Source: Armatimonadota bacterium
GTDB lineage: Bacteria; Sysuimicrobiota; Sysuimicrobiia; Sysuimicrobiales; Humicultoraceae
Reading direction: 5' to 3'
Length of the DNA: 64,000 nt
Assembly (NCBI GenBank): GCA_031081715.1
Contig: JAVHMA010000003.1
Location: 62,001 to 126,000, forward strand
The notes beneath the pieces were generated by a model, which saw only the letters and a list, made by a program, of their open reading frames with translations, ran no database searches and had not been told where the DNA came from. Positions 1 to 64,000 of this stretch are shown here, one piece after another. The translations under genes were made by a program, and so were the position numbers. The stretch's first letter is position 1; the number at the start of each line of letters is the position of its first letter.

Positions 1-514
1 CCGCGGCCAACTCGGCCTGGCGCAGCGCCTCCTTCGCCTGCTCCACCTGCTCGGGCCGCGTGCCCGCCAGCACCTGCGCGAGCCGCGCCCGCGCCGTGGC
101 CAGCGCGCTCTCGGCCGCCGCCACGCGCGCCGCGTTCTGGGCCTGCGAGGCCGCCAGCGTGCTGCGCGCCTGCTGGAGACGGGCCTCCGCCGCGGTGAGC
201 GAGGCCTCGGCCGTCTGGAGGCTCGCGCGCGCGTCACGGTCGTCGATCACCGCCAGGAGCTGCCCGCGCTCGACCCGGTCGCCCTCCTGCACCGCGAGTT
301 GCACGACGGTGCCGGTGGCGCGCGAGCGCACCTCCACCTGAGCGTAGGGCCGCAGGGTCCCGGTCGCCGAGACGCTCGACGTCAGCGTGCCGCGGGTCAC
401 GCGCGCGGTGCGGAGCGTCTCGGAGGCCGCTGGCGCGGCGGTGCGGGCGCGGTAGAACCAGACCCCGGCGCCAGCGGTCGCCAGGATCGCCAGCACGGCG
501 AGCCAGCGTCTCAC
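1..514 (-). CDS. HlyD/RND-type efflux periplasmic adaptor (N-terminal part, runs off the window)
   Basis: Membrane-fusion adaptor linking an inner-membrane pump (RND, ABC or MacB type) to the outer membrane. The visible 171 residues show a GTG start followed by a single membrane segment (WLAVLAILATAGAGVWFY). A lipoyl/biotinyl-like half motif follows (VVQLAVQEGDRVERGQLLAV), then the start of an alanine-rich coiled-coil hairpin at about residues 85-171. The ATG a few bases upstream hits a stop after four codons in its own frame, so GTG at 514 is the start. The C-terminal half and the pump genes lie beyond base 1. The family assignment rests on the lipoyl motif plus hairpin; the transported substrate cannot be told. 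Confidence 0.8.
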   Translation of the reverse strand, partial: MRRWLAVLAILATAGAGVWFYRARTAAPAASETLRTARVTRGTLTSSVSATGTLRPYAQVEVRSRATGTVVQLAVQEGDRVERGQLLAVIDDRDARASLQTAEASLTAAEARLQQARSTLAASQAQNAARVAAAESALATARARLAQVLAGTRPEQVEQAKEALRQAELAA

Positions 515-583
515 GGCCGGCCCCGCATGGGCGTGTCGGTGCGCTCGCTCTCGATCATGCCGCCTCGCACACAGGGTGCAGGT

Positions 584-593
584 GCGTATACGC
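584..593. promoter_or_regulatory. Palindrome GCGTATACGC upstream of the efflux adaptor
   Basis: Perfect 10-bp palindrome about 70 bp before the GTG of the adaptor gene. On the minus strand it contains TATACG, a passable -10 box, but no good -35 is visible. It is either a promoter element or a small operator; support is weak. Confidence 0.25.
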
Positions 594-674
594 GCCCGCC
601 GAGGCCGCAGTTCCTCCGGCCGGCGGACGCCTTCACTGACTCCGACAGGGTGACGGGCCGAATGGTTGAGTGCG

Positions 675-695
675 GTGCGCCGGTGCCGGCGCCAC
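675..695 (-). terminator. GC-rich hairpin after maoC
   Basis: A nine-pair stem (GTGCGCCGG against CCGGCG-CAC, with one bulged base and a 2-nt loop) lies about 25 bp past the maoC stop on the minus strand. There is no U tract, so intrinsic termination is possible but unproven. Confidence 0.25.
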
Positions 696-720
696 GGGCG
701 GACTCACGACCGCGGAATTC

Positions 721-1167
721 CTAGGTGGACGCCTCGACGAGCAGCACCGCCTCGCCGTCCAGCACCGTCTCCCCCCGCTGGTTCGTGCAGGTCGTCCGCA
801 CCGTGAGGCGACGGCGCACCGGGTCGTAGGCCGTGACCTCGGCGGTCGCGGTGATGGCGTCCCCGGGACGCACGGGCCGGAGGAAGCGGAGACTCTGGCT
901 CACGTAGATGCCCCCGGGCCCGGGCAGGTGCATGCCGAGCACGGTCGAGATCAGCCCGGCCGTTAGCAGGCCGTGCGCGATCCGGCCGCCGAAGCGGCTG
1001 CGCGCGGCGAACGCCTCGTCGAGGTGGAGCGGGTTGTGGTCGCCGACGAGCGCGGCGTAGGCGTCGATGTCGGAGGCCGCGAGCCTGCGGGTGACCGCGG
1101 CGCGCTGGCCCGGGACGAACGCCGGGCCGGCCCCAGGCCTCGCCGCCGGCGGGCCCTCCGCCGCCAC
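721..1167 (-). CDS. MaoC-like (R)-specific enoyl-CoA hydratase / dehydratase
   Basis: A 148-residue single hot-dog-fold protein. The hydratase-2 signature is visible as GDHNPLHLDEAFA followed by FGGRIAHGLL at about residues 42-68, with the catalytic Asp/His pair of MaoC-like enzymes. It should hydrate 2-enoyl-CoA or a similar CoA thioester in the cytoplasm. The GTG start lies one base after the coxM stop, so it is the last gene of the coxS-coxL-coxM-maoC transcript. This suggests that the hydroxylase product, or its precursor, is handled as a CoA ester. The divergent CoA synthetase at 4999 supports the same idea. The exact substrate is unknown. Confidence 0.85.
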   Translation of the reverse strand: MAAEGPPAARPGAGPAFVPGQRAAVTRRLAASDIDAYAALVGDHNPLHLDEAFAARSRFGGRIAHGLLTAGLISTVLGMHLPGPGGIYVSQSLRFLRPVRPGDAITATAEVTAYDPVRRRLTVRTTCTNQRGETVLDGEAVLLVEAST

Positions 1168-1168
1168 C

Positions 1169-2023
1169 CTACCCCAGCGCGGCCAGCACGGCCCTCGCCC
1201 CGTAGACGCGGACCAGCTGCGCGCGGTAGGCCGCGTCGGCCACCAGATCCTCGAGCAGGTCGACCCCCTCGGGTGCGCGCGCCATCGCCGCGCGCACCGC
1301 GGCCTCTGTCGGCTCCTGGCCGCGCAGGGCCTCCTCAGCGGCGCGGGCGCGGAACGCGTGCGAGGCCGCGCCGGTGAACGCGAGGCGCACGTCCGCGACC
1401 CTGCCGTCGCGTCCCAGGCGCACCACCGCCGCGGCGCCCACGACCGCGAAGCCGCTCGCCGGGTGCTTCATCTTCACGTACGCGCTCCGCGTGCCCGCGG
1501 GGAGGATCGGGAACTGCACCTCGACCACGATCTCGCCGCTCCGCAGCGCGGTCGCGAACAACCCGGTGAACCACTGCCCCGCGGGCACCTTGCGGGTGCC
1601 CCGCGGGCCGCGTACCACCACGACGCCGTCACAGGCAAGCAGAACCGCGGGGTAGTCGGCCGCCGGGTCGGCGTGCGCCAGGCTCCCGCCGATGGTGCCG
1701 ACGTTGCGCACCTGGAGGTCGCCGATCGCCTCCGCGGCCTGGGCGAGCGCGGGCAGCCGGCGCCGCACGAGGGCAGCGGCTGCCAGCGCCGCGTGGGTGG
1801 TCATCGCGCCGACGGCGATGGCGCCCTTGTCTTCCTTCACGTAGGCCAGGCGGCCGATCCGGCGCAGGTCGATGATGAACGACGGGCTCGCCACCCGCAG
1901 CTTCATCAGCGACAGCAGGCTCTGCCCGCCGGCCATGACCTTCGCGTGGCGGTGCCGCCGCAGCAGGCGCAGCGCTTCGTCGAGCGTCGCGGGCGCGGCG
2001 TAGTCGAACGCGGCCGGAATCAT
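1169..2023 (-). CDS. coxM: CO dehydrogenase-like / xanthine dehydrogenase family FAD-binding subunit
   Basis: A 284-residue FAD subunit of a three-part molybdenum hydroxylase. It passes electrons from the FeS subunit to the acceptor. The two flavin motifs are present: AGGQSLLSLMK near residue 32 and TIGGSLAHADPAAD near residue 110. A CO_deh_flav_C-type domain fills the last third. The ATG at 2023 was chosen because the protein starts in register with family members (MIPAAFDYAAP) and overlaps the coxL stop by 4 bp. Longer open frames upstream run inside coxL and are shadows. The name coxM denotes the family only; CO as substrate is not implied (see coxL). Confidence 0.9.
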   Translation of the reverse strand: MIPAAFDYAAPATLDEALRLLRRHRHAKVMAGGQSLLSLMKLRVASPSFIIDLRRIGRLAYVKEDKGAIAVGAMTTHAALAAAALVRRRLPALAQAAEAIGDLQVRNVGTIGGSLAHADPAADYPAVLLACDGVVVVRGPRGTRKVPAGQWFTGLFATALRSGEIVVEVQFPILPAGTRSAYVKMKHPASGFAVVGAAAVVRLGRDGRVADVRLAFTGAASHAFRARAAEEALRGQEPTEAAVRAAMARAPEGVDLLEDLVADAAYRAQLVRVYGARAVLAALG

Positions 2024-4380
2024 GGGCGCACCTCCCCGCGCTGCTGAATGGCGTGCCAGACGCGCCGCGGCGTGTACGGCATGTCGAGGTGGGTGATGCC
2101 AAGCGGCGCCAGCGCGTCCATGACCGCGTTGGCGACCGCGGCGGTGGACGCGATCGTTCCTGTCTCGCCGATGCCCTTCAGGCCCAGCGGGTGGTGCGGC
2201 GAGGGCGTGACCGTGCGGTCGGTCTCCATGCGCGGCACCTGCGGCGCGCGCGGTACCGCGTAGTCGAGCATCGACGCGGTGAGGAGCTGCCCGTTGCGGT
2301 CGTAGACCGCCTCCTCGAGGAGCGCCTGGGCGATGCCCTGCACGATGCCGCCATGCACCTGGCCGTCCACGATCATCGGGTTGATCACCCGGCCGCAGTC
2401 GTCCACGGCGACGTAGCGCAGCAGCCGCACCTCGCCGGTTTCCGGCACCACCTCCACGGTGCAGGCGTGCGCGCCGAAGGGGTAGACGAAGTTGGGCGGG
2501 TCGTAGAACGCCGTCGCCTCCATGCCGGGCTCGACGCCGGCGGGCAGGTTCCATGCCAGCGTGGCCTGCAGCGTGATCTCCTGAATAGACTTGCTCCGGT
2601 CCGGGCTGCCGCGCACGCTGAAGCGGCCGTCCTGGAAAACGACATCGTCCGGGGAGGCCTCGAGCAGGTGCGCAGCGATTTGCCGGCCCTTCTCGATCAG
2701 CCGGTCGCACGCGGTGACCACCGCGCCGCTCCCGACCACGGTGGTCCGGCTCCCGTAGGTCCCCCACCCCATTGGCGTGCGGGCCGTGTCGCCCGAGACG
2801 ATCTCCACGTCCTCGAACGGCACACCCAGCCGGTCGGCGACGATCTGGGCGAAGGTGGTCTCCTCGCCCTGGCCGTGGGGCGACTCGCCGATCATCACCT
2901 CGACCTTTCCGGTGGGCGCCATGCGCACCGTGGCCGACCCGTACAGCCCGCCCTGAAAGCCGACCGCGCCGGCCACGGGCGAGGGCCCGAGCCCGCAGAT
3001 CTCCACGTAGGTGGACAGCCCCAGACCCAGGTAGCGCCCGGCCTTGCGGGCCGCGGCCTGCTCGCGCCGAAACGCCTCATAGTCGACCATCGCGAGCGCG
3101 CGCGCGAGCGCGACGTCGTAGTCGCCGCTGTCGTAGGTGATGCCGGCGGGGACGGTGTAGGGGAACTTCTCCTTGGGGATGAAGTTGCGGCGTCGTACCT
3201 CGGCGGGGTCGAGGCCGGTCTTCGCGGCCACGAGGTCGACGGCGCGTTCGACCAGGTAGGTCGCCTCGGGCCGACCCGCGCCGCGGTAGGCGTCCACCGG
3301 CGTCGTGTTGGTCACGACCCCGTGCACCGTGTACTCCACGGCGCTGATCGTGTAGGCCCCGGCGAGCATGAGGCCGTGCAGGATAGTCGGGATTCCGGGC
3401 GCGGCCAGCGACAGGTAGGCGCCCAGGTTGGCGTAGGTCCGACCGCGCAGCGCGAGCAGCGTCCCGTCGCTGCGCGCGGCGATCTCCAGGTCGGTGATGT
3501 GATCGCGGCCGTGGATGGTCGCCAGGTAGTTCTCGCGCCGGTCCTCGGTCCACTTGACCGGCCGGCCGAGCTCGCGCGCCAGGAACGCGACCAGGGCGTC
3601 CTCGGGGTAGACCGGGATCTTGGACCCGAACCCACCCCCGACCTCGGGCGCGATCACGCGGAGCTTGTGCTCGGGCATCTTGAGGACGATCGAGAGCACG
3701 AACCGGTGGATGTGCGGGTTCTGCGAGGTCACCCACACCGTCAGCTCGCCCGTCGCCGGGTTGGCGTGCGCGGTCGCCGCGCGCGCCTCCATCGCGTTCG
3801 GGATGAGCCGCTGGTTGGTGAACCGCTGGTGGATCACGACGTCTGCGGCGGCGAACGCTGCGCGGGCGTCGCCGCCTGTGGTCGTCCACGTGAAGGCCGT
3901 GTTGTCGGGGACGTCGTCGTGGAGCCTCGGCGCGCCGGCCCGGGTGGCCTCTTCCTGGTTGATCACGGCGGGCAGCGGCTCGTAGCTCACCGCGACGAGC
4001 TCCGCCGCGTCTCGCGCCGCGTACCGATCCTCGGCGACCACCACCGCGACGCCCTCGCCCACGTGGCGGACGCGGTCATCCGCCAGCACCGGCCGACGCG
4101 GGACCTTGAGCTCGCAGCCCGGCACCAGCCAGGCGCACGGCATCGGCGCCAGGCGGTCGGCCAGGTCGCGCCCGGTGAAGACCGCGCGCACGCCCGGGTG
4201 GCGGCGGGCGCGGCTCGCGTCGATCCTGGTGATCCGGGCGTGGGCGTGGGGGCTGCGGACGACCGCGGCGTAGAGCACGCCGGGGAGCGTGACGTCATCG
4301 GTGAAGGTGGCCTTGCCGGTAATCAGCTGCGGGTCGTCGCGGCGCTTGACGCGCGCGCCGAAGAGCCTGCTGACTGCCAT
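2020..4380 (-). CDS. coxL: Form II CoxL-like molybdopterin-binding large subunit
   Basis: A 786-residue catalytic subunit carrying the Mo-cytosine-dinucleotide site. Visible landmarks are EVGGGFGSK at 246-254, the active-site loop AYRGAGR at 364-370 and the catalytic Glu739 in GLKGIGETG. Form I (proven CO-oxidising) enzymes carry AYxCSFR, with a cysteine that binds copper. AYRGAGR is the form II signature, whose physiological substrate is generally unsettled. This enzyme should therefore be read as an aldehyde/N-heterocycle/aromatic hydroxylase or an uncharacterised form II protein, not as a CO dehydrogenase. It lies between coxS (4 bp upstream) and coxM (4-bp overlap). The length is normal for the family and no lesions are seen. 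Confidence 0.92.
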   Translation of the reverse strand: MAVSRLFGARVKRRDDPQLITGKATFTDDVTLPGVLYAAVVRSPHAHARITRIDASRARRHPGVRAVFTGRDLADRLAPMPCAWLVPGCELKVPRRPVLADDRVRHVGEGVAVVVAEDRYAARDAAELVAVSYEPLPAVINQEEATRAGAPRLHDDVPDNTAFTWTTTGGDARAAFAAADVVIHQRFTNQRLIPNAMEARAATAHANPATGELTVWVTSQNPHIHRFVLSIVLKMPEHKLRVIAPEVGGGFGSKIPVYPEDALVAFLARELGRPVKWTEDRRENYLATIHGRDHITDLEIAARSDGTLLALRGRTYANLGAYLSLAAPGIPTILHGLMLAGAYTISAVEYTVHGVVTNTTPVDAYRGAGRPEATYLVERAVDLVAAKTGLDPAEVRRRNFIPKEKFPYTVPAGITYDSGDYDVALARALAMVDYEAFRREQAAARKAGRYLGLGLSTYVEICGLGPSPVAGAVGFQGGLYGSATVRMAPTGKVEVMIGESPHGQGEETTFAQIVADRLGVPFEDVEIVSGDTARTPMGWGTYGSRTTVVGSGAVVTACDRLIEKGRQIAAHLLEASPDDVVFQDGRFSVRGSPDRSKSIQEITLQATLAWNLPAGVEPGMEATAFYDPPNFVYPFGAHACTVEVVPETGEVRLLRYVAVDDCGRVINPMIVDGQVHGGIVQGIAQALLEEAVYDRNGQLLTASMLDYAVPRAPQVPRMETDRTVTPSPHHPLGLKGIGETGTIASTAAVANAVMDALAPLGITHLDMPYTPRRVWHAIQQRGEVRP

Positions 4381-4384
4381 GGCC

Positions 4385-4867
4385 TCACCTCCGCTTCGCG
4401 TTCTGTCCCTCCATCTTGCGGGCGGCCGCCTGCACCGCGTTGACGATGTGCTGGTAGCCGGTGCAGCGGCAGAGGTTGCCCTCCAGGCCGTGGCGGATCT
4501 GGTCCTCGGTCGGCTTCGGGTGGCGCTCCAGAATCTGGAGCGCGGTCATCATCATGCCCGGGGTGCAGAAGCCGCACTGGAGCCCGTGCTCTTCCCAGAA
4601 CGCCTCCTGGATGGGGTGGAGCTGGCCGTTGCGCGCCAGGCCCTCGACCGTGCGCACCTCGCCGCCGTCCGCCTGGACGGCGAGCAGCGTGCACGACTTC
4701 ACCGCCAGGCCGTTGAGGTGCACGGTACAGGCCCCGCAGCTCGTCGTGTCGCAGCCGATGTGCGTGCCGGTCAGGCCCAGGACGTCGCGGAGGTAGTGCA
4801 CCAGCAGCAGGCGGGGCTCGACGTCGTGCGTGGTCTTCGCCCCGTTGACGGTGATGGTGACCTTCAT
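4385..4867 (-). CDS. coxS: (2Fe-2S) small subunit of CO dehydrogenase-like hydroxylase
   Basis: A 160-residue electron-transfer subunit with two [2Fe-2S] clusters. The plant-ferredoxin-type cluster ligands are in [17 protein letters not shown] plus a later SC. The second cluster ligands are in QCGFCTPGM and NLCRCTGY. I chose the ATG at 4867 because GGAGGTGA sits 7 bases before it and the protein then begins MKVTITVNG like other members; the frame stays open about 40 codons further upstream without homology. It is the first gene of the coxSLM-maoC operon. Transcription must begin in the 130-bp gap it shares with the divergent CoA synthetase, where I see no convincing -35/-10 pair. Confidence 0.92.
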
Positions 4868-4998
4868 ATGGCGATCACCTCCCGGATCGGCGCGTGTCAC
4901 CGAGGTGCTGGGCGTGTAGCGCCGGATTCGCGCGCGCGCCGCGGATTCCTGCGACCGGCAGGGAGCGCCCGGGGCGCGGTCCAAATGGGTAGGCGGAG

Positions 4999-6972
4999 AT
5001 GAGCGACCGAGCCCCTCACGCCGGCGGCAGTCGGTACGCCTGGACGCCGGACCCCGCGGCGGCGCGCGCGAGCCGCCTGCAGCGCCTGATCGACCGGACC
5101 GGCACAGGCGACTACGACACGCTGTACCGCCGATCGGTAGACGACCCGGCGTGGTTCTGGGGCACGGTTGCCGAGGACCTCGGGCTCGAGTGGCTACACC
5201 GCTACGACCAGGTGCTCGACCTCTCCCGCGGCATCCCCTGGGCCCGCTGGTTCACTGGCGGCCGCACCAACCTGACCCTGAACGCGCTCGACCGGTGGGT
5301 GCGGGCCGGGGCCGGAGCCCACCCCGCGATCATCTGGGAGGGTGAGGACGGCGCCACGCGGGCGCTCACGTACGCGGCGCTCCTGGCCGAGGTGGAACGT
5401 GTGGCCGGCGGCCTGCGCCGGCTCGGGATCGGCCGCGGGGACCCTGTCGGCGTCTTTACGCCCATGATCCCCGAGACCGCGGTTGGGCTGCTGGCGCTCG
5501 CGCGCGTGGGCGCGATCGCCGTACCGGTCTTCTCGGGGTTCGCGGCCCCGGCGGCGGCCGCACGGCTCGCCGACTGCCGGGCGCGGCTGCTCATCACAGC
5601 CGACGGGTTCGACCGGCGCGGCCGGCGCGTGGCGATGAAGGCGGTCGCGGACGAGACCGCGGCGGAGGTGCCCTCGCTCGAGCACGTGGTGGTCATCCGC
5701 CGCGCGGGCGGCGACGTCCCCTGGACGCCGGGGCGCGACGTGTGGTGGCACGAGCTCGGCAACGGGGTGCGCGCGTCCGGTGGGCCGGCGGGCGAGGCCG
5801 AGGCCATGGACCCGGAAGATCCCTTCATGGTCATCTACACCTCCGGAACCACCGGCCGGCCCAAGGGTACCGTGCACGTGCACATGGGCTTCCCGCTCAA
5901 GGGTGCCGCGGATATGGCGTACTGCTTCGACGTGCGGCCCGCGGACCGCGTCCTCTGGTACACCGACATCGGCTGGATGATGGGGCCGTGGCTCATCCTG
6001 GGCGCGCTGTGGCTGGGCGCCACGATGGTGCTCTACGACGGGACACCGGACCATCCGGGGCCAGACCGGCTGTGGGCGCTGGTCGCGCGCCACCGGGTCA
6101 CGGTGCTGGGCGTCTCGCCCACGGTGATCCGTGCGCTGATGCGAGCCGGGCCGGAGCCGCCGCGCCGCTGGGACCTCTCGAGCCTGCGGATCCTGGGCGC
6201 CACGGGCGAGCCGTGGAATCCGGAACCGTGGCGGTGGTACTTCGAGCACGTGGGCGGCGGGCGGCTGCCGATTATGAACTACTCCGGCGGCACCGAGGTC
6301 TCCGGAGGCATCGTCTGCTGCGACCTCCTTCATCCCCAGGTGCCGACCGCGTTCACCGGGCCGATCCCGGGCATGGCCGCCGACGTCTACGACGAGACCG
6401 GCCGGCCGGTACGCGGCGAGGTCGGCGAGCTGGTGCTCACGCAGCCGTGGCCGGGGATGACGCGCGGCTTCTGGGGTGACGCGCAGCGCTACCTGGACAC
6501 CTACTGGTCGCGATGGCCGGGCGTGTGGGTCCACGGCGACTGGGTGCGCGTGGACGCCGATGGCTTCTGGTACATTCTGGGCCGCAGCGACGACACGCTC
6601 AACGTGGCGGGCAAGCGCATCGGCCCGGCCGAGGTGGAGTCCGCGCTGGTGGCGCACCCCGCGGTGAGCGAGGCGGCGGCCATCGGCGTGCCCCACCCGG
6701 TCAAAGGCGAGGTGATCGCCTGCTTCGTGGTGCTGCGGCCCGGCGCGGCCCCGGACGAGGCTCTGCGCGAGGCCCTCCGGCAAACCGTGGCCGCCTCGCT
6801 CGGCCGCGCGCTCGCGCCGGAGGTGGTCTATATCGTGGGCGATTTGCCCAAAACCCGTAATGCCAAGGTGATGCGGCGGGTCATCCGGGCCCGGGCCCTG
6901 GGGCTAGACCCCGGTGAAGTCTCCTCGCTCGAGAACCCTCAGGCGGTCGAGGAGATTCCACGGGTTATCTGA
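4999..6972 (+). CDS. AMP-forming acetyl-/acyl-CoA synthetase
   Basis: A 657-residue adenylate-forming ligase (carboxylate + ATP + CoA to acyl-CoA + AMP + PPi). The N-terminal ACAS-type domain is present ([14 protein letters not shown], about residue 90). The P-loop [11 protein letters not shown] is at 280-290, the [20 protein letters not shown] hinge near 530, and the acylatable lysine at Lys623 (RNAKVMRR). The layout resembles acetyl- or propionyl-CoA synthetases more than long-chain ligases, but substrate choice cannot be read off. It is divergent from the cox operon, with a 131-bp shared intergenic region, so the two are probably co-regulated: a CoA ester made here could be processed by the hydroxylase and MaoC. 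The ATG at 4999 has AGGCGGAG just upstream. Confidence 0.9.
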
Positions 6973-7122
6973 ATCGCGGGTCTTCGCGCGACAGCACCAG
7001 GGGAGGACCCCACCGCCGCCCGTCAAAGCAACGTTGAACACGACTAGAACGTCAGGTTGTGGCCGATCGCGCCAGCGACACCGGACGGGCCGGACGGCCG
7101 GTGGAGGTCGTCGGGCGGAGCC

Positions 7123-7998
7123 ATGTCCGCGCGTGACGACGCAGGGGGCGGCCCGCTGTTCAGCGTGATCCTCCCCACCTACAACCGGGCAGCACTGCTG
7201 GCGGAGGCGGTCGCCTCCGTGCTCAGGCAGACCGTGGAGGAGTTCGAGTGCCTGGTGGTAGACGATGGCAGCCCGAACTCGTTCCAGCTGCCGCGTGATC
7301 CGCGGGTGCGGGTGATCGCACGCTCGAGCAACAGCGGGCCGGCCGCCTCGCGGAACACGGGCCTTCGGGCGGCCCGCGGACGGTACGTCACGTTCCTGGA
7401 CGACGACGATCTGTACACACCCGATCGACTGGCCCTGGCGCTCGAAGGCCTGCGGCGGGCGCCGATCACGGTCTGCTGGCTTCGATTCCTCGACGCCCCG
7501 GAGGGCCGCAACCGCGTCCTCGACGGCGATGTGCGCGACACCATCCTCGAGGACTTCGCCCCGCATGTGGGTGTCACGGCGGTCGCGCGGGAGCTGGTCC
7601 CGCTGTTCGACGAGCGCTTCCTCGCGGCGGAGGATGCCGAGTGGTGGATCCGGCTCGCCTCCCGCGGGCCGGTCAGCACCACGCCGCGCGTCGGGTACCT
7701 GCTACGCCGGCACCCCGAGGCCCGTCACCTGCTGCATGCCGAGGCCCGCGTCGAAGGACGGCGGCTGCTCCTGCAGGTGCACGCGTCGTACTTTGCGACC
7801 CGACCCCGCGCCGCGGGCTTTCAGTGGAAGCGCCTCGGCCACCTCGCCCGGATCAGCGGCGACTTCAAGCTGGCCAGGGCGGCGTTCGTACGTGCCTTGA
7901 GGCTCCGACCCGAACTCCGGAGCCTGTGGCACCTCCTGGCCTGCCTCCGGCCCTCGGCACGGCGGCCCGGACGCCGCGAGCCACTCCACGACCGGTGA
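7123..7998 (+). CDS. Glycosyltransferase family 2
   Basis: A 291-residue GT-A fold enzyme. It has the FSVILPTYNR opening, VVDDGS for nucleotide-sugar binding, and LDDDDLY as the metal-binding DxD at about residue 105. Acceptor-side AEDAEWW lies near 175. It is cytoplasmic or membrane-peripheral and adds one sugar to the exported glycan. The ATG at 7123 follows GGCGGAG; an in-frame ATG 66 bases earlier lacks a ribosome site and adds a non-homologous leader. It is the first gene of the ten-gene glycan operon and overlaps the Wzm gene by 4 bp. Sugar specificity is unknown. Confidence 0.85.
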   Translation: MSARDDAGGGPLFSVILPTYNRAALLAEAVASVLRQTVEEFECLVVDDGSPNSFQLPRDPRVRVIARSSNSGPAASRNTGLRAARGRYVTFLDDDDLYTPDRLALALEGLRRAPITVCWLRFLDAPEGRNRVLDGDVRDTILEDFAPHVGVTAVARELVPLFDERFLAAEDAEWWIRLASRGPVSTTPRVGYLLRRHPEARHLLHAEARVEGRRLLLQVHASYFATRPRAAGFQWKRLGHLARISGDFKLARAAFVRALRLRPELRSLWHLLACLRPSARRPGRREPLHDR

Positions 7999-8843
7999 CG
8001 CGCCCCGCGCCGCCGGCCGCGCCCCCCCGGGACCTGCGGTTTCGCCGCCGAATCGACATCCGCGTGGCGGCGCGAGAGCTGTGGAGGAGCCGGGAGCTCG
8101 TCCACAGCCTCGTCGAGCGGGACCTCCGGGCCCAGTACAAGCAAGCGGTGCTGGGCGTCGCGTGGGCGGTGGTCACGCCGCTCGCCTTCATGGTCGTGTT
8201 CTCGGTGTTCTTCCGGCGCGTGGCGACCGTCGACACGCAGGGCATCCCCTACCCGCTGTTCTCGTATGTGGGTGTCGTCCCCTGGACGTTCTTCTCCAGC
8301 GCCGTGACGCGAGGGGGCCTTAGCCTCCTGTCGAACGCCGCGCTCCTGAACAGGGTGTACTGCCCGCGCGAGGTCTTCCCCCTCGCCGGCGTCATCTCGG
8401 CGGGCATCGACACGCTGGTGGCCCTGGCGGTACTGGGTATCCTGTTCGCGCTAAGCGGCGTGGCGCCCCGCCCCACATCGGTGCTCGCCCCGATGCTCGT
8501 GTTGACACAGCTGGCGTTCACCGTAGGGGTGACGCTGACGGTGGCAGCGCTCGTCGTCTACTTCCGCGACCTGCGACACGCGCTGTCGTTGGTTCTCCAG
8601 TTCGGAGTCCTGGCGACCCCGGTAGCCTACGGCCTGGAGGTGATCCCGCGCCACCTCCAGGTGCTCTACGGTCTCGTCAACCCGCTGGGGCCGGTCATCG
8701 ACGGGTATCGGCGCGTCATCTTGTTCGGACAGACGCCGCAGTGGGAAACGCTGGCGCCCGCGGTCCTGGCGTCGTGTGTCTGGCTCGTCGGGGCGTTCGT
8801 GCTGTTCAAGAAGCTCGAGGTCGGGTTCGCCGATGTCGTCTAG
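7995..8843 (+). CDS. wzm: Polysaccharide ABC exporter permease (Wzm-type)
   Basis: A 282-residue ABC-2 permease. A cytoplasmic N-terminus leads into the family motif around LVERDLRAQYKQAVLGVAWA. About six hydrophobic segments follow (first near residues 50-70, last near 255-275). It forms the channel through which an undecaprenyl-linked glycan leaves the cytoplasm. The GTG at 7995 forms a GTGA overlap with the preceding stop; longer frames start inside the glycosyltransferase. It partners the ATPase whose start lies within its last codons. The hydrophobic pattern and position next to a Wzt-like ATPase make the assignment firm. Confidence 0.88.
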   Translation: MTRPAPPAAPPRDLRFRRRIDIRVAARELWRSRELVHSLVERDLRAQYKQAVLGVAWAVVTPLAFMVVFSVFFRRVATVDTQGIPYPLFSYVGVVPWTFFSSAVTRGGLSLLSNAALLNRVYCPREVFPLAGVISAGIDTLVALAVLGILFALSGVAPRPTSVLAPMLVLTQLAFTVGVTLTVAALVVYFRDLRHALSLVLQFGVLATPVAYGLEVIPRHLQVLYGLVNPLGPVIDGYRRVILFGQTPQWETLAPAVLASCVWLVGAFVLFKKLEVGFADVV

Positions 8844-10017
8844 GGGGCTTGTCCGCGCGCGACGCGTGTGGAAGCGGTTCCGCACGGACCGACAGCGGCG
8901 CCTGCTGCGGGATCAGGTCGGCAGCCTGGTGGCGAGACTGCGCGGTGAGCACGCCGGCGGCTGGCGGTGGGCGCTCCGCGACGTCAGCCTCGAGGTGGCA
9001 CCCGGAGAGGCGGTGGGCATCGTCGGCGTCAACGGCTCGGGCAAATCGACCTTCCTGAAGATCCTCTCGCGCGTCACGTACCCCTACGCGGGCGAGGTGG
9101 AACTGATCGGGCGGGTGGCGGGGTTGATCGAAATCCGCGCCGGCATCCATCCGGACCTCACCGGGCGGGAGAACGTCTACCTGTACGGATCGTTGCTCGG
9201 GCTCTCGCGCGCCGAGGTCGCCGCGCGGTTCGACGACATCGTGGCGTTCGCCGAGCTGGGCGACGCGATCGACCGGCAGACGAAGTATTTCTCGTCGGGC
9301 ATGCAGATGCGCCTGGCGTTCTCGGTGGCGGCGTCGCTGGAACCCGACATCCTGCTCGTGGACGAGGTCCTGGCGGTCGGCGACGCGGCATTCCAGCAGA
9401 AGTGCTTCGATCGGATGCAGACGCTGCTCGGTCGGGGCGTGACGCTGGTGTTCGTGTCGCACGACCTGGCGTCTGTGGAAGCGCTGTGCACGCGGGGGCT
9501 GTGGCTACAGGAGGGGTGCGTGGAGAGCGAGGGTCCGGTGCGCGAGGTCCTCGGCGCCTACCGGAGCCACATTGAAGGCCTCGCGGAGGCGTCCCGAAGC
9601 GTGGGAGACCTGGTGCGGCTGGCGCAGTCGCGCATCGCCGGAGCGGCGGGCATGAGCATTCGCACCCAGCACCCGCTGGAGGTGAGCGTCGTCCTCGAGA
9701 GCGACGCGGCGCGCACCGTGCGCGTGTGCTTCGGGCTCAGTGAGGGTCCGGCGACGCCGATGGTGGTTCTGCAACGCGAGCTCTCCATCGCCCACGGCGC
9801 CACGCGCGTGGCGTGCCGCATCGAACGCCTCCCCTTCCCCAGGGGTCGCTACTACCTCTGGGCGACCGTCGTCGACGCCGACAGGCACGAGCTGCTGGCC
9901 TGGCAACCGGTGACGCACTTCGACGTGGCGGGCCCCGACCTGGATCGCCCCCCCCGGGGGATCGTGCGCCTAGCGCCTGTCCACGTCGAGGCGACGTGGC
10001 AGCACGACGCGGTGTGA
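8833..10017 (+). CDS. wzt: Polysaccharide ABC exporter ATPase with C-terminal glycan-recognition domain (Wzt-type)
   Basis: A 394-residue ATPase. Walker A GVNGSGKST is at 65-73, the ABC signature SSGMQMRL near 155, Walker B ILLVDEVLAVGD near 173 and the switch His in VFVSHDL. About 140 further residues after 255 form the extra beta-sandwich domain that, in Wzt proteins, binds the modified non-reducing end of the glycan. That predicts export gated by a terminal modification. Candidates here are the methyltransferase half of the 15719 gene and the 17326 deacetylase. The ATG at 8833 lies 11 bp inside wzm. Confidence 0.9.
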   Translation: MSSRGLVRARRVWKRFRTDRQRRLLRDQVGSLVARLRGEHAGGWRWALRDVSLEVAPGEAVGIVGVNGSGKSTFLKILSRVTYPYAGEVELIGRVAGLIEIRAGIHPDLTGRENVYLYGSLLGLSRAEVAARFDDIVAFAELGDAIDRQTKYFSSGMQMRLAFSVAASLEPDILLVDEVLAVGDAAFQQKCFDRMQTLLGRGVTLVFVSHDLASVEALCTRGLWLQEGCVESEGPVREVLGAYRSHIEGLAEASRSVGDLVRLAQSRIAGAAGMSIRTQHPLEVSVVLESDAARTVRVCFGLSEGPATPMVVLQRELSIAHGATRVACRIERLPFPRGRYYLWATVVDADRHELLAWQPVTHFDVAGPDLDRPPRGIVRLAPVHVEATWQHDAV

Positions 10018-11228
10018 GAGTGCTCGTCGCCAGCCAGACCGTGCCCTCCCCGCCGATCTCGGGTGCGAGGATCCGGCTGGCGCACGTGGTCGCCTCGCTG
10101 ACCGCCCTCGGCCACGTGGACCTGTTCGCCATGCCCGACCGACCGATGCCGCCCCAGGGACCGACGGGGGTCCGGCTGGAGGTGGCGGTGCGCGCGCCAG
10201 CGACCACCCCATGGTGGCGCAGGCTCTCGTGGTGGGCACGCGCGGACTGCCCGCCGGCGCTCGCCGGCGCCGGTCGCGCCACGGTGCGCGGGCGGTTCAT
10301 GGCCTGGGCCCACCCGTCGTACGATCTCGTCTGGTTTCACCGGGCTGAGAGCTACGCGCTCCTGCACGACCTCGCCGTCGGACCCACCATTGTGGACCTC
10401 GACGACCTGGAGGACCGGAAGATCCTCGGCCGGCTGGCCGTCGCCCCCGTCACGCTCCCTGGCCCGGGGCCCCTGCGCGCCGTGCGCCGGGCGCTGGCGG
10501 AGGTCGCCGGCCGCCGCGACGCGCACGCCTGGCGGCGATGGCAGACTCGAATCGCCGCCTCCGTCCAGGCCGTGGCTGTGTGCAGCGAAGCCGACCGCAG
10601 GCACCTGGGGGCGCCCAATGCCAGCGTGATCGCGAACGGCTACGACGACGCGGACCGGCCGGCCGGCCGCGAGGCCGTGGCGGACCCGCCGACGATCCTG
10701 TTCGCGGGTTTCCTGGCCTACCCGCCCAACCTCGACGGGGCCGTGTGGCTCCTCGACGAGATTGCACCGCGGATATGGCGGCGGCGGCCCCGAGTACGAT
10801 TCCGGCTCGTGGGGGACGCCCCGGAGGCACTGCGCCAGCGGCACGACCCGCCGGCCGTCACGGTGAGGGGCGTGGCTTCCGACATGTGGCCGGAGCTGGC
10901 AACCGCCGACCTGGTCGTCGTCCCGATCCGGTTCGGAAGCGGCACCCGCATCAAGATCCTGGAGGCGTTCGCGCACCGTCTCCCGGTCGTGGCCACACCC
11001 GCCGGCGCCGAAGGGCTGGAGGTCACGCATGAGCGCGAGCTGCTGCTCGCCGGGGATGCGGACGCCTTCGCCGACGCCTGCCTGCGCGCGCTGGGCGACC
11101 CCCCGCTGCGCCGGAGACTCGCGGACGCGGGATGGCACCTCTACCGGACGCGCTACCGGTGGGCGGACATCGAGCGGACGATCCTCGCACTCGCCCGACG
11201 GGTCGCCTCGGGAGGTCGCTGTGCCTGA
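10014..11228 (+). CDS. Glycosyltransferase family 4 (GT-B)
   Basis: A 404-residue two-domain GT-B enzyme. The N-terminal acceptor domain begins VRVLVASQTVPSPPISGARI. The C-terminal nucleotide-sugar domain contains FAGFLAYPPNLDGAVWLL and the donor-binding region FGSGTRIKILEAFA, with the family's glutamate, and then PVVATPAGAEGL. This arrangement is typical of retaining GT4 enzymes. The GTG at 10014 overlaps the Wzt stop (GTGA); frames reaching back further overlap wzt without homology. Its sugar specificity is not predictable from the sequence. Confidence 0.85.
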   Translation: MRVLVASQTVPSPPISGARIRLAHVVASLTALGHVDLFAMPDRPMPPQGPTGVRLEVAVRAPATTPWWRRLSWWARADCPPALAGAGRATVRGRFMAWAHPSYDLVWFHRAESYALLHDLAVGPTIVDLDDLEDRKILGRLAVAPVTLPGPGPLRAVRRALAEVAGRRDAHAWRRWQTRIAASVQAVAVCSEADRRHLGAPNASVIANGYDDADRPAGREAVADPPTILFAGFLAYPPNLDGAVWLLDEIAPRIWRRRPRVRFRLVGDAPEALRQRHDPPAVTVRGVASDMWPELATADLVVVPIRFGSGTRIKILEAFAHRLPVVATPAGAEGLEVTHERELLLAGDADAFADACLRALGDPPLRRRLADAGWHLYRTRYRWADIERTILALARRVASGGRCA

Positions 11229-11958
11229 GTGGCTCCGGCCGGTCCGGATGGTCCTCCGGCGGGCGCCGTGGCAGACGCTGATGCGGCTGCGCGAGCGGAC
11301 CGGCCCCGTCATCGCGGAGCTCGTCGGACCGCTCCGCCTCGACGTGCTGGTCGTGCGCGACTTCTTGCGGTTCTACGTGGACCATCAGGACCTGGCGGCG
11401 GACAGCTTCGACGCGTTCGTCCACGCCGCCCGCGACCACCGGTTCTGGGATCTGATCTACGGATGGTTCAGTCTCTACCAGCCGGAGGCCGTGCGCGACC
11501 CCAGGGTCTTTGGCGAGCACTTCGCCGGCCAGGTCCGCAGATCGGTCATGCTGTGGCACGAGCTCGCGGACGGATATGACCGACAACGGCCGATCGAAGT
11601 CAAGGTCGCCGCGCGCGTGCTCCCGACGCACACAGGGAAGATCGTGCACAGCCGCCAGGGACTGGGCGACGGCGGTCACAGGGCGGCCTGCCTCATGCTG
11701 AGGGACCTGCGAACGCTACCGGCTGGCGTGGTCCGCTACACGTGGTTTCGGCGGCGGCGGCCGTACGACGGCACCTGGGTGCTCACCCACCGGCGGGCGC
11801 TCGGGCCGACCGAGTACTTCGGCTATCTCTCGGAGGTCTATGGGTCGCCAAACCCCCTCCGCACGGCGGCCGCACTGCGCCGGTTCGTGGCCGCAGCGGC
11901 ACCGGCACGACTTCGCGAGCTCGAATCGGTCATCCGCGGCGACGGCTACGACGGGTGA
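11221..11958 (+). CDS. Glycan-cluster protein with ParB/sulfiredoxin-like motif
   Basis: A 245-residue protein that I do not recognise as a named family. Near residues 135-150 it has GLGDGGHRAACLMLRD. This resembles the DG-x-HR-xx-A phosphate/nucleotide-binding motif of the ParB/sulfiredoxin fold, preceded by beta-rich VKVAARVLPTHTGKIVHS. There is no signal peptide or membrane segment. The GTG at 11221 has GGAGGT five bases upstream and overlaps the previous stop. Its place among glycosyltransferases suggests a role in glycan assembly, perhaps a kinase-like or nucleotide-binding activity, but this is inference. A regulatory or DNA-binding role is less likely in this context. Confidence 0.7.
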   Translation: MPEWLRPVRMVLRRAPWQTLMRLRERTGPVIAELVGPLRLDVLVVRDFLRFYVDHQDLAADSFDAFVHAARDHRFWDLIYGWFSLYQPEAVRDPRVFGEHFAGQVRRSVMLWHELADGYDRQRPIEVKVAARVLPTHTGKIVHSRQGLGDGGHRAACLMLRDLRTLPAGVVRYTWFRRRRPYDGTWVLTHRRALGPTEYFGYLSEVYGSPNPLRTAAALRRFVAAAAPARLRELESVIRGDGYDG

Positions 11959-11961
11959 GCG

Positions 11962-13230
11962 ATGAACGCGCGGGTCGGACCGCTGGTCAGCGTGATCATC
12001 CCGTCGCACAACTACGCCCACTTCCTCGGCGCCGCGATCCAGAGCGCCCTCGACCAGCGCTACCGCCCCCTGGAGGTCATCGTGGTGGACGACGGCTCCA
12101 CCGACGACACGCCCGCGGTCCTCGAGCGCTACGCCGGGCGGGTGAAGGCGCTGCGCCTCGACGGCCGCGGGGTCGCGGCCGCGCGCAACGCCGGGCTCGC
12201 CCGGGCCGAGGGTCGATACGTGATCTTTCTTGACGCGGACGACCTGCTGCTGCCGGACGGGGTCACCGCCCAGGTGGCGCGGTGCGCGCGGGACCCGGAC
12301 CTGGGCGTCGTCATCGGCGCCTGGTACGTGTGCGACGTCCGGCTCGGCACGAGCGCGCTGGTCCATAGCCCGTTGCGTGCGGGCAGCGTGCTCCCGCAGC
12401 TCCTGCGGGGCAACGTCGTCACGACACCGTCGGCGCTGCTCGCGCGCCGCGACGTGCTCGCCGCCGCCGGGGGATTCGATACCGACCTGAGCTTCACCGC
12501 GGACTGGGAGATGTGGATTCGCCTGGCCCGGGGCGGGGTCAGGTTCGCGACGATCGAGACGCCGACGGCGGTCTACCGCGTCCACGGGCACAGCATGACG
12601 CGGGACCTCGAGCGCGCGGTGCGCGATGTGGTCCTGGTCCAGGACCGGTGCTTCGCCGATCCGCTCCTGGACGGAGAGACCAGGGCGGTGGAGCCCGCAG
12701 CCCGCGGGTCCATGCTGCAGTACCTCGGCCGGCTGGCCACGCAGCAGGGCGATGCCGATCGCGCGGCGGCGCTGTTGCGGCGTGCGCTCGCCTGCGACCC
12801 GTCGCTGGCGGACTCGCTCGACTTCTACCACGGCATCGCCCGAGCGCTGTGGGACCGGGAGCGGCGCGCCGGCCGCGGCCGCGTGGCGGCGGCCACGACC
12901 CGTCTGCCCGCGGTGCTCGCGCGGATCGACCCAACGCCCACCGCGCATCGCCGGGCGCTGCTCCTCCTGGCCGCCGGCATCGTCGCCCGCGGCGCCGGGG
13001 CATGGGGCCAGGCCGTGCGCTCGCTGCTCGCCGCGCTACGCGCCTCCCCATCCACCGTCCTGGCGGCCCCGCAGCGGACGGCGGCCCTCCGTCTGCCGGT
13101 TCCGCCGTGGCTTACCGGCGCGGTCCGGGGGCTGCTCGCGCGTGCCGGGCTGCGTCCCGCGACAGACCCTCCGCTTCCACCGCTCGTCGCGGCACTGCTG
13201 GGAGACCATCATGGCCACCGCCGTGCTTGA
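11962..13230 (+). CDS. Glycosyltransferase family 2 with C-terminal TPR-like tail
   Basis: A 422-residue protein. The GT2 domain occupies roughly residues 1-240, with VSVIIPSHNYAHFLG, VVDDGSTDD, the DxD motif LDADD and an acceptor motif DWEMW. The remaining part holds helical repeats (GRLATQQGDADRAAALLRRA) that look like tetratricopeptide units, seen in some GT2 proteins of exopolysaccharide clusters. The start ATG follows the previous stop by 3 bp. Its end overlaps the next gene by 20 bp, so the two are coupled. It is likely a hexosyltransferase of the same glycan; the sugar is unknown. Confidence 0.85.
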   Translation: MNARVGPLVSVIIPSHNYAHFLGAAIQSALDQRYRPLEVIVVDDGSTDDTPAVLERYAGRVKALRLDGRGVAAARNAGLARAEGRYVIFLDADDLLLPDGVTAQVARCARDPDLGVVIGAWYVCDVRLGTSALVHSPLRAGSVLPQLLRGNVVTTPSALLARRDVLAAAGGFDTDLSFTADWEMWIRLARGGVRFATIETPTAVYRVHGHSMTRDLERAVRDVVLVQDRCFADPLLDGETRAVEPAARGSMLQYLGRLATQQGDADRAAALLRRALACDPSLADSLDFYHGIARALWDRERRAGRGRVAAATTRLPAVLARIDPTPTAHRRALLLLAAGIVARGAGAWGQAVRSLLAALRASPSTVLAAPQRTAALRLPVPPWLTGAVRGLLARAGLRPATDPPLPPLVAALLGDHHGHRRA

Positions 13231-14386
13231 CCTGGACCTGAGCGCTGCACCGGCGGACATCGCCGGCCTCAATCGGTACGACCGCGCCCTGGTGTTGATA
13301 CGCTGGTGTGGGCACCCCGTCGGGGTTGTCGAGCTGCCGGTGGCGGGCGGACGCCTCGACGGCCAGGCGACGCGACGAGCCATGATCGACCGCCTGGACT
13401 GGGCGTTCTGGGAGCGCTGGCTGCGCGACCGCCTCGGCGAACCCGCGCCGGCGAGGCGGCCCGCGACCGTGGCCATCTGCACGCGCGAACGCCCGGACGA
13501 CCTGCAGCGCGCCCTGGAGGCGGTCACCCGCGGCCTCGACGACGGTGACGAGCTGCTCGTCATCGACAACGCGCCGTCCTCGGACGCCACGCGGCGCGTG
13601 GTGGAGCGCTTCCCCGTTGCGCGCTACGTGTGCGAGACCCGCCAGGGGCTCGATGTGGCCCGCAACCGGGCACTCCGCGAGGCCCGGTGGGACGTGGTGG
13701 CGTTCACTGACGACGATGCGGTCCCCGACCGCGGGTGGCTACGCGCGCTGCTGCCGCCCTTCGCCGATCCCCTGGTCCTCTGCGTGACCGGGTTGACGAT
13801 GCCGCTCGAGCTCGAAACCCCGGCGCAGGAAGCATTCGAGCGCTACGCGCCCTTCGGGCGGGGGTTCCGGCGCCGCGTGTTCGACGGGACACGTGACGAC
13901 CCGCTCGCGGTCGGTCACGTGGGCGCCGGCGCGAACATGGCGATTCGGCGCAGCGCGCTTGAGGTGGTGGGGCCGTTCGACGAGGCCCTCGACGCGGGCA
14001 CGGCGTCGCGGACCGGCGGCGATCACGAGATGTTCGCGCGCATCCTGGCCGCAGGGTACCGCATCGTCTACGAGCCCGACGCGCTGAGCTGGCACCGCCA
14101 CCGGCGCGCGTGGCCGGAGGTGCGACAGACGGCGTACGGGTACGGGGTGGGCGTCTACGCCATGTGGACGCGACTCCTCTTCGAGGCCGGCGAGGTGGGC
14201 GTCCTCAGCCGCAGCCTGACCTGGTTCTTCGACTACCAGCTCCCCAGGATCGCGCGCGCCGCATCGCGGCGCGCCGGCAGCCCGCCGGTTCTCCTCCTGC
14301 TGGCCGAGCTCTGGGGCTGCGCCGCCGGCCCGTGGGCCTATCTGAGCGCACGTCGGCGCCTCCGCCGTGGCCTCGCCGCAGGGTAG
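13211..14386 (+). CDS. Glycosyltransferase family 2
   Basis: A 391-residue protein with about 85 residues before the catalytic domain (YDRALVLIRWCGHPVGVVEL), a pre-domain found in some GT2 subgroups. The core then has ATVAICTRERP, LVIDNAPSSD, the DxD region FTDDDAVPD and the acceptor motif GGDHEMFARI near residue 275. The tail carries hydrophobic stretches that could associate with the membrane. The ATG at 13211 is preferred to an open frame that extends almost 200 codons upstream inside the neighbouring gene. It overlaps both neighbours by 20 bp. Confidence 0.85.
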   Translation: MATAVLDLDLSAAPADIAGLNRYDRALVLIRWCGHPVGVVELPVAGGRLDGQATRRAMIDRLDWAFWERWLRDRLGEPAPARRPATVAICTRERPDDLQRALEAVTRGLDDGDELLVIDNAPSSDATRRVVERFPVARYVCETRQGLDVARNRALREARWDVVAFTDDDAVPDRGWLRALLPPFADPLVLCVTGLTMPLELETPAQEAFERYAPFGRGFRRRVFDGTRDDPLAVGHVGAGANMAIRRSALEVVGPFDEALDAGTASRTGGDHEMFARILAAGYRIVYEPDALSWHRHRRAWPEVRQTAYGYGVGVYAMWTRLLFEAGEVGVLSRSLTWFFDYQLPRIARAASRRAGSPPVLLLLAELWGCAAGPWAYLSARRRLRRGLAAG

Positions 14387-15722
14387 TCCTCCCCTGAACG
14401 CGGCGGAGGTGACGCCGGCGGTGAGCATCGTCATTCCGACGCACAACCGGCGCGAGCGACTGCGCCGGACCCTCGACGCCCTGGCCACCGTCACCCGGCC
14501 GCCTGGCGGCCTCGAGGTCGTCGTCGTCATGGACCGCTGCACCGACGGCACGGACGCCATGCTCCAGCGGCTGCACCCGCCCTTCCCCCTCCGCGCGCTG
14601 GCGCTCGCCGGCCAGGGCGGACCGGCGGCGGCGCGCAATGCCGGCGCCGCGGCCGCGCAGGGATCGCTGCTGCTGTTCATGGACGACGACGTGGAGCCCT
14701 CGCCCGGGTTCGTCGCGGCCCACGTCGCGGCGCATGCCGCGCCCGACGCGGTGGTCATCGGTGCCCTCTCCCCCGCGCTGGACGGACAGGCGGGGTTCTT
14801 CCGGATCGCCCTGCGCCGGTGGTGGGAAGATATGTTCGACCGCATGCGTCGCCCCGGACATCGCTTCTGCGCTTTCGACCTGCTGTCGGGCAACGTCTCC
14901 CTGCCTGCAGCCCTGTTTCATCGCGCCGGGGGATTCGACCCGACGTTTACCTGCCACGAGGACTACGAGCTCGGCGTCAGGTTGATGCGGCTGGGCGCCC
15001 GGTTCACATTCGCGGAGGCGGCGGTTGCCCGGCATCACGAGGCGACCGACCTGCGAGGGGCCCTGCAGCGCAAGTTCGAGGAGGGGCGCGCTGACGTCGC
15101 CCTGGGCCACAAGCATCCCGAGATCATCCCCGAACTTCCGCTGCACCGGCTGTGGGAACTGCGGTCGCGCCGGGCACGGGCCGTGCGGCGCCTGGCGTTT
15201 CTCGCCCCGGCCGCCACCGGCGTGACCACGCGGGCGGGCCTCGTCGCGCTGTGGGTGCTAGAACGCGTCCGTGCGCGTCGCCTCTGGCGCCGGGTACTCA
15301 ACGACCTGTTGACGTACTGGTACTGGCGCGGAGCGGCCGGCGCGCTGGGGTCGCCCGCGGCCCTGGCCCGGTTTGCAACCGCAAGGTCCGGCGACGCAAG
15401 CGGCGCAGAGGAGGTGCTGATCGACCTGCGCGACGGGGTGGCGACGGCGGAGGCGAGCCTGGACCGGCTGCGGCCCGCGGCCGCGCGCCTCGTGTACGGT
15501 CCCCACCCGGTGGGGCGGCTCCCCGCGCGTCCCGGCGCGGAAGCCCTGGCTGGCAGGCATCTGCGGCCTCTCCTGGAGGGGGCCCTCGCGGCGCCCTTGC
15601 TGGACGCGATGGCCCGGGCCGGGGCGGTACCGGCCGACTTGGACGCGACGCGGCTCCGCGCGCTGTGCCGCGCCGTGCCGGCCAGACCGACGTCGGACGC
15701 GGAGCCGGCGACCCGGTCGTGA
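14367..15722 (+). CDS. Glycosyltransferase family 2 with extended C-terminus
   Basis: A 451-residue protein. The GT2 core at residues 20-250 has SIVIPTHNRRERL, LFMDDDVEPS as the metal site and CHEDYELGVRLMRLGA as the acceptor/ED motif. About 190 residues follow: a basic, aromatic stretch around LNDLLTYWYWRGAAGAL, probably membrane-peripheral, and an alanine-rich end with no recognised domain. The start is GTG inside the previous gene. The stop overlaps the next GTG (GTGA). It is one of five GT2 enzymes in the cluster, which implies a repeat unit or terminal structure of several sugars. Confidence 0.82.
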   Translation: MASPQGSPPLNAAEVTPAVSIVIPTHNRRERLRRTLDALATVTRPPGGLEVVVVMDRCTDGTDAMLQRLHPPFPLRALALAGQGGPAAARNAGAAAAQGSLLLFMDDDVEPSPGFVAAHVAAHAAPDAVVIGALSPALDGQAGFFRIALRRWWEDMFDRMRRPGHRFCAFDLLSGNVSLPAALFHRAGGFDPTFTCHEDYELGVRLMRLGARFTFAEAAVARHHEATDLRGALQRKFEEGRADVALGHKHPEIIPELPLHRLWELRSRRARAVRRLAFLAPAATGVTTRAGLVALWVLERVRARRLWRRVLNDLLTYWYWRGAAGALGSPAALARFATARSGDASGAEEVLIDLRDGVATAEASLDRLRPAAARLVYGPHPVGRLPARPGAEALAGRHLRPLLEGALAAPLLDAMARAGAVPADLDATRLRALCRAVPARPTSDAEPATRS

Positions 15723-17329
15723 GGCCGCGCGCCTCGGTGGTCATCACCTGTCACAACCAGGGCGCCTTTCTGGCGCAGGCCATCGAGAGCGCGCTGGCCC
15801 AGACGTATCCAGGGGTCGAGGTGATCGTGGTCGACGACGGGTCCACCGACGAGACCGCCGAGGTTGCCGCGCGCTACCCGGACGTGCGGCTGGTCTCCCA
15901 GCCTCGCGCCGGCCTGCCGGCGGCCCGCAACGCCGGGCTAGGGCTCTGTACCGGAGACGTTGTGACTTTCCTGGACGCGGATGACCGCCTGTTGCCGCAC
16001 GCCGTGGAGACCGGGGTGCGGGCCCTGCTCGCGCACCCCGAGGCGGCGTGTGTGGCCGGCCACTACCGGCTCATCGACGCCGCCGGCACCGTGACGGCCG
16101 AGTGGGCGCGCGCGCCCGTGGATTTCGACCCCTACGCCGCCTTGCTGCGGCGGAACCACATCGGGATGCACGCCGCCGTCCTCTACCGCCGCGCGGTTCT
16201 GGTCGAGCTCGGCGGGTTCGACACCACCCTGCGCGCGTGCGAGGACTATGACGTCTACCTGCGTCTCGCGCGCGCGCACGACATCCACGTCCACGGGGTC
16301 CTGATCGCCGAGTACCGGCGCCACGCGGGCAACCTCAGCCGCGACCCCGTTCTCATGCTCGAGGCGGCGCTGCGCGTCCACCGGCGCCAGTGGCCGTACG
16401 TCCGGACCCGGCCGCGGTACCTGGCAGCCTACCGTGAGGGCCGCGCGTTCTGGCGGGACTACTACGGCGGTCAGGTCCTGGAGCTGCTGCGGACGGGCAC
16501 CGGGGATGCGACCCGCATCCGGCGCGCCGCGTGGGCGCTGCTCGTCCATCACCCGTGGGGCCTCGCACGCGCCGGCCTTCCCGCGGTGCGCGCCGCGTTG
16601 CTCCGCCGGATCTGGCGCCGCATCCGGCGGGGCATCGCCGCGGCTATCCGTCGGGGCGCGCCGGCCCCGCGGAGGAGATCTGTGCGGTTCGGCGACCTCC
16701 GGCGGCTCACGCCGATCAGCGAGGTCTTCGGCTTCGACCGGGGGCAGCCGATCGACCGCCGGTACATCGAAGCGTTCGTGGCGCGCCACCGCGCCGACGT
16801 GCGGGGACGGGTGCTGGAGTTCGGGGACGCCGTGTACACGACGCGGTTCGGCGGGGACCGCGTCGCGCACAGCGACGTGTGGCACGTCGAGGAGGAGCGC
16901 CCGGGGACGACGATCGTGGGCGACCTCACGCGGGCCGACCATGTCCCGTCGGAAGCGTTCGACTGTATCATCTGCACGCAGACGCTCCACTTGATCTACG
17001 ACTTGCCTGCGGCGGTCCGGACGCTTCACCGGATCCTCAAGCCCGGCGGCGTGGTCCTGGCCACGGTGCCCGGCGTCAGCCGGGTGGCGTCCGACGAGTG
17101 GGGCCCGCGGTGGTGCTGGTCGCTTACCGTCACCTCGGCCCGACGCCTGTTCGAGGAGTGCTTCCCGACCGACCGCATCGAGGTCGCCGCGGCGGGCAAC
17201 GTTCTCGCCGCGACCGCCTTCCACTATGGACTCGCATCACACGAGCTGCGGCCTGAAGAACTCGACACCCACGACCCGCACTACCCTGTGGTCGTCACCG
17301 TGCGCGCGCAGAAGCCACAGGCCGGATGA
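15719..17329 (+). CDS. Glycosyltransferase family 2 fused to SAM-dependent methyltransferase
   Basis: A 536-residue fusion. The N-terminal GT2 (about residues 1-230) shows SVVITCHNQGAFLAQAI, VVDDGSTDE, FLDADDRL and ACEDYDVYLRLA. A basic linker (IRRGIAAAIRRG) leads to a class I methyltransferase-like domain (about 330-530). Motif I is atypical there, VLEFGDAVYT instead of the glycine-rich loop. IICTQTLHLIYD and LKPGGVVLATVPG match motifs IV-V of the Methyltransf_11 group. One polypeptide may therefore add and cap a sugar, which would suit a chain-terminating methylation read by the Wzt C-terminal domain (inference). GTG start in a GTGA overlap. Confidence 0.85.
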   Translation: MRPRASVVITCHNQGAFLAQAIESALAQTYPGVEVIVVDDGSTDETAEVAARYPDVRLVSQPRAGLPAARNAGLGLCTGDVVTFLDADDRLLPHAVETGVRALLAHPEAACVAGHYRLIDAAGTVTAEWARAPVDFDPYAALLRRNHIGMHAAVLYRRAVLVELGGFDTTLRACEDYDVYLRLARAHDIHVHGVLIAEYRRHAGNLSRDPVLMLEAALRVHRRQWPYVRTRPRYLAAYREGRAFWRDYYGGQVLELLRTGTGDATRIRRAAWALLVHHPWGLARAGLPAVRAALLRRIWRRIRRGIAAAIRRGAPAPRRRSVRFGDLRRLTPISEVFGFDRGQPIDRRYIEAFVARHRADVRGRVLEFGDAVYTTRFGGDRVAHSDVWHVEEERPGTTIVGDLTRADHVPSEAFDCIICTQTLHLIYDLPAAVRTLHRILKPGGVVLATVPGVSRVASDEWGPRWCWSLTVTSARRLFEECFPTDRIEVAAAGNVLAATAFHYGLASHELRPEELDTHDPHYPVVVTVRAQKPQAG

Positions 17330-18351
17330 TCCGGGGAGCCCTCGCGGCATGGCGCCGGCGCGTGCGCCGGCCGCGGCGAGCCGCAGCGCCGCGGGCCCTC
17401 ATCCTGCTCTACCACCGGATCGGGGAACCGGGCGTCGATCCGTGGGGGCTCACCGTCACCCCCGCGCGGCTGGCGCAGCACCTGGACGCGCTGCGGCGCT
17501 CCCGCCGCGTGGTTCCCTTGCACGAGCTGCTCGAGCGGCTCCGCCGCGGGGAGGGGCGGCTGGCCGCGGTCACCTTCGATGACGGCTATAGCGACGCCCT
17601 CACCCAGGCGGCCCCGCGGCTCGCGGATGCGGGCGTCCCCGCCACGGTCTTCGTGACCACGGGTGCCCTCGACCGCCCCGCCGAGCACTGGTGGGATACA
17701 CTGGCGCACCTCGTGTTTGCTGGCGCCCTCCCGACGACGTGCGACCTCGAGCTGGCCGGCCGGCCGTTTCGGATGTCGCTCGAGGCAGGGGCCAGCGGGG
17801 ACCACGCAGAGGCCACCGACGGCCCGTGGCGCGCGTGGGAGCCGCCGCCCGGTCCGCGTGAGGCGCTGTACCGGGCCCTCTACGATCTCCTGCTTCCCCT
17901 GCGGGAACTGGAGCGTCGCCGCGCGCTCGACGCGCTCCACGCGTGGGCGGGAGTAGCTCAGGCGATCAGGGCCTCGCACCGACTGCTGACCGCCGCCGAG
18001 CTGCGCGACCTCGCCCGGCGCGACCACATCGAGATCGGCGCTCACACGGTCACGCACCCGTGGCTTGCGGCACAGTCGGTGGCCGACCAGGCGGCCGAGA
18101 TCGCGGGCAGCCGCCAGGCCATCGAGCGCGTTATCGAGCGTCCCGTGACGGCCTTCGCGTACCCTTATGGTCGAACCGAGCACTACACGCGACAGACCGT
18201 GCGCCTGGTGCGTCGCGCCGGGTTCGCGCTGGCGTGCGCGAACGTCCCGGGACCCGTCGATGCCGGGACCGATCCCTTCCAGTTACCGCGCCTGCAGGTC
18301 CAAAACTGGGGCGTCGAGGAGTTCGCGGCGCGGCTCCTCAACCTGACCTGA
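17326..18351 (+). CDS. Polysaccharide deacetylase (NodB homology domain)
   Basis: A 341-residue carbohydrate esterase family 4 protein. The metal-binding motifs are VTFDDGYSDA (Asp85, Asp86) and GAHTVTHPWL further along. An FAYPYGRTEHY motif matches the family's catalytic-base region. There is no clear signal peptide, only a basic N-terminus, so the protein may act in the cytoplasm or be held at the membrane. It is the last gene of the glycan operon (ATGA overlap with the fusion gene). It probably de-N-acetylates a sugar of the exported chain. Confidence 0.88.
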   Translation: MIRGALAAWRRRVRRPRRAAAPRALILLYHRIGEPGVDPWGLTVTPARLAQHLDALRRSRRVVPLHELLERLRRGEGRLAAVTFDDGYSDALTQAAPRLADAGVPATVFVTTGALDRPAEHWWDTLAHLVFAGALPTTCDLELAGRPFRMSLEAGASGDHAEATDGPWRAWEPPPGPREALYRALYDLLLPLRELERRRALDALHAWAGVAQAIRASHRLLTAAELRDLARRDHIEIGAHTVTHPWLAAQSVADQAAEIAGSRQAIERVIERPVTAFAYPYGRTEHYTRQTVRLVRRAGFALACANVPGPVDAGTDPFQLPRLQVQNWGVEEFAARLLNLT

Positions 18352-18373
18352 CCGCCTGCGGCCTGCTGAACCG

Positions 18374-18883
18374 CTAGCGCTCCGGCCCTTCCGGTACCCC
18401 GCTGTCATCCGAACGCAGCCGGTAGAGCTGGCCCCCCCACGGCAGCGCGAAGATCAGCCGGCCGCCGGCCAGACTGAACTGCACCGTGACGAACTGCATG
18501 ACATTGACGGGCACGCCGATGACCTGGGCGCGCAGGGGGATCAGGTAGAAGAGGCGGCCCTTGTGCTTGGCGCCCGCCGGGGTGTTGAGCCGAACGAGCT
18601 GTCCCGGCGGGATCATGGGCGGCCCGGCTGGCCCCACCCCCAGGAACGCGCCGCTCGCCGTGTTCAAGGCATAGAACGTGTAGCACCGGCCGCCGGCGAG
18701 CACGACACCGTGGATGGTCACCGCGCGCTGGAAGCAGTAGGCATCGCCCTGCTTCGACGGCAGCACCAGCGAGGTCGCCCCGGGGGCCACACCCGGGCCG
18801 CTGGCCGGCCGGCCCGGCCTCGCAAGCGCCGGCGCCGCGAGCAGCGCCGTCAGCACGACGGCACCCAGGATCCTCGATCGCAT
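18374..18883 (-). CDS. Small secreted protein of unknown function
   Basis: A 169-residue protein with a clear Sec signal peptide (MRSRILGAVVLTALLAAPALA), then a beta-rich mature part with two cysteines about 16 residues apart (AYCFQR, GRCYTFY). I find no domain I recognise. The ATG at 18883 is preferred to an in-frame GTG 9 bases earlier because GGGAAGGGAG is correctly spaced from the ATG and too close to the GTG. It is convergent with the deacetylase, with a 22-bp gap. It is separated from the ABC operon behind it by about 100 bp, so it is probably its own transcription unit. Confidence 0.75.
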   Translation of the reverse strand: MRSRILGAVVLTALLAAPALARPGRPASGPGVAPGATSLVLPSKQGDAYCFQRAVTIHGVVLAGGRCYTFYALNTASGAFLGVGPAGPPMIPPGQLVRLNTPAGAKHKGRLFYLIPLRAQVIGVPVNVMQFVTVQFSLAGGRLIFALPWGGQLYRLRSDDSGVPEGPER

Positions 18884-18985
18884 CGCGATCACTCCCTTCC
18901 CCGCGAGCCCGCATCGGGCTCTTCTTCAAGGCTACGCGCCACCGCCGGGAAACGTTCCCCGGCGGCGGCCCGGGTAGACCGCCTG

Positions 18986-19804
18986 CTACCGGCCGCCGGC
19001 CGAGAGCACGCGCTGGAGGTCGCGCGGGTTCACGGTGAGCACCGCGATCACCGCGCCCACCGCCGCCACGCCGATGAGCAGCGCCGAGAGCGCGGCGATC
19101 ACCGGGTCCTGCTGGCGCTGCAGGTAGTAGAACATCGCCACCGGCAGGGTCATGTTGTCGGTCTTGACGAGGAACAGCGAGGTCTCGACCTGGTCCCACG
19201 ACACGATGAACGCGAAGAACCCGCTCACCGCCAGCCCGGTCCGAATCTGCGGGAGGGTCACCTTCCAGAACGTCACCAGCGGCGGCGCCCCGAGGTCGGC
19301 CGCGGCCTCCTCGAGCGAGCGGTCCGCCGAGACGAGCGCGGCGGTCAGGATCGAGATGGCGAACGGGAGGGTGACCATCAGGTGGGCGAGGAAGAGGCTG
19401 TCCAACCCGCCGAACCGCCGCAGCACGACCGCGTAGATCAGCATCGCGACGCCGAAGGCAATGCGCGGCACGATGAGCGGCGCCAGGAACAGCGTCCGGA
19501 GCAGCTCGCGGCCGAAGAACCGGTAGCGCACCAGGCCCAGCGCCGCGGCCGTGCCCACCACCAGGCTCGCCAGCGTGGCCGCGGTCGCCACGACCAGCGA
19601 GTTGATCGCGGCCGCGAACAGCGCCCGCTGCTCGAACAGCTTGGCGAACCAGCGCAACGAGTAGCCCGGCGGCGGGAAGATCAGGTAGGAGGCGTCGCTG
19701 AACGCGAAGACCAGGGTGAAGACGATCGGCGCCAGCATGAACGCGACCACCAGCCACAGGAAGGCCAGCAGCGCCAGCCGCACCGGGTCGCGGCCAGGCC
19801 TCAC
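18986..19804 (-). CDS. ABC importer permease, PotC-like
   Basis: A 272-residue inner-membrane permease with about six hydrophobic segments and the EAA loop EEAAADLGAPPLVTFWKVTL (about residue 172) that contacts the ATPase. It is closest in layout to PotC/AfuB-type permeases for spermidine, putrescine or ferric ions. The GTG start overlaps the previous permease stop (GTGA). It is the last gene of a five-gene leftward operon. Substrate identity cannot be decided from the permease. Confidence 0.88.
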   Translation of the reverse strand: MRPGRDPVRLALLAFLWLVVAFMLAPIVFTLVFAFSDASYLIFPPPGYSLRWFAKLFEQRALFAAAINSLVVATAATLASLVVGTAAALGLVRYRFFGRELLRTLFLAPLIVPRIAFGVAMLIYAVVLRRFGGLDSLFLAHLMVTLPFAISILTAALVSADRSLEEAAADLGAPPLVTFWKVTLPQIRTGLAVSGFFAFIVSWDQVETSLFLVKTDNMTLPVAMFYYLQRQQDPVIAALSALLIGVAAVGAVIAVLTVNPRDLQRVLSAGGR

Positions 19805-20712
19805 GCGCGCTCCACCTCGGCGCGCCGATACGCCCGCCGCGCCAGCACGTTGCTGGCGGCCAGGATCACCACGGCCAGGGCGAGCAGTACGAGCGCCACC
19901 ACCGACGCGAACCCCAGGTTCACCGCCTCCATGTCGCGGTAGATGAGCCCGCTGAGGATCTGCACGCGGCCGCCCCCCATGAGGAAGGGGGTCACGAACG
20001 CGCTGATCGTCAGCGTGAAGACGATCTGACAGCCCGAGATCACCCCGGGCGCGGTCAGCGGCAGGGTGACGCGGCGGAACGTCACCCAGCGGTTGGCGCC
20101 GAGGTCCATCGCGGCCTCCTTGAGGTCACCCCCGACCTGCCCCACCACGCTCAGGATCGGGAAGACCATGAAGGGGAGCAAGATGTGCACCATCGCGATG
20201 ATGATCCCGGTCTCGTTGAAGATAAGCGGGATCGGCTCGCGCACCAACCCGGCCGCGCGCAGCAGGTAGTTCACCACACCGGTATTGGAGAGCAGCAGCA
20301 GCCACCCGTAGGTGCGGACCACGACGCTCACCAAAATCGGCGCGAAGAGCACGACGTAGGCCGCCAGCGCCCATCCGGGCCGCTGGATCTTGCTGATCGC
20401 GTACGCCGCGGGATAGCCGAGCGCCAGCGCCAGCGCGGTGACGACGAACGCGAGGCGCAGCGTCGTACCGACGACCCCCCAGTAGTAGGGGTCGCCTAGC
20501 AGGCGCTGCCAGGCTGCCAGCGTGAGGCGTGGGGTCCCCGCGGCCAGGAACGGGTAGACGCTCATGACGACCAGGACGGCCATGCACACCCAGAAGACCG
20601 CGACCGTCAGCCCGACGGCCGGGGTGAGCAGCGGGACGTGGGCGTAGCGCCGCAGCGCGGCGCGCCAGCCGCCGCGCCGGGCTACGATCTGCGGGATCGC
20701 CGCCTGGGCCAC
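19801..20712 (-). CDS. ABC importer permease, PotB-like
   Basis: A 303-residue permease with six predicted membrane spans and the EAA motif KEAAMDLGANRWVTFRRVTL near residue 195. The GTG at 20712 directly follows the ATPase stop. The frame continues upstream within the ATPase gene but that part is arginine-rich shadow. It pairs with the PotC-like subunit to form the heterodimeric channel. Confidence 0.88.
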   Translation of the reverse strand: MAQAAIPQIVARRGGWRAALRRYAHVPLLTPAVGLTVAVFWVCMAVLVVMSVYPFLAAGTPRLTLAAWQRLLGDPYYWGVVGTTLRLAFVVTALALALGYPAAYAISKIQRPGWALAAYVVLFAPILVSVVVRTYGWLLLLSNTGVVNYLLRAAGLVREPIPLIFNETGIIIAMVHILLPFMVFPILSVVGQVGGDLKEAAMDLGANRWVTFRRVTLPLTAPGVISGCQIVFTLTISAFVTPFLMGGGRVQILSGLIYRDMEAVNLGFASVVALVLLALAVVILAASNVLARRAYRRAEVERA

Positions 20713-20714
20713 GG

Positions 20715-21782
20715 TCAGCCGGCCAGGACGACCGTGTGGCCCGCGGCCCAGCCCACCGCCACGGCCGCGCCCGGGGCCAGGCCGGCCGCGGCGTCGTTGT
20801 GCAGCTCGGCCACCAGGCGCGGCCCGCCGTCGAGGGCGACGCGCGCGCGCACGACGGCGCCCATGAACGTGACCTCCTCGATGCGGCCGGTCCACCGGTT
20901 TGCGGCCCCGTCGGCCGCCACGCCGAGCTTGACGTGCTCGGGCCGCACCGAGACCGTCACCGCCGCGCCGGCGGGTGCCGGGGCGGCCTCGGCGCGCACG
21001 CGCAGGCCGTTCACGGCCACCAGCACCCCGTCCGGGCCGGCATGCGCCACGCGCCCGTCGAGGAAGTTAGCCTCGCCAATGAACCCGGCCACGAACCGCG
21101 TCCGCGGCCGCGCGTAGATCTCCTGGCTGGTGGCGACCTGCTCCACGCGGCCCAGGTTCATCACGGCGATGCGGTCGGACATCGTGAGGGCCTCGCCCTG
21201 GTCGTGGGTCACGTAGATGAAGGTCGTGCCCACGCGATGCTGGAGCGCCTTGAGCTCGGTCTGCATCGCCAGCCGCAGCTTGAGGTCCAGCGAGCCCAGC
21301 GGCTCGTCCAGCAGCAGCACCGCGGGCTCGTTCACCAGCGCGCGGGCGATGGCGACCCGCTGCTTCTGCCCGCCTGAGAGCTGGTGGATCTCGCGGCCAC
21401 CGTAGCCCGGCAGGTCCACGAGCTGGAGCACCCCGTCCACCTTGCGGGCGATGACGCTCGGTGGCTCGCGCCGCAAGCGCAGCCCGAAGGCGATGTTCTC
21501 GAAGACCGTCAGGTGAGGGAACAGCGCCAGGTGCTGGAACACCATGTTGGTCGCGCGGCGGTAGGCCGGCAGGTCGGTGACCACCGCGCCGCGCAGCAAG
21601 ATCTCCCCGGCCGTGGGGAACTCGAGCCCGCCGATCATGCGCAGCGTCGTGGTCTTCCCACAGCCGGACGGCCCCAGCAGCGAGAAGAACTCCCCGCGGC
21701 GGATGGCCAGCGACACCCGGTCCACCGCTACGATGGCCCCGAAGTGCTTCGAGACCTCGCGGAGCTCGACGTCGACGTCCAC
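20715..21782 (-). CDS. ABC importer ATPase, PotA-like
   Basis: A 355-residue ATPase. It has Walker A GPSGCGKTT near residue 38, signature LSGGQKQRVAIARAL near 133, Walker B VLLLDEPLGSLD and switch His in VTHDQGEAL. A TOBE domain at the C-terminus (about 240-355) includes VSVRPEHVKLGV. This domain order is that of the spermidine/putrescine and iron importer family. The GTG start at 21782 is the first codon giving full family homology. A 63-bp gap separates it from the binding-protein gene. Confidence 0.9.
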   Translation of the reverse strand: MDVDVELREVSKHFGAIVAVDRVSLAIRRGEFFSLLGPSGCGKTTTLRMIGGLEFPTAGEILLRGAVVTDLPAYRRATNMVFQHLALFPHLTVFENIAFGLRLRREPPSVIARKVDGVLQLVDLPGYGGREIHQLSGGQKQRVAIARALVNEPAVLLLDEPLGSLDLKLRLAMQTELKALQHRVGTTFIYVTHDQGEALTMSDRIAVMNLGRVEQVATSQEIYARPRTRFVAGFIGEANFLDGRVAHAGPDGVLVAVNGLRVRAEAAPAPAGAAVTVSVRPEHVKLGVAADGAANRWTGRIEEVTFMGAVVRARVALDGGPRLVAELHNDAAAGLAPGAAVAVGWAAGHTVVLAG

Positions 21783-21845
21783 GGCGTTAGCCCCGGGCGC
21801 CGCCGGGGCGGAGCCCCGGCGGCGTCTCCCGGCCGCGCGCGGCGG

Positions 21846-22958
21846 CTACCGCCCCATCCTCGCGACCACTTCCTTGTCCCAGCGCTCGCGCCAGGCCGTC
21901 TCGTTCCGCGCAATCGTCGCCCAGTCGAACTGGATGGCGCGCGCGGTCTCCTGCGGGCTGTACATCGCCAGGCCGCGCAGGCTCGGCGGCACCACGACCT
22001 TCGTCGAGGTGGGCACGAAGTAGGTCAGCGCCGCCCACCGGGCCAGCCACCGCTCGGAGAGGATGAGGTTGATGACCCCCTCGGCGATTCGCTTCTGCTG
22101 CGCGCTCACGCCCTTGACGACCACCAGGAACAGCGGGAAGGCGATCGTTCCCTCGCGCGGGATGACGAACTCGATCGGCGCGCCCTGCTCCTTCCAGGTG
22201 AGCGCGTTGCCGCCGAACATCGCCGCGATGTGGGCGTCGCCGCGGACGATGAGGTCGCGCACCTCGACGTTGCTGTTCGCGAACGCCACGAACTGGTTGG
22301 CTCGCTCGGCCCACAGCCGGAAGCCCGGGTCGATGTTGCGCTCGCTGCCGCCGTTGAGCCGCGCGGCGATGACCAGGCCGTTGGTGTACCAGGCATACTT
22401 GATGGACGTGACCTTCCCGCGGAAGCGCGGGTGCCACATGTCGGCCCACGACGTGGGTGGCTCGCGGACGAAGTTGGGGTTGTAGATCAGGCCCACCGGG
22501 GCGATCGAGAAGCCGATGCCGCGGTTCTCGGGCCGCTTGTACGCGTCGGCCACGTTCGCCGCGTTGGGGATGTTGCGCAGGTCGAGCGACTCCCACATGT
22601 CGTCGATGTCGCCCTGGTAGGTGAACTGGGTGTTGCTGTAGCCGAAGTGTACGAGCGGGCGGTCGGGCGTCAGCTTCCGGGCGCTGACCATCTTCGGGTA
22701 GACCTCGAAGTTCTGCCCCTCGAGGACCTCGATGGTCACCCCGGGGTTGTTCTGCATGTAGAAGCGGGCGACCTCATGCGCGACCGTCGGCAGGTTGAGC
22801 CCGGACCAGACGAACAGCGTCAGCCGCTCTGCCCCGCCGGCCGCTGCCTCCTGCGCCAGCCCGAGCGTCGCCCCGCCCAACTGGGCCAGCGCGAACAGGC
22901 CCAGCCCCGCCTTGCCACCTTCCTTGAGGAACTCCCTTCGCCGGATACGGCGTCCCAT
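21846..22958 (-). CDS. Extracellular solute-binding protein, PotD/AfuA-like, Tat signal
   Basis: A 370-residue periplasmic receptor of the importer. The N-terminus RRIRRREFLKEG is a twin-arginine (Tat) signal, followed by a hydrophobic stretch and an alanine-rich cleavage area. Mature landmarks such as TLFVWSGLNLP, GFSIAPVGLIYN and NALTWKEQGAP fit type 2 binding proteins for polyamines or iron. The ATG at 22958 is preferred because the GAGGGGGG ribosome site abuts an earlier ATG at 22964. Tat export suggests the protein folds before export. The ligand is unknown; no clear polyamine-binding acidic set could be verified by eye. Confidence 0.87.
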   Translation of the reverse strand: MGRRIRRREFLKEGGKAGLGLFALAQLGGATLGLAQEAAAGGAERLTLFVWSGLNLPTVAHEVARFYMQNNPGVTIEVLEGQNFEVYPKMVSARKLTPDRPLVHFGYSNTQFTYQGDIDDMWESLDLRNIPNAANVADAYKRPENRGIGFSIAPVGLIYNPNFVREPPTSWADMWHPRFRGKVTSIKYAWYTNGLVIAARLNGGSERNIDPGFRLWAERANQFVAFANSNVEVRDLIVRGDAHIAAMFGGNALTWKEQGAPIEFVIPREGTIAFPLFLVVVKGVSAQQKRIAEGVINLILSERWLARWAALTYFVPTSTKVVVPPSLRGLAMYSPQETARAIQFDWATIARNETAWRERWDKEVVARMGR

Positions 22959-22989
22959 GTGCATCCCCCCTCAGCGACGCTGCGCGCGC

Positions 22990-23934
22990 CTACGCGTTGA
23001 CCACGGTCCTCGCCCCGTCGAGGTTCCCGAGCATGTACGCGTAGTCTCCGGGATTGACCGGGGTCATTCCTGCCCGCAGCAGCAGGAGCACGCCCCGGGT
23101 GAACGGGGCGCGCAGCTCCTCCAGCACGTCGAATGTGTGCGGGGAAACCACGCGGCCGAGCAGCGTCCCGCCGGACACCTCGGCGCTCATGCGGTCGAGG
23201 CCCACCTCCGAGTAGAGCAGCCCACCGTGCCCGGGCCGCAGGGTGGCCAGCTCGGTGACCACGGTCTGGCGGGCGGGCCGCTCCGGCTGGCCGTCGAGCA
23301 TGCCCAGGTGGCGCATGACGTTCAGCACGCCCCGCACGCCCAGCGCGACGTAGTGCGCGTCGCGGGCGTAGCCGCCGCCGAGCTCGGCGACCACCGACGC
23401 CTTCCCCTGCTGCGCGGCGAGCGCGCCCATCGTGCCGGCGTAGCCGCGGACCTCGCGCACGACCTGCTGCCCGAACGCCAGCGCGAGGTCAAGGTCGCGC
23501 AGGCTGATGGTGTAGTCCACGACGGGAAACGTGCCGCCCGCGTGGAGGTCCACCAGGTGCGTGACGTGGTCCAGGAAGCCGCCTTCCAGGGCCCGGGCCA
23601 GGCGGGCCGGCAGGTCCAGGACGGGATCGCCGGGGAACGTGCGGTTGAGGTTGGCGATCTCCACCGCGAGCGGCGTGTTGCGCGTCAGGGCCTGGAACGC
23701 GAGCGGGTTGGCGACCGGCACCAGGAGCAGGCGCCCGCGCAGCCTCGAAGGATCCACCGCCTCGAGCACACGGCGGATGATCTCCGGGCCGGTGACCTCG
23801 TCGCCGTGCAGGAGCGCGCTGACCCCGAGCGTCGGGCCGTCGCCCGCGCCCTGGACCTCGTGCACGGCCACCCGCAGCGGCGCTCCGATGGCGAGCGTTC
23901 CGACCTCGATCCACCGCACCGCTGCTTTGGCCAC
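22990..23934 (-). CDS. Succinylglutamate desuccinylase / aspartoacylase family deacylase
   Basis: A 314-residue zinc metallo-deacylase of the M14-related AstE/ASPA family. Zinc ligands are visible in ALLHGDEVTG (His, Glu, near residue 40) and VDLHAGG (His, near 138). A catalytic Glu candidate lies in VVAELGGGYARD. It is the first gene of the operon that continues with the ABC importer (31-bp gap), so the enzyme probably releases an acyl or amide group from the imported compound. The GTG at 23934 was chosen because the protein then has family length; the longer upstream frame covers the divergent promoter region. Confidence 0.82.
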   Translation of the reverse strand: MAKAAVRWIEVGTLAIGAPLRVAVHEVQGAGDGPTLGVSALLHGDEVTGPEIIRRVLEAVDPSRLRGRLLLVPVANPLAFQALTRNTPLAVEIANLNRTFPGDPVLDLPARLARALEGGFLDHVTHLVDLHAGGTFPVVDYTISLRDLDLALAFGQQVVREVRGYAGTMGALAAQQGKASVVAELGGGYARDAHYVALGVRGVLNVMRHLGMLDGQPERPARQTVVTELATLRPGHGGLLYSEVGLDRMSAEVSGGTLLGRVVSPHTFDVLEELRAPFTRGVLLLLRAGMTPVNPGDYAYMLGNLDGARTVVNA

Positions 23935-24102
23935 GATCGCCCCACCCCGTCGTTGGAAACCTGCCGGGTGTTCGGTGCTGTGGCTGCTCTTTCCTTCCCC
24001 CAGGACCACCCAAACCACGGTTTCAGCAACAATTGACGCCGGAGGCTGCGATGCTTGCAGCCGGGCGCGGCGCGGGGCGTGGCGCCAGGCGCCACGAAGT
24101 GG

Positions 24103-24108
24103 TATGCT
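24103..24108 (+). promoter_or_regulatory. -10 box TATGCT placed for a leaderless transcript
   Basis: TATGCT ends 6 bp before the ATG at 24115, the spacing expected when transcription starts at the start codon itself. No ribosome-binding site lies in between. The -35 region is weak. Confidence 0.4.
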
Positions 24109-24114
24109 AAGTAA

Positions 24115-24933
24115 ATGAAGACCACCACGCGTCCGGTTCCCCGCTGGAGTCCCAAGACCATCTTCGCGGTGCACGCCGACCACGCCGAGGGCTTGAGCCC
24201 GAGCGAGATCGCCGTCAAGCGCGACCTGCCGTTGCTGACCGTGCAGGCGTTCCTGCGTCCCAGCGAGCAGACGTGCCGGCTTTCGAGCCCCTACCGGTTC
24301 CGGCGGGGCCGGCTCCCGGACAACGCCGCCATCCAGGCCTACTGGCTCGGCTACATCGCCGCGACCGGCCGCGTCTGCGGGCAGCAGGCGTTCACCACGC
24401 TCGTGCTCAGCATTCACCGCGACGATGAGCGGCACGTGGAGACCCTGGCCGCGGACCTGGTGGTCGGGCACGCGCGGGTCGAGTTCGTGGACAGCAGCCT
24501 CGACGGGCGACAGGCCTACATCCGGGACCGCTCGCTCGGCGAGGTCCTGACCCAGTGGGGTCTGGCCGCGACGCGCGAGTCGCTGGACGTGCCCCTGGAG
24601 TATCTGCCGCCGGCCGTGCTCCCGGACTTCGCGCGCGGGTACCTGGAGGGCAGCCGGCTGGAGCCGCCCTTCGGCGGCCGCGCGAGCGGGCCGCGCCGCG
24701 CGCCGGCGCGCCTGGCACTGGCCGGCCCGGCGGCGCTGATCCCGGCGCTCGCCGCCGGGCTGCAGGCGGCCTGTGGCGTGCGCGCACCCGTACTCACCCC
24801 CTCCCGGGACTCAGGCGTCCGCGCGGTGTTCTCACGCGCGGACAGCGCGAAGGTCCTGGCCTGCCTCTACCGCCGGCCGGCGCGGTCGAGCCCGCGCGCC
24901 GCGCCGCTCGCCGCGCGCTTCGCCGAAGCGTAG
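24115..24933 (+). CDS. HTH plus LAGLIDADG-like DNA-binding protein
   Basis: A 272-residue protein. Residues 10-50 look like a helix-turn-helix (GLSPSEIAVKRDLPLLTVQA). Residues 72-185 follow the layout of a LAGLIDADG homing-endonuclease fold: WLGYIAATG (77-85) and FARGYLEGSR (172-181) occupy the two signature helices. YIRDRSLGEVLTQWGL lies between them. The first motif has Ala in place of the catalytic Asp and the second has Glu. It may be a catalytically weakened, regulator-like protein in the manner of WhiA. A second alanine-rich region with FSRADSAKVLACLYRR ends the protein. It is free-standing, with no host gene interrupted. The function is unknown. Confidence 0.65.
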   Translation: MKTTTRPVPRWSPKTIFAVHADHAEGLSPSEIAVKRDLPLLTVQAFLRPSEQTCRLSSPYRFRRGRLPDNAAIQAYWLGYIAATGRVCGQQAFTTLVLSIHRDDERHVETLAADLVVGHARVEFVDSSLDGRQAYIRDRSLGEVLTQWGLAATRESLDVPLEYLPPAVLPDFARGYLEGSRLEPPFGGRASGPRRAPARLALAGPAALIPALAAGLQAACGVRAPVLTPSRDSGVRAVFSRADSAKVLACLYRRPARSSPRAAPLAARFAEA

Positions 24934-24988
24934 CCGCCTCGCCCACCCCGGGCAGGGACGCCCCGCCGGCGGGGAGAACCCGACGGCC

Positions 24989-25576
24989 ATGGAGTTTAGC
25001 ACCGTGCTCCGCCGCCGGCGCATGGTCCGCGCCTTCTCCGACCGGCCCGTGGACGACGCGGTCCTGCGCCGGTTGCTGCGCGCCGCGCAGCGAGCACCCA
25101 GCGCCGGCCACACGCAGCCGTTGGAGCTGGTGGTCGTGCGCGATCCCGCCGTGCGGCGCGAGCTGTCCCTGGCGTCGTGGAGCCGCGGCGCGCGGCCCGA
25201 GGCCGGCGCGCTCACGGTTGTGTTCTGCGGCGACCTGGCGCGCGAGGCCGAGCGCTACGGCGCCCGCGGCGCCGGCAAGTACCTCTACATGGACGTCGGC
25301 TACGCGGCGCTGCTGTTCATGCTGAGCGCCGTGGACGCCGGCCTGGCGTGCGCGTTCATCGGCGACTTCCACGAGGAGCACGTCCAGGCCGCCCTGGGCC
25401 TGCCGCCGCGCATCGTCCCGGTCGGCATGGTGATCGTGGGTCACGGGGACGAGGCCCCCCGCCCGCGGCCCTGGCGGCCGGTGCGCGAGATCGTCCACTA
25501 CGAGCGCTACTCGCCGGCCTACGACTGGTCGGGCCGCAACCTGCCCCCGCGGCGCGAGGTCGCCGGCGGCGGATGA
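24989..25576 (+). CDS. Nitroreductase family protein
   Basis: A 195-residue FMN-dependent oxidoreductase of the nitroreductase fold. The opening MEFSTVLRRRRMVRAFSD is the family's FMN-phosphate-binding region, and RAPSAGHTQPLELVVV is its second motif. YMDVGYAALLFMLSAVDAG is the buried helix of the dimer. The ATG at 24989 gives the standard length and the usual N-terminus. It is coupled by an ATGA overlap to the O-methyltransferase. Substrates of this family range from nitroaromatics to flavins and dehydro-amino acids; which applies here cannot be said. Confidence 0.85.
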   Translation: MEFSTVLRRRRMVRAFSDRPVDDAVLRRLLRAAQRAPSAGHTQPLELVVVRDPAVRRELSLASWSRGARPEAGALTVVFCGDLAREAERYGARGAGKYLYMDVGYAALLFMLSAVDAGLACAFIGDFHEEHVQAALGLPPRIVPVGMVIVGHGDEAPRPRPWRPVREIVHYERYSPAYDWSGRNLPPRREVAGGG

Positions 25577-26220
25577 GCGGCGCGCTCCTGCCACCCCACC
25601 TGCACCGCTACCTGGACAGCCTGGTCCCGCCGCGGCCGGCCGAGCTGGCGGCCATGGAAGAGGAAGCGGCGCGCACGCGGTTTCCCATCATCGGGCCCGC
25701 GGCCGGGCAGTGCTGCTACCTGATCGCGCGCATGATCGGGGCGCGGCGCGTCTTCGAGATGGGCTCAGGCTTCGGGTACTCCACGGCCTGGTTCGCCCGC
25801 GCGGTCGCGGAGAACGGCGGCGGCGAGGTGTTCCACGTGGTCTGGGACGAGGCGCTGTCGGCGCGCGCGCGGGCGCACCTCGACGCGCTCGGCCTGGGCG
25901 CGGTCGTGCGCTACCGGGTGGGCGAGGCCGTGGCGACGCTGCGCGAGACGCCGGGACCGTTCGACCTGATCTTCAACGACATCGACAAGCCGGCCTACCC
26001 CGACTCGCTGGGGGTCATCGCGTCGCGCCTGCGGCCCGGCGGCGTGCTGATCGCCGACAACATGCTGTGGGACGGCCGCATCTTCGACGCCGCGGACCGG
26101 TCGGCATCCACCGAGGCGATCCGCGAGCTCACGCGGCGCGTGACGGCCGACCCGGGCTGGATCGCGACCATCGTGCCGATCCGGGACGGGCTACTGGTGG
26201 CGGTGCGTCGCGAGACCTAG
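25573..26220 (+). CDS. SAM-dependent O-methyltransferase (caffeoyl-CoA OMT-like)
   Basis: A 215-residue class I methyltransferase. Motif I VFEMGSGFGYSTAWFA is near residue 58. The acidic metal-site motif LIFNDIDKPAYPDSL is near 135, with DNMLWDGRI following, as in the cation-dependent O-methyltransferase family acting on catechols. Its ATG overlaps the nitroreductase stop, so the two enzymes are co-translated and may act on one aromatic compound. The full length is present. Confidence 0.85.
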   Translation: MSGALLPPHLHRYLDSLVPPRPAELAAMEEEAARTRFPIIGPAAGQCCYLIARMIGARRVFEMGSGFGYSTAWFARAVAENGGGEVFHVVWDEALSARARAHLDALGLGAVVRYRVGEAVATLRETPGPFDLIFNDIDKPAYPDSLGVIASRLRPGGVLIADNMLWDGRIFDAADRSASTEAIRELTRRVTADPGWIATIVPIRDGLLVAVRRET

Positions 26221-26341
26221 ACCCGAACCGGCGAGAGCTGACCTCTTCTACAGAAGACCCCAGGTCGTATGCAGAGCGATGTAGATGTACACGAAGGGAC
26301 GATGTCATATAGGGTGCGATGTCCACTCATGAATCGCACCT

Positions 26342-26490
26342 CCTGCGCGGGCATCAAGCGCTCGGCCGGCGTGCGGCCGCGGGTCCGGTGCCGAGGTGGG
26401 GCCGCTGGTGATTGGAGAACACGAGGTCGCGATTCAGAATGGCCTGCAGGGTCGCGACCCGGGTGAAGAAACGGCGCCGGAGCTCGATGC
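26342..26490 (-). pseudogene. Remnant of an integrase-type (IS481-like) transposase C-terminus
   Basis: On the minus strand, 26490-26354 reads RRFFTRVATLQAILNRDLVF followed directly by SNHQRPHLG. In another frame the same stretch continues RGRTPAERLMPAQ. Together these match the last part of integrase-core transposases (NxxRPHxG then GRTPAE), joined by a frameshift. Nothing of the DDE catalytic core remains upstream. It is therefore a decayed 3' end, in line with the other mobile debris to 29810. The assignment to IS481 rather than a neighbouring integrase group is tentative. Confidence 0.5.
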
Positions 26491-26601
26491 GTGTGACCCT
26501 CCTTTTCTGTCAACACTAATGCGAGACCGGACAGCGAGCCCGCGCGCTCGTGGCGGTCGTGCGGCGACAGGCGGCGCCGGGACAGTTGATGATGCGCCCC
26601 C
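26491..26601. other. Non-coding remnant sequence
   Basis: No gene recognised. The stretch is less GC-rich than its surroundings and contains no repeat or promoter I can support. It is probably flank of the decayed insertion element. Confidence 0.4.
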
Positions 26602-27012
26602 TCAATCGGGCAACAGCCGGTAGGGCCGACCGTGCGCAGACCGTATTGCCCCGAAGTGCCGTCGGTCGAGTGTCACGATGAGATCTGTTCCCACTCGATC
26701 GGCGAGCACAGCGACGGAGGCGTCGGTACCCCCAAGGGGGAAGTCCCGATAGCGCTCCACGAGCTCGGCGATGGCGGGCCAGTCATCCGGTGTCGGCGCT
26801 TCGACCTCGAGCGTAGGGAGACCGCGCAGGAACGCGGCCTCAATCTCGGCGCCCAGCCGCTGCCCGACAAGGTACGAGACTTCAGCCACCACCAGGACCG
26901 GCACAAGGAGCTCGATGTCGGCGCGCCGGAGGACCTCAAGGCATCGACCGTGGTCTTGATCATCGGCGTCGATCGCCGCGTACAACGGACCGGAATCAAC
27001 GACCGCGATCAC
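26602..27012 (-). CDS. vapC: PIN-domain toxin, VapC family
   Basis: A 136-residue PIN-domain ribonuclease. The acidic active-site residues appear in order: VVDSGPLYA, VAEVSYLVG, GGTDASVAVLAD and VTLDRRHF. Family members cleave tRNA or rRNA and are neutralised by the adjacent antitoxin. The GTG at 27012 lies 17 bp inside vapB, typical of toxin-antitoxin coupling; longer frames overlap more of vapB and add no PIN residues. The last gene of a two-gene operon, and the reading frame is intact. Confidence 0.85.
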   Translation of the reverse strand: MIAVVDSGPLYAAIDADDQDHGRCLEVLRRADIELLVPVLVVAEVSYLVGQRLGAEIEAAFLRGLPTLEVEAPTPDDWPAIAELVERYRDFPLGGTDASVAVLADRVGTDLIVTLDRRHFGAIRSAHGRPYRLLPD

Positions 27013-27235
27013 GATCCCACTCGGCTTGGAGGATCTCCTCGATGTCTCTCGCCGTCGAACGATGGCCGCTGCGGCCCAGGGCGGCGAACGGCAACTCTCG
27101 CCGTCCACCCGTGCGGCCGAGGCGTTCCTCGATCGCCTCGCGGGCGATCTGGGACACCGAAACCCGCCGCCGCCGCGCTTCCCGGTTCAGCGCCTCAGCA
27201 AGGCTGTCTGGAAGGCTGATTGTTATGCGCCTCAT
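26996..27235 (-). CDS. vapB: Ribbon-helix-helix antitoxin, VapB-like
   Basis: A 79-residue protein whose first 40 residues are a ribbon-helix-helix DNA-binding domain (RRITISLPDSLAEAL, then VSVSQIAREAIEERL). The C-terminal tail is the part that should wrap the toxin. Being first in the operon, it would repress its own promoter, and a perfect inverted repeat lies exactly inside that promoter (27248-27261). There is no ribosome site before the ATG and the -10 box ends 6 bp upstream, so the message is probably leaderless. Confidence 0.85.
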   Translation of the reverse strand: MRRITISLPDSLAEALNREARRRRVSVSQIAREAIEERLGRTGGRRELPFAALGRSGHRSTARDIEEILQAEWDRDRGR

Positions 27236-27241
27236 ACACGC

Positions 27242-27270
27242 ATAATAGCATCAGTTGATGCGGCCGGCAA
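27242..27270 (-). promoter_or_regulatory. vapBC promoter with operator between -35 and -10
   Basis: On the minus strand TTGCCG (27270-27265), a 17-bp spacer and TATTAT (27247-27242) form a near-ideal promoter. The spacer contains the perfect inverted repeat GCATCA-AC-TGATGC (27261-27248), well placed for an antitoxin dimer to block RNA polymerase. The -10 ends 6 bp from the ATG. Confidence 0.75.
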
Positions 27271-27395
27271 GCGCAGGAAGTAGCGACACGAGCCCGCTTG
27301 AGGAGGTCCCCAGAAGGCTCGGAGGCACGTGGGCGCTTCCGCCGCGAGCGACGGCACGGCCGCCCTAACCGCGTCCCGCCCCCCAGCCATCGCGG

Positions 27396-27480
27396 CTATC
27401 GATACCGAATCGGCGGATCGATGGCAGCGTACACCACATCGGTCAGCAGGTTGGCCAGCACGACTGTCACCGGGACCACC
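27396..27480 (-). pseudogene. C-terminal relic of a DppB/OppB-type peptide ABC permease
   Basis: The minus strand from about 27480 to the TAG at 27398-27396 encodes VTVVLANLLTDVVYAAIDPP followed by IRYR. This closely matches the invariant C-terminus of DppB-like permeases (NLL-D-LY-x-LDPRIRY). No upstream membrane segments of the permease are present, so only the last 27 or so codons survive. It is evidence for a past deletion or rearrangement here. Confidence 0.6.
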
Positions 27481-27935
27481 CGAGCTACGCCCGCATCGGT
27501 ACGCCTCCAACCTGTATTGCCGGGCCAAGTTCAGCTTCCAGACACCCACGTAGCCAAGTCCGCAAGCGGTCACCGTCCCCTCCTTGATGTCACGCCGCAT
27601 CTCCTCCAACGCTTCGGCGAGAATAGAGTCCCCGTAGGTGTGTAAAAGTGGCTGGGCCGTTTGCGAGGCCGGCCATCGTGTGGAGCCAGCGCTGGCATCG
27701 GATCCCGATGACCGATCGGCATCGCGAGCAGCTCCGGCAGCTTCGTCAGGCGTTGGGGATCAGCGTGCTGCGGCATGCGACACCACACCGAAGCGCGACC
27801 AAACTCGTTAGGAAGGCGAAGTAGCATGACCCAGGCCCGAGACTTTGCAGGGAACTTGACACTTGACCGGCATAGCCAGGCGAGCTCACCACAGCTACGC
27901 ACGACGCGGCTGCGCTTCGGCATCGATCCTGTATC
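27481..27935. other. Unassigned, probably decayed sequence
   Basis: About 450 bp without an intact gene. On the minus strand one frame reads HTYGDSILAEALEEMRRDIK and continues EGTVTACGLGYVGVW, protein-like in composition but not a family I recognise. A different frame in the same area is open without homology. The mixed frames suggest gene fragments brought together by insertions. Confidence 0.4.
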
Positions 27936-27939
27936 ATGG

Positions 27940-27945
27940 TATACT
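27940..27945 (+). promoter_or_regulatory. -10 box TATACT before the DUF433/DUF5615 pair
   Basis: TATACT lies 14 bp before the ATG at 27960. A weak TTCGGC is 18 bp upstream of it. The predicted leader is under 10 nt. The box also rules out the ATG at 27936, which would lie inside the promoter. Confidence 0.45.
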
Positions 27946-27959
27946 TTTCCGCGGTAGCC

Positions 27960-28214
27960 ATGAGCGTTGAAACCCGAACCGATCATCCGCACATCGTAAA
28001 GGTACCGGACATCTGCGGCGGCGCCGCCACGGTGCAGGGTACCCGTGTCCCGGTGTGGGTGCTGGTCGAGTACACGCGCGCCGGGCATACCCCCGGGGAA
28101 CTACAGGACTTCTATCCCCACCTCAGCCTGGCGCAGATCTATGACGCGCTCAGCTACTGGCAGGATCATCCCGAGGAGATCGAAGCAGAGATCCGCCAGA
28201 ACCAAGGCCCCTAA
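27960..28214 (+). CDS. DUF433 family protein (putative antitoxin)
   Basis: An 84-residue protein with the DUF433 pattern: VPDICGGAATVQGTRVPVWV, then GHTPGELQDFYPHLSLAQIYDAL. The second half is a predicted helix-turn-helix. Members of this family are frequently encoded beside DUF5615 PIN-like proteins and are taken to be the antitoxin side. Here the partner starts 12 bp later. ATG at 27960 chosen from the promoter position. Confidence 0.8.
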   Translation: MSVETRTDHPHIVKVPDICGGAATVQGTRVPVWVLVEYTRAGHTPGELQDFYPHLSLAQIYDALSYWQDHPEEIEAEIRQNQGP

Positions 28215-28226
28215 CTGGTCGACTCT

Positions 28227-28568
28227 GTGCGCGTTACCCTGCTGCTCGATGAGCACGTCCCACGGGCGCTCGCAAAAGCGCTGACCCAGGAGGGTATCGA
28301 GGTCATCCACGTCGCCGACACGCCGCTGCGCGGCATGGCAGACGAAGACCTGCTGGCCGAAGCGTCCCGCATGGGGTGCGCCTTCGTGACATACAACGTG
28401 CGCCACTTCGCGGCACTGGCAGTGAGGTGGGCGAACGAGGACCGCGAGCACGCCGGGTTGCTGCTGGTGACACGGAGGCGCCCTATAGGCGAGGTGGCAC
28501 AGCGCATAGTGCGCACACTCGCGTCTTACGCTCCGGACGCCGTGCGCAACGCCACGATTTACGTCTAA
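28227..28568 (+). CDS. DUF5615 PIN-like protein (putative toxin)
   Basis: A 113-residue protein of the Mut7-C/DUF5615 PIN-like group. It has LLDEHVPRALAKAL at the N-terminus, GMADEDLLAEA in the middle and FVTYNVRHFAAL with its conserved Thr-x-Asn. The acidic residues and this T-x-N motif form the putative nuclease site. It starts with GTG right after the DUF433 gene, so the two form a toxin-antitoxin-like pair in an accessory zone that also holds vapBC. Toxicity has not been shown for most members, so the role is inferred. Confidence 0.78.
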   Translation: MRVTLLLDEHVPRALAKALTQEGIEVIHVADTPLRGMADEDLLAEASRMGCAFVTYNVRHFAALAVRWANEDREHAGLLLVTRRRPIGEVAQRIVRTLASYAPDAVRNATIYV

Positions 28569-28649
28569 CCAGGCGCCGCCTCAGGCCGCCACCGGGCGGC
28601 TGCGGATGCCGGCAGGACATCAGCCCCGAGAAATGGTGGAAAGGAAAAG

Positions 28650-28674
28650 TGAGTTTGCCCCGGTTTGGTGGAGA
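28650..28674. repeat. Terminal inverted repeat of the IS3 element (one end only)
   Basis: The plus strand starting TGAGTTTGCCCCGG and continuing TTTGGTGGAGA has the form of IS3-family ends (TGA, CCCC-GG, TTTGGTGGAG). I looked for the matching inverted copy between 29600 and 30000 and did not find it, so the other end is missing. Confidence 0.5.
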
Positions 28675-28806
28675 GTCAATCCCTGGAGTATCAAGCTGTT
28701 CTCACCACCTCCCTTATGGTTCTTGTCCTTCTCTCCGCTGGCCGCGCGCGCGTCGTCGGCTCGCAGGTGGGTACCTGGATGCCTCCCCGGTCTCGTGAAA
28801 TCGATC

Positions 28807-29645
28807 CTAAGCGATCCTAGCCCCCTGCTGCGCTGACCATTTCCTTCCGAACGCGTCCTCGGACGACTTTTGGCGCCGCCACCATCTCCGCTCGAACTCC
28901 GCCGGGAGAGATATCCCAACGCGGAGTGTCGCCGGTGGGAGTCGTAAAATCCCTCGATATAGTCAAAGAGTGCGAGCCGGGCGGTCTTGCGCATCGCGAA
29001 CGTGTGCCGCATCAACAGCTCCGCCTCGAGCGTCGCAAAGAACGCCTCGGCGAGGGCGTTGTCGTAGGCGTCCCCGACGGAGCCCATCGACGGCGCCACC
29101 CCTGCCTCTTGGCACCGCCGACTGAACGTCAAGCTCGTGCACTGGGCGCCCCGATCGGAGTGGTGCACCACCCCCGCCGTCGGGCGCCGGTTCCATACCG
29201 CCATGTTGAGCGCTTCCACGACGAGGTCGGTCCGGAGTGTGTCTCCCATCGGCCATCCCACGATCCGGCCACTCCAGGTATCCAGCACCGTCGCGAGCTA
29301 ACGCCACCCCTCTCCAGTCGTGACGTAGGTCAGGTCCGCGACCCAGAGCTGATCGGGCGCGGAGGCCGTAAAATCGCGCTGCACGAGGTCGGGGGCCGCC
29401 ACGGCCTCGGGGTGCTGTCGCGTCGTGCCCCGGGACCGCGGCCGCCGGACGCCGGCGAGCCCGGCTTGCCGCATCAGTCGCGCCACGCGCTTCCGCCCGC
29501 AGCGGATGCCCTGCGCCCGTAACTCGGCGTGGATCCGTGGGGCCCCATACGCCTCCGTCGGCTGCCCCAGCGGGTCCTCGGGCACCGGCAGCCGCGGGGC
29601 CGGGTCCTCGCCGGCGGAGGCCGGCGGCATCAGCCGCGGCGTCAA
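28807..29645 (-). pseudogene. IS3-family OrfB transposase, inactivated
   Basis: The minus strand encodes an integrase-core transposase: AYGAPRIHAELRAQGI, first Asp in LWVADLTYVTT, second Asp in VVHHSDRGAQCTS, and Glu in DNALAEAFFATLEAELL. Three features mark it as dead. An in-frame TAG at 29300-29298 replaces the aromatic residue expected in GWR-Y-LATVLD. A one-base deletion near 28904-28906 turns YLSPAEFERRW into YLSRRSSS. The N-terminus before about 29590 no longer looks like OrfB. With both lesions repaired, the protein would end at 28807. Confidence 0.8.
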
Positions 29646-29810
29646 AGATGCCGTGAGGGATCAGCGTGATCAGGCCGGTCAGGACGCGCTTGTCGGGCCG
29701 CCGCAGACGAGGGATGGCCGCAGGCCTCCTGGCTTGTGGAGTCTTGCGGCCACGAGCACGTTCGAGGTGTAGCCAGATGGCTCGCGGTGGGGCTCGCCGG
29801 AGTGTCCGCC
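29646..29810. other. Unassigned junction beside the insertion element
   Basis: No gene or repeat recognised. Open frames run through it only as extensions of neighbours. It is probably the scar between the truncated IS3 element and the flippase-like gene. Confidence 0.35.
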
Positions 29811-30830
29811 TCAGGTCACCGGTGACGCTTGTGGCCGGAAGAGCCGCAGGCGCCGCAGCATCACGACGCCCAGCACCATCGGCACCCAGTAGCCCAACCC
29901 GCGGAAGGTGAGCGCGATCACCGTCGCCTTCGCAGCGGGCACGCCCATCGACGTCAGCACCAGCACCAGCACGCTCTCCACAACCCCTATGCCCTCGGGC
30001 ACCGGCGAAGTCTTCCATGCCAGGATCGCGACCGCGTACCCGGCGACGAGCAGCCGCGCCCCGACCGGCTGGCCGAACGCCGCGAACAGCGCGGCCAGGC
30101 AGAGCATGTTGACCAGGTGCCCGGCCACCGCGACCCCGACGGTCCGCAGCACCCGCAGCGGCCGTTCGCCGAGCGCGTGGCCGGCCTGCGCGAGCTCGCC
30201 CGCCTGCCGATCCGCCCACCCCTCGGGCAGCGGCGCCGGCCGGCCGGACCAGGTCATCGCCCGGTTGACCAGCCGAGCGAATCCGCCGAGCAGCCGGCGT
30301 AGCGCGTCAGGGTTCCTCAGGCCCAGCAAGAACAGGCCGCCCGCGCCAGCCGTGATCGCCACGAGCGCGCCGGCGCCGGCGACCTGGTACGGGCGGAGGT
30401 CGTGGTCGAGGAAGAGGTTGACCAGCCCGGCGAGCAGCCAGATCGAGAAGCCGAGCGTGTCGAGGATTCGCGCGAGAATGGCGGCCGCGGCCGCCCGCGC
30501 CGCCGGCAGCCCGCGGCGAGCGGCCTCGTCCACGAAGAGCGCCGAGCCCGCCATGCCGCCGCTGGGCGCGACCGTGTTCACGAACAACGAGGCCAGGAGC
30601 ACGGCGAGCAGGTCCCGGGCGCGGGAGGCCACGCCGACGGCCAGGAAGGCCGACTGGTAGACGCCGGCGACGACCACGTAGTAGGCGACCTGCAGCGCCG
30701 CGGCGGCCAGCACCCAGGTCCACCTGCCGCGGGCCAGCGTCTCCGCCAGATGCTCGATCTCGGTCAGGCGGCTGAAGACGAACCAGACGAACGCGGCGAC
30801 CAGCAGCCAGAGGACCCACCGCCGGAGCAT
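29811..30830 (-). CDS. Flippase-like integral membrane protein (YbhN/AglD, LPG synthase TM family)
   Basis: A 339-residue protein with about eight hydrophobic segments, starting MLRRWVLWLLVAAFVWFVFS. The family hallmarks are the polar stretch NTVAPSGGMAGSALFV (about residues 83-98) and SPVPEGIGVVESVLV near 290, as in the membrane part of lysylphosphatidylglycerol synthase and UPF0104 proteins. These are thought to move lipid-linked molecules. It lies 8 bp after the alpha-oxoamine synthase stop, so the two form an operon, pointing to a lipid product. The ATG at 30830 is the start; no homologous sequence lies before it. Confidence 0.82.
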   Translation of the reverse strand: MLRRWVLWLLVAAFVWFVFSRLTEIEHLAETLARGRWTWVLAAAALQVAYYVVVAGVYQSAFLAVGVASRARDLLAVLLASLFVNTVAPSGGMAGSALFVDEAARRGLPAARAAAAAILARILDTLGFSIWLLAGLVNLFLDHDLRPYQVAGAGALVAITAGAGGLFLLGLRNPDALRRLLGGFARLVNRAMTWSGRPAPLPEGWADRQAGELAQAGHALGERPLRVLRTVGVAVAGHLVNMLCLAALFAAFGQPVGARLLVAGYAVAILAWKTSPVPEGIGVVESVLVLVLTSMGVPAAKATVIALTFRGLGYWVPMVLGVVMLRRLRLFRPQASPVT

Positions 30831-30838
30831 GCGCCGGG

Positions 30839-32038
30839 CTATCCCTCGGTCAGGGCCGGCGTGACCTCCCGCCAGGCCGCCGACAGCGCCGCGGCGATCC
30901 GGTCCACTTCTTCTCGGGTGTGCGCCGCGGTCACGGTCATGCGGAGCCGGCTCGTGCGGGGCGGCACCGCGGGCGAGACGATCGGCAGGGCGAAGATGTC
31001 GCGGTCGTCGAGGTACCGCGCGATCCGCATGGCGCCCTCGTCGTCGCCGGTGATCACCGGGACGATGGGGGTCGGATCGCTCCGCACCGGCAGGCCCGCG
31101 GCCTGCAGGGCCGCGCGAAAACGCCGCACGTGGTCGTGCAGCCGGGCCACGCGCTGTGGCTCCGCCTCGATCACGTCCAGGGCGGCGATGACCGCCGCCG
31201 CGCTGGCCGGCGGCAGGGCCGCGGAGAACACGAACGCGCGCGACGCGTGCTTGAGGTAGGCGACCAGGCGAGCACTCCCGGCGATGTACCCGCCGGCGGA
31301 CGGCACGCTCTTGGACAGCGAGCTCATCCGGACGTCGACGGCATCGCGCAGGCCGAAGTGCGACTCGATCCCGCGGCCGCGCTCGCCGAGCACGCCGAGC
31401 GAGTGAGACTCGTCCACCATCAGCCAGGCGCCGTGACGTCGACACACCTCGACCAGCGCGGGCAGGTCGATCAGGTCGCCGTCCATGCTGAAGACCGCGT
31501 CCACCACCACCAGGCGGCTCGCGCGCGCGGGTGCCCGGCGCAGCGCCCGCTCGAACGCTGCGATGTCGTTGTGCGCCACCCGGACGAACTGTGCGCCGGA
31601 GAGCAGGCACCCGTCCACGATCGAGGCGTGGTCGAGCTTGTCGCAGACCACGACGTCGTCGCGACCGAGCAGCGCCGAGATGGCCGCGACGTTCGCCAGG
31701 TACCCGCTGGAGTAGACCACGCTGGCCTCGGAGCCGGTGAACGCGGCGATCCGCGCCTCCATCCGGTCGTGCAGGTCGGTGTTGCCGGCCAGCAGCCGGA
31801 CGCCGTGCGTGCCGGTGCCGTAGCGCGCCAGCGCGTCGTGCGCGGCGGCCGCGATCGCGGGATGGCCGATCAGACCGAGGTACGAGTACGACGACGCCAG
31901 CAGCTTGCGGCGGCCGTCCACGGTCGCCCACGCGCCGTCCACCGCCTCCACCGGCTGCAAATAGAAGTAGAGACCCTCGCCCTGGACCGCGGCGGCACGG
32001 TCGGCGTACTCCTTGATCCGGCGTTCGAACGCGCTCAC
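30839..32038 (-). CDS. Alpha-oxoamine synthase (AONS/KBL/serine palmitoyltransferase family)
   Basis: A 399-residue PLP enzyme that condenses an amino acid with an acyl-CoA, releasing CO2. Landmarks are the PLP-contact motif VDESHSLGVLG (208-218) and the Schiff-base Lys243 in SSLSKSVPSAGG. The GTG at 32038 has GGAGG eight bases upstream. It could be 8-amino-7-oxononanoate synthase, 2-amino-3-ketobutyrate ligase or a serine palmitoyltransferase-like enzyme. No biotin or threonine-degradation genes are nearby, and the neighbour is a lipid flippase-like protein. I therefore lean towards an aminolipid or sphingolipid-like product, at low certainty. Confidence 0.85.
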   Translation of the reverse strand: MSAFERRIKEYADRAAAVQGEGLYFYLQPVEAVDGAWATVDGRRKLLASSYSYLGLIGHPAIAAAAHDALARYGTGTHGVRLLAGNTDLHDRMEARIAAFTGSEASVVYSSGYLANVAAISALLGRDDVVVCDKLDHASIVDGCLLSGAQFVRVAHNDIAAFERALRRAPARASRLVVVDAVFSMDGDLIDLPALVEVCRRHGAWLMVDESHSLGVLGERGRGIESHFGLRDAVDVRMSSLSKSVPSAGGYIAGSARLVAYLKHASRAFVFSAALPPASAAAVIAALDVIEAEPQRVARLHDHVRRFRAALQAAGLPVRSDPTPIVPVITGDDEGAMRIARYLDDRDIFALPIVSPAVPPRTSRLRMTVTAAHTREEVDRIAAALSAAWREVTPALTEG

Positions 32039-32259
32039 GCTTCGGCCTCCGGGGAGGATCTGCTGCGGGTGCGGTTTCTGGGGATTCTCCGGCGACGGGA
32101 AGGAATCCCCCCCTCCCCCACGGGCGGGCGACCGCCGCGGCGCGCGTCGTTACGTCCCGGTGACAGTGCCAAAGTAGCCTGGGGGACGGACATCGAGGGG
32201 GCGGCGGCTCGTGGGGATTCTCGGGGCGCCGCTCAAACCGCGTGCCGAGGAGGGGTCGA

Positions 32260-32745
32260 ATGAGGAGTATCGCGCTGGCGCTCGGCGTCCTGCTGGTCGC
32301 CGCGGCGCTGATGGGGAACGCGACGGGCCAGGCGCGGACCACCTGGTATGCGCCGTTGACGAGCGCGGAAGAGGTGCCGCGAAACAACTCCACGGCCACC
32401 GGCCAGGCGTCGTTCGAGCTGGCCCCGGGCGGCAACGCCCTGCGCTACTGGCTGTTCCTGAACGCCCTGACGAACCCCAGCCAGGCCCACATCCACATCG
32501 GCGCGGCGGGCCAGAACGGGCCGGTGGCGGTCTGGCTGTACCCGTCCGCCCCGCCGCCGCGGCCGATCGCGGGCGCGGTCACCGCGATGGTCGCCGAGGG
32601 GACGATCACGGCTGCCAACTTCGTCGGGCCGTTGCAGGGCCAGCCGTTCGCGGCGCTGATCACCGCGCTGAACAACGGCACGGCGTACGTGAACGTGCAC
32701 ACGAGCCAGTTCCCTGGCGGGGAGATCCGGGGACAGATTCGCTAG
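32260..32745 (+). CDS. Secreted CHRD-domain protein
   Basis: A 161-residue protein with a Sec signal peptide (MRSIALALGVLLVAAALMGN) and one CHRD domain: SAEEVPRNNSTATGQASF, AHIHIGAAGQNGPVAVWLYP and YVNVHTSQFPGGEIRGQIR. CHRD domains occur in chordin and in many secreted bacterial proteins of unproven role, perhaps metal or surface binding. GAGGAGGGG five bases before the ATG fixes the start. Its stop shares bases with the stop of the convergent DNA ligase gene. Confidence 0.88.
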   Translation: MRSIALALGVLLVAAALMGNATGQARTTWYAPLTSAEEVPRNNSTATGQASFELAPGGNALRYWLFLNALTNPSQAHIHIGAAGQNGPVAVWLYPSAPPPRPIAGAVTAMVAEGTITAANFVGPLQGQPFAALITALNNGTAYVNVHTSQFPGGEIRGQIR

Positions 32746-34328
32746 GGCGGCCCCGGGACGCGGCCCTTCGCCGCGGCCTGCCGTTCGTAGAGGGCCCGCA
32801 GCGCGACCAGCGTGGTCGCCTGCTGCGGGCCCTTGTCGTCGCGCACGCGCCTGATGCGCGCGAACCGCAGCGCGAACCCCGAGCGGTACTGCGGGCTACG
32901 CTGGATCTCGTTGTAGGCCACTTCGACCACCACCTCGGGCCGCACCGTGACGGTGTAGCCGTCGTCGGCGATGGCGAGTGCGCGCAGCCGCGTGGTCATC
33001 TCGCCAAACTCCTGGTCGGCGAGTCCCTTGAACGTCTTGCCCACGGGCGCGAACCCGCCCGCGCCGTCGGCGACAGCCAGGTGGTAGTTGGACAGCCAGC
33101 CGCGCCGCCGGCCGGAGCCCCAGTCCGCGGCCACAATCACGCAGTCCACGGTCTCGGCGCGCTTCACCTTGAGCCACCGTTTGCCGCGGCTGCCAGGCAT
33201 GTACGGGCTGTCCACGGCCTTGGCCATCACCCCTTCGTGCCCCGCGGCGAGCGCGGCGGCCAGGAACGCCTCGGCCTGCGCGCGATCGGCGGGGATCAGC
33301 CGTTCGGCCAGGTGGCGCCCGCCGGTGAGGCGCGCCAGCGTCTCCCACCGCGCGGCGTAGGGCTCGTCCACCATGGGCCGACCGTCGAGGAGCAGACAAT
33401 CGAACAGGCGCAGCACCACCGGGACGTCGCGCGCCGTCGCCTCGACGGCATGGATCCGCCGCCACCGGCGCATCAGGTCCTGAAACGGGAGCGGACGGCC
33501 GTCGGCGCTGACGCCGATGACCTCGCCGTCGAGGATGAACTGCCGGCCCCCGAGCTCGCCGCGCGCGATCGCGGCCACCTCGGGCAGGCTCGCGGTCACC
33601 TCGCTCAGCCGCCGGCTCCAGATGCGCACGACGTCGCCCTCGCGGTGGATCTGGACGCGCGCGCCGTCGTACTTCACCTCGAGCGCCGCACCCGCGGGCT
33701 GGGCCGCGAAGACCTCCTCGAACCCATCGGCCACCTCGGCCAGCATCGGCAGCAAGGGCACGAACAGCCGGACGCCGGCACGCTCGAGTCCCGCCGCGCC
33801 CTCGCTCAACGCCAGCCGCGCGACCTCGGCCGGATCGGACAGAAACAGCGCCGCGCGCCGCACCAGCTCCGGGCCCACGCCGGCGGCATGCGCGATCGCC
33901 TCCTGGATGAGCCCGTCGTGCAGGCCGATCCGCATCTCGCCGAGCAGGATGCCGCCGAGGACGCGCCGCTCGTCGGCGGTGGCGCGCGCGAGCAGCGACG
34001 CGAGCGCCGCCGTGCGCGCGCGCTTCGCGCCGGCGCCGGAGGCGGCCGCGATGTGCGCGAAGGCCTCGGCCACGTCGCCCAGTGTCAGGACCGGGTCGGC
34101 AGCGGCCGGCCCGGCGGCGGCCAGCGCATCGCGGAGCGTGGCCCAGCTCACCTCGAGCACGCGCGGGTCGGCGGCCGGGAACGGACGCGCGGTGAGAAAG
34201 GCGACCGCGGAGGGGACCTCGGCGACGGCCAGGCGACGGAGGAACTCGCCGACCAGTCGGGTCTTGACCAGGCGGCTGCGCGTGGCGGCGAGGGCGGCGC
34301 AGAGCGCGGCGAACTCGGCGAGGCTCAC
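32742..34328 (-). CDS. ATP-dependent DNA ligase
   Basis: A 528-residue ligase of the archaeal/LigB type. The N-terminal DNA-binding domain (about 1-200) is followed by the adenylation domain with nucleotidyl-accepting Lys219 in LEVKYDGARVQIHR. Other motifs are FILDGEVIG, LLLDG, EGVMAKAVDSPY and WLKVKR. The OB-fold domain is at the C-terminus. These enzymes seal nicks with ATP and in bacteria are accessory repair ligases beside the NAD-dependent LigA. The GTG at 34328 follows GAGGGAG; upstream frame is arginine/alanine-rich shadow. It lies 31 bp past pyrD on the same strand and may be co-transcribed. Confidence 0.9.
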   Translation of the reverse strand: MSLAEFAALCAALAATRSRLVKTRLVGEFLRRLAVAEVPSAVAFLTARPFPAADPRVLEVSWATLRDALAAAGPAAADPVLTLGDVAEAFAHIAAASGAGAKRARTAALASLLARATADERRVLGGILLGEMRIGLHDGLIQEAIAHAAGVGPELVRRAALFLSDPAEVARLALSEGAAGLERAGVRLFVPLLPMLAEVADGFEEVFAAQPAGAALEVKYDGARVQIHREGDVVRIWSRRLSEVTASLPEVAAIARGELGGRQFILDGEVIGVSADGRPLPFQDLMRRWRRIHAVEATARDVPVVLRLFDCLLLDGRPMVDEPYAARWETLARLTGGRHLAERLIPADRAQAEAFLAAALAAGHEGVMAKAVDSPYMPGSRGKRWLKVKRAETVDCVIVAADWGSGRRRGWLSNYHLAVADGAGGFAPVGKTFKGLADQEFGEMTTRLRALAIADDGYTVTVRPEVVVEVAYNEIQRSPQYRSGFALRFARIRRVRDDKGPQQATTLVALRALYERQAAAKGRVPGPP

Positions 34329-34359
34329 GGCGTCTCCCTCGGGGCGGCCCGAGACCACC

Positions 34360-35433
34360 TCAGGCGTCAACGCCCACGATCTCGCGCACGCTGCGTACCC
34401 CGTCGCGGGCCAGCAGCGCCACCAGCCCGCGGCAGACGCGGCCGGCCATGCCGGGCCCCTCGTAGACGAAGCCCGTGTAGACCTGCACCAGCGATGCGCC
34501 CGCGCGGAGCATGGCGTAGGCGTCGTCGGCCCCGAACACGCCGCCGACCCCGACGACCTCGGCGCGGCCGCGCAGCCTCCGGCGAAACTCGCGCACGAGG
34601 CGCCTGACCAGCGCGCGGATCGGCGCACCCGAGAGCCCGCCGCCGCCCACGTTCGCCCGTGCGATCAGCGGCGAGTCCACGGTGGTGTTGGCGACCACGA
34701 CGCCCGCGGCGCCGTGGCGGATGACCAGCCCGGCGATCTCGTCCAGACTGGCCTCGGGCAGGTCGGGCGAGACCTTGAGCAGGAAGGGCTTGGGGGGCGC
34801 GCCGGTCCGGGCGGCCTGCGTGCCGATCTCGCCGCGCAACGCCTCGAGCAGATCGCCGAGCAGGTCCCCGCGGTGGAGGTCGCGCAGTCCCGGCGTATTC
34901 GGCGAGCTGATGTTGACGACGAAGTAGTCGCCCACCGCATAGAGCGTACGCAGCGCGACGATGTAGTCGTCGGCCGAGCGCGCCACCTCGGTCGCCTTGT
35001 TGCGCCCCACGTTGATGCCGAGCGGCGCGGTGCGCGGGGTACGCGCCAGCCGCGCCGCCACGGCCCCGGCACCCTCGCTGGGGAACCCCAGCCGGTTCAC
35101 CAGCGCGCGCTCCGCTGGCAGGCGCGCCAGCCGCGGGCCCTCGTTGCCCGGCTGCGGCCGCGGCGTCACCGTGCCGACCTCGATGAACCCGAACCCCAGG
35201 CTCTCGAGCGCGGCCACCGCGCGGCCGTCCTTGTCGAACCCGGCGGCGACGCCGAGCGGGTTGGGGAACCGCAGCCCGAAGCAGGTGGTCTCGAGCAGCG
35301 GGTTCGCGACGGCCAGGCGCGCGCGCAGCAGCCGCCGCAGCGCCGGGCGGCGGCCGACGAGCTCGAGGGTGGCCACCGCGGCTGCGTGCGCGGCCTCCGG
35401 CGGCAACCAGAACAGCGGCGCGTGGATGCGCAT
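34360..35433 (-). CDS. pyrD: Dihydroorotate dehydrogenase, class 2 (quinone)
   Basis: A 357-residue FMN enzyme oxidising dihydroorotate to orotate with quinone as acceptor, at the inner membrane. The N-terminal extension (APLFWLPPEAAHAAAVATLE) is the membrane-contact helix pair of class 2 enzymes. The core has GFDKDGRAVAALESLGFGFI, the catalytic serine in NISSPNTPGLR and FMN phosphate-binding VGGVFGADDAYAMLRAGASL. It lies 8 bp after pyrE. Together they supply the fourth and fifth steps of UMP synthesis. Confidence 0.93.
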   Translation of the reverse strand: MRIHAPLFWLPPEAAHAAAVATLELVGRRPALRRLLRARLAVANPLLETTCFGLRFPNPLGVAAGFDKDGRAVAALESLGFGFIEVGTVTPRPQPGNEGPRLARLPAERALVNRLGFPSEGAGAVAARLARTPRTAPLGINVGRNKATEVARSADDYIVALRTLYAVGDYFVVNISSPNTPGLRDLHRGDLLGDLLEALRGEIGTQAARTGAPPKPFLLKVSPDLPEASLDEIAGLVIRHGAAGVVVANTTVDSPLIARANVGGGGLSGAPIRALVRRLVREFRRRLRGRAEVVGVGGVFGADDAYAMLRAGASLVQVYTGFVYEGPGMAGRVCRGLVALLARDGVRSVREIVGVDA

Positions 35434-35441
35434 CGCGGGCG

Positions 35442-36029
35442 CTACCCGGTGAGTTCCTTGGGTTCGACCAAGCGCACGCCCTGTCGGCACAGCGGGCAGG
35501 TCGCCGGCTCCCACGCCGGGACGTCGAGGGTGAGCAGCGCTCGCAGCGGCACGCCGACATCGGTGCGGCCGGCCGAGCGGTCCACAAGCGCGCTGACCCC
35601 CACGACGTGCCCGCCCGCGGCCTCGACCGCGCGCAGGACCTTGCGGATCGACCCGCCCGTGGTGACCGCGTCCTCTACCACGAGCGCGCGCTCGCCCGGC
35701 GCGACGCGGAAGCCGCGGCGTAGCACCATGCCGCCGTCGCGGGCCTTCTCGGCGTAGATCGCGCGGGCGCCGAGCACGCGGGCGACCTCGTAGGCCAGAA
35801 TGACCCCGCCCATCGCGGTGCCCGCCACGACCTGCACGCGGGCGTCGCGGTACGGCGCGGCCATCGCCGCGGCCAGGCGCGCCGTGGGCGCCGGGTGCTG
35901 CTGGACCAGCGCGCACAGCAGGAACAGGTCGGTGTGCAGTCCCGAGGTCAGCAGGAAGTGGCCCCGCCGGATGACGCCGGTCTCCTCGAGGACGCGGCGA
36001 ACCTCGTCGGGGGTCAGGCCCGCGGTCAC
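35442..36029 (-). CDS. pyrE: Orotate phosphoribosyltransferase
   Basis: A 195-residue type I phosphoribosyltransferase making OMP from orotate and PRPP. The PRPP-binding loop ALVVEDAVTTGGSI is near residue 115, and the N-terminal HFLLTSGLHTDLFL fits the orotate group. The C-terminus carries CPLCRQG, a short zinc-like Cys pair seen in some bacterial homologues. The GTG start overlaps the stop of the preceding molybdenum hydroxylase gene by 4 bp, so a biosynthetic gene is coupled to a catabolic one. Confidence 0.9.
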   Translation of the reverse strand: MTAGLTPDEVRRVLEETGVIRRGHFLLTSGLHTDLFLLCALVQQHPAPTARLAAAMAAPYRDARVQVVAGTAMGGVILAYEVARVLGARAIYAEKARDGGMVLRRGFRVAPGERALVVEDAVTTGGSIRKVLRAVEAAGGHVVGVSALVDRSAGRTDVGVPLRALLTLDVPAWEPATCPLCRQGVRLVEPKELTG

Positions 36030-38317
36030 GCGCCGTCCGCCGCGCGCAACGCGCGCCAGACGCGTTCCGGGGTAAGCGGCAGGTCGCGGACGCGCGCGCC
36101 CGTCGCCGCAGCCACCGCGCCGGCCACCGCAGGCGCGGGCATGACGATGCCGATCTCGCCGACGCCCTTCGCGCCAAACGGCCCCGGACCGCCGCCGTCC
36201 TGGTGGAGCGCGGCGGTGAACGTGGGGGGCAGGTCGTCGGCCAGCGGCACGCGGTAGTCGATCAGCCCGGCGTTCTGCACCTGGCCACCCTCGATGCGCA
36301 CTTCCTCGAAGAGGGTGTGCCCCAGGCCCTGCACGGCGGCGCCCTGGTCCTGGGCCTCGCAGAGCTGCGGGTTGATCGCGCGGCCGGCGTCGGTGGCGCT
36401 GGCGTACGCGCAGACGCGTACCGCGCCGGTCTCCGCGTCCACCTCCACCTCTGCGGCCGCCGCGCCGAGCTCCCAGAAGGCGGTCGGCCCGGGCGCGCCG
36501 GGGTCCCGCTCCCCGGAGTGGAACTCACCGCGGCCGATGAGCTCGCCGCCGGGCGTACCGAAGTGATAGGCGATCAGCTCGGCGTAGGTCGCGATCCGGC
36601 CGCCCGCGCGGGCCGCGCCGCCGGCCAGCGTGACGACGTCCGGGGGCGCCTCGAAGAACCGCCGGGCGATCTCCAGCAGTTGCCGGCGGACGTCCAGCGC
36701 CGCGCGGTGGACCGCGGTCCCGGCCAGCGCGGTGGACCGGCTCGCGCTCGAACCCTGGTCGTAGGGCACCAGGTCGGTGTCCGGCTCCTGCACGCTGATC
36801 CCCTCGAGGGGCAGGCCGAGCGTCTCGGCGGTGATCTGCGCCATCACGGTGCGCGGCCCCTGGCCCATCTCCACGCTGCCGACGTGCACGGTGGCCGTTC
36901 CGTCGGCGTGCAGCCGCACCAGGCTCGCGGAGACCGAGTGCGCGCCGCCGCCGTCCTTCACGCCGACCGCGACCCCGCGGCCGCGACCCGGGCGCGGCGG
37001 CGTCTCCCACCCGACGCCCCGCGCGGCGGCCCGCAGCAGCGCGGGCAGATCACCGTCGATCGGCCGGTCGGTGGGGTCGTAGGGCTCGCCCTGACCGAGC
37101 AGGTTGCGCAGCCGGAGCTCGGTCGGGTCGATGCCAAGCTCGGCGGCCAGCCGGTTGAGCTGGGACTCGCCGGCCCACTCCGCCTGCGGCGCGCCATAGC
37201 CGCGGAACGCGCCCGCGGGCACGCGGTGGGTGTAGACCGCGAAGGCCTCCACGTCCAGGTGCTCCCAGCGGTAGGGCCCGATAGAGAGATAGGCCACCTT
37301 CCCGGCCACGCGCGGCCCGACATCGGCGTAGGCCCCGGTGTCCAGCCAGGCCCGGACCACGCGCGCGACGAGCCGGCCGTCGCGCGTGGCGCCGGTCCGC
37401 ATGTGGATGCGCGCCGGGTGCCGGGTGAGCGTGCGGAAGGCGTCGGTCACGCTCACCCACACGCGCACCGGCGCGCCGGCCGCGCGCGCCAGCGCCGCGG
37501 CCAGCGGCTCGTACTTGGCGTAGCACTTCTGGCCGAAGGCGCCGCCGATGAGCGGTGCGATGACGCGAATGCGATGCGCGGGCACACCGAAGATCTCGGA
37601 GAGCTCCTTGCGGACCGGAAACGGGTGCTGCGTGCCGGACCAGACCGTGAGGCGGTCACCGTCCCAGCGCGCGATCGAGACGAACGACTCGAGCGAGACG
37701 TGCTGCACGGCCGGGAACGTGAAGACATCCTCGACGACGACCTCGGCCCGCTGGAGCCCGCGGGCGCCGTCCCCGCGCGTGCGCCGCACGTGGTGGCAGA
37801 TGTTGGTCCCCTCGACCGGCCGCAGGGCGCGCAGGTCGCGGAAGTGCCCCGCGGGCCGCAACCGCTCGTGCACCAGCGGTGCGCCCGGGGCGAGCGCCTC
37901 GTCGAGCGTGGTGACCGCGGGCAGCGGGTCGTAGTCCACCTCGATCCGCTCCAGCGCCGCCTCCGCCGCGACCGCGTCGCTGGCGGCCACGGCCGCCACG
38001 GGCTCGCCCTCGTAGCGGACGCGGCCGATCGCGAGCAGCGGCTGGTCCTTGTACGCGACGCCGTAGTACGGGTCGAGACCATCCAGGTCCGCGCCCGTGA
38101 GCACCGCCGCCACGCCCGGGACCGCGCGCGCGCGGGAGACGTCGATGCCGCGGATGCGGGCGTGGGGCAGCGGGCTGCGCAGGATACGGGTCTCCAGCAT
38201 CCCGGGCACCGCGACATCGGAGACGAAGCGCGCCCGGCCGGTCACCTTATCGGTGCCGTCGACGCGGGCCGTCGGCCGGCCCACGACCTCCAGGGTGGTC
38301 TCCCGGTCTTCCGTCAT
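36026..38317 (-). CDS. Xanthine dehydrogenase family molybdopterin-binding subunit (first copy)
   Basis: A 763-residue catalytic subunit. The Mo-cofactor motifs are GGAFGQK (258-264), FRGYGAPQ (371-378) and catalytic Glu721 in AKGVGEIG. The FRGxGxPQ loop belongs to the xanthine dehydrogenase/hydroxybenzoyl-CoA reductase/nicotinate group, not to CoxL. It has no FAD or FeS genes of its own directly attached, so it probably shares the small and FAD subunits at 42505-43893. The start at 38317 overlaps the flavin-binding gene by 4 bp. Possible substrates are N-heterocycles or aromatic CoA esters; which cannot be told. Confidence 0.88.
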   Translation of the reverse strand: MTEDRETTLEVVGRPTARVDGTDKVTGRARFVSDVAVPGMLETRILRSPLPHARIRGIDVSRARAVPGVAAVLTGADLDGLDPYYGVAYKDQPLLAIGRVRYEGEPVAAVAASDAVAAEAALERIEVDYDPLPAVTTLDEALAPGAPLVHERLRPAGHFRDLRALRPVEGTNICHHVRRTRGDGARGLQRAEVVVEDVFTFPAVQHVSLESFVSIARWDGDRLTVWSGTQHPFPVRKELSEIFGVPAHRIRVIAPLIGGAFGQKCYAKYEPLAAALARAAGAPVRVWVSVTDAFRTLTRHPARIHMRTGATRDGRLVARVVRAWLDTGAYADVGPRVAGKVAYLSIGPYRWEHLDVEAFAVYTHRVPAGAFRGYGAPQAEWAGESQLNRLAAELGIDPTELRLRNLLGQGEPYDPTDRPIDGDLPALLRAAARGVGWETPPRPGRGRGVAVGVKDGGGAHSVSASLVRLHADGTATVHVGSVEMGQGPRTVMAQITAETLGLPLEGISVQEPDTDLVPYDQGSSASRSTALAGTAVHRAALDVRRQLLEIARRFFEAPPDVVTLAGGAARAGGRIATYAELIAYHFGTPGGELIGRGEFHSGERDPGAPGPTAFWELGAAAAEVEVDAETGAVRVCAYASATDAGRAINPQLCEAQDQGAAVQGLGHTLFEEVRIEGGQVQNAGLIDYRVPLADDLPPTFTAALHQDGGGPGPFGAKGVGEIGIVMPAPAVAGAVAAATGARVRDLPLTPERVWRALRAADGA

Positions 38318-38775
38318 CGCCCTCCCGGTTCCTCGCGCAGCTCCGCGAGCACGCGGCGCTCGACCTCGCGCAGCGCCGCCGCCCTGGGCCCGGTCCACTC
38401 GAACGCGAGCGGTGTGACGGTCACCCCCGCGAACGTCTGGTCGCGGACCTCCCGCACCACGAGCTCCCAGGCCGCCATCGCAAACGGCGCGGCCGCGATC
38501 CGCGCGCGCACCTGGCGCGCCTCGCCCTTGACCAGCACGAGCACGTCGGCGGCCGCGATCACCTGCAGCGCCGCGCGGCCGGTGCGCTCCAGGTTGGCGA
38601 GCGTGACGGTCCCGTGATCGGCCGCGAACCGCACGTGGCCCGCGTCGAGCGCCAGGGCCCAGGTCATCACCGCGTGGCCCCAGCCATCGGCGCCCACGGT
38701 GACGAGCACCGCCGGGCAGCCGTCCTGCATCGCCGCCACCGCGCGCACGGGTAGCGCCGGCATCGTCCGGGCCAT
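38314..38775 (-). CDS. Pyridoxamine 5'-phosphate oxidase-like flavin-binding protein
   Basis: A 153-residue split-barrel protein. The pattern PAVLVTVGADGWGHAVMTWA, then VRFAADHGTVTLANLERTGR, is that of the FMN/F420-binding PNPOx-like superfamily. No haem or cofactor-specific residue set lets me choose further. It is wedged between the UbiD-family gene and the first molybdenum hydroxylase large subunit with minimal spacing, suggesting an oxidoreductase or chaperone role in that pathway (inference). Confidence 0.7.
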   Translation of the reverse strand: MARTMPALPVRAVAAMQDGCPAVLVTVGADGWGHAVMTWALALDAGHVRFAADHGTVTLANLERTGRAALQVIAAADVLVLVKGEARQVRARIAAAPFAMAAWELVVREVRDQTFAGVTVTPLAFEWTGPRAAALREVERRVLAELREEPGGR

Positions 38776-38785
38776 CGCGCCGCGC

Positions 38786-40237
38786 CTAGTCGGCGATCTC
38801 GGGCAGCCGGTCGCGCCAGCGCGCCACGATCTCGCGCTGGTAGTCCGCGGGCGCCATGCAGATCTCCGGGAACTCGCGGCCGTGGGGCCGGGTGGCGTCG
38901 ATGAGCACCCGCGCGTTCCGGTTGCGCCGCTCGGGCGGGTAGGCCATCGGGTCGAGCGGCGTGCTCCAGCGGCCCGCGAAGATCTCCACGTCCTCGCGCG
39001 GGTCCACGCGGCTGCACATCGCCCAGATGACGTCGTTCATGTTCATCGGGTCCACGTCGTCGTCCACCACCACGACGTAACGGTTGGCGTAGGCGCCCGC
39101 GTGGCAGTGCATGGCGATCGTCCCGGCCTGCTTCGCGTGGCCCGCGTACATCTGGCGGATCGCGACGATCAGGAACATGCGGCCGCCGCCGGCCTCGTGT
39201 GACCACACCCCGGTGACGCCCGGTATGCCCGCGGCCTCGAGCTCGTCCCAGACCATCGCCGAGCGCAGGATGCCGCGGTAGTAGGTATCGTCGTTGGGCG
39301 GCTTGGCCGGCAGGTTCCCCAGGATAATCGGCTGCTCCCGGTGCCGCACCGCCAGCACCCGGATGACCGGCGCCGGCCGGCTGCCGCCGGCGTAGTAGCC
39401 GAGCCACTCGCCGAACGGCCCCTCGCTGCGCTCCTCGCCCGGGTGGACCTCGCCCTCGATCACCAGCTCCGCCGAGGCGGGCACCGGCAGGCCGGTGACC
39501 TCGCTCTCGATCACCTCGACCGGGGCGCCGCGCAGGCCGCCGGCGACGTCGTACTCGCCGACCCCGTACGGGATCTCGAGGCCGCCCACGAAGAAGAGCA
39601 GCGGGTCGTGGCCCACCGACACCGCGATCGGGCACGGCCGGCCCTGCGCCCAGTACCGCTCGAGGATGAGCCGCCCGTGCTTGCCCGGCGAGATGTAGAC
39701 GCCGGCGTGGCGCTCGTCGTGCACCATCACCCGGTAGACGCCCAGGTTGACCCAGCCCGAGTCGGGGTCGCGCTGGATCACCACCCCGCCGGTGCCGATG
39801 TAGCGGCCGCCGTCCTTGTGGTGCCAGCGCGGCGAGGGGAACGCGAGCAGGTTGACGGCGTCGCCGGTCTGCACGCGCGCGTTCACCGGGCCGTCGGCGA
39901 CCGCGCGCGGCGGCTGCGTGGGGTAGCCGCGGGTGAAGCGGCGCCAGGCGTCGATGATGCCGCGCGCGCCCGCGTCCGGCGGCAGCCCCAGTGTGAGCGC
40001 GATGCGGCGGTCCGAGGTGAGCGTGTTGGTGAGCACGCGAAAGCCGGACGGATAGCCGGCGATGTCGTCGAACAGCAGCGCCGGCAGCCCCATGCGGCGC
40101 TGGAACAGGTCGGTGATCGTGCCGAGCTCGAGGTCCCAGTGCGCGCCGCGCACCGTCCGCACCTCGCCCAGGCCGTCCACCAGGGCCAGCCACCCGCGCA
40201 GGTCGGTGTACTGCACCGCGAGCGCCCCGCCTGCCAT
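38786..40237 (-). CDS. UbiD-family decarboxylase
   Basis: A protein of about 483 residues of the prenyl-FMN-dependent UbiD family, which decarboxylate or carboxylate aromatic and alpha,beta-unsaturated acids. Visible regions are LRGWLALVDGLGEVRTVRGA, GRYIGTGGVVIQRDPDSGW, EGPFGEWLGYYAGG and VVVDDDVDPMNMNDVIWAM, all in the family's usual order. A UbiX-like prenyltransferase that could make its cofactor is encoded at 47278. The ATG at 40237 and a GTG at 40246 are both possible starts; ribosome sites do not decide. It sits between two molybdenum hydroxylase large subunits, pointing to an aromatic or heteroaromatic acid. Confidence 0.9.
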   Translation of the reverse strand: MAGGALAVQYTDLRGWLALVDGLGEVRTVRGAHWDLELGTITDLFQRRMGLPALLFDDIAGYPSGFRVLTNTLTSDRRIALTLGLPPDAGARGIIDAWRRFTRGYPTQPPRAVADGPVNARVQTGDAVNLLAFPSPRWHHKDGGRYIGTGGVVIQRDPDSGWVNLGVYRVMVHDERHAGVYISPGKHGRLILERYWAQGRPCPIAVSVGHDPLLFFVGGLEIPYGVGEYDVAGGLRGAPVEVIESEVTGLPVPASAELVIEGEVHPGEERSEGPFGEWLGYYAGGSRPAPVIRVLAVRHREQPIILGNLPAKPPNDDTYYRGILRSAMVWDELEAAGIPGVTGVWSHEAGGGRMFLIVAIRQMYAGHAKQAGTIAMHCHAGAYANRYVVVVDDDVDPMNMNDVIWAMCSRVDPREDVEIFAGRWSTPLDPMAYPPERRNRNARVLIDATRPHGREFPEICMAPADYQREIVARWRDRLPEIAD

Positions 40238-40250
40238 GCCCCCCACCGCC

Positions 40251-42512
40251 CTATCCGGCCGAGACGGCCTGCTGTGCGCGGGCCCGCCGCAACGCGCGCC
40301 ACACGCGCTCCGGGGTCAAGGGTAGCTCGGTGACCACCACGCCGCACGCGCGCGCCAGCGCCGTGGTGACCGCCGGCGCGACCGGGTTGATCGCGCCCTC
40401 GCCCATGCCTTTCACCCCGTGGGCGCCGGGCCCGTTATGGTCCTCCACCAGCCCGGTCTCCAGCGCGGGCAGATCGTCGGCGAGCGGCACCCGGTAGTCC
40501 ACCAGGTTGCCGTTCTGGAGCTGTCCGGCCTCGTAGCGCAGCGCCTCGAACAGCGTGTGCCCGAGCCCCATCATCGCCGCGCCCTCGTCCTGACCCTCCG
40601 CGAGCGGCGGGTTGACCGCGATGCCGACGTCGGCGAGCGAGGCGTACCGCGCCACGCGCACCTGCCCGGTCTCATCGTCGACCGCGACCTCGGCCCCGCC
40701 CCACCCGACCTCCCAGAACAGCGGCGGTGGCGCCCAGCGGCCGCCGCCGCGGACGTAGCCGCGACCGATCAGCTCGCCGCCGGGCCCGCCGAAGAACGCG
40801 CGCACCGCGTCGCCGTAGGCGATCTCGCGGCCGTCCGGCGCGCGGATGCGGCCGGCCTCGAAACATAGCGAGGCCGCCCCGGCCCCCAGCGCGGCTGCGG
40901 CGGCCTCGGCGAGCTGCGCGCGGACCTCCTGGCAGGCGGCCTGGACCGCCAGTCCCATCACCGTGGTCGAGCGGCTCGCGCCGGTGGAGCGGTCGTAGGG
41001 CGTGCCGGCGGTGTCGGATGCGACGACGCCGACGCGCTCCACCGGCAGCGCCAGCGCCTCGGCGGCGATCTGCGCCAGGACCGTGCGCACGCCCTGCCCG
41101 AGCTCGGTGCTGCTCTCGTGGACGGACGCGCTCCCGTCGGCGTGGAGTCGGACGATGGCGGACGCCACGGGCTCGGCGCCCGCGTCGGTGATGCCGACGG
41201 CGAGCCCTCGGCCGGTGCGCGGGCTCGCCGGGTGGCCCCACCCGATCGCGGCGGCCACGCGGCGCAAGCCGGCCTCCAGGTCGGCGTCCAGCGGCCGCTC
41301 CCCGTCCAACAGCGCCTCACCGCGGCGGCCTAGGTTACGAGCGCGGAACTCGACCGGGTCCAGCCCCAACGCCTGGGCGATCAGGTCCATCTGGACCTCG
41401 CAGGCCCAGATCGTCTGCGGCGCGCCGATCGCGCGGAACGAGCCGGCGGGCACGGTGTTGGTGTAGACCGCGTACGCGTCGCTCCGCACGTGCGGACACC
41501 GGTAGCCGCCGAGCACCCGGCGCGCCGCCCTGGCGGTGACGCGCGGGCCGTTGTCCGCGTAGGCGCCCGTGTCGAGCCAGCTGGTCGCCACCCGGGCGAC
41601 CAGGCGACCGTCGCGGTCCACGCCGGTGCGCAGCACGACGCGCGCGGCGTGCCGGCGCGTGGTCAGGCACGCCTCGGCCACCGACAGCGCCACGCGCACC
41701 GGCCGGCCGGCCTTGCGCGCGAGCGCCACGGCCAGCGGCTCGAGCTTGGTGTACGACTTGCTGCCGAACCCGCCGCCCACGTAGGGCACGACCACGCGCA
41801 CCTGCTCCAGCGCGCGCCCGAACATGCGGGCCAGATCGGCGCGCACCAGAAACGGGTGCTGCGCCGAGGTCCACACGGTCACGGCCGGGCCGTCGGCCGC
41901 GGCCACGACCGCGTGGGGCTCCATCGCGTAGTGGTAGACCATGGGAAACACAAACGTGTGCTCGAAGGTGTGCGCGGCGCCGGCGAGCGCGGCCTCGGGG
42001 TCGCCGCGCGCGACGCGCGCGTGGAAGCAGATGTTGCCCTCGGCCTCCGGCGGCGCGCCGGCCGGGCGGCGCGCGTGCACCCGCGGGGCGCCCCCCGCCA
42101 GCGCGGCGTCGAGGTCGAGCACCGGCGGCAGCTCGTCGTAGGCGACCTCGATGCGCTCCAGGGCCTCCTGCGCGGTCGCGGGGTCGAGCGCGGCCACGGC
42201 GGCCACGGGCTCGCCGGCATAGCGCACCTCGTCGATCGCGATCAGCGGGCGGTCCCTGACGAGCTGACCGTAGTAGGGGTCGATGTCGCGGAGGTCGGCT
42301 GCCGTGAGCACGGCCACCACGCCCGGCATTCGCTCGGCACGGCTCGCGTCGATGGCGAGGATGCGCGCGCGCGGCACCGGGCTGCGCAGGATCGCGCCGT
42401 GGGCCATGCCCGGCACCACCAGATCCACCGTGTAGCGCGCGCGGCCGGTGACCTTCTCGAACCCATCCAGGCGGGGCACCGGCCGACCGACGACGCGGAG
42501 CGCCTCAGCCAT
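40251..42512 (-). CDS. Xanthine dehydrogenase family molybdopterin-binding subunit (second copy)
   Basis: A 753-residue large subunit with GGGFGSKSYTK (246-256), FRAIGAPQ (359-366) and catalytic Glu705 in VKGMGEGAI. The active-site loop differs from the first copy (FRAIG versus FRGYG), so the two are unlikely to share a substrate. It overlaps the 2Fe-2S subunit gene by 8 bp and follows the FAD subunit in the order M-S-L, so this copy has the complete partner set. The ATG at 42512 aligns with family N-termini. Confidence 0.9.
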   Translation of the reverse strand: MAEALRVVGRPVPRLDGFEKVTGRARYTVDLVVPGMAHGAILRSPVPRARILAIDASRAERMPGVVAVLTAADLRDIDPYYGQLVRDRPLIAIDEVRYAGEPVAAVAALDPATAQEALERIEVAYDELPPVLDLDAALAGGAPRVHARRPAGAPPEAEGNICFHARVARGDPEAALAGAAHTFEHTFVFPMVYHYAMEPHAVVAAADGPAVTVWTSAQHPFLVRADLARMFGRALEQVRVVVPYVGGGFGSKSYTKLEPLAVALARKAGRPVRVALSVAEACLTTRRHAARVVLRTGVDRDGRLVARVATSWLDTGAYADNGPRVTARAARRVLGGYRCPHVRSDAYAVYTNTVPAGSFRAIGAPQTIWACEVQMDLIAQALGLDPVEFRARNLGRRGEALLDGERPLDADLEAGLRRVAAAIGWGHPASPRTGRGLAVGITDAGAEPVASAIVRLHADGSASVHESSTELGQGVRTVLAQIAAEALALPVERVGVVASDTAGTPYDRSTGASRSTTVMGLAVQAACQEVRAQLAEAAAAALGAGAASLCFEAGRIRAPDGREIAYGDAVRAFFGGPGGELIGRGYVRGGGRWAPPPLFWEVGWGGAEVAVDDETGQVRVARYASLADVGIAVNPPLAEGQDEGAAMMGLGHTLFEALRYEAGQLQNGNLVDYRVPLADDLPALETGLVEDHNGPGAHGVKGMGEGAINPVAPAVTTALARACGVVVTELPLTPERVWRALRRARAQQAVSAG

Positions 42513-43011
42513 GCCGGGAGGCCATCGTCTCGGCGGCGGCGAGGACGGCTTCGAGGATCTTCTTGTAGCCGGTGCAGCGACAGATGTTCCCGCGCAGGTA
42601 GTGCTTGATCTCGTCGGTGGTGGGCCGCGGGATCTCATCCAGGAGCGCCTTCGCCGCCAGGATCATGCCCGGGGTGCAGTACCCGCACTGGAACGCCGCG
42701 TGGTCGATGAACGCCTGCTGGAGCGGGTGCAGCCCCTCACCGTCGGCCAGGCCTTCGATAGTCAGGACCTGCCGGCCGCGCGCCTCGTAGGCCAGGTAGG
42801 TGCAGGCACTCACGGGCAGGCCGTCCACGAGCACGGTGCACGCCCCACACACCTGCACGTCGCACGACAGCTTGGCGCCGGTGAGCCCGAGCCGCATGCG
42901 CAGCAGGTCGAGCAGCGTCTCCCGGGGCTCCACGGCCAGCGTGTGGGGCCGGCCGTTGACCGTGAGGCTGATCTCCACCACCGGCCTGGCCGATGCGCCC
43001 TGCGCCTCCAT
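42505..43011 (-). CDS. (2Fe-2S) small subunit of the molybdenum hydroxylase
   Basis: A 168-residue protein with both [2Fe-2S] sites: LSCDVQVCGACTVLVDG plus VSACTY for the ferredoxin-type cluster, and FQCGYCTPGMIL with NICRCTGY for the second. A GGAGG five bases before the ATG at 43011 fixes the start over a GTG one codon earlier. It lies between the FAD subunit (9-bp gap) and the second large subunit (8-bp overlap). Confidence 0.92.
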   Translation of the reverse strand: MEAQGASARPVVEISLTVNGRPHTLAVEPRETLLDLLRMRLGLTGAKLSCDVQVCGACTVLVDGLPVSACTYLAYEARGRQVLTIEGLADGEGLHPLQQAFIDHAAFQCGYCTPGMILAAKALLDEIPRPTTDEIKHYLRGNICRCTGYKKILEAVLAAAETMASRHG

Positions 43012-43020
43012 CACCGCCTC

Positions 43021-43893
43021 CTACTGGAACCGCGCGGCCGCGGCGCGAAACGCGCGGCGCATGAAGACCTTAACCATCTCGACCTTGTACTCGGCCGAAC
43101 CGTGCAGGTCGTCCACCGCGTCGGCGCCCTCCGCGGCTACCTGGGCCGCGCGCTCCAGCGGGCCGTCGGCCTCGGCGAGCGGCGCGCCCCGCAGGAGCGC
43201 CTCGGCCGCGGGGACGCGGGCGGGCACCGGGCCCACGCACCCGACGGCGATCCGCACGTCCTCGATGCCGCGACGCTCCGCGTCGAGCGTCAGTGCCACG
43301 GCCACGCCGAGCGTCGGCCGCTCGTGGATGCCGAACTTCATGTAGGCCCACCGCGTCTGCGGCCCGCCCTCGCGCAGCCGCACCGCGGTCAGGACCTCGT
43401 CGGGCTGCCGCGCGGTCTCGTACGCGCCCGTGAAGAACGCACCGATCGGCACCGTCCGCGCGCCCCGGGTCCCGACGAGCTCGACCTCGGCGTCAAACGT
43501 CAGGAAGAGCGTGCCGGGGTCGGCGTGCGGCTCCGCGAAGCACAGGTTACCGCCGATCGTCCCGACGTTGCGCACCCGGACGTTGGCGACCAACCGCTCG
43601 ACCTCGGCGACAATCGGGAACCGCTCGCGCACGGTCGGGTGGCGCTCGAGGGCGCGGTGAGTCACCGTCCCGCCGATGCGAAGGAGGCCCGAGGCCGCGT
43701 CGTAGTCGAGTGCCCCGAGGGCGGGGATGGTCTTCAGGTCCACCAGGTGCCGGTAGCGCACCAGGCCTTCCTTCATGACGAGCAGCAGCTCGGTGCCGCC
43801 GGCGTAGAAGGCCGCGTCGTCGCCGTAGCGGCCCACCAGGGCACTGGCGGCCTCCACGCTCTCGGGCTGGTGAATCTCAAACGGTCGGAGCAT
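43021..43893 (-). CDS. FAD-binding subunit of the molybdenum hydroxylase
   Basis: A 290-residue FAD subunit with AGGTELLLVMK near residue 31 and TIGGNLCFAEPHADP near 110, and a C-terminal CO_deh_flav_C-type domain. It is the only FAD subunit in the cluster although there are two large subunits. It overlaps coxG by 17 bp, consistent with one transcript. Confidence 0.92.
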   Translation of the reverse strand: MLRPFEIHQPESVEAASALVGRYGDDAAFYAGGTELLLVMKEGLVRYRHLVDLKTIPALGALDYDAASGLLRIGGTVTHRALERHPTVRERFPIVAEVERLVANVRVRNVGTIGGNLCFAEPHADPGTLFLTFDAEVELVGTRGARTVPIGAFFTGAYETARQPDEVLTAVRLREGGPQTRWAYMKFGIHERPTLGVAVALTLDAERRGIEDVRIAVGCVGPVPARVPAAEALLRGAPLAEADGPLERAAQVAAEGADAVDDLHGSAEYKVEMVKVFMRRAFRAAAARFQ

Positions 43894-44347
43894 CCGCCCG
43901 GTCCCCGTCCAGCTCGCGCCGCAGGGCCTGCGCGAACCGGTCCATGACCTCCTCGGCCTTGCGCCGGATCATCCCGCCCCCCAGCGCCGCCAGCTTGCCG
44001 AGCACGCTCACGTCGGCGCGCAGCCGCAGCACCGTGCGGCCATCCGCCGGCTCGATGGCGAGGTCGAGCTGCATCTGCAGGCTGCTCCCCACGCTCGCGT
44101 CCCGCCCGGTAGCCTTCGCCCGCAGCCTCGTCGGGGCCTGCGCCTCCAGGACCTCGATGTCGAGGGGGAAGGTGACCCTAAACGGCCCGACGCGCTCGGC
44201 AACCGTGGCCTCGTAGCGCACGTGGGGGGTGACCGCGCGCGCGGACTGGCAACCCGGGATGCAGCGTGCCAGGCGCTCCACGTCCCACAGGAGCGCCCAG
44301 ACCTGCTCGGGCGACGCGGCGGTCGAGATCTCGCGCGTGAACTCCAT
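43877..44347 (-). CDS. CoxG-like SRPBCC protein
   Basis: A 156-residue START/SRPBCC-fold protein (REISTAASPEQVWALLWDVE, then IPGCQSA). This CoxG family is commonly found with molybdenum hydroxylases. In carboxydotrophs CoxG is linked to membrane anchoring of the enzyme; the broader family may do similar recruitment. The frame stays open upstream, but MEFTREIST at 44347 is the homologous N-terminus. Confidence 0.83.
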   Translation of the reverse strand: MEFTREISTAASPEQVWALLWDVERLARCIPGCQSARAVTPHVRYEATVAERVGPFRVTFPLDIEVLEAQAPTRLRAKATGRDASVGSSLQMQLDLAIEPADGRTVLRLRADVSVLGKLAALGGGMIRRKAEEVMDRFAQALRRELDGDRADAPTV

Positions 44348-44364
44348 GCGCCCTCGGCGGCGGG

Positions 44365-45585
44365 CTAGCCCGCCGCGGTGGGGACCGCCTCCTCGACGTT
44401 GGGCCGCTCGGTCCAGAACCGCTTCCAGACCTCGCCCGTGCGGAACCCCTCGGGGATCTCCTCGGGCCGAAACCGCATGGTGAGCTCCAGCGAGCCCGCG
44501 GGGTCGCGCCATGCCCAGCACGGCTTGCCAAGCGCCAGCCACACGCGGCTGCGCGAGGGATCCGCGGCATCGACCTCGATAATCTGGGCGGACTGCGAGG
44601 TCTCCTCACGGTAGTGGACGCCGTGCCGGCAGATCGAGTTGGGCCCGGGGCCGTTGGCGTGGTCGGTGCTGAAGGCGATGAAGTCCGCGGGCGTGAGCCG
44701 GCCGGCGCGCGCGCCAAGGAGCTGCGTGCAGCGGACGTAGCGGCAGTAGCTGGAGAGGTCCTCGGGGTCGTTGAGCGCATCGAGCACGACGAACCGGTTC
44801 GTCCGCACCCCTACCCCCGCGTGGATGAACTGCACCGCCATCCGGTCGTAGGACCCTTCGATGATGTAGGCGAGCGTCGGGTCCACGAACTCCAGGTTGC
44901 CCGGGGTCGCCATCGGGTGGTCGGCGAGCCGGGCGACCACGGCGTTGCCGGCCTCCAGCGCGGTCGCGTGCTCGAGGCCGTCGCGGGAGAGCTGCACGCG
45001 GTCGAGCGCCCGTTCCTGCGTCGTGTTGACCGCCCGCGTGCGCAGCTCCGCGGTCCGCGCGATGTTGGTGCCGGTGGCCACCCCGCGGTCGTTGGCGCCC
45101 ATCTTCACGCCGGTGGAGCCCGCGGAGGCCACGCCCACGACAGCGGGTTTGCCCTCAGGCCGCACGGCCAGAACGACGTTGATCTCCTTGTGCTCGTAGA
45201 ACCCCTCGCCAACCATGGACTCGCCGCCGATCTTGTCGCTGTTCTTGAGGAAGATCATCTTCCCCGCGGCGGTCGCGTCGGGCATCGCGAACATCACCGT
45301 GCAGTCGTCGGGGAACGCTTCCCCGTAGAACAGGTTGTAGGCCAGCACCTCGGGATACGGCCGCCGGGCGCCCTCGGCGATTCCGGCGATCTCGTCGAGA
45401 CGGGCATCCGCCAGCCGGCGCTCCGCCCGCAGCGCGCGTCGGCCGAGCGCCTGGCGCGTCCACCCCCGGGGGGCCATGCACCGGAAGAAACCCTCCAGGT
45501 TCTGCGCGACGGCCCCGGCGAGCTGCTCGCCGTGGCCGCGGCCGATGCGGTGGTGACTGCCGCTCCCCACGTAGACGTCGTACAT
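44365..45585 (-). CDS. C45-type Ntn hydrolase (acyl-CoA:6-APA acyltransferase-like)
   Basis: A 406-residue protein of the C45 peptidase/acyltransferase family. The candidate nucleophile is Cys95 in FPDDCTVMFA, which would become N-terminal after autocleavage. MIFLKNSDKIGG follows in the position of the family's GxNxD motif. GGGAGG six bases before the ATG at 45585 makes it better than the ATG at 45591. Such enzymes cleave or form amide bonds. Its position right after the cyclic amidohydrolase suggests successive opening of a ring amide and hydrolysis of a side amide. Confidence 0.78.
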   Translation of the reverse strand: MYDVYVGSGSHHRIGRGHGEQLAGAVAQNLEGFFRCMAPRGWTRQALGRRALRAERRLADARLDEIAGIAEGARRPYPEVLAYNLFYGEAFPDDCTVMFAMPDATAAGKMIFLKNSDKIGGESMVGEGFYEHKEINVVLAVRPEGKPAVVGVASAGSTGVKMGANDRGVATGTNIARTAELRTRAVNTTQERALDRVQLSRDGLEHATALEAGNAVVARLADHPMATPGNLEFVDPTLAYIIEGSYDRMAVQFIHAGVGVRTNRFVVLDALNDPEDLSSYCRYVRCTQLLGARAGRLTPADFIAFSTDHANGPGPNSICRHGVHYREETSQSAQIIEVDAADPSRSRVWLALGKPCWAWRDPAGSLELTMRFRPEEIPEGFRTGEVWKRFWTERPNVEEAVPTAAG

Positions 45586-45611
45586 CGCCATCCTCCCGGT
45601 GCCGGACCCGC

Positions 45612-46976
45612 TCACACGATGGGCCGGATCATCTCCCCGCGCGGGCTCCCGACAACCTGGCCGTCGCGGTAGACGATCTGCCCGCGCACGATGGTCATCA
45701 CGGGCATGCCCTTGACCTTCCACCCGTGGAACGGCGTAACCTTGCTCTTGCTGTGGAGTCTGTCCTTGTCGATGGCGCCCTCCTTGGCGAGGTCCACGAT
45801 GGTCACGTCGCCGTCCGCGCCACGATCCAGGTTGCCCTTGCGCGGCCACATGTTCCACGCCCGCGCCGGCCCCTCGGCCTGCACCTTCACGTAGTGGTTC
45901 AGGCTCAACCGCCCGGCGTTCACCTGCGTGAGCATGAGCGGCACGTTGGTCTCCACGCCCGGCCAGCCCGGGATCGCCTTCCAGATGTCGCCCATCGGGT
46001 CGTCCGCCATCTTCTCCTCGGGCGTGTGCGGCGAATGATCGGTGCCGATGACCTCGATCGTACCATCCAGCAGTCCCTGCCAGAGGGCCTCGCCGTGCTC
46101 GCGGCTGCGAACCGGCGGGTTCATCTTCATGAGGGTGCCCAGGCCCATGCGCACCATGTCCTGGGCCTCGAGCAGCAGGTAGTGCGGGCCGGTCTCCGCC
46201 TTGACGTCCACGCCGTCGGCCTTGCCCCGGCGCACGAGCTCCACGCCCTCGCGCGAGCTCAGATGGTAGATCATCAGCTTGCTCTTCGCCTCCTTCGCGA
46301 AGAGGATCGCCCGGTGCACGCACTCGGCCTCGGCGACGGAGGGGCGTGACTCGAGATGGGCGAGTGGGTCTTTGCGGCCGGCCTTCTGGAGCTTGGCCCG
46401 GAGGTAGAGGATGATGCTGTTGTCCTCGGCGTGCACCGTGCAGCGCAGCCCGGTCGTGCTCATGATCTTCCAGGCGTCGATGATCTCGCCGTCGCTGGGC
46501 GAGGGGATGTTGCCCACCGTCTCGCCCATGAACACCTTGTAGCCGATCACGCCGCCCTCGGCCAGCGGCACGATCTTGTCCAGGTTGCCCTCCATGATGA
46601 CGGCCAGGATGCCGTAGTCCACGTAGGCCTTGCCGCGGGCGGCATCCAGCCGCATGCGCAGCGACTCCAGGTCGGCCGTGGGCGGGATGACGTTGGGGTT
46701 GTCGATGATGGTGGTGATGCCGCCGGCGGCCGCGGCCTGCGAGCCGGTCGTCCAGTCCTCCTTGTACTCCAGCCCGGGCGCCCGGAAGTGGACGTGGGGG
46801 TCGATCAGGCCGGGCAGCACGTGCAGTCCGGTGGCGTCCACGACCTGCGCGGCCTGGGGCAACTCGTCGCGGACCAAAATGTCGAGGACCTTGCCCTCGT
46901 GGATCAGCAGGTGCCCGCGGTAGCTGGCGAGCGGCGTGACGATGGTGCCGTTCTTGATCAGCAGGTCAACCCGCAT
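45612..46976 (-). CDS. Cyclic amidohydrolase (dihydroorotase / allantoinase / hydantoinase family)
   Basis: A 454-residue zinc amidohydrolase. The metal site starts with PGLIDPHVHFRAPG (about residue 54) and includes the carbamylated lysine in VIGYKVFMGET (about 146), with later ligands in VHAEDN, YHLSS and GTDHSPHTPEEK. It opens cyclic amides such as hydantoins, dihydropyrimidines, allantoin or dihydroorotate. Because pyrE and pyrD lie downstream on the same strand, dihydroorotase cannot be excluded. Its position heading a molybdenum hydroxylase operon opposite a GntR regulator favours a catabolic ring-opening role. ATG at 46976. Confidence 0.83.
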   Translation of the reverse strand: MRVDLLIKNGTIVTPLASYRGHLLIHEGKVLDILVRDELPQAAQVVDATGLHVLPGLIDPHVHFRAPGLEYKEDWTTGSQAAAAGGITTIIDNPNVIPPTADLESLRMRLDAARGKAYVDYGILAVIMEGNLDKIVPLAEGGVIGYKVFMGETVGNIPSPSDGEIIDAWKIMSTTGLRCTVHAEDNSIILYLRAKLQKAGRKDPLAHLESRPSVAEAECVHRAILFAKEAKSKLMIYHLSSREGVELVRRGKADGVDVKAETGPHYLLLEAQDMVRMGLGTLMKMNPPVRSREHGEALWQGLLDGTIEVIGTDHSPHTPEEKMADDPMGDIWKAIPGWPGVETNVPLMLTQVNAGRLSLNHYVKVQAEGPARAWNMWPRKGNLDRGADGDVTIVDLAKEGAIDKDRLHSKSKVTPFHGWKVKGMPVMTIVRGQIVYRDGQVVGSPRGEMIRPIV

Positions 46977-47088
46977 CGACGGTCGGCTCCTCCCGCGCCG
47001 GCCCGGGCGGCGCGACGACATCGTCCCCGCCACTCTGACGCGGCAACGGGCGGGAGCGCGCGGCGCGGCGGGGCGAGAAGTTGCATCC

Positions 47089-47096
47089 TGTATACA
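47089..47096. promoter_or_regulatory. TGTATACA palindrome, putative GntR operator (amidohydrolase side)
   Basis: Perfect 8-bp palindrome 112 bp before the amidohydrolase ATG. On the minus strand it contains TATACA, usable as a -10. The GT-N2-AC core fits operators of FCD-type GntR regulators, one of which is encoded at 47919. Confidence 0.45.
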
Positions 47097-47238
47097 AAAC
47101 GGTGGCCTCTTTCTTCGCCGCCCCGTCGGCCCCCTCCTCCCGCATCTGAGCCCCCCGCCCGCCGGTCTGGCCTCCAGATCACCGTGGCCGCCCCGTCGGC
47201 CTCCGCAGGATTCGCCGGGCCGTCCCCGAACTCCCGTA

Positions 47239-47246
47239 TGTATACT
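47239..47246 (+). promoter_or_regulatory. TGTATACT: -10 box and second putative GntR operator (ubiX side)
   Basis: TATACT (47241-47246) is a good -10 about 30 bp before the ubiX GTG and is part of TGTATACT, nearly the same box as at 47089. Regulator binding would block RNA polymerase. The -35 is poor. Confidence 0.5.
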
Positions 47247-47277
47247 GAATGCAGGCGCGCCTGACGCGGAGGATCGC

Positions 47278-47922
47278 GTGGACGAGCGGAGCATGCGGCT
47301 GGTGGTCGCGATCTCCGGCGCGACCGGGTCCATCTTCGGGGTCCGGCTGCTGGAGGCGCTGCGCGCCGCCGGCGGTGTGGAAACCCACCTGGTCCTGAGC
47401 AAGTGGGGCCAGCGCACGCTGGAGCACGAGACCACGCTCACCGCCGAGGCGGTCCGCCGGCTGGCGGACGTCTCCTGGGGCGCCGAGAACATGGCCGCGC
47501 CGATCTCGAGCGGGTCGTTCCGCACCGACGGCATGGTGGTCGCCCCCTGCAGTACCAAGACGCTGGGGGCCATCGCCAACGGCATCAGCGACTCGCTGAT
47601 CGCCCGCGCGGCCGAGGTGACCCTGAAGGAAGGCCGCAGGCTCGTCCTGCTGGTCCGCGAGACCCCGCTGTCCGCGATCCACCTGGCGAACATGCTGACG
47701 CTGGCGCGGCTCGGGGCGGTGATCCTGCCGCCGGTGCCGGCGTTCTACAACCACCCGGCCACGCTGGACGACATGGTGGACCACGTGGTGGCGCGCGTGC
47801 TCGACCACTTCGGCATCCCGTTCGCGCGCGCGCGCCGCTGGGACGGCCGCCTGCGGGCGCCGGCGGGCGCGCGCGTCGACCGCACACCGGGCCCCGACGA
47901 CGCGCACGGGGGGGAGCAATGA
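47278..47922 (+). CDS. ubiX: UbiX-family flavin prenyltransferase
   Basis: A 214-residue flavoprotein that prenylates FMN to make the cofactor of UbiD enzymes. The N-terminal VVAISGATGSIFGVRLLEAL is the phosphate-binding loop of the family. DGMVVAPCSTKTLGAIANGI and LVRETPLSAIHLANML are further hallmarks. GGAGG five bases before the GTG at 47278 marks the start. It overlaps the GntR gene by ATGA and is divergent from the amidohydrolase operon that contains the UbiD-family gene, so cofactor supply and use are likely co-regulated. Confidence 0.9.
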   Translation: MDERSMRLVVAISGATGSIFGVRLLEALRAAGGVETHLVLSKWGQRTLEHETTLTAEAVRRLADVSWGAENMAAPISSGSFRTDGMVVAPCSTKTLGAIANGISDSLIARAAEVTLKEGRRLVLLVRETPLSAIHLANMLTLARLGAVILPPVPAFYNHPATLDDMVDHVVARVLDHFGIPFARARRWDGRLRAPAGARVDRTPGPDDAHGGEQ

Positions 47923-48662
47923 CCTCCGGGCGCGTCACCGGGGCCGCCGGCCGCACGGTCCGCAGGCCCCGCGGCACGCCCCCTGCGGGCGACGGCGCCT
48001 ACCGCACGATCCGCGAGGTGCTCTTCGAGCGCATCCGGTCGCTGATCCTCTCGGGGCAGTACCGGTCCGGGACCAAACTGCGCGAGGAGGAGCTCGCGCG
48101 GCAGTTCGGCGTGAGCCGCACGCCGGTGCGCGAGGCACTGCGCAAGCTCGAGTCCGAGGGACTGGTCCGCTACCTCCCGCAGCGGGGCGTGCTGGTCAAC
48201 GGCCTCTCCGACCGCGAGATGCTGGAGATCTACACGATCCGCGCGTCGCTGGAGGGGCTGGCGGCGCGCCTGGCCGCGACCGAGCGCACCGAGGAGGAGG
48301 TCCGCGAGCTGCGCGAGCTGCAGCGCCAGATGAACGACGCGTACGCGCGGGCGAACTGGAACCGGGCGGCCCGCATCCACACGCGGTTCAACATGGCGCT
48401 CTACGCGGCCTCCCGCAGCCCGCGGCTGGTAGGCATCCTGGCGCAGTTCAACGACTACATCGAACACTCGAAGACGCGGTCGCTGGCGCTGCCCGGCCGC
48501 GCGCAGGAGATCGGCCGCGAGCACCAGGCGATGGTGGACGCGATCGCCCGCAAGGACCCCGACGAGGCGGAGCGGGCCGCCATCCGGCACGTGCACAACG
48601 CGCGCCAGGCGTTCTTCCACGGCGCGCGCCAGCCCGCCGGCGCCGCGGCGGGCGACGGCTAG
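47919..48662 (+). CDS. GntR-family transcriptional regulator (FadR/FCD subgroup)
   Basis: A 247-residue regulator. The winged HTH at about 28-95 has SGTKLREEELARQFGVSRTP followed by VREALRKLESEGLV. An all-helical FCD ligand domain follows, with YTIRASLEGLAARLAA and the metal-ligand type residues in IHTRFNMALY and HQAMVDAI. FCD regulators usually sense small organic acids. The two TGTATAC boxes in the divergent promoter next door are the obvious operators (inference). ATGA overlap with ubiX; shared stop bases with the convergent prpF-like gene. Confidence 0.9.
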   Translation: MTSGRVTGAAGRTVRRPRGTPPAGDGAYRTIREVLFERIRSLILSGQYRSGTKLREEELARQFGVSRTPVREALRKLESEGLVRYLPQRGVLVNGLSDREMLEIYTIRASLEGLAARLAATERTEEEVRELRELQRQMNDAYARANWNRAARIHTRFNMALYAASRSPRLVGILAQFNDYIEHSKTRSLALPGRAQEIGREHQAMVDAIARKDPDEAERAAIRHVHNARQAFFHGARQPAGAAAGDG

Positions 48663-49864
48663 CCGCGCCGGCTCGCGGGGGCGGCGGCCGCCGGCTGCGC
48701 TACCGGCCAGACCGACGCCGGGATCAGCACGCGGCCTTCCATGAGGCGCCGGGCGGTCCGCTGGGTAATCACCTTGTCGGCCCGCCACCCGTCGCCGTCG
48801 CGCGTGACCGCCGCGCCGATCTCCATCACGCCCGAAGGATGGCCCAGCCGGATGAGGCGCTCGCCCGACGGTCCCGCCCGGACGACGTCGTGCACGACCG
48901 TGCCGTCGATGAGCGCGGCCACCGCGGTGGCGGCCGCGCCGCTCGCCGCGAACGCCCGGTGCAGGCGGCCCATCGACATGATGCGCGCGGTGACGTCCTG
49001 CGCGTCCGCGGCGACCATCGCGCCACTGATCGTCGTGTACGTCGCCGGCGGTGCCACGAACGCGATCTTCGGCACGCCCGGGCTGCGCGTGGTCGCCTCC
49101 TCGGGCGTACGGGCCAGTCCCATGCGCACCGCGGCGTGCGCGCGCACGGCCTCGAGGCGGGCGAGCAGCGCCACATCGCCGTCGATGCGCTCGGGGCCCT
49201 CGGTCGCCGTCAGGCCTAACGCCTCGGCGCGCAGGAACACCACGGGGTTGACCGCGTCCACCAGGGAAACCTCCAGGCGCCCGACCCCGGGGGCGTCCAG
49301 CGTCTCGGCCGGCCGGTCGGTCGGGAGCAGCCGGCCGGTCATGGCGCCGCCCGGGGAGAGGAACTCCAGCACGATCTTCGCGCCGCTGCCCGGGACGCCG
49401 TCGATCGCGTAGTCGCCCTCCACCTGGGGCAGACCGCCCTCGGTCGGAATGCGCGCCACGATGTGCTTGCGCGTGTTGGTCTGCCAGATGCGGACCGCGG
49501 TCAGGGGGTCGGTCCCCCGCACCAGACCCTCCTCGATGGCGAACGGCCCCACCGCCGAGGTCAAGTTCCCGCACGTGCCGCCCCAGTCGATCATCGGCGC
49601 GGTCACGCTCACCTGGCCGAAGGTGAAGTCCACGTCGGCGTCGGGCACCGACGGCGGGCCGATGATCACGACCTTGCTGGTCGTCGAGGTCGCGCCGCCC
49701 AGGCCGTCGATCTGCCGGCCGTAGGGGTCGCCGCCGCCGAACGCCGCGAGGATCACGCGGTCCCGCAGCGCCCCCTCCTCGGGGAGGTCGGCGCGGTGGA
49801 AGAACACGCCCTTGCTGGTCCCGCCGCGCATCAGCGCCGCGGCGATGCGTCGTTGCGCCGCCAT
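48659..49864 (-). CDS. PrpF-family isomerase (methylaconitate / oxalomesaconate isomerase-like)
   Basis: A 401-residue protein of the PrpF/DUF453 family, which shifts double bonds in tricarboxylates such as 2-methylaconitate or 4-oxalomesaconate. Signatures are LMRGGTSKGVFFH near the N-terminus, GLGGATSTTSKVVII, and DWGGTCGNLTSAVGPFA with its cysteine. The ATG at 49864 has AGGAGG upstream. It stands alone, convergent with gntR. A 4-oxalomesaconate tautomerase role would fit aromatic catabolism, but methylcitrate-cycle function is equally possible. Confidence 0.83.
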   Translation of the reverse strand: MAAQRRIAAALMRGGTSKGVFFHRADLPEEGALRDRVILAAFGGGDPYGRQIDGLGGATSTTSKVVIIGPPSVPDADVDFTFGQVSVTAPMIDWGGTCGNLTSAVGPFAIEEGLVRGTDPLTAVRIWQTNTRKHIVARIPTEGGLPQVEGDYAIDGVPGSGAKIVLEFLSPGGAMTGRLLPTDRPAETLDAPGVGRLEVSLVDAVNPVVFLRAEALGLTATEGPERIDGDVALLARLEAVRAHAAVRMGLARTPEEATTRSPGVPKIAFVAPPATYTTISGAMVAADAQDVTARIMSMGRLHRAFAASGAAATAVAALIDGTVVHDVVRAGPSGERLIRLGHPSGVMEIGAAVTRDGDGWRADKVITQRTARRLMEGRVLIPASVWPVAQPAAAAPASRRG

Positions 49865-49970
49865 CTGGGCCTCCTGCGGCACCCGAAGCCCCCGGGTGCG
49901 AACCCACGAAGGAGATTCCGCCCCCACCCGGCGCCTCCTCCCCACGGTCGCGGAACCGCCCGGCTTCTGG

Positions 49971-49976
49971 TACACT
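49971..49976 (+). promoter_or_regulatory. Candidate -10 box TACACT upstream of the glycolipid operon
   Basis: TACACT lies 5 bp before a GTG that opens a 29-codon frame whose TGA overlaps the ATG of the kinase-like gene (50068). It may be the operon promoter, with or without a leader peptide. The -35 is not convincing. Confidence 0.3.
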
Positions 49977-50067
49977 CAGGGGTGCGCCTTTCGCGGAACG
50001 CAGGCATCTGGCTCGTTCCTTCGCGAAGTCTTGACGCGGCACCGCGGTCTGCTCCAGGGGGCGTCAG

Positions 50068-50964
50068 ATGAGACTCGAACGCGGGCACAGCCTGCTGATC
50101 GCCAACCGGCTGGCAGGCGGCGGCCGACCCGAGCACGCGATTCCCCGCGTCCGGCGTACCCTCGACGCGCTGGGCATCCCGCACACGCTCCGGGTGGTCG
50201 ACGGCTACGACGGGGTCGTGCACGCGGCCGAGGCGGCGCGGGGGTTCGACCGCGTGGTGGTCGTCGGCGGCGACGGCACGATCAACGGCGCGGTGAACGG
50301 CCTGCTCCGAGCCGGAGCCGACATTCCACTGGCCATCGTGCCCGCCGGCACCGGCAACGAGTTCGTCCGCGCGCTCGGCGTGCCGCGCGCCCCCGAGGAC
50401 GCGGCGCGCCTCCTGGTCACGGGCACGCTGCGCCGCATCGACGTCGGGCGCGTGAACGGCACGGCGTTCGTGAACTCCTTCGGCATCGGACTGGACGCCC
50501 GGGTCGCGGCCGCGGTGCGCGCCTGGCGGCGCGGGCGCTGGCTGCGCGGCCGGGCCATCTACTACCTGGCGGGCATGCGCATCCTAGCCGCCGCGATCAA
50601 GCCCGAAACCGTGGAAGTGCACGTGGACTCCCGGCGCCTGGAGAGCGAGGCTGTCATGGTGAGCGTGGTCAATGCCCGCCCCTACCTGGCACGCGGCATC
50701 GCCAATGGCACGCTGGAGGACGGGCGGCTCGACCTCTACCTGGTGGGGCCGATGGCTCGCTGGCGCATGGTCGCCGGCCTGCTCTCGCGGGGCGGGTGGA
50801 CCGCGCACCCGCAGGTCATGGCGGTCCGGACGCCGCGCGTGGACGTCTCCCTCCCCTACCCCGTGGTGGCGCACACCGACGGCAGCCTGCTGCCGCCCTC
50901 GCCGGCCTTCCGGCTTGAGGCCCTGCCCGCCCGCATCCAGGTCGTGGTGCCCCCGCTGCAGTGA
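50068..50964 (+). CDS. Diacylglycerol/lipid kinase-like protein
   Basis: A 298-residue protein of the DAGK catalytic-domain family (YegS/DgkB type). The ATP-binding motif VVVGGDGTINGAVNGLL is at about 63-80, IVPAGTGNEFVRALG follows, and the C-terminal beta-sandwich contains FVNSFGIGLDARV. It should phosphorylate diacylglycerol or a related lipid at the membrane. It is the first gene of a three-gene operon, overlapping the next gene by GTGA. Confidence 0.88.
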   Translation: MRLERGHSLLIANRLAGGGRPEHAIPRVRRTLDALGIPHTLRVVDGYDGVVHAAEAARGFDRVVVVGGDGTINGAVNGLLRAGADIPLAIVPAGTGNEFVRALGVPRAPEDAARLLVTGTLRRIDVGRVNGTAFVNSFGIGLDARVAAAVRAWRRGRWLRGRAIYYLAGMRILAAAIKPETVEVHVDSRRLESEAVMVSVVNARPYLARGIANGTLEDGRLDLYLVGPMARWRMVAGLLSRGGWTAHPQVMAVRTPRVDVSLPYPVVAHTDGSLLPPSPAFRLEALPARIQVVVPPLQ

Positions 50965-52133
50965 CCGCGGCGTCGCCCGGGTCCCCATCCATCGCGTTCC
51001 TGTCGTGCAACTACGGCGGCGGGCACAACCGCGTCGCCGAGGTGCTCGCCCGGGAGGTGCGCGCGCGGCGGCCCGAGGCCCGCATCCAGGTGCTCGATTA
51101 CATCGAGACGTTCGTGGGACATGCGCAGAACGTGCTCTCCACGTTCTGCTACGTGACTGCCGTGCGCCGCGCGCCGTGGACCTGGCGGTGGTTCTACCGC
51201 GCCACGAGCCGCATCCCGTACGACTCGCCGACGCAGCGGGCGCTCAACAGCCTGGGCAAGGCACGGCTGGAGCGCTTCCTGGCCGCGCAGCGGCCGGACC
51301 TGGTTGTCTGCACCTACTGCGTGCCGGCCGGCGCGATCTCCGAGCTGCGGGCGGCCGGCCGCACCGCGGTCCCGTGCGCCACGGTGATCACCGACCATGC
51401 CGTCCATAGCCAGTGGATCCACCCGCACGTGGACCAGTACCTGGTCTCCAGCGACTACGTGCGGGCCGGGCTGGTCGCCCGCGGGGTCCCGCCCGACCGC
51501 GTCGCCACGACCGGCATCCCGATCGACCCGCGCTTCGGCGTCCCGCACGACGTCCGCGCGCTCCGCCGCCGGTACGGACTGCACCCGGACGTGCCGGTGA
51601 TCCTGGTCATGGTCGGCGCGGCGAACCTGCTGCGGCGCGCGGCTGATGTCTACCGCGCGCTCGCCGAGCTGCCCGTCGACGCCCAGGTGGTGTGGGTCTG
51701 CGGCCGCGACGAGCGTCTCCGTCGGACGCTTGAGGCCCTGGCGCCGCGCGCCCGCAACCCGGTCACGGTCCTCGGCTACGTCGAGGAGGTCCACGAGCTG
51801 ATGGCCGCCGCCACGCTCATGGTCTCCAAGGCGGGCGGGGTCACGACCTCCGAGGCGTTCGCCGCGGAGCTGCCTGTCGTCGTCATCAACCCGATCCCCG
51901 GCCAGGAGGAGGAGAACGTCAGGTTCGTGGAGCACCTGGGTGCCGGCGTGCAGGCGCGCAGCGTGGCAGACCTGGGCCGCATCGTGACGGACCTGCTCTC
52001 GTCGCCCGGACGCCTGGACGCGATGCGGGCGGCGGCGGCCCGGGTAAAACGGCCGGACGCCGCGGCGCGCGCGGCCGAGATCATCCTGCGCGTGGGCGGG
52101 CTCCTCCCCCTGGTCCCGGCCGGGCGGGGTTAG
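50961..52133 (+). CDS. MGDG-synthase-like glycosyltransferase (GT28)
   Basis: A 390-residue GT-B enzyme related to plant MGD and bacterial processive diacylglycerol glucosyltransferases. The N-terminal MGDG_synth region has FLSCNYGGGHNRVAEVLA and DHAVHSQWIHPHVDQYLV. The C-terminal donor domain has VSKAGGVTTSEAFAAELPVV. It transfers galactose or glucose to diacylglycerol, giving membrane glycolipids. The GTG start overlaps the kinase-like gene. Together they indicate control of the diacylglycerol pool between phospholipid and glycolipid. Confidence 0.88.
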   Translation: MTAASPGSPSIAFLSCNYGGGHNRVAEVLAREVRARRPEARIQVLDYIETFVGHAQNVLSTFCYVTAVRRAPWTWRWFYRATSRIPYDSPTQRALNSLGKARLERFLAAQRPDLVVCTYCVPAGAISELRAAGRTAVPCATVITDHAVHSQWIHPHVDQYLVSSDYVRAGLVARGVPPDRVATTGIPIDPRFGVPHDVRALRRRYGLHPDVPVILVMVGAANLLRRAADVYRALAELPVDAQVVWVCGRDERLRRTLEALAPRARNPVTVLGYVEEVHELMAAATLMVSKAGGVTTSEAFAAELPVVVINPIPGQEEENVRFVEHLGAGVQARSVADLGRIVTDLLSSPGRLDAMRAAAARVKRPDAAARAAEIILRVGGLLPLVPAGRG

Positions 52134-52144
52134 CCGCCCGGCGC

Positions 52145-53437
52145 GTGCCCGTGCTCCCGGGCCTGCTGGCCGCCCTCGGGGCCGGCGCCCTCGCCTACAC
52201 CGCCGGCGCGCACGCCGCGGCGACCGCCGGGCTCGGCGTCGTGCGCCGCGGGCCCTCTAGCCGGCGCGTGGCCGCGCTGACCTTCGACGACGGCCCGGAC
52301 CCGATCTACACCCCCCGGGTGCTCGAGGCGCTCGCGGCGGCCGGCGCCCGCGCGACGTTCTTCCTCATCGGCGAGCGGGCCGCGCGCTACCCGCAGCTCG
52401 CGCGCGCGATCGTGGCCGCGGGCCACGCGGTGGGCAGCCACACGCAGCGCCACCGGCACCTCTGGACGCTGGCGCCCGCGGCCACGCGCGCGGAGATGCG
52501 GCTGGCCACCGAGGCCATCGCGGCCGCGTCAGGGGTCGCGCCCCGGTACTTCCGGCCGCCGTGGGGCACGTTCAACCTCGCCGCGTACCGCTACGCCGCG
52601 ACGCTGGGTCAGGTCCGGGTGCTGTGGTCGCTGCGACCCGAGGGCTGGCGGCCGGCCCCGTCGGCCGACGCGCTGGTCGAGCGCGTGGCACGGCGCCTCC
52701 ACGCCGGCGCCATCATCGACTTGCACGACGGGGTGCACTCGCGGATCGCGCCACCGGCCCCGCCAGCCGCGGTGGACGCCCTGCCCGCACTGCTCGACCT
52801 GCTGCGCACGCGCGGTTACCGCTGCGTGACCCTGGACGAGCTCCTCGATCCGACACGCGGCGACCTCGTCCCTCGCGGGCTGGGCGGCCGGTTGTGGGAG
52901 GCCTACGAGCGCGCATGGGCGCGCGCCTACCGGCTAGAACCGGTGGGCGACGAGGGCGTCATCACCGCCGGCCTGGCCCCACACCGCGGGCCTGCCGTGA
53001 CCCTGCGCGACGGCACCGTGGTCGCCCGCGGCGACGTGGTGGCCGAGGTCCACTACAACCGCCACTTCCTCCGGCGGCTGCACCTTCAGGTGACCGACCG
53101 GCGGCGGGCCGTGGCGCTTATCCGCGCGTCCGAGGGCGCGCTGCGCGACCTGGCCGCGCTCGTCGCGACCGACCCGCGCTACCGCGCGGTGCGGGCGCTG
53201 CGGGCGACGTCGCTATTCTGGGAGGGCGCGCAGTACCTCGGCTTCGAGATCATGCCCATGGAGAGCGCGCAGGCGCAGCGGGTGCTGGGCTGGTACCTGC
53301 GCACGCTGATGGCCCGCGACCATCCCCAGGGCCGCCGCCGTCTGGAGGGCCGCACGCTCGAGCCGCGCATCCTCTGGATGTCGCGCGAGGAGCTGCTCCG
53401 GCGCCACCGGCCGTCCGGCGCGCCGGCCATGGGATGA
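52145..53437 (+). CDS. Polysaccharide deacetylase with C-terminal YkoP-like domain
   Basis: A 430-residue protein. An N-terminal hydrophobic segment (about 5-25) is a signal anchor. The NodB domain follows at 40-235, with LTFDDGPDP (46-53), SHTQRHRHLW and YFRPPWGTFN. The last 190 or so residues (YERAWARAYRLEPVGDEGVI, later FWEGAQYLGFEIMPM) match the YkoP-like domain seen fused to NodB proteins in other bacteria. It follows the glycosyltransferase by 11 bp with a GTG start. It may deacetylate a cell-surface glycan or act in glycolipid assembly. Confidence 0.8.
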   Translation: MPVLPGLLAALGAGALAYTAGAHAAATAGLGVVRRGPSSRRVAALTFDDGPDPIYTPRVLEALAAAGARATFFLIGERAARYPQLARAIVAAGHAVGSHTQRHRHLWTLAPAATRAEMRLATEAIAAASGVAPRYFRPPWGTFNLAAYRYAATLGQVRVLWSLRPEGWRPAPSADALVERVARRLHAGAIIDLHDGVHSRIAPPAPPAAVDALPALLDLLRTRGYRCVTLDELLDPTRGDLVPRGLGGRLWEAYERAWARAYRLEPVGDEGVITAGLAPHRGPAVTLRDGTVVARGDVVAEVHYNRHFLRRLHLQVTDRRRAVALIRASEGALRDLAALVATDPRYRAVRALRATSLFWEGAQYLGFEIMPMESAQAQRVLGWYLRTLMARDHPQGRRRLEGRTLEPRILWMSREELLRRHRPSGAPAMG

Positions 53438-53483
53438 GGCCCGCGGCCGCCGGCGTTCATCCGCAGAGAGGAGCGTGCGCACG

Positions 53484-54467
53484 ATGCGCCAGGATCGGGA
53501 AGCGCTGCTCGGCATTCACCACGTCACCGCGATCGCCGGCGACCCGCAGGCGAACGTGGACTTCTACGTGGGCGTCCTGGGCCTGCGGCTCGTCAAGCGC
53601 TCGGTCAACCAGGACGATCCCGGCACCTACCACCTGTTCTACGCGGACGCGGTCGGCCACCCCGGCACCGACCTGACCTTCTTCCCATGGCCGGGCGCGC
53701 GGCGGGGCCGCGCCGGCGCGGGCCAGACCATCGCCGTCGCACTGGCCGTGCCGCCCGAGTCGCTGGGGTACTGGACGCGGCGTCTCACTGACCACGGCGT
53801 CGCCTGCGAGGGGCCTGCGCGCCGGCTCGGCGAGGAGGTCGTGGCGCTCTCCGATCCGGACGGGATGCCCGTCGAGCTCGTCGCCGGGCCGGACACCGGG
53901 ACACGCACGCTCTGGACCCCCTGGGAAGACGGCCCGGTGCCGCCCGAGCACGCGGTGCGCGGCCTGCACGCCGTGACCCTGCTCGAGACCGCGGTGGAGC
54001 CGACCCGGACGTTCCTGGTGGAGGTGCTCGGCGCGCGCGAGGTCGGCGACGGCGACGGGCGGCTGCGGTTCGCGACCGGCGCGGGCGGCTCCGGGGCGAT
54101 GCTCGACTTGATCGCGCGGGCCGGCGCGGCGCCGGGCCGGATCGCGGCCGGCAGCATCCACCACGTGGCGTGGCGGACCGCGGACGCGGGCACGCACCGC
54201 GGCTGGTGGGAGCGCCTGCGCGGCCGCGGGATCCCGGTGAGCTCGATCATCGACCGCTTCTGGTTTACGTCCATCTACTTCCACGAGCCCGGCGGCGCGC
54301 TCTTCGAGATCGCCACCGACGGCCCCGGGTTCACCGTGGACGAACGCGCGGAGGCCCTCGGCAGCCGATTGATCCTGCCGCCGTGGTTGGAAGGGCGCCG
54401 CGCGGAGATCGAGCGGGTGCTGCCGCCGTTGCGGGTCCCGGCGCCGGCCCGCCGCGGCCCCGGTTAG
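53484..54467 (+). CDS. VOC-superfamily protein, ring-cleaving dioxygenase-like
   Basis: A 327-residue protein of two glyoxalase/bleomycin-resistance (VOC) modules, in the style of MhqO-type putative ring-cleaving dioxygenases. The metal ligands expected are His in GIHHVTAIAGDP, His in AVRGLHAVTLLE/SIHHVAW and Glu in FEIATDGPGF. It could open hydroquinones or catechols, or detoxify quinones. The ATG at 53484 is ten bases after AGAGGAG; an in-frame GTG nine bases earlier is too close to it. Its stop overlaps that of the convergent AAA gene. Confidence 0.83.
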   Translation: MRQDREALLGIHHVTAIAGDPQANVDFYVGVLGLRLVKRSVNQDDPGTYHLFYADAVGHPGTDLTFFPWPGARRGRAGAGQTIAVALAVPPESLGYWTRRLTDHGVACEGPARRLGEEVVALSDPDGMPVELVAGPDTGTRTLWTPWEDGPVPPEHAVRGLHAVTLLETAVEPTRTFLVEVLGAREVGDGDGRLRFATGAGGSGAMLDLIARAGAAPGRIAAGSIHHVAWRTADAGTHRGWWERLRGRGIPVSSIIDRFWFTSIYFHEPGGALFEIATDGPGFTVDERAEALGSRLILPPWLEGRRAEIERVLPPLRVPAPARRGPG

Positions 54468-56191
54468 ATCAGCCCCATCGCGCTGAGCCGGAGCCGCAGC
54501 TCCTGCGCGCGCGCCTCCATCTCCGCGCGTGTGAGGCGGCGGTACCGGTCCGGGAGGAAGTCGGCGAACGTGGACTCCAGCGCGGCCTGGAGCTCCATGA
54601 ACTGGATCATCGCCTCGCTGCGCGTGGGCCGGTAGCGCGCGGCCGTGGCGACCAGGTGCTCGGCGGAGAGCACCGGGGTCCCGTCCTCGCGCGGCGCCGT
54701 GCGCCGGGCCACGGTGACCATTGCCTCAATCTCCGCGGGCGAGTAGCCGGCGATCGTCTCGGCGACCGCGCCCAGCTCCTCGGGCAACCGCGCCCCGAGC
54801 CGGCGGGCCACCACCCGCAGCACCCCGAGCGGGTCGTCCGCGGCGTAGAAGATCGGAATCTTGAGGTCGCCAAGCCGGCCCGGGCGCTTGGTCGCCTCGT
54901 CCATGGCGTCGGGCCGGTTGGTCATCCAGATGACCAGGATGCGGCCGCGGTGGCTGGAGTCGCCGAGGAACTTGCTCCACATCCCCCACAGGCGCTGGCT
55001 GACACCCGAGTCGCCGCGCTCGCCGCGCTGCCCGTAGGTCTGGTCGATCTCGTCCCACATGACCACGACCGCGCCGATCGACTCGAGGAAGTTGATGACC
55101 TTCTCGGAGTTGCGCTCGCTCTGCCCGACGTACTCCGCCCGCAGGTTGCCGATCTCGACGACCGGCACGCCGAGTTCCTTCGCGATCGCCATCCCCACGT
55201 AGCTCTTGCCGGTCCCCGGCGGCCCCACGAGCCCGATCGCCATCGGGACGTTCGCGGCGTCGCCGCGGCGGAACGCGTCAATCACCACGCGCAGCTCGGC
55301 CTTCGCCGCCTGCATGCCGGCGACCGCGTCCAGGCCGTGCCGCGGCTCGACCACCTTGATTAGGCCGCCGTACTCGTCCTCGATCAGCTCGTTCTTCCGG
55401 CGGGCGACCTCCTCGAAGGTCAACCGCGCGTCCCCGCGCCGTGCCTGTTTGAGCACCCCCTCGATCTTCACCAGCGACAGCCCGGCGGTGAGCCCGGCGA
55501 GGCGCTGGGGCGTCATCTCCGCCTCCAGCGGCGCGCGCCGGAGCGCCGCCTCGATGAAGCGCAACCGCTCGGGCTCGTCGGGGAACGGCAGGCGGACGCT
55601 GTCGAGCTGCGGGTTCCCGCGCCACAGGTCGGGGTGGACCGCCGACTGATGCTCGCTGACGAGCAGCACGAAGTTGTTGCGCGCCAGGAACGCCGGCTCG
55701 AACCCCCAGCGCTGGAGCAGGGCGACGTGCCGGCGGTCGTCGAGGGAGAGCGCCGCGGCGTCGCCCGCGGGGGCGATCTTCTCCACGTGGTCGATGATGA
55801 CGCAGACGTGGTTGCGCACGCTGAGCAGCCGGCCGAGCACCGGCAGGGCGGCGCGCGGGTCGCGGAGCTCGGCGCGCACCGCCTCCCAGTCGTCGGGCTG
55901 AACCGCTGACCGGCCGGCCAGCGCGCCGCGGACCGCGTAGAACGAGAGGAACTCGCGGACGGTCGCCTCGTCGGGCAGCACGAGCCCGTCGGCCAGGTTG
56001 TAGGCCACCACGAGCATGCCGGGCGCGCCGGCGAGCGCGCGGACGAGGAATGGCCGCAACCGCAGGTACTCGGCGCCGAGCGGGTAGACGTCGTGGATGT
56101 TGGTGTGGAGCAGGAACTGGCTCGCGGCCCCGCTCTCGTACTTCGCGCGGATTTCCTCGGCCCAGGCCGGGAGTGTGAGGATCTGGCTCAT
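54464..56191 (-). CDS. AAA ATPase with degenerate N-terminal ATPase-like domain
   Basis: A 575-residue protein. Residues 25-230 look like a decayed P-loop domain: no Walker A, but a hydrophobic Walker-B-like HVCVIIDHVEKI (128-139). The active classical AAA domain at about 285-480 has Walker A GPPGTGKS (323-330), Walker B VVVMWDEID, sensor 1 MTNRPDAM and an arginine-finger region KRPGRLGD. A helical lid and C-terminal helices follow. It resembles meiotic-clade AAA proteins in sequence. It is last in a four-gene cluster with a PspA-like protein; remodelling of PspA polymers, as Vps4 does for ESCRT-III, is a plausible role (inference). Confidence 0.88.
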   Translation of the reverse strand: MSQILTLPAWAEEIRAKYESGAASQFLLHTNIHDVYPLGAEYLRLRPFLVRALAGAPGMLVVAYNLADGLVLPDEATVREFLSFYAVRGALAGRSAVQPDDWEAVRAELRDPRAALPVLGRLLSVRNHVCVIIDHVEKIAPAGDAAALSLDDRRHVALLQRWGFEPAFLARNNFVLLVSEHQSAVHPDLWRGNPQLDSVRLPFPDEPERLRFIEAALRRAPLEAEMTPQRLAGLTAGLSLVKIEGVLKQARRGDARLTFEEVARRKNELIEDEYGGLIKVVEPRHGLDAVAGMQAAKAELRVVIDAFRRGDAANVPMAIGLVGPPGTGKSYVGMAIAKELGVPVVEIGNLRAEYVGQSERNSEKVINFLESIGAVVVMWDEIDQTYGQRGERGDSGVSQRLWGMWSKFLGDSSHRGRILVIWMTNRPDAMDEATKRPGRLGDLKIPIFYAADDPLGVLRVVARRLGARLPEELGAVAETIAGYSPAEIEAMVTVARRTAPREDGTPVLSAEHLVATAARYRPTRSEAMIQFMELQAALESTFADFLPDRYRRLTRAEMEARAQELRLRLSAMGLI

Positions 56192-56216
56192 CGACGGTGC
56201 CCCTGGGAGTCCGGCG

Positions 56217-57017
56217 CTACGCGTGCCGGACCCGCTGGATCTGCTCCATGACCGGTTTGACCTCCTCGATCGCCTGCTCGGTGCTCTCGACCCCGGCCAA
56301 AATCTCCTTCAGGCCCTGCGGCTGGCGCCCCGCGGCGCTCCAGGAGACGAGCTTGTCGGCGAGGTAGGCGATGCTGTGCTCGACCGTGGCGATCTGGGAG
56401 GTCACGATCTCCACATTCCGCTGCATCTGCTCCATCTCGCCAAGCCGCTTCTCCAGCACCTCCAGGCGCTGCGCCTCGACGCGGGCCAGGTCCGGGTGGT
56501 CGTCCGCCCGGACGCGGCGGCGCACGGCCTGCATCTCGTCCACCAAGGCCTCGGCGTCGATGGTGGCCAGGTAGGCCCGGGCCGCCAGGCGCACTGCCAG
56601 GAGGTCGAGCATCTGGTCGAGCAGGTCGTCCACCCGGTCGAGCTCGGAGGCGGCCAGGGTGCGCGTCTGCCCGTCGAGCCGGTCGCGGGCGGCCGCGAGC
56701 CGGCGCTGCGTCGCGCGGAAGCGCTCGCGGTCGGCGCGCGGCAGGGCCGCGAGCGTACGCGCCCGCCAGGCCTCCCGGCGGCGGCCGCGCCGCCGGGCCC
56801 GCTGCACCGCCAGGTACCGCTCAAACCAAGCGCTGCCCGGCGCGTTGATCAGGTAGAGCGCCTCGACCGCGCCGCCGACAATGAGCGGGATCGGGCTCCC
56901 GGTGAGCAGCGCGAGCGCGGCGATCCCGCCGAGCCCGATCAAGTTGAAGTCCTGCAGCAGCGCCTCGACGATCTTCGGGCGCCGGGGCGGGGGGTCCGGC
57001 GGAAGCGGCCCGGCCAC
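56217..57017 (-). CDS. Membrane-anchored coiled-coil protein of unknown family
   Basis: A 266-residue protein. Residues 22-58 form one or two closely spaced membrane segments (FNLIGLGGIAALALLTGS, PIPLIVGGAVEALYLINAP). The rest is highly charged and helical, with long heptad stretches (residues 95-130 and 165-265; RLEVLEKRLGEMEQMQRNVE). No enzyme motif is seen. Starting with GTG only 3 bp after the ligand-binding gene and ending 25 bp before the AAA gene, it is probably the membrane adaptor of the cluster, on which the PspA-like protein or the ATPase could dock. Function unknown. Confidence 0.78.
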   Translation of the reverse strand: MAGPLPPDPPPRRPKIVEALLQDFNLIGLGGIAALALLTGSPIPLIVGGAVEALYLINAPGSAWFERYLAVQRARRRGRRREAWRARTLAALPRADRERFRATQRRLAAARDRLDGQTRTLAASELDRVDDLLDQMLDLLAVRLAARAYLATIDAEALVDEMQAVRRRVRADDHPDLARVEAQRLEVLEKRLGEMEQMQRNVEIVTSQIATVEHSIAYLADKLVSWSAAGRQPQGLKEILAGVESTEQAIEEVKPVMEQIQRVRHA

Positions 57018-57020
57018 GCG

Positions 57021-58211
57021 CTAGGGGACGATCACGCGGTCGGCGACGAAGTCGCGCTCGCGGGCCCGCACCAGGACCCAGGACTTGCCGACCACGTCGC
57101 CGTTCGCGTCGAAGGCGATCCGGCCCGTCACCCCGAGGTAGGCCGGCCGGCCGCGCCCGATGGTCTCGAGGTAGGCCTGGATCGCGCGCCGGGTGACGTG
57201 CCCCTCGCGGAGGGCATTGAGCACCAGCGCGACCGCGTCGTACGACGTGGCCATGTTGTGGTTGGGCGGCGCATGGATCGCGGCTTCGAAGGCCCGCGCG
57301 AACTCCTCGGCACGCGGGAGCAGCGGCGAGTTGCGCACGGTGTAGTGATAGAACGCCGTCGCCCGCACCCCGCGCGCCGCCTCGCCGCCGGAGGCGAACA
57401 GCCCCTGGCTGTACACCGCGTCGCCGCCGAGGATCGGGACCGTCACCCCCATCTCGCGCAGCATCCGCGCGATCCGGCCGGCGTCCGCGTACTCCCCGGT
57501 CATCAGCACCGCGTCCGCGTCGCGCGGGTCCTCGGTGATGCGGATCGCGCCGTTCACCGTGAAGGGGTTACGGAGTACGCGGCCGCCCAGCCGCTCGTAG
57601 AGACGCTGGAAGTGATCCGCGAGCCCGCGCGAGTAGGCGTCCTCCGGATCGACGAACACCAGCGTGGTGCGGTGGCCTTCGTTCCAGATGGCGTTGGCCA
57701 GCGCCCGGGCCTGGTCGATATCGTGGCCGACCACCCGGAAGACGTAGTCGCCCAGCTGCGCCACCGCGGGGTTGATGGACGTGGAGGTGATCGCCGGGAG
57801 CCCCGCCGCCTGGTAGAGCGGACCCGCGGCGAGCGTGGCGCGGCTGTTGTAGTGGCCGATCAGGGCGATCACCGCGTCGTTCGCCGTGATGCGCTGGGCG
57901 ACCCGCACGGCCTCCTCGGCCGAGGCCGCGTCGTCGTGGAAGTGCACCACGACCTTGCGGCCGGCTAGGCCGCCGGTCTGGTTCACCTGCCGCTGCGCGT
58001 AGTAGACGCCGAAGAGGATCTGCTGCCCGTACTGCTGCTGGGCGCCCGAGAACGGCCCGGCCACCGCGATCTCCCACACCGGCCGGCCCGCAAGCAGCGC
58101 GTAGGCGTTCTCGCGCAGCACGATGGCTTCGATGTGCCGCGCGAACCAGACACCCGCCAGCACCAGAACGACGACCGTTAGGGTGAACTTGCCGAGCCGG
58201 GTGAGCCCCAT
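57021..58211 (-). CDS. Type 1 periplasmic ligand-binding protein with uncleaved-looking membrane anchor
   Basis: A 396-residue receptor of the Leu/Ile/Val-binding (ANF-receptor-like) fold: VAGPFSGAQQQYGQQILFGV, ALIGHYNSRATLAAGPLYQ, AITSTSINPAVAQLGDYVFR and later YDAVALVLNALREG. The N-terminus is a single hydrophobic segment (KFTLTVVVLVLAGVWFARHI) without an obvious cleavage site, so the domain is probably held at the outer face of the inner membrane. No ABC permease or ATPase of the branched-chain type is nearby. Its neighbours are PspA-like and AAA proteins, so sensing rather than transport is likely. Confidence 0.85.
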   Translation of the reverse strand: MGLTRLGKFTLTVVVLVLAGVWFARHIEAIVLRENAYALLAGRPVWEIAVAGPFSGAQQQYGQQILFGVYYAQRQVNQTGGLAGRKVVVHFHDDAASAEEAVRVAQRITANDAVIALIGHYNSRATLAAGPLYQAAGLPAITSTSINPAVAQLGDYVFRVVGHDIDQARALANAIWNEGHRTTLVFVDPEDAYSRGLADHFQRLYERLGGRVLRNPFTVNGAIRITEDPRDADAVLMTGEYADAGRIARMLREMGVTVPILGGDAVYSQGLFASGGEAARGVRATAFYHYTVRNSPLLPRAEEFARAFEAAIHAPPNHNMATSYDAVALVLNALREGHVTRRAIQAYLETIGRGRPAYLGVTGRIAFDANGDVVGKSWVLVRARERDFVADRVIVP

Positions 58212-58217
58212 GCGCGC

Positions 58218-58824
58218 CTACTGGGTCTCGGGCTGCCTCGCCGGCTGCATGGTCTTCTCCACCGGCTCCTCCGGCAGCATGCCGAGCTGGCGCTTGTACT
58301 CCACGAGCTGCTCCTCCACGCCGATCTGCGCGGTCGCCCTCCGGATATCCCGCAGCCGGGCGTCCACGTCCTTCGTCGCGAGCTCGACGCGCGCCTGGGC
58401 CTGCGCCGCGCGGTCGCGCACGCGGTCCCGCGCGCGCTCCAGCACGTCGGACTGGTCGCCGATCTCGAACGACGCCATCAGCCCGGCCAGGTCGTCCTGC
58501 ATGCGCGCCATCTCGTGCTGGGAGAGCAGCGCGCGCGCCTCCCGCACCCGGCGCTCCACCTCGAGGCGAGCGTCCGCCAGGGCCTTGCGGGCCTGCTCGC
58601 TCGCGGCCCGCGCGCTGTCGTACTGGTCCCGCGTCCTCCGCCAGGCTCTGCTCGGCCGTGGCCTTCGCCGCGATCAGCATCTTGGCCTCGGCCTCGTACT
58701 GCGGGCCAAGCTTTACCGCGGCGATGATCTGGCGGTCGAGGTCGGCGACCTGCGCACCGAGCTCGTCGATCTGCGCCTTGAGCTTGAGCTCGGTGGCAAT
58801 GATGTTGGCAGCGGTGGCGCGCAT
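58218..58824 (-). pseudogene. PspA/IM30-like coiled-coil protein gene, frameshifted
   Basis: Two open frames together read as one PspA/IM30-family protein of about 201 residues. The N-part from ATG 58824 runs AANIIATELKLKAQIDELGA ... KMLIAAKATAEQSLAED. The C-part runs DQYDSARAASEQARKALADA ... VLERARDRVRDRAAQAQAR. The frames join by dropping one G in the CCC run at 58628-58630 (minus GGG). The remaining sequence keeps heptad character on both sides, so the shift is recent, a sequencing error or, less likely, programmed. The protein would lack the usual N-terminal amphipathic helix. It is 6 bp from the ligand-binding gene. Confidence 0.7.
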
Positions 58825-58844
58825 GGTGGGGATCTTTGAGCGGC

Positions 58845-59651
58845 TCAGGGCGCCAGCGCGAGCGGCCGGACCGGGCTCGCGGTCCCGCCGGCCACCTTGA
58901 GAGGCAGGCAGAGGAAGACGAACTCGTGGCACTGCGCCGCCGACAGCGCGGCCAAGTCGAGGTTTTCGATGATGTAGACGCCGGCGCGCACGAGCAGCAG
59001 CACGTGGCCCGGAAGCGAGGTGCCCAGGGCCGGGTCGACGTGGCCGGGCAGGTCCCAGGCCACGTTGTCCGCGCCGACCGCGAGGACGCCCTGCCCGGCC
59101 AGCCAGGCCGAGGCCCCAGCCGCCATCCCCGGCCCGTCCAGATAGCGCTCGGGCTCGGCCCACCGCTCGTCGTTCCCGGTGCGCACCAGCACGACGTCGC
59201 CGCGTCGGATCTCGGTGCGCTGGGCCGCGCGCGCGGCCTCGAGGTCCGCGGCCTCTACCAGCGCGCGCTCCGGGAGTGGGCCGCCCCGCAGGGCGGTCAG
59301 GTCCAGCAGCACCCCGCGCGCGACGATGGGCGGCACCGTGTCGATCCCGAGCCGGGTGAAGCCCGCCGGCGTCTGGACCGCAGGGGTCACCGGCACGCCG
59401 CCGTACAGCGTCCCCTCCCACGCCTGGTGACAAAACGCGTCGATGTGCGTGCCCGCGTGCTCGGCGGTGAAGATCATGCCCGCGGCGCTGGTGCGCGGCT
59501 CGCCCGTGCTCCCCGGCTCGTGGCGGCGGTGCAGCGTGAAGAGCGTGCCCGGTCGGTGCGGAGGATAGACCGGGTCGCCGAACCGCCGCGGGTGCTCCAG
59601 ATCGAAGATTCGGGCCCCGGCGAGCCTGGCCGCGAGCTCGACGGCCGTCAC
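58845..59651 (-). CDS. Cyclase-family metal-dependent hydrolase (KynB-like, PF04199)
   Basis: A 268-residue protein with the family's metal motif HAGTHIDAFCH (about residue 63) and further conserved parts such as GDVVLVRTGNDERW and GHVLLLVRAGVYIIENLDL. Known relatives hydrolyse N-formylkynurenine or open lactones and isatins. Here it is the last gene of the pca operon (GTGA overlap with pcaB), where a muconolactone decarboxylase or enol-lactone hydrolase would be expected. It may take the enol-lactone hydrolysis step (inference). Confidence 0.85.
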   Translation of the reverse strand: MTAVELAARLAGARIFDLEHPRRFGDPVYPPHRPGTLFTLHRRHEPGSTGEPRTSAAGMIFTAEHAGTHIDAFCHQAWEGTLYGGVPVTPAVQTPAGFTRLGIDTVPPIVARGVLLDLTALRGGPLPERALVEAADLEAARAAQRTEIRRGDVVLVRTGNDERWAEPERYLDGPGMAAGASAWLAGQGVLAVGADNVAWDLPGHVDPALGTSLPGHVLLLVRAGVYIIENLDLAALSAAQCHEFVFLCLPLKVAGGTASPVRPLALAP

Positions 59652-60988
59652 GCCGGCTCCTCGGCGAACGCGGCCAGCGCGCGGTCGATGAACGCGTCGG
59701 CGCTGCCCAGGTAGCGCGCGGGGTCGAGCACGCGCTCCAGGGCCGCGCCGCTCAGCGCCGCGGCCACGCGCTCGTCTGCCGCGGCCGCCTCGCGCAGGTC
59801 GGCGCCGGCGCGCGCGGCCTGCGCGCACACGTCCGCGACCAGCCGGTAGGCCTCGTCGCGACCGGTGCGCGGGGCCAGGGCCATAACCAGCGCCTCGGCC
59901 ATCATCAGCCCGTGCGCGGCAGTCATGTTGGCGGCCATGCGGCCCTCGTCCACGGCGAGCGTCTCCACGGCACGGCGTACCCAGTCCACGGCGCCGGCAG
60001 CGTAGCGGAACAGGGCGGGCAGCGCCTCCCACTCGGCCTGCCACCCGCCGGCCCCGCGCTCGTGCTCCTGCACGCCGGCCGCGAGCAGCACGGGCACCAC
60101 ACCCAGGGCCAGCCGCGCGCACGCCGAGGCCGCGACGGCCTCGACGGGGTTACGCTTCTGCGGCATCGTCGAGGAGCGCCCGGCCCCGGCCTGCGCACCG
60201 GTCGAGACCTCGGCCACCTCGGTCTGGCTGAGCAGCACCAGGTCGCTTGCGATCTTGCCCATGGTCGCGGCCACGACGCCGAGGGCGCCCGCGACCTCGC
60301 CGATCCGGTCGCGCTCGGTGTGCCAGGGCACCTCCGGCGCCGCCAGATCGAGCTCGCGCGCAAGCAGCTCGGTCACACGCGGGCCGTCGGGTCCCAGCGC
60401 CGCCAGGGTGCCGGCGGCGCCGCCGAACTGCACCGCCAGCACGTGCGCCCGTACGTCGCGCAGCCGGCGGCGCAGCCGGGTCGCGGCGGCCAGCCACCGC
60501 GCGGCCTTCAATCCGAACGTGATCGGCACCGCGTGCTGAAGCAACGTGCGACCGGGCATCAGGCTGCCGCGGTAGCGGCTCGCGAGGCCCGCGCACGCCG
60601 CCGCCACATCGCGCAGGCCGCGCTCGAGCAGGCCCAGGCCGTCGCGCATCTGGAGGACGAGCGCGGTGTCCACGACGTCCTGGCTGGTGGCGCCCCAGTG
60701 CACGAACCCGCGGCCCGCCGCCGCGGTCCGCGCGGTGAGCCGCCGCACGAGCGGGACCGCCGGCGTGCCGGCCTCGGCCGCCTCGCGGAACAGCGCCGGC
60801 AGGTCGGGCTCATCGGCATCGCAAGCTGCTGCGATCGCCTCGGCGGCTGCTGGCGGGATGAGTCTCGCCGCCGCCTGGGCGCGGGCCAGCGCGGCCTCAA
60901 ACGCGAGCATCCGCCGGACGAGCGCGGCACTGGAGAAGACCGACGCCATCTCCGGCGTGGTGAACATGGCCTCGGACAGATCGCTCAC
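59648..60988 (-). CDS. pcaB: 3-carboxy-cis,cis-muconate cycloisomerase
   Basis: A 446-residue protein of the fumarase/aspartase superfamily that lactonises 3-carboxy-cis,cis-muconate, the product of protocatechuate 3,4-dioxygenase. Signatures are FVHWGATSQDVVDTALVLQ, LLQHAVPITFGLKAA and the SSTMPQKRNPVEA loop near residue 285. Adenylosuccinate lyase has the same fold, but the position between pcaGH-linked CoA transferase genes and a cyclase supports PcaB. The GTG at 60988 overlaps the previous stop. Confidence 0.88.
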   Translation of the reverse strand: MSDLSEAMFTTPEMASVFSSAALVRRMLAFEAALARAQAAARLIPPAAAEAIAAACDADEPDLPALFREAAEAGTPAVPLVRRLTARTAAAGRGFVHWGATSQDVVDTALVLQMRDGLGLLERGLRDVAAACAGLASRYRGSLMPGRTLLQHAVPITFGLKAARWLAAATRLRRRLRDVRAHVLAVQFGGAAGTLAALGPDGPRVTELLARELDLAAPEVPWHTERDRIGEVAGALGVVAATMGKIASDLVLLSQTEVAEVSTGAQAGAGRSSTMPQKRNPVEAVAASACARLALGVVPVLLAAGVQEHERGAGGWQAEWEALPALFRYAAGAVDWVRRAVETLAVDEGRMAANMTAAHGLMMAEALVMALAPRTGRDEAYRLVADVCAQAARAGADLREAAAADERVAAALSGAALERVLDPARYLGSADAFIDRALAAFAEEPA

Positions 60989-61758
60989 GCCGGCGCCGCG
61001 GCCGGCGCGGACCGGGCCACCAGGTCGCGCAGCACCGCAAGCTCGTGCGGTGCGGGCGGCGGGGTCTCCTCCACCCGCGCCGCGAACCGGACCGGCCAAC
61101 CGGTGCGCTCCGCGACCTGCTCGCGGGTGACGCCGGGGTGGGTGGAGGTCACGACGAGCTCCTTCGTCTCAGGGTCGGGCCGCAGCAGCGCCAGGTCGGT
61201 GATGACCAGCACCGGGCCCGCGGTGCGCAGGCCCGCCCGCGCGCGGTCGTCCCCGCCAGCGCCGTAGCCGAGCGACGTGATGAAGTCCAGCCGCGGCACG
61301 AACGACCGCCGCGTCTGCGCCAGCACGACGAACACCTGCCGGCAGTGGCTCGCGATCTCTGGCGCACCACCCGCGCCGGGCAGCCGCACGGTGGGCCGGT
61401 CGTAGGCGCCGATCACGGTGGTGTTGATGTTGCCGAAGCGGTCGATCTGCGCCGCGCCGAGGAACCCCACGGTGATCCGCCCGCCCTGGAGCCAGTACGC
61501 GAACATCTCCGGCACCGAGACCGTGACCAGGGCGGTCTCGCACAGCTCCGGATCGCCGATCGACAGCGGCAGGACGTTGGGCCGCGTACCGATCGTGCCC
61601 GACTCGTAGATCAGCGTGATGGCCGGCGCGTGGGTCAGGCGCGCCAGGTTGCTCGCCGCGGACGGCAGGCCGATCCCCACGAAGCAGACGTCGCCGTTCG
61701 ACAGCGCCCGCGCCGCCGCCACGGTCATCATCTCCGCCGGGGTGTAGGCCGCGCTCAT
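60985..61758 (-). CDS. pcaJ: CoA transferase subunit B (3-oxoadipate / glutaconate type)
   Basis: A 257-residue beta subunit of a family I CoA transferase. GDVCFVGIGLPSAASNLARL and ITLIYESGTIGTRP are visible, with the catalytic glutamate in the second motif, followed by GFLGAAQIDRFGNINTT. The ATG at 61758 overlaps the alpha subunit stop. In the pca operon it should activate 3-oxoadipate with succinyl-CoA. The sequence style is nearer to GctB-like subunits, so the pca name is by context. Confidence 0.8.
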   Translation of the reverse strand: MSAAYTPAEMMTVAAARALSNGDVCFVGIGLPSAASNLARLTHAPAITLIYESGTIGTRPNVLPLSIGDPELCETALVTVSVPEMFAYWLQGGRITVGFLGAAQIDRFGNINTTVIGAYDRPTVRLPGAGGAPEIASHCRQVFVVLAQTRRSFVPRLDFITSLGYGAGGDDRARAGLRTAGPVLVITDLALLRPDPETKELVVTSTHPGVTREQVAERTGWPVRFAARVEETPPPAPHELAVLRDLVARSAPAAAPA

Positions 61759-62612
61759 CCGGCCCGTGTCCGCGCGCCGGGCGCCAGCACGTGCTCGCGC
61801 ATCCAGGCCAGGAACGCTTCCCGGTCGCGCGAGATGCCGTCCCACGCCGCGTAGAAGGCGTTGTCGCGGCCGTAGTAGCCGTGCGCGTACGACGGCCGCG
61901 CGCCGCCGGGCGCCTCCACGATCGCGTCGAGCGTCCACGCGGGCAGCACCACCGCGTTCGGGCTGCGCAGCCGCAGGTCGTCGGCGACCTCCTCGACCGT
62001 GGCGATCGCGCGCCGCGCGGCGAGCACCGCCTCCTTCTGAACCCCCACGATGCCCTCGACCAGCACGTTACCGCGGCGGTCGGCGCGCTGCGCGTGGATG
62101 ATCGCCACATCGGGCCGCAGCGCCGGGATGGCGGCCAGGCGCTCACCCGTGAAGGGGCACTCGATAGCGCGGACGTTCGGGTTGACGCGGGCCAGGTCGG
62201 TGCCCAGGTAACCGCGGAGCACGGCGCAAGGCAGGCCGGCGGCGCCGGCGGCGTAGGCGTGCGCCATGCCCGCGTGCGTGTGCTCCTCGAGCTCCAGCGG
62301 ACGCGGCCAGCCGCGCTCCACCGCGTCGCGGAGCCGGTGGAGCGAGCCGACCCCCGGGTTTCCGCCCCACGAGAACACCAACCGCCGCGCGCAGCCCATA
62401 CCGATCATCTGGTCATAGATCAGGTCGGGCGTCATGCGGACCAGGGTGAGGTCGCGCTTCCCCTGCCGGATGACCTCGTGCCCGGCCGCGAAGGGAATGA
62501 GGTGGGTAAAGCCCTCCATCGCCACGGTGTCGCCGTCGCGGACGTAGGTGGCCACCGCCTCCGCGAGCGTCAGGAAGCGGGGCGTGCGGGGAAGCCGGTC
62601 GTCCTGGCTCAA
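61755..62612 (-). CDS. pcaI: CoA transferase subunit A (3-oxoadipate / glutaconate type)
   Basis: A 285-residue alpha subunit. The opening FLTLAEAVATYVRDGDTVAM followed by EGFTHLIPFAAGHEVIRQG and FSWGGNPGVGSLHRLRDAVE fits the CoA_trans family, GctA-like. The start is TTG at 62612, forming a TTGA overlap with the pcaG stop. No ATG or GTG gives the family N-terminus. It partners the subunit at 60985 to make a heteromeric CoA transferase. Substrate inferred from the operon. Confidence 0.8.
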   Translation of the reverse strand: MSQDDRLPRTPRFLTLAEAVATYVRDGDTVAMEGFTHLIPFAAGHEVIRQGKRDLTLVRMTPDLIYDQMIGMGCARRLVFSWGGNPGVGSLHRLRDAVERGWPRPLELEEHTHAGMAHAYAAGAAGLPCAVLRGYLGTDLARVNPNVRAIECPFTGERLAAIPALRPDVAIIHAQRADRRGNVLVEGIVGVQKEAVLAARRAIATVEEVADDLRLRSPNAVVLPAWTLDAIVEAPGGARPSYAHGYYGRDNAFYAAWDGISRDREAFLAWMREHVLAPGARTRAG

Positions 62613-63181
62613 AGCTCGAAGAACACCGTCTCGCCGTCGCCCTGCAGCACAATGTCGAACCGGTAGAGCGCCGTACCGTCGGAGGGCAGCCGCCGGGCCA
62701 GCAGGGTCGCCCGGCGCGCCGGCGGCACGAGCCGCAGAATCGGGTCCGCCGCGGTGGCGGCGTCGTCCTCGAAGTACAGGCGCGTGAACAGGTGGTCCAG
62801 CACCCCGCGCGCGCTGACGGCCACGTTGATGTGCGCGGCCTGGAGCGTGTCGCCACGGAAGGGAACCGGGCCGGGCCGCACGGTCTCGAACCAGAAGGCG
62901 CCCGCCTCCTCGGTCGCCGACCGGCCGAAGCCGATGAAGGCCGGGTCGAGCGGGACCGGCCGTTCGTCCAGCGGATGGCGATAGCGGCCGGCCGCGTTCG
63001 CCTGCCAGATCTCCACCATCGCGTCGGTCACCGGCGCGCGGTCGCCGTCATAGACGCACCCCTCGATGCGGATGCGTTCGCCCCTGGTCTGCGGCCCGAC
63101 CAGCACGTTCGCCCCCGGCCGGACGATCCCGTGAAAGAACGGACCGACGGTCAGCGACGGGGTCGGCGCCGGTGCACTCAT
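62609..63181 (-). CDS. pcaG: Protocatechuate 3,4-dioxygenase alpha subunit
   Basis: A 190-residue intradiol dioxygenase subunit. It has SLTVGPFFHGIV, the family block DAMVEIWQANAAGRYRHPLD and a C-terminal LYRFDIVLQGDGETVFFEL. The alpha subunit lacks the full iron-ligand set and forms the active site with the beta chain. The ATG at 63181 overlaps the pcaH stop. The protein is of normal length for PcaG. Confidence 0.92.
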   Translation of the reverse strand: MSAPAPTPSLTVGPFFHGIVRPGANVLVGPQTRGERIRIEGCVYDGDRAPVTDAMVEIWQANAAGRYRHPLDERPVPLDPAFIGFGRSATEEAGAFWFETVRPGPVPFRGDTLQAAHINVAVSARGVLDHLFTRLYFEDDAATAADPILRLVPPARRATLLARRLPSDGTALYRFDIVLQGDGETVFFEL

Positions 63182-63900
63182 TGCCGGTCGCGGGCTGACG
63201 CCTCGAACGGCTCCGCGGGCGTCGCCCGCGGCCCCACGAGCACGACGTCGAACCGATAGCCGAGCGCGTATCCGGGTTGCGTCACATCGTGCGCGTAGTG
63301 GGCCACGAGCCGCTCGCGCGCCGGGGCCGGGACCGCGTTGAAGATCGGGTCGAGCGCCAGCAGCGGGTCGCCGGGGAAGAACATCTGCGTGATCAGCCGC
63401 GAGCCCCAGGCCGGTCCGAGCAGCGAGAAATGGATGTGGGGCGGCCGCCAGGCGTTGGGATGGTTCTCCCACGGGTACGCGCCTGGCCGGATCGTGACGA
63501 ACCGGTAGACGCCGTCCGCGTTCGTGAGACAGCGGCCCCAGCCCAGGAAGTTCGGGTCGAGCGGCGCGCCGTGCTGGTCTACTTTATGCCGGTAACGACC
63601 AGCGGCGTTGGCCTGCCACACCTCGACGAGCGCACCGGCTATGGGCTCGTCGCGGTGGTCGGTTACCCGGCCGACAACGATCATGCGCTCGCCGATCGCC
63701 TCCTCACCGGTCCCCATGTTGCGCGTCAGGTCCGCGTCCTCGGTGCTGACCTGACTGACCGCAGGGCCGGGACCCGTGAGCTCCGAGAGCGTCACCGGCA
63801 ACCGCACCGGCGGGTGGCGCGGCGACCGCCTGACCGTGGCCCGGTACGCCTCATAGAAGTACGGCGGGTAGGTCGCCGGGTCGCGGCGGGTGCTGCTCAC
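63178..63900 (-). CDS. pcaH: Protocatechuate 3,4-dioxygenase beta subunit
   Basis: A 240-residue iron-bearing subunit. It has the intradiol block GALVEVWQANAAGRYRHKVD and the Fe(III) ligand region with Tyr in GAYPWENHPNAWRPPHIHF (His-x-His) and ITQMFFPGD. Together with PcaG it cleaves protocatechuate to 3-carboxy-cis,cis-muconate. The GTG at 63900 overlaps the stop of the gene entering from the right edge (GTGA). Confidence 0.93.
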   Translation of the reverse strand: MSSTRRDPATYPPYFYEAYRATVRRSPRHPPVRLPVTLSELTGPGPAVSQVSTEDADLTRNMGTGEEAIGERMIVVGRVTDHRDEPIAGALVEVWQANAAGRYRHKVDQHGAPLDPNFLGWGRCLTNADGVYRFVTIRPGAYPWENHPNAWRPPHIHFSLLGPAWGSRLITQMFFPGDPLLALDPIFNAVPAPARERLVAHYAHDVTQPGYALGYRFDVVLVGPRATPAEPFEASARDRQ

Positions 63901-64000
63901 GGCCGGCCGGCCTCGGGCGCCTGCGGCGCGGGAGCGCCGGATGCGCCCAGCTCGACCTTCGCCGTCGCGAAGGCGTGGTTGGCCGCGGGCACGCCGGCGT
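63897..64000 (-). CDS. C-terminal end of an upstream pca-operon gene
   Basis: The last 34 codons of a gene entering from beyond base 64000, ending AGVPAANHAFATAKVELG and a proline/alanine-rich tail. The TGA overlaps the pcaH GTG, so it belongs to the same operon. There is too little sequence to name it. Confidence 0.5.
   Translation of the reverse strand, partial: AGVPAANHAFATAKVELGASGAPAPQAPEAGRP

Follow-up and report, generated by a model that had tools for sequence, protein, structure and literature searches.

Does a bacterial operon that sets a PspA-like protein beside an anchored ligand-binding protein and an AAA ATPase encode a membrane-remodelling machine under external control? The question is raised by four genes of the window, by which we mean the whole stretch of 64,000 nucleotides that was analysed, and in which a candidate envelope-stress system had been proposed from the sequence alone. 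The genes follow one another on the minus strand in the order pspA-like gene, binding protein, coiled-coil protein (hereafter CC) and AAA ATPase (hereafter AAA). Re-derived coordinates agree with the four same-strand genes first described, with intergenic gaps of 6, 3 and 25 bp from the pspA-like ORF to the AAA gene (Table 1).

The closest named relative, Armatimonadetes bacterium CSP1-3 (a MAG; genome G007, LDXQ01000021.1), belongs to a phylum now named Sysuimicrobiota (PMC11604079) and is referred to here as the sister. Pfam searches and locus layouts revealed no ABC permease or ATPase genes in the operon of either the window or the sister, and a domain scan found no OmpA domain on the binding protein of either operon. 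In the window operon, no LivHMGF permease or ATPase genes adjoin the binding protein, and no PspB/C, PspF, LiaF or Toastrack partners were found beside the pspA-like gene.

Table 1. Coordinates and family assignments of the operon features in the window.
Feature	Coordinates	Strand	Assignment or evidence
AAA ATPase, 575 aa	54464..56191	minus	PF00004 E=6.5e-22 (Pfam)
CC protein (coiled-coil), 266 aa	56217..57017	minus	Pfam: nothing credible
Anchored type 1 periplasmic binding protein, 396 aa	57021..58211	minus	PF13458 Peripla_BP_6 E=7.8e-39
PspA-like ORF	58218-58824	minus	PspA_IM30 PF04012 E=9.2e-9, C-terminal-frame (open) part only
pspA remnant, ~200 codons in two frames, 5' end missing	58218..58835	minus	Sister alignment
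One-base insertion site vs intact sister pspA	58627..58635	minus	DNA alignment

The pspA lesion and the sister operon

All four genes are intact in the sister and their order is identical to that of the window. The two AAA proteins share 78% identity, and dN/dS values of 0.18, 0.20 and 0.27 were obtained for AAA, CC and the binding protein, respectively. The window binding protein lacks a 76-aa, weakly TPR-like linker seen in the sister.

The state of pspA differs between the two genomes. The pspA-like ORF of the window measures 607 bp, which is no multiple of three, and the N-terminal and C-terminal parts of its product lie in different frames. DNA alignment with the sister gene places one extra base at the insertion site of Table 1 and shows that homology stops abruptly upstream of ~58835, so that approximately the first 40 codons of the sister gene are missing; upstream of the remnant, an unrelated gene for a cyclase (58845-59549) comes to its end. 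Absent from the window are the conserved N-terminal segment MWRRIRNIIRAFLGLFIRMAEDPKLMLEQYIDDVRA of the sister PspA and the N-terminal amphipathic membrane-binding helix, which reads MWRRIRNIIRAFLGLFIRMAEDPK in the sister. The window remnant covers positions 102-216 only of the PF04012 model (35.7 bits against a cut-off of 33.9), compared with positions 3-216 and E=1.5e-25 for the intact sister protein (L032:8568-9290). The assignment of this gene to the PspA/IM30 coiled-coil family is thus supported by a partial match to PF04012, but the gene is not the intact one that had been assumed, since its 5' end is lost and a frameshift is present. The broken gene is the sole PspA match in the window genome, where no second convincing PspA was found. 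A programmed frameshift was rejected, as a single open frame spans the sister gene and the one extra base stands beside a lost 5' end.

The truncation and frameshift of pspA are due either to faulty assembly or to a genuine loss of recent date. The dN/dS of its 5' segment against the sister, 0.14, is near the values of the other genes, which indicates that the lesions are recent or are artefacts of a draft assembly. A reading towards which we do not quite lean, plausible though it is, holds that pspA is a real pseudogene, left when a deletion joined the operon to a catabolic cluster, the other three genes being remnants or PspA-independent. Two lesions in a single gene (5' truncation and frameshift), the break in homology with the sister and the lack of a second convincing PspA speak for such decay. 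However, the genes for AAA, CC and the binding protein have open frames on which purifying selection acts, the dN/dS of the 5' segment implies that any lesion is recent, and, in a single draft assembly, faulty assembly or polishing may account for both the junction and the extra base. This alternative concerns the window genome only and is compatible with the explanation that we prefer below; because pspA is broken here, the sister genome is the best guide to the intact module.

Neighbourhoods across lineages and the anchored binding protein

Sixty-one CC loci were examined for neighbouring genes; as these loci are unequal in length, the counts are lower bounds. PspA was found nearby at 36 of them, AAA at 28, both at 27 and a solute-binding protein at 40, and at least one of the three accompanied CC at 48. 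Given that the gene order is intact in the sister and that co-occurrence extends to many lineages, the gene association is old and real, and more than chance. A lack of neighbourhood conservation in related genomes had been named as grounds for abandoning the original prediction; the families in fact adjoin one another in the sister and in many lineages. Their distribution is uneven. Within the phylum of the window, CC occurs in 2 of 43 genomes, and a PspA gene or remnant scoring above noise was detected in these same two genomes only, a patchiness that suggests horizontal gain or wide loss. CC is present in 122 of 195 genomes, mostly large ones, of another phylum that is probably Myxococcota, in 7 of 68 genomes of a further phylum, and in 19 of the 386 genomes of a broad sample.

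Three layouts were distinguished. The first (layout A), from the large-genome phylum, comprises PspA, an anchored NMT1-type binding protein, CC, a lipoprotein-like protein without assigned function, a MacB-like ABC ATPase, a permease, a second such unassigned protein, a Ser/Thr kinase and AAA. Layout B, hosted by many families, comprises PspA, an anchored NMT1-type binding protein with a C-terminal OmpA domain, an SsuC-like permease, an SsuB-like ATPase, CC and AAA, and also exists in a short form without PspA and AAA. The layout of the CSP1-3 genomes (layout C) consists of PspA, an anchored Peripla_BP_6 protein, CC and AAA, with no transporter. At one additional locus (L152), an anchored SBP_bac_3 protein with LysM is followed by PspA and CC, where the contig ends. 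The operon had been described as having no transporter partners, which is accurate for the operon itself but does not extend to most of its relatives, where ABC genes are carried; the transporter-free layout is therefore a derived or minimal state.

The binding protein of the window has the features first attributed to it, an N-terminal transmembrane anchor, MGLTRLGKFTLTVVVLVLAGVW, followed by a periplasmic-binding fold of the Peripla_BP_6 family (Table 1), and no lipobox cysteine was found in its sequence. Among solved structures, its relatives are binding proteins of the LIV type (3td9, E=8.6e-33). Behind the anchor, operons that otherwise match carry three Pfam classes: Peripla_BP_6 in the window, NMT1-like with or without OmpA, and SBP_bac_3 with LysM. 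Binding proteins of different classes have in common an anchor motif, xLTxxGK followed by a hydrophobic stretch, as can be seen from MKLTPFGKLFLALIVL (layout B), MGLTRLGKFTLTVVVL (window) and KRLTAFGKLVVLAFIA (SBP_bac_3). When 7,940 ORFs were ranked with a profile built from 11 NMT1-type anchors of layout B, which themselves occupy ranks 1-11 as the training set, the window protein came 13th, the sister protein 17th and the SBP_bac_3 protein 21st; the anchors of layout A score lower and are more divergent. The anchor thus seems to be conserved, or selected, whatever the class of the ligand-binding domain, and its retention across classes would imply contact with a membrane partner that stays constant; the CC hairpin is the obvious candidate for this role. 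An anchor common to three classes suggests an exchangeable sensor. A sensor role for the solute-binding protein is also suggested by the persistence of anchor and CC across changes in the class of the binding domain, and by the lack of a transporter in the CSP1-3 operons. A ProX-like binding protein has been described in archaeal ESCRT loci (Makarova et al. 2024, PMC10936438), an interesting parallel to the binding protein of this module.

The chief competing explanation, which we consider unlikely, is that of a transport module in which the binding protein feeds an ABC transporter, linked in most relatives but unlinked here, and in which the assembly or protection of that transporter falls to PspA, CC and AAA. 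It draws on the SsuBC-type genes found beside CC in many relatives, some of them without any PspA or AAA, and loci with transporter genes only and neither PspA nor AAA (L097, L106, L107, L109 and L112-L115) indicate that CC may serve transport. It also comes close to the proposal of Ravi et al. (2024, PMC11237479), which connects remodelling with the transport of solutes, and the window genome encodes 32 BPD_transp_2 permeases elsewhere, so that a pairing of the binding protein with a distant LIV-type transporter is possible. Against a role in transport, both CSP1-3 genomes lack a transporter gene in the operon, the binding protein is anchored by a transmembrane segment and its domain class changes while the anchor and CC stay, and the type of ABC system differs between layouts, being MacB-like in the large-genome phylum.

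The coiled-coil protein, the ATPase and the PspA tail

CC is the constant partner of the module. Its sequence features an N-terminal membrane hairpin, with helices at residues 23-39 and 43-61, followed by a long helical coiled-coil body. The AlphaFold2 model (pLDDT 89.7, pTM 0.79) likewise consists of a two-helix hydrophobic hairpin and a long helical body, in agreement with the membrane hairpin and coiled coil initially recognized. No credible family was found for CC in Pfam or NCBIfam, its model matched no PDB fold (best E 0.095), and ESCRT-III was absent from the PDB fold matches listed. In a family alignment of 40 members, a Snf7 match was obtained for a single member (E=0.0098), and hhalign gave 1% for CC against the PspA alignment of these loci. 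With the lack of a PDB fold match, these results leave the idea of CC as a PspA or Snf7 homologue unsupported. CC is probably the protein called a Snf7 homolog with TM segment by Ravi et al. (2024, PMC11237479).

The AAA protein comprises a degenerate D1 (residues ~1-285) and an active D2 (~286-575). Across 29 homologues, D2 retains the Walker A lysine in 28, the Walker B DE pair in 29, the arginines R436 and R439 in 29 and 28, respectively, and, in the pore loop, an aromatic W or Y in 28; no Walker A was found in D1 of any of the 29. The AlphaFold2 model (pLDDT 90.5, pTM 0.86) was matched by Foldseek over nearly its whole length to the D1-D2 tandem of Rix7, p97 and Cdc48 (best E 2.7e-23, TM ~0.5), and Pfam gave no match to an MIT domain. 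The early description of an active AAA ATPase with a dead ATPase-like N-domain is thus borne out by the complete D2 motifs, the missing D1 Walker A and the D1-D2 fold. Fold and motifs together support a substrate-threading unfoldase whose first ring would be structural.

It is quite unlikely, in our estimation, that AAA is a general membrane-protein unfoldase acting in Cdc48-/FtsH-like quality control and linked to PspA through co-regulation under envelope stress only. The D1-D2 fold is indeed that of general unfoldases, and AAA homologues exist in several genomes with neither CC nor PspA beside them (L034-L039), but the repeated linkage of AAA to CC and PspA in distant lineages points the other way. 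A phage origin and an anti-phage defence system were rejected, since no AAA relative occurs among viral contigs and since, in a comparison with IetAS and other systems, the sole match was to the generic AAA domain of IetA (~50 bits), the other proteins of the operon having none.

In the PspA proteins of these loci, the PspA domain is followed by a tail whose last residues are often EKT(I/L/M)GKK or similar (EKTMQP in the window). Motifs of the type [KR]x[MILV]G, a pattern chosen after inspection of the tails, occur in 12 of 15 representative tails compared with ~1 in shuffles. As a MIM-like recruitment signal this pattern was discarded for being unspecific, as 9 of 23 ordinary PspAs also have it, for the most part in the LKxKMG with which they usually end. 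The narrower [KR]T[MILV] form, more specific and seldom seen elsewhere, also occurs in a genome (G058) where CC, AAA and PspA are unlinked; it could be a recruitment motif and is offered here as a lead only.

A proposed mechanism and its relation to known systems

Our preferred reading, held at just under even confidence, is that the operon encodes the central part of an ESCRT-like envelope module of bacteria performing ligand-controlled, ATP-driven remodelling of PspA, with the mechanism deduced as follows. The anchored binding protein would act as an interchangeable periplasmic ligand sensor, whose ligand state would pass through its anchor to the CC hairpin; in other lineages, attachment to the cell wall via OmpA or LysM might be passed on likewise. 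PspA would polymerise at the membrane, and at the inner membrane the CC body would recruit or license both this polymer and AAA. AAA would then thread and disassemble PspA polymers using ATP, and the polymer turnover that it sets would in turn govern membrane repair or curvature. A bolder form of the proposal is somewhat unlikely: anchor and CC hairpin would together be a universal socket for LIV-like, NMT1-like or amino-acid-type domains, with or without cell-wall-binding domains, and this ligand-gated, ESCRT-like system would gate the ATP-driven turnover of PspA polymers by a dedicated Cdc48-like unfoldase.

The preferred reading has to accommodate several observations that run against it, namely that CC has no detectable PspA or Snf7 homology, that AAA gave no MIT match, that AAA is found in several genomes without CC or PspA as neighbours, that many CC loci carry transporter genes only, and that the sole PspA match of the window genome is a broken gene. 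If it is true, bacteria would possess an externally controlled ESCRT-like membrane machine. How the assembly of PspA homologues without an associated AAA is controlled has been described as unknown (Ravi et al. 2024, PMC11237479); for PspA homologues with a linked AAA, the module provides a candidate for a dedicated ATPase, together with a membrane adaptor that is conserved.

With the classical Psp (PspFABC) and Lia systems, the operon has in common a PspA/IM30 effector and an envelope context, but a binding protein, CC and an unfoldase stand in place of PspB/C, PspF, LiaF and Toastrack. The binding protein belongs by fold and family (Peripla_BP_6) with the LIV/HAAT proteins (LivJ, 3td9, 4mlc), from which it differs by a transmembrane anchor of the PspA-module type and by the absence of adjoining permease and ATPase genes. 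The resemblance to the ESCRT-III/Vps4 (CdvB/CdvC) systems of archaea and eukaryotes lies in a gene for a PspA-superfamily polymer beside a classical AAA with an aromatic pore loop; Vps4, however, combines an N-terminal MIT domain with a single AAA ring, whereas the AAA of the window is a Cdc48-like D1-D2 tandem with a dead D1, and its partner CC is a distinct membrane protein.

The closest precedent was described in silico by Ravi et al. (2024, mSystems, PMC11237479, section 18), who reported PspA alongside a two-AAA protein with an inactive N-terminal copy, longer operons that may add an ABC ATPase, a permease and a PBPB–OmpA protein (for example OGG56892.1), and proposed ATP-dependent, ESCRT-like remodelling with a link to solute transport. 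The claim that no characterised system has this set must be narrowed accordingly: a related set had been published in silico with an ESCRT-like reading, while our literature search turned up no experimental study of this set of genes. Linkage of PspA to an AAA protein with an inactive N-terminal copy is found both in the window, where pspA is broken, and in the sister, where it is intact. The likeness thus extends to PspA, the two-AAA protein with its dead N-terminal copy, a solute-binding protein and probably CC; the form in the window differs in having no ABC genes or OmpA, a type 1 LIV-like binding protein, and a CC with no credible Snf7 similarity in our comparisons. What is new here is the transporter-free layout with a type 1 binding protein, the swap of binding classes behind a common anchor, and a family-level and structural description of AAA and of CC, a protein that neither Pfam nor NCBIfam covers and for which no structural relative has been solved.

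Contexts of the AAA family

Full-length homologues of the AAA ATPase, 34-35% identical, were found in two genomes of the same order as that of the window (G036, locus L036; G034, locus L037), where both neighbourhoods include a ThiF/MoeB-like E1 gene and that of L036 also a cold-shock-domain gene. Neither homologue has the coiled-coil protein or PspA beside it, and the AAA family thus has contexts other than the PspA/coiled-coil module.

Variety of module components

At L152, a locus of another genome, an anchored protein with a C-terminal LysM is followed by PspA and the coiled-coil protein; its SBP_bac_3 domain is a third binding-domain class in the module, and LysM a second type of cell-wall-binding domain. 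The tandem arrangement of at least two coiled-coil-like genes or fragments at both L104 and L091 suggests duplication of the membrane adaptor. A recurring protein of ~230 aa (L096, MSEKQGFGSKLVSLFVT...; L109, MSEQKGLGSRLLGIFVE...), encoded near coiled-coil-protein and AAA or transporter genes, is possibly another component.

Neighbours of the operon in the window

On the AAA side, the AAA gene and a glyoxalase/extradiol-dioxygenase-family gene are convergent, overlapping by 4 bp, and the plus-strand genes at 50068-53437, for a diacylglycerol-kinase-like protein, an MGDG-synthase-like glycosyltransferase and a polysaccharide deacetylase/YkoP, possibly form a glycolipid or cell-wall set. Because a same-strand catabolic cluster lies directly upstream of the pspA remnant, the rest of the operon may now be expressed by read-through from it.

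Positions of the features discussed
Feature	Locus	Position	Strand
Diacylglycerol-kinase-like, MGDG-synthase-like glycosyltransferase and polysaccharide deacetylase/YkoP genes	window	50068-53437	plus
Glyoxalase/extradiol-dioxygenase-family gene	window	53475-54467	plus
Catabolic cluster: cyclase, adenylosuccinate-lyase-like enzyme, two CoA-transferase subunits, two protocatechuate-3,4-dioxygenase-type subunits	window	58845-63900	minus
SBP_bac_3/LysM protein	L152	7131-8222	
Tandem coiled-coil-like genes or fragments	L104	5531-7502	
Tandem coiled-coil-like genes or fragments	L091	5240-6592	
~230-aa protein	L096	3854-4537	
~230-aa protein	L109	1647-2351
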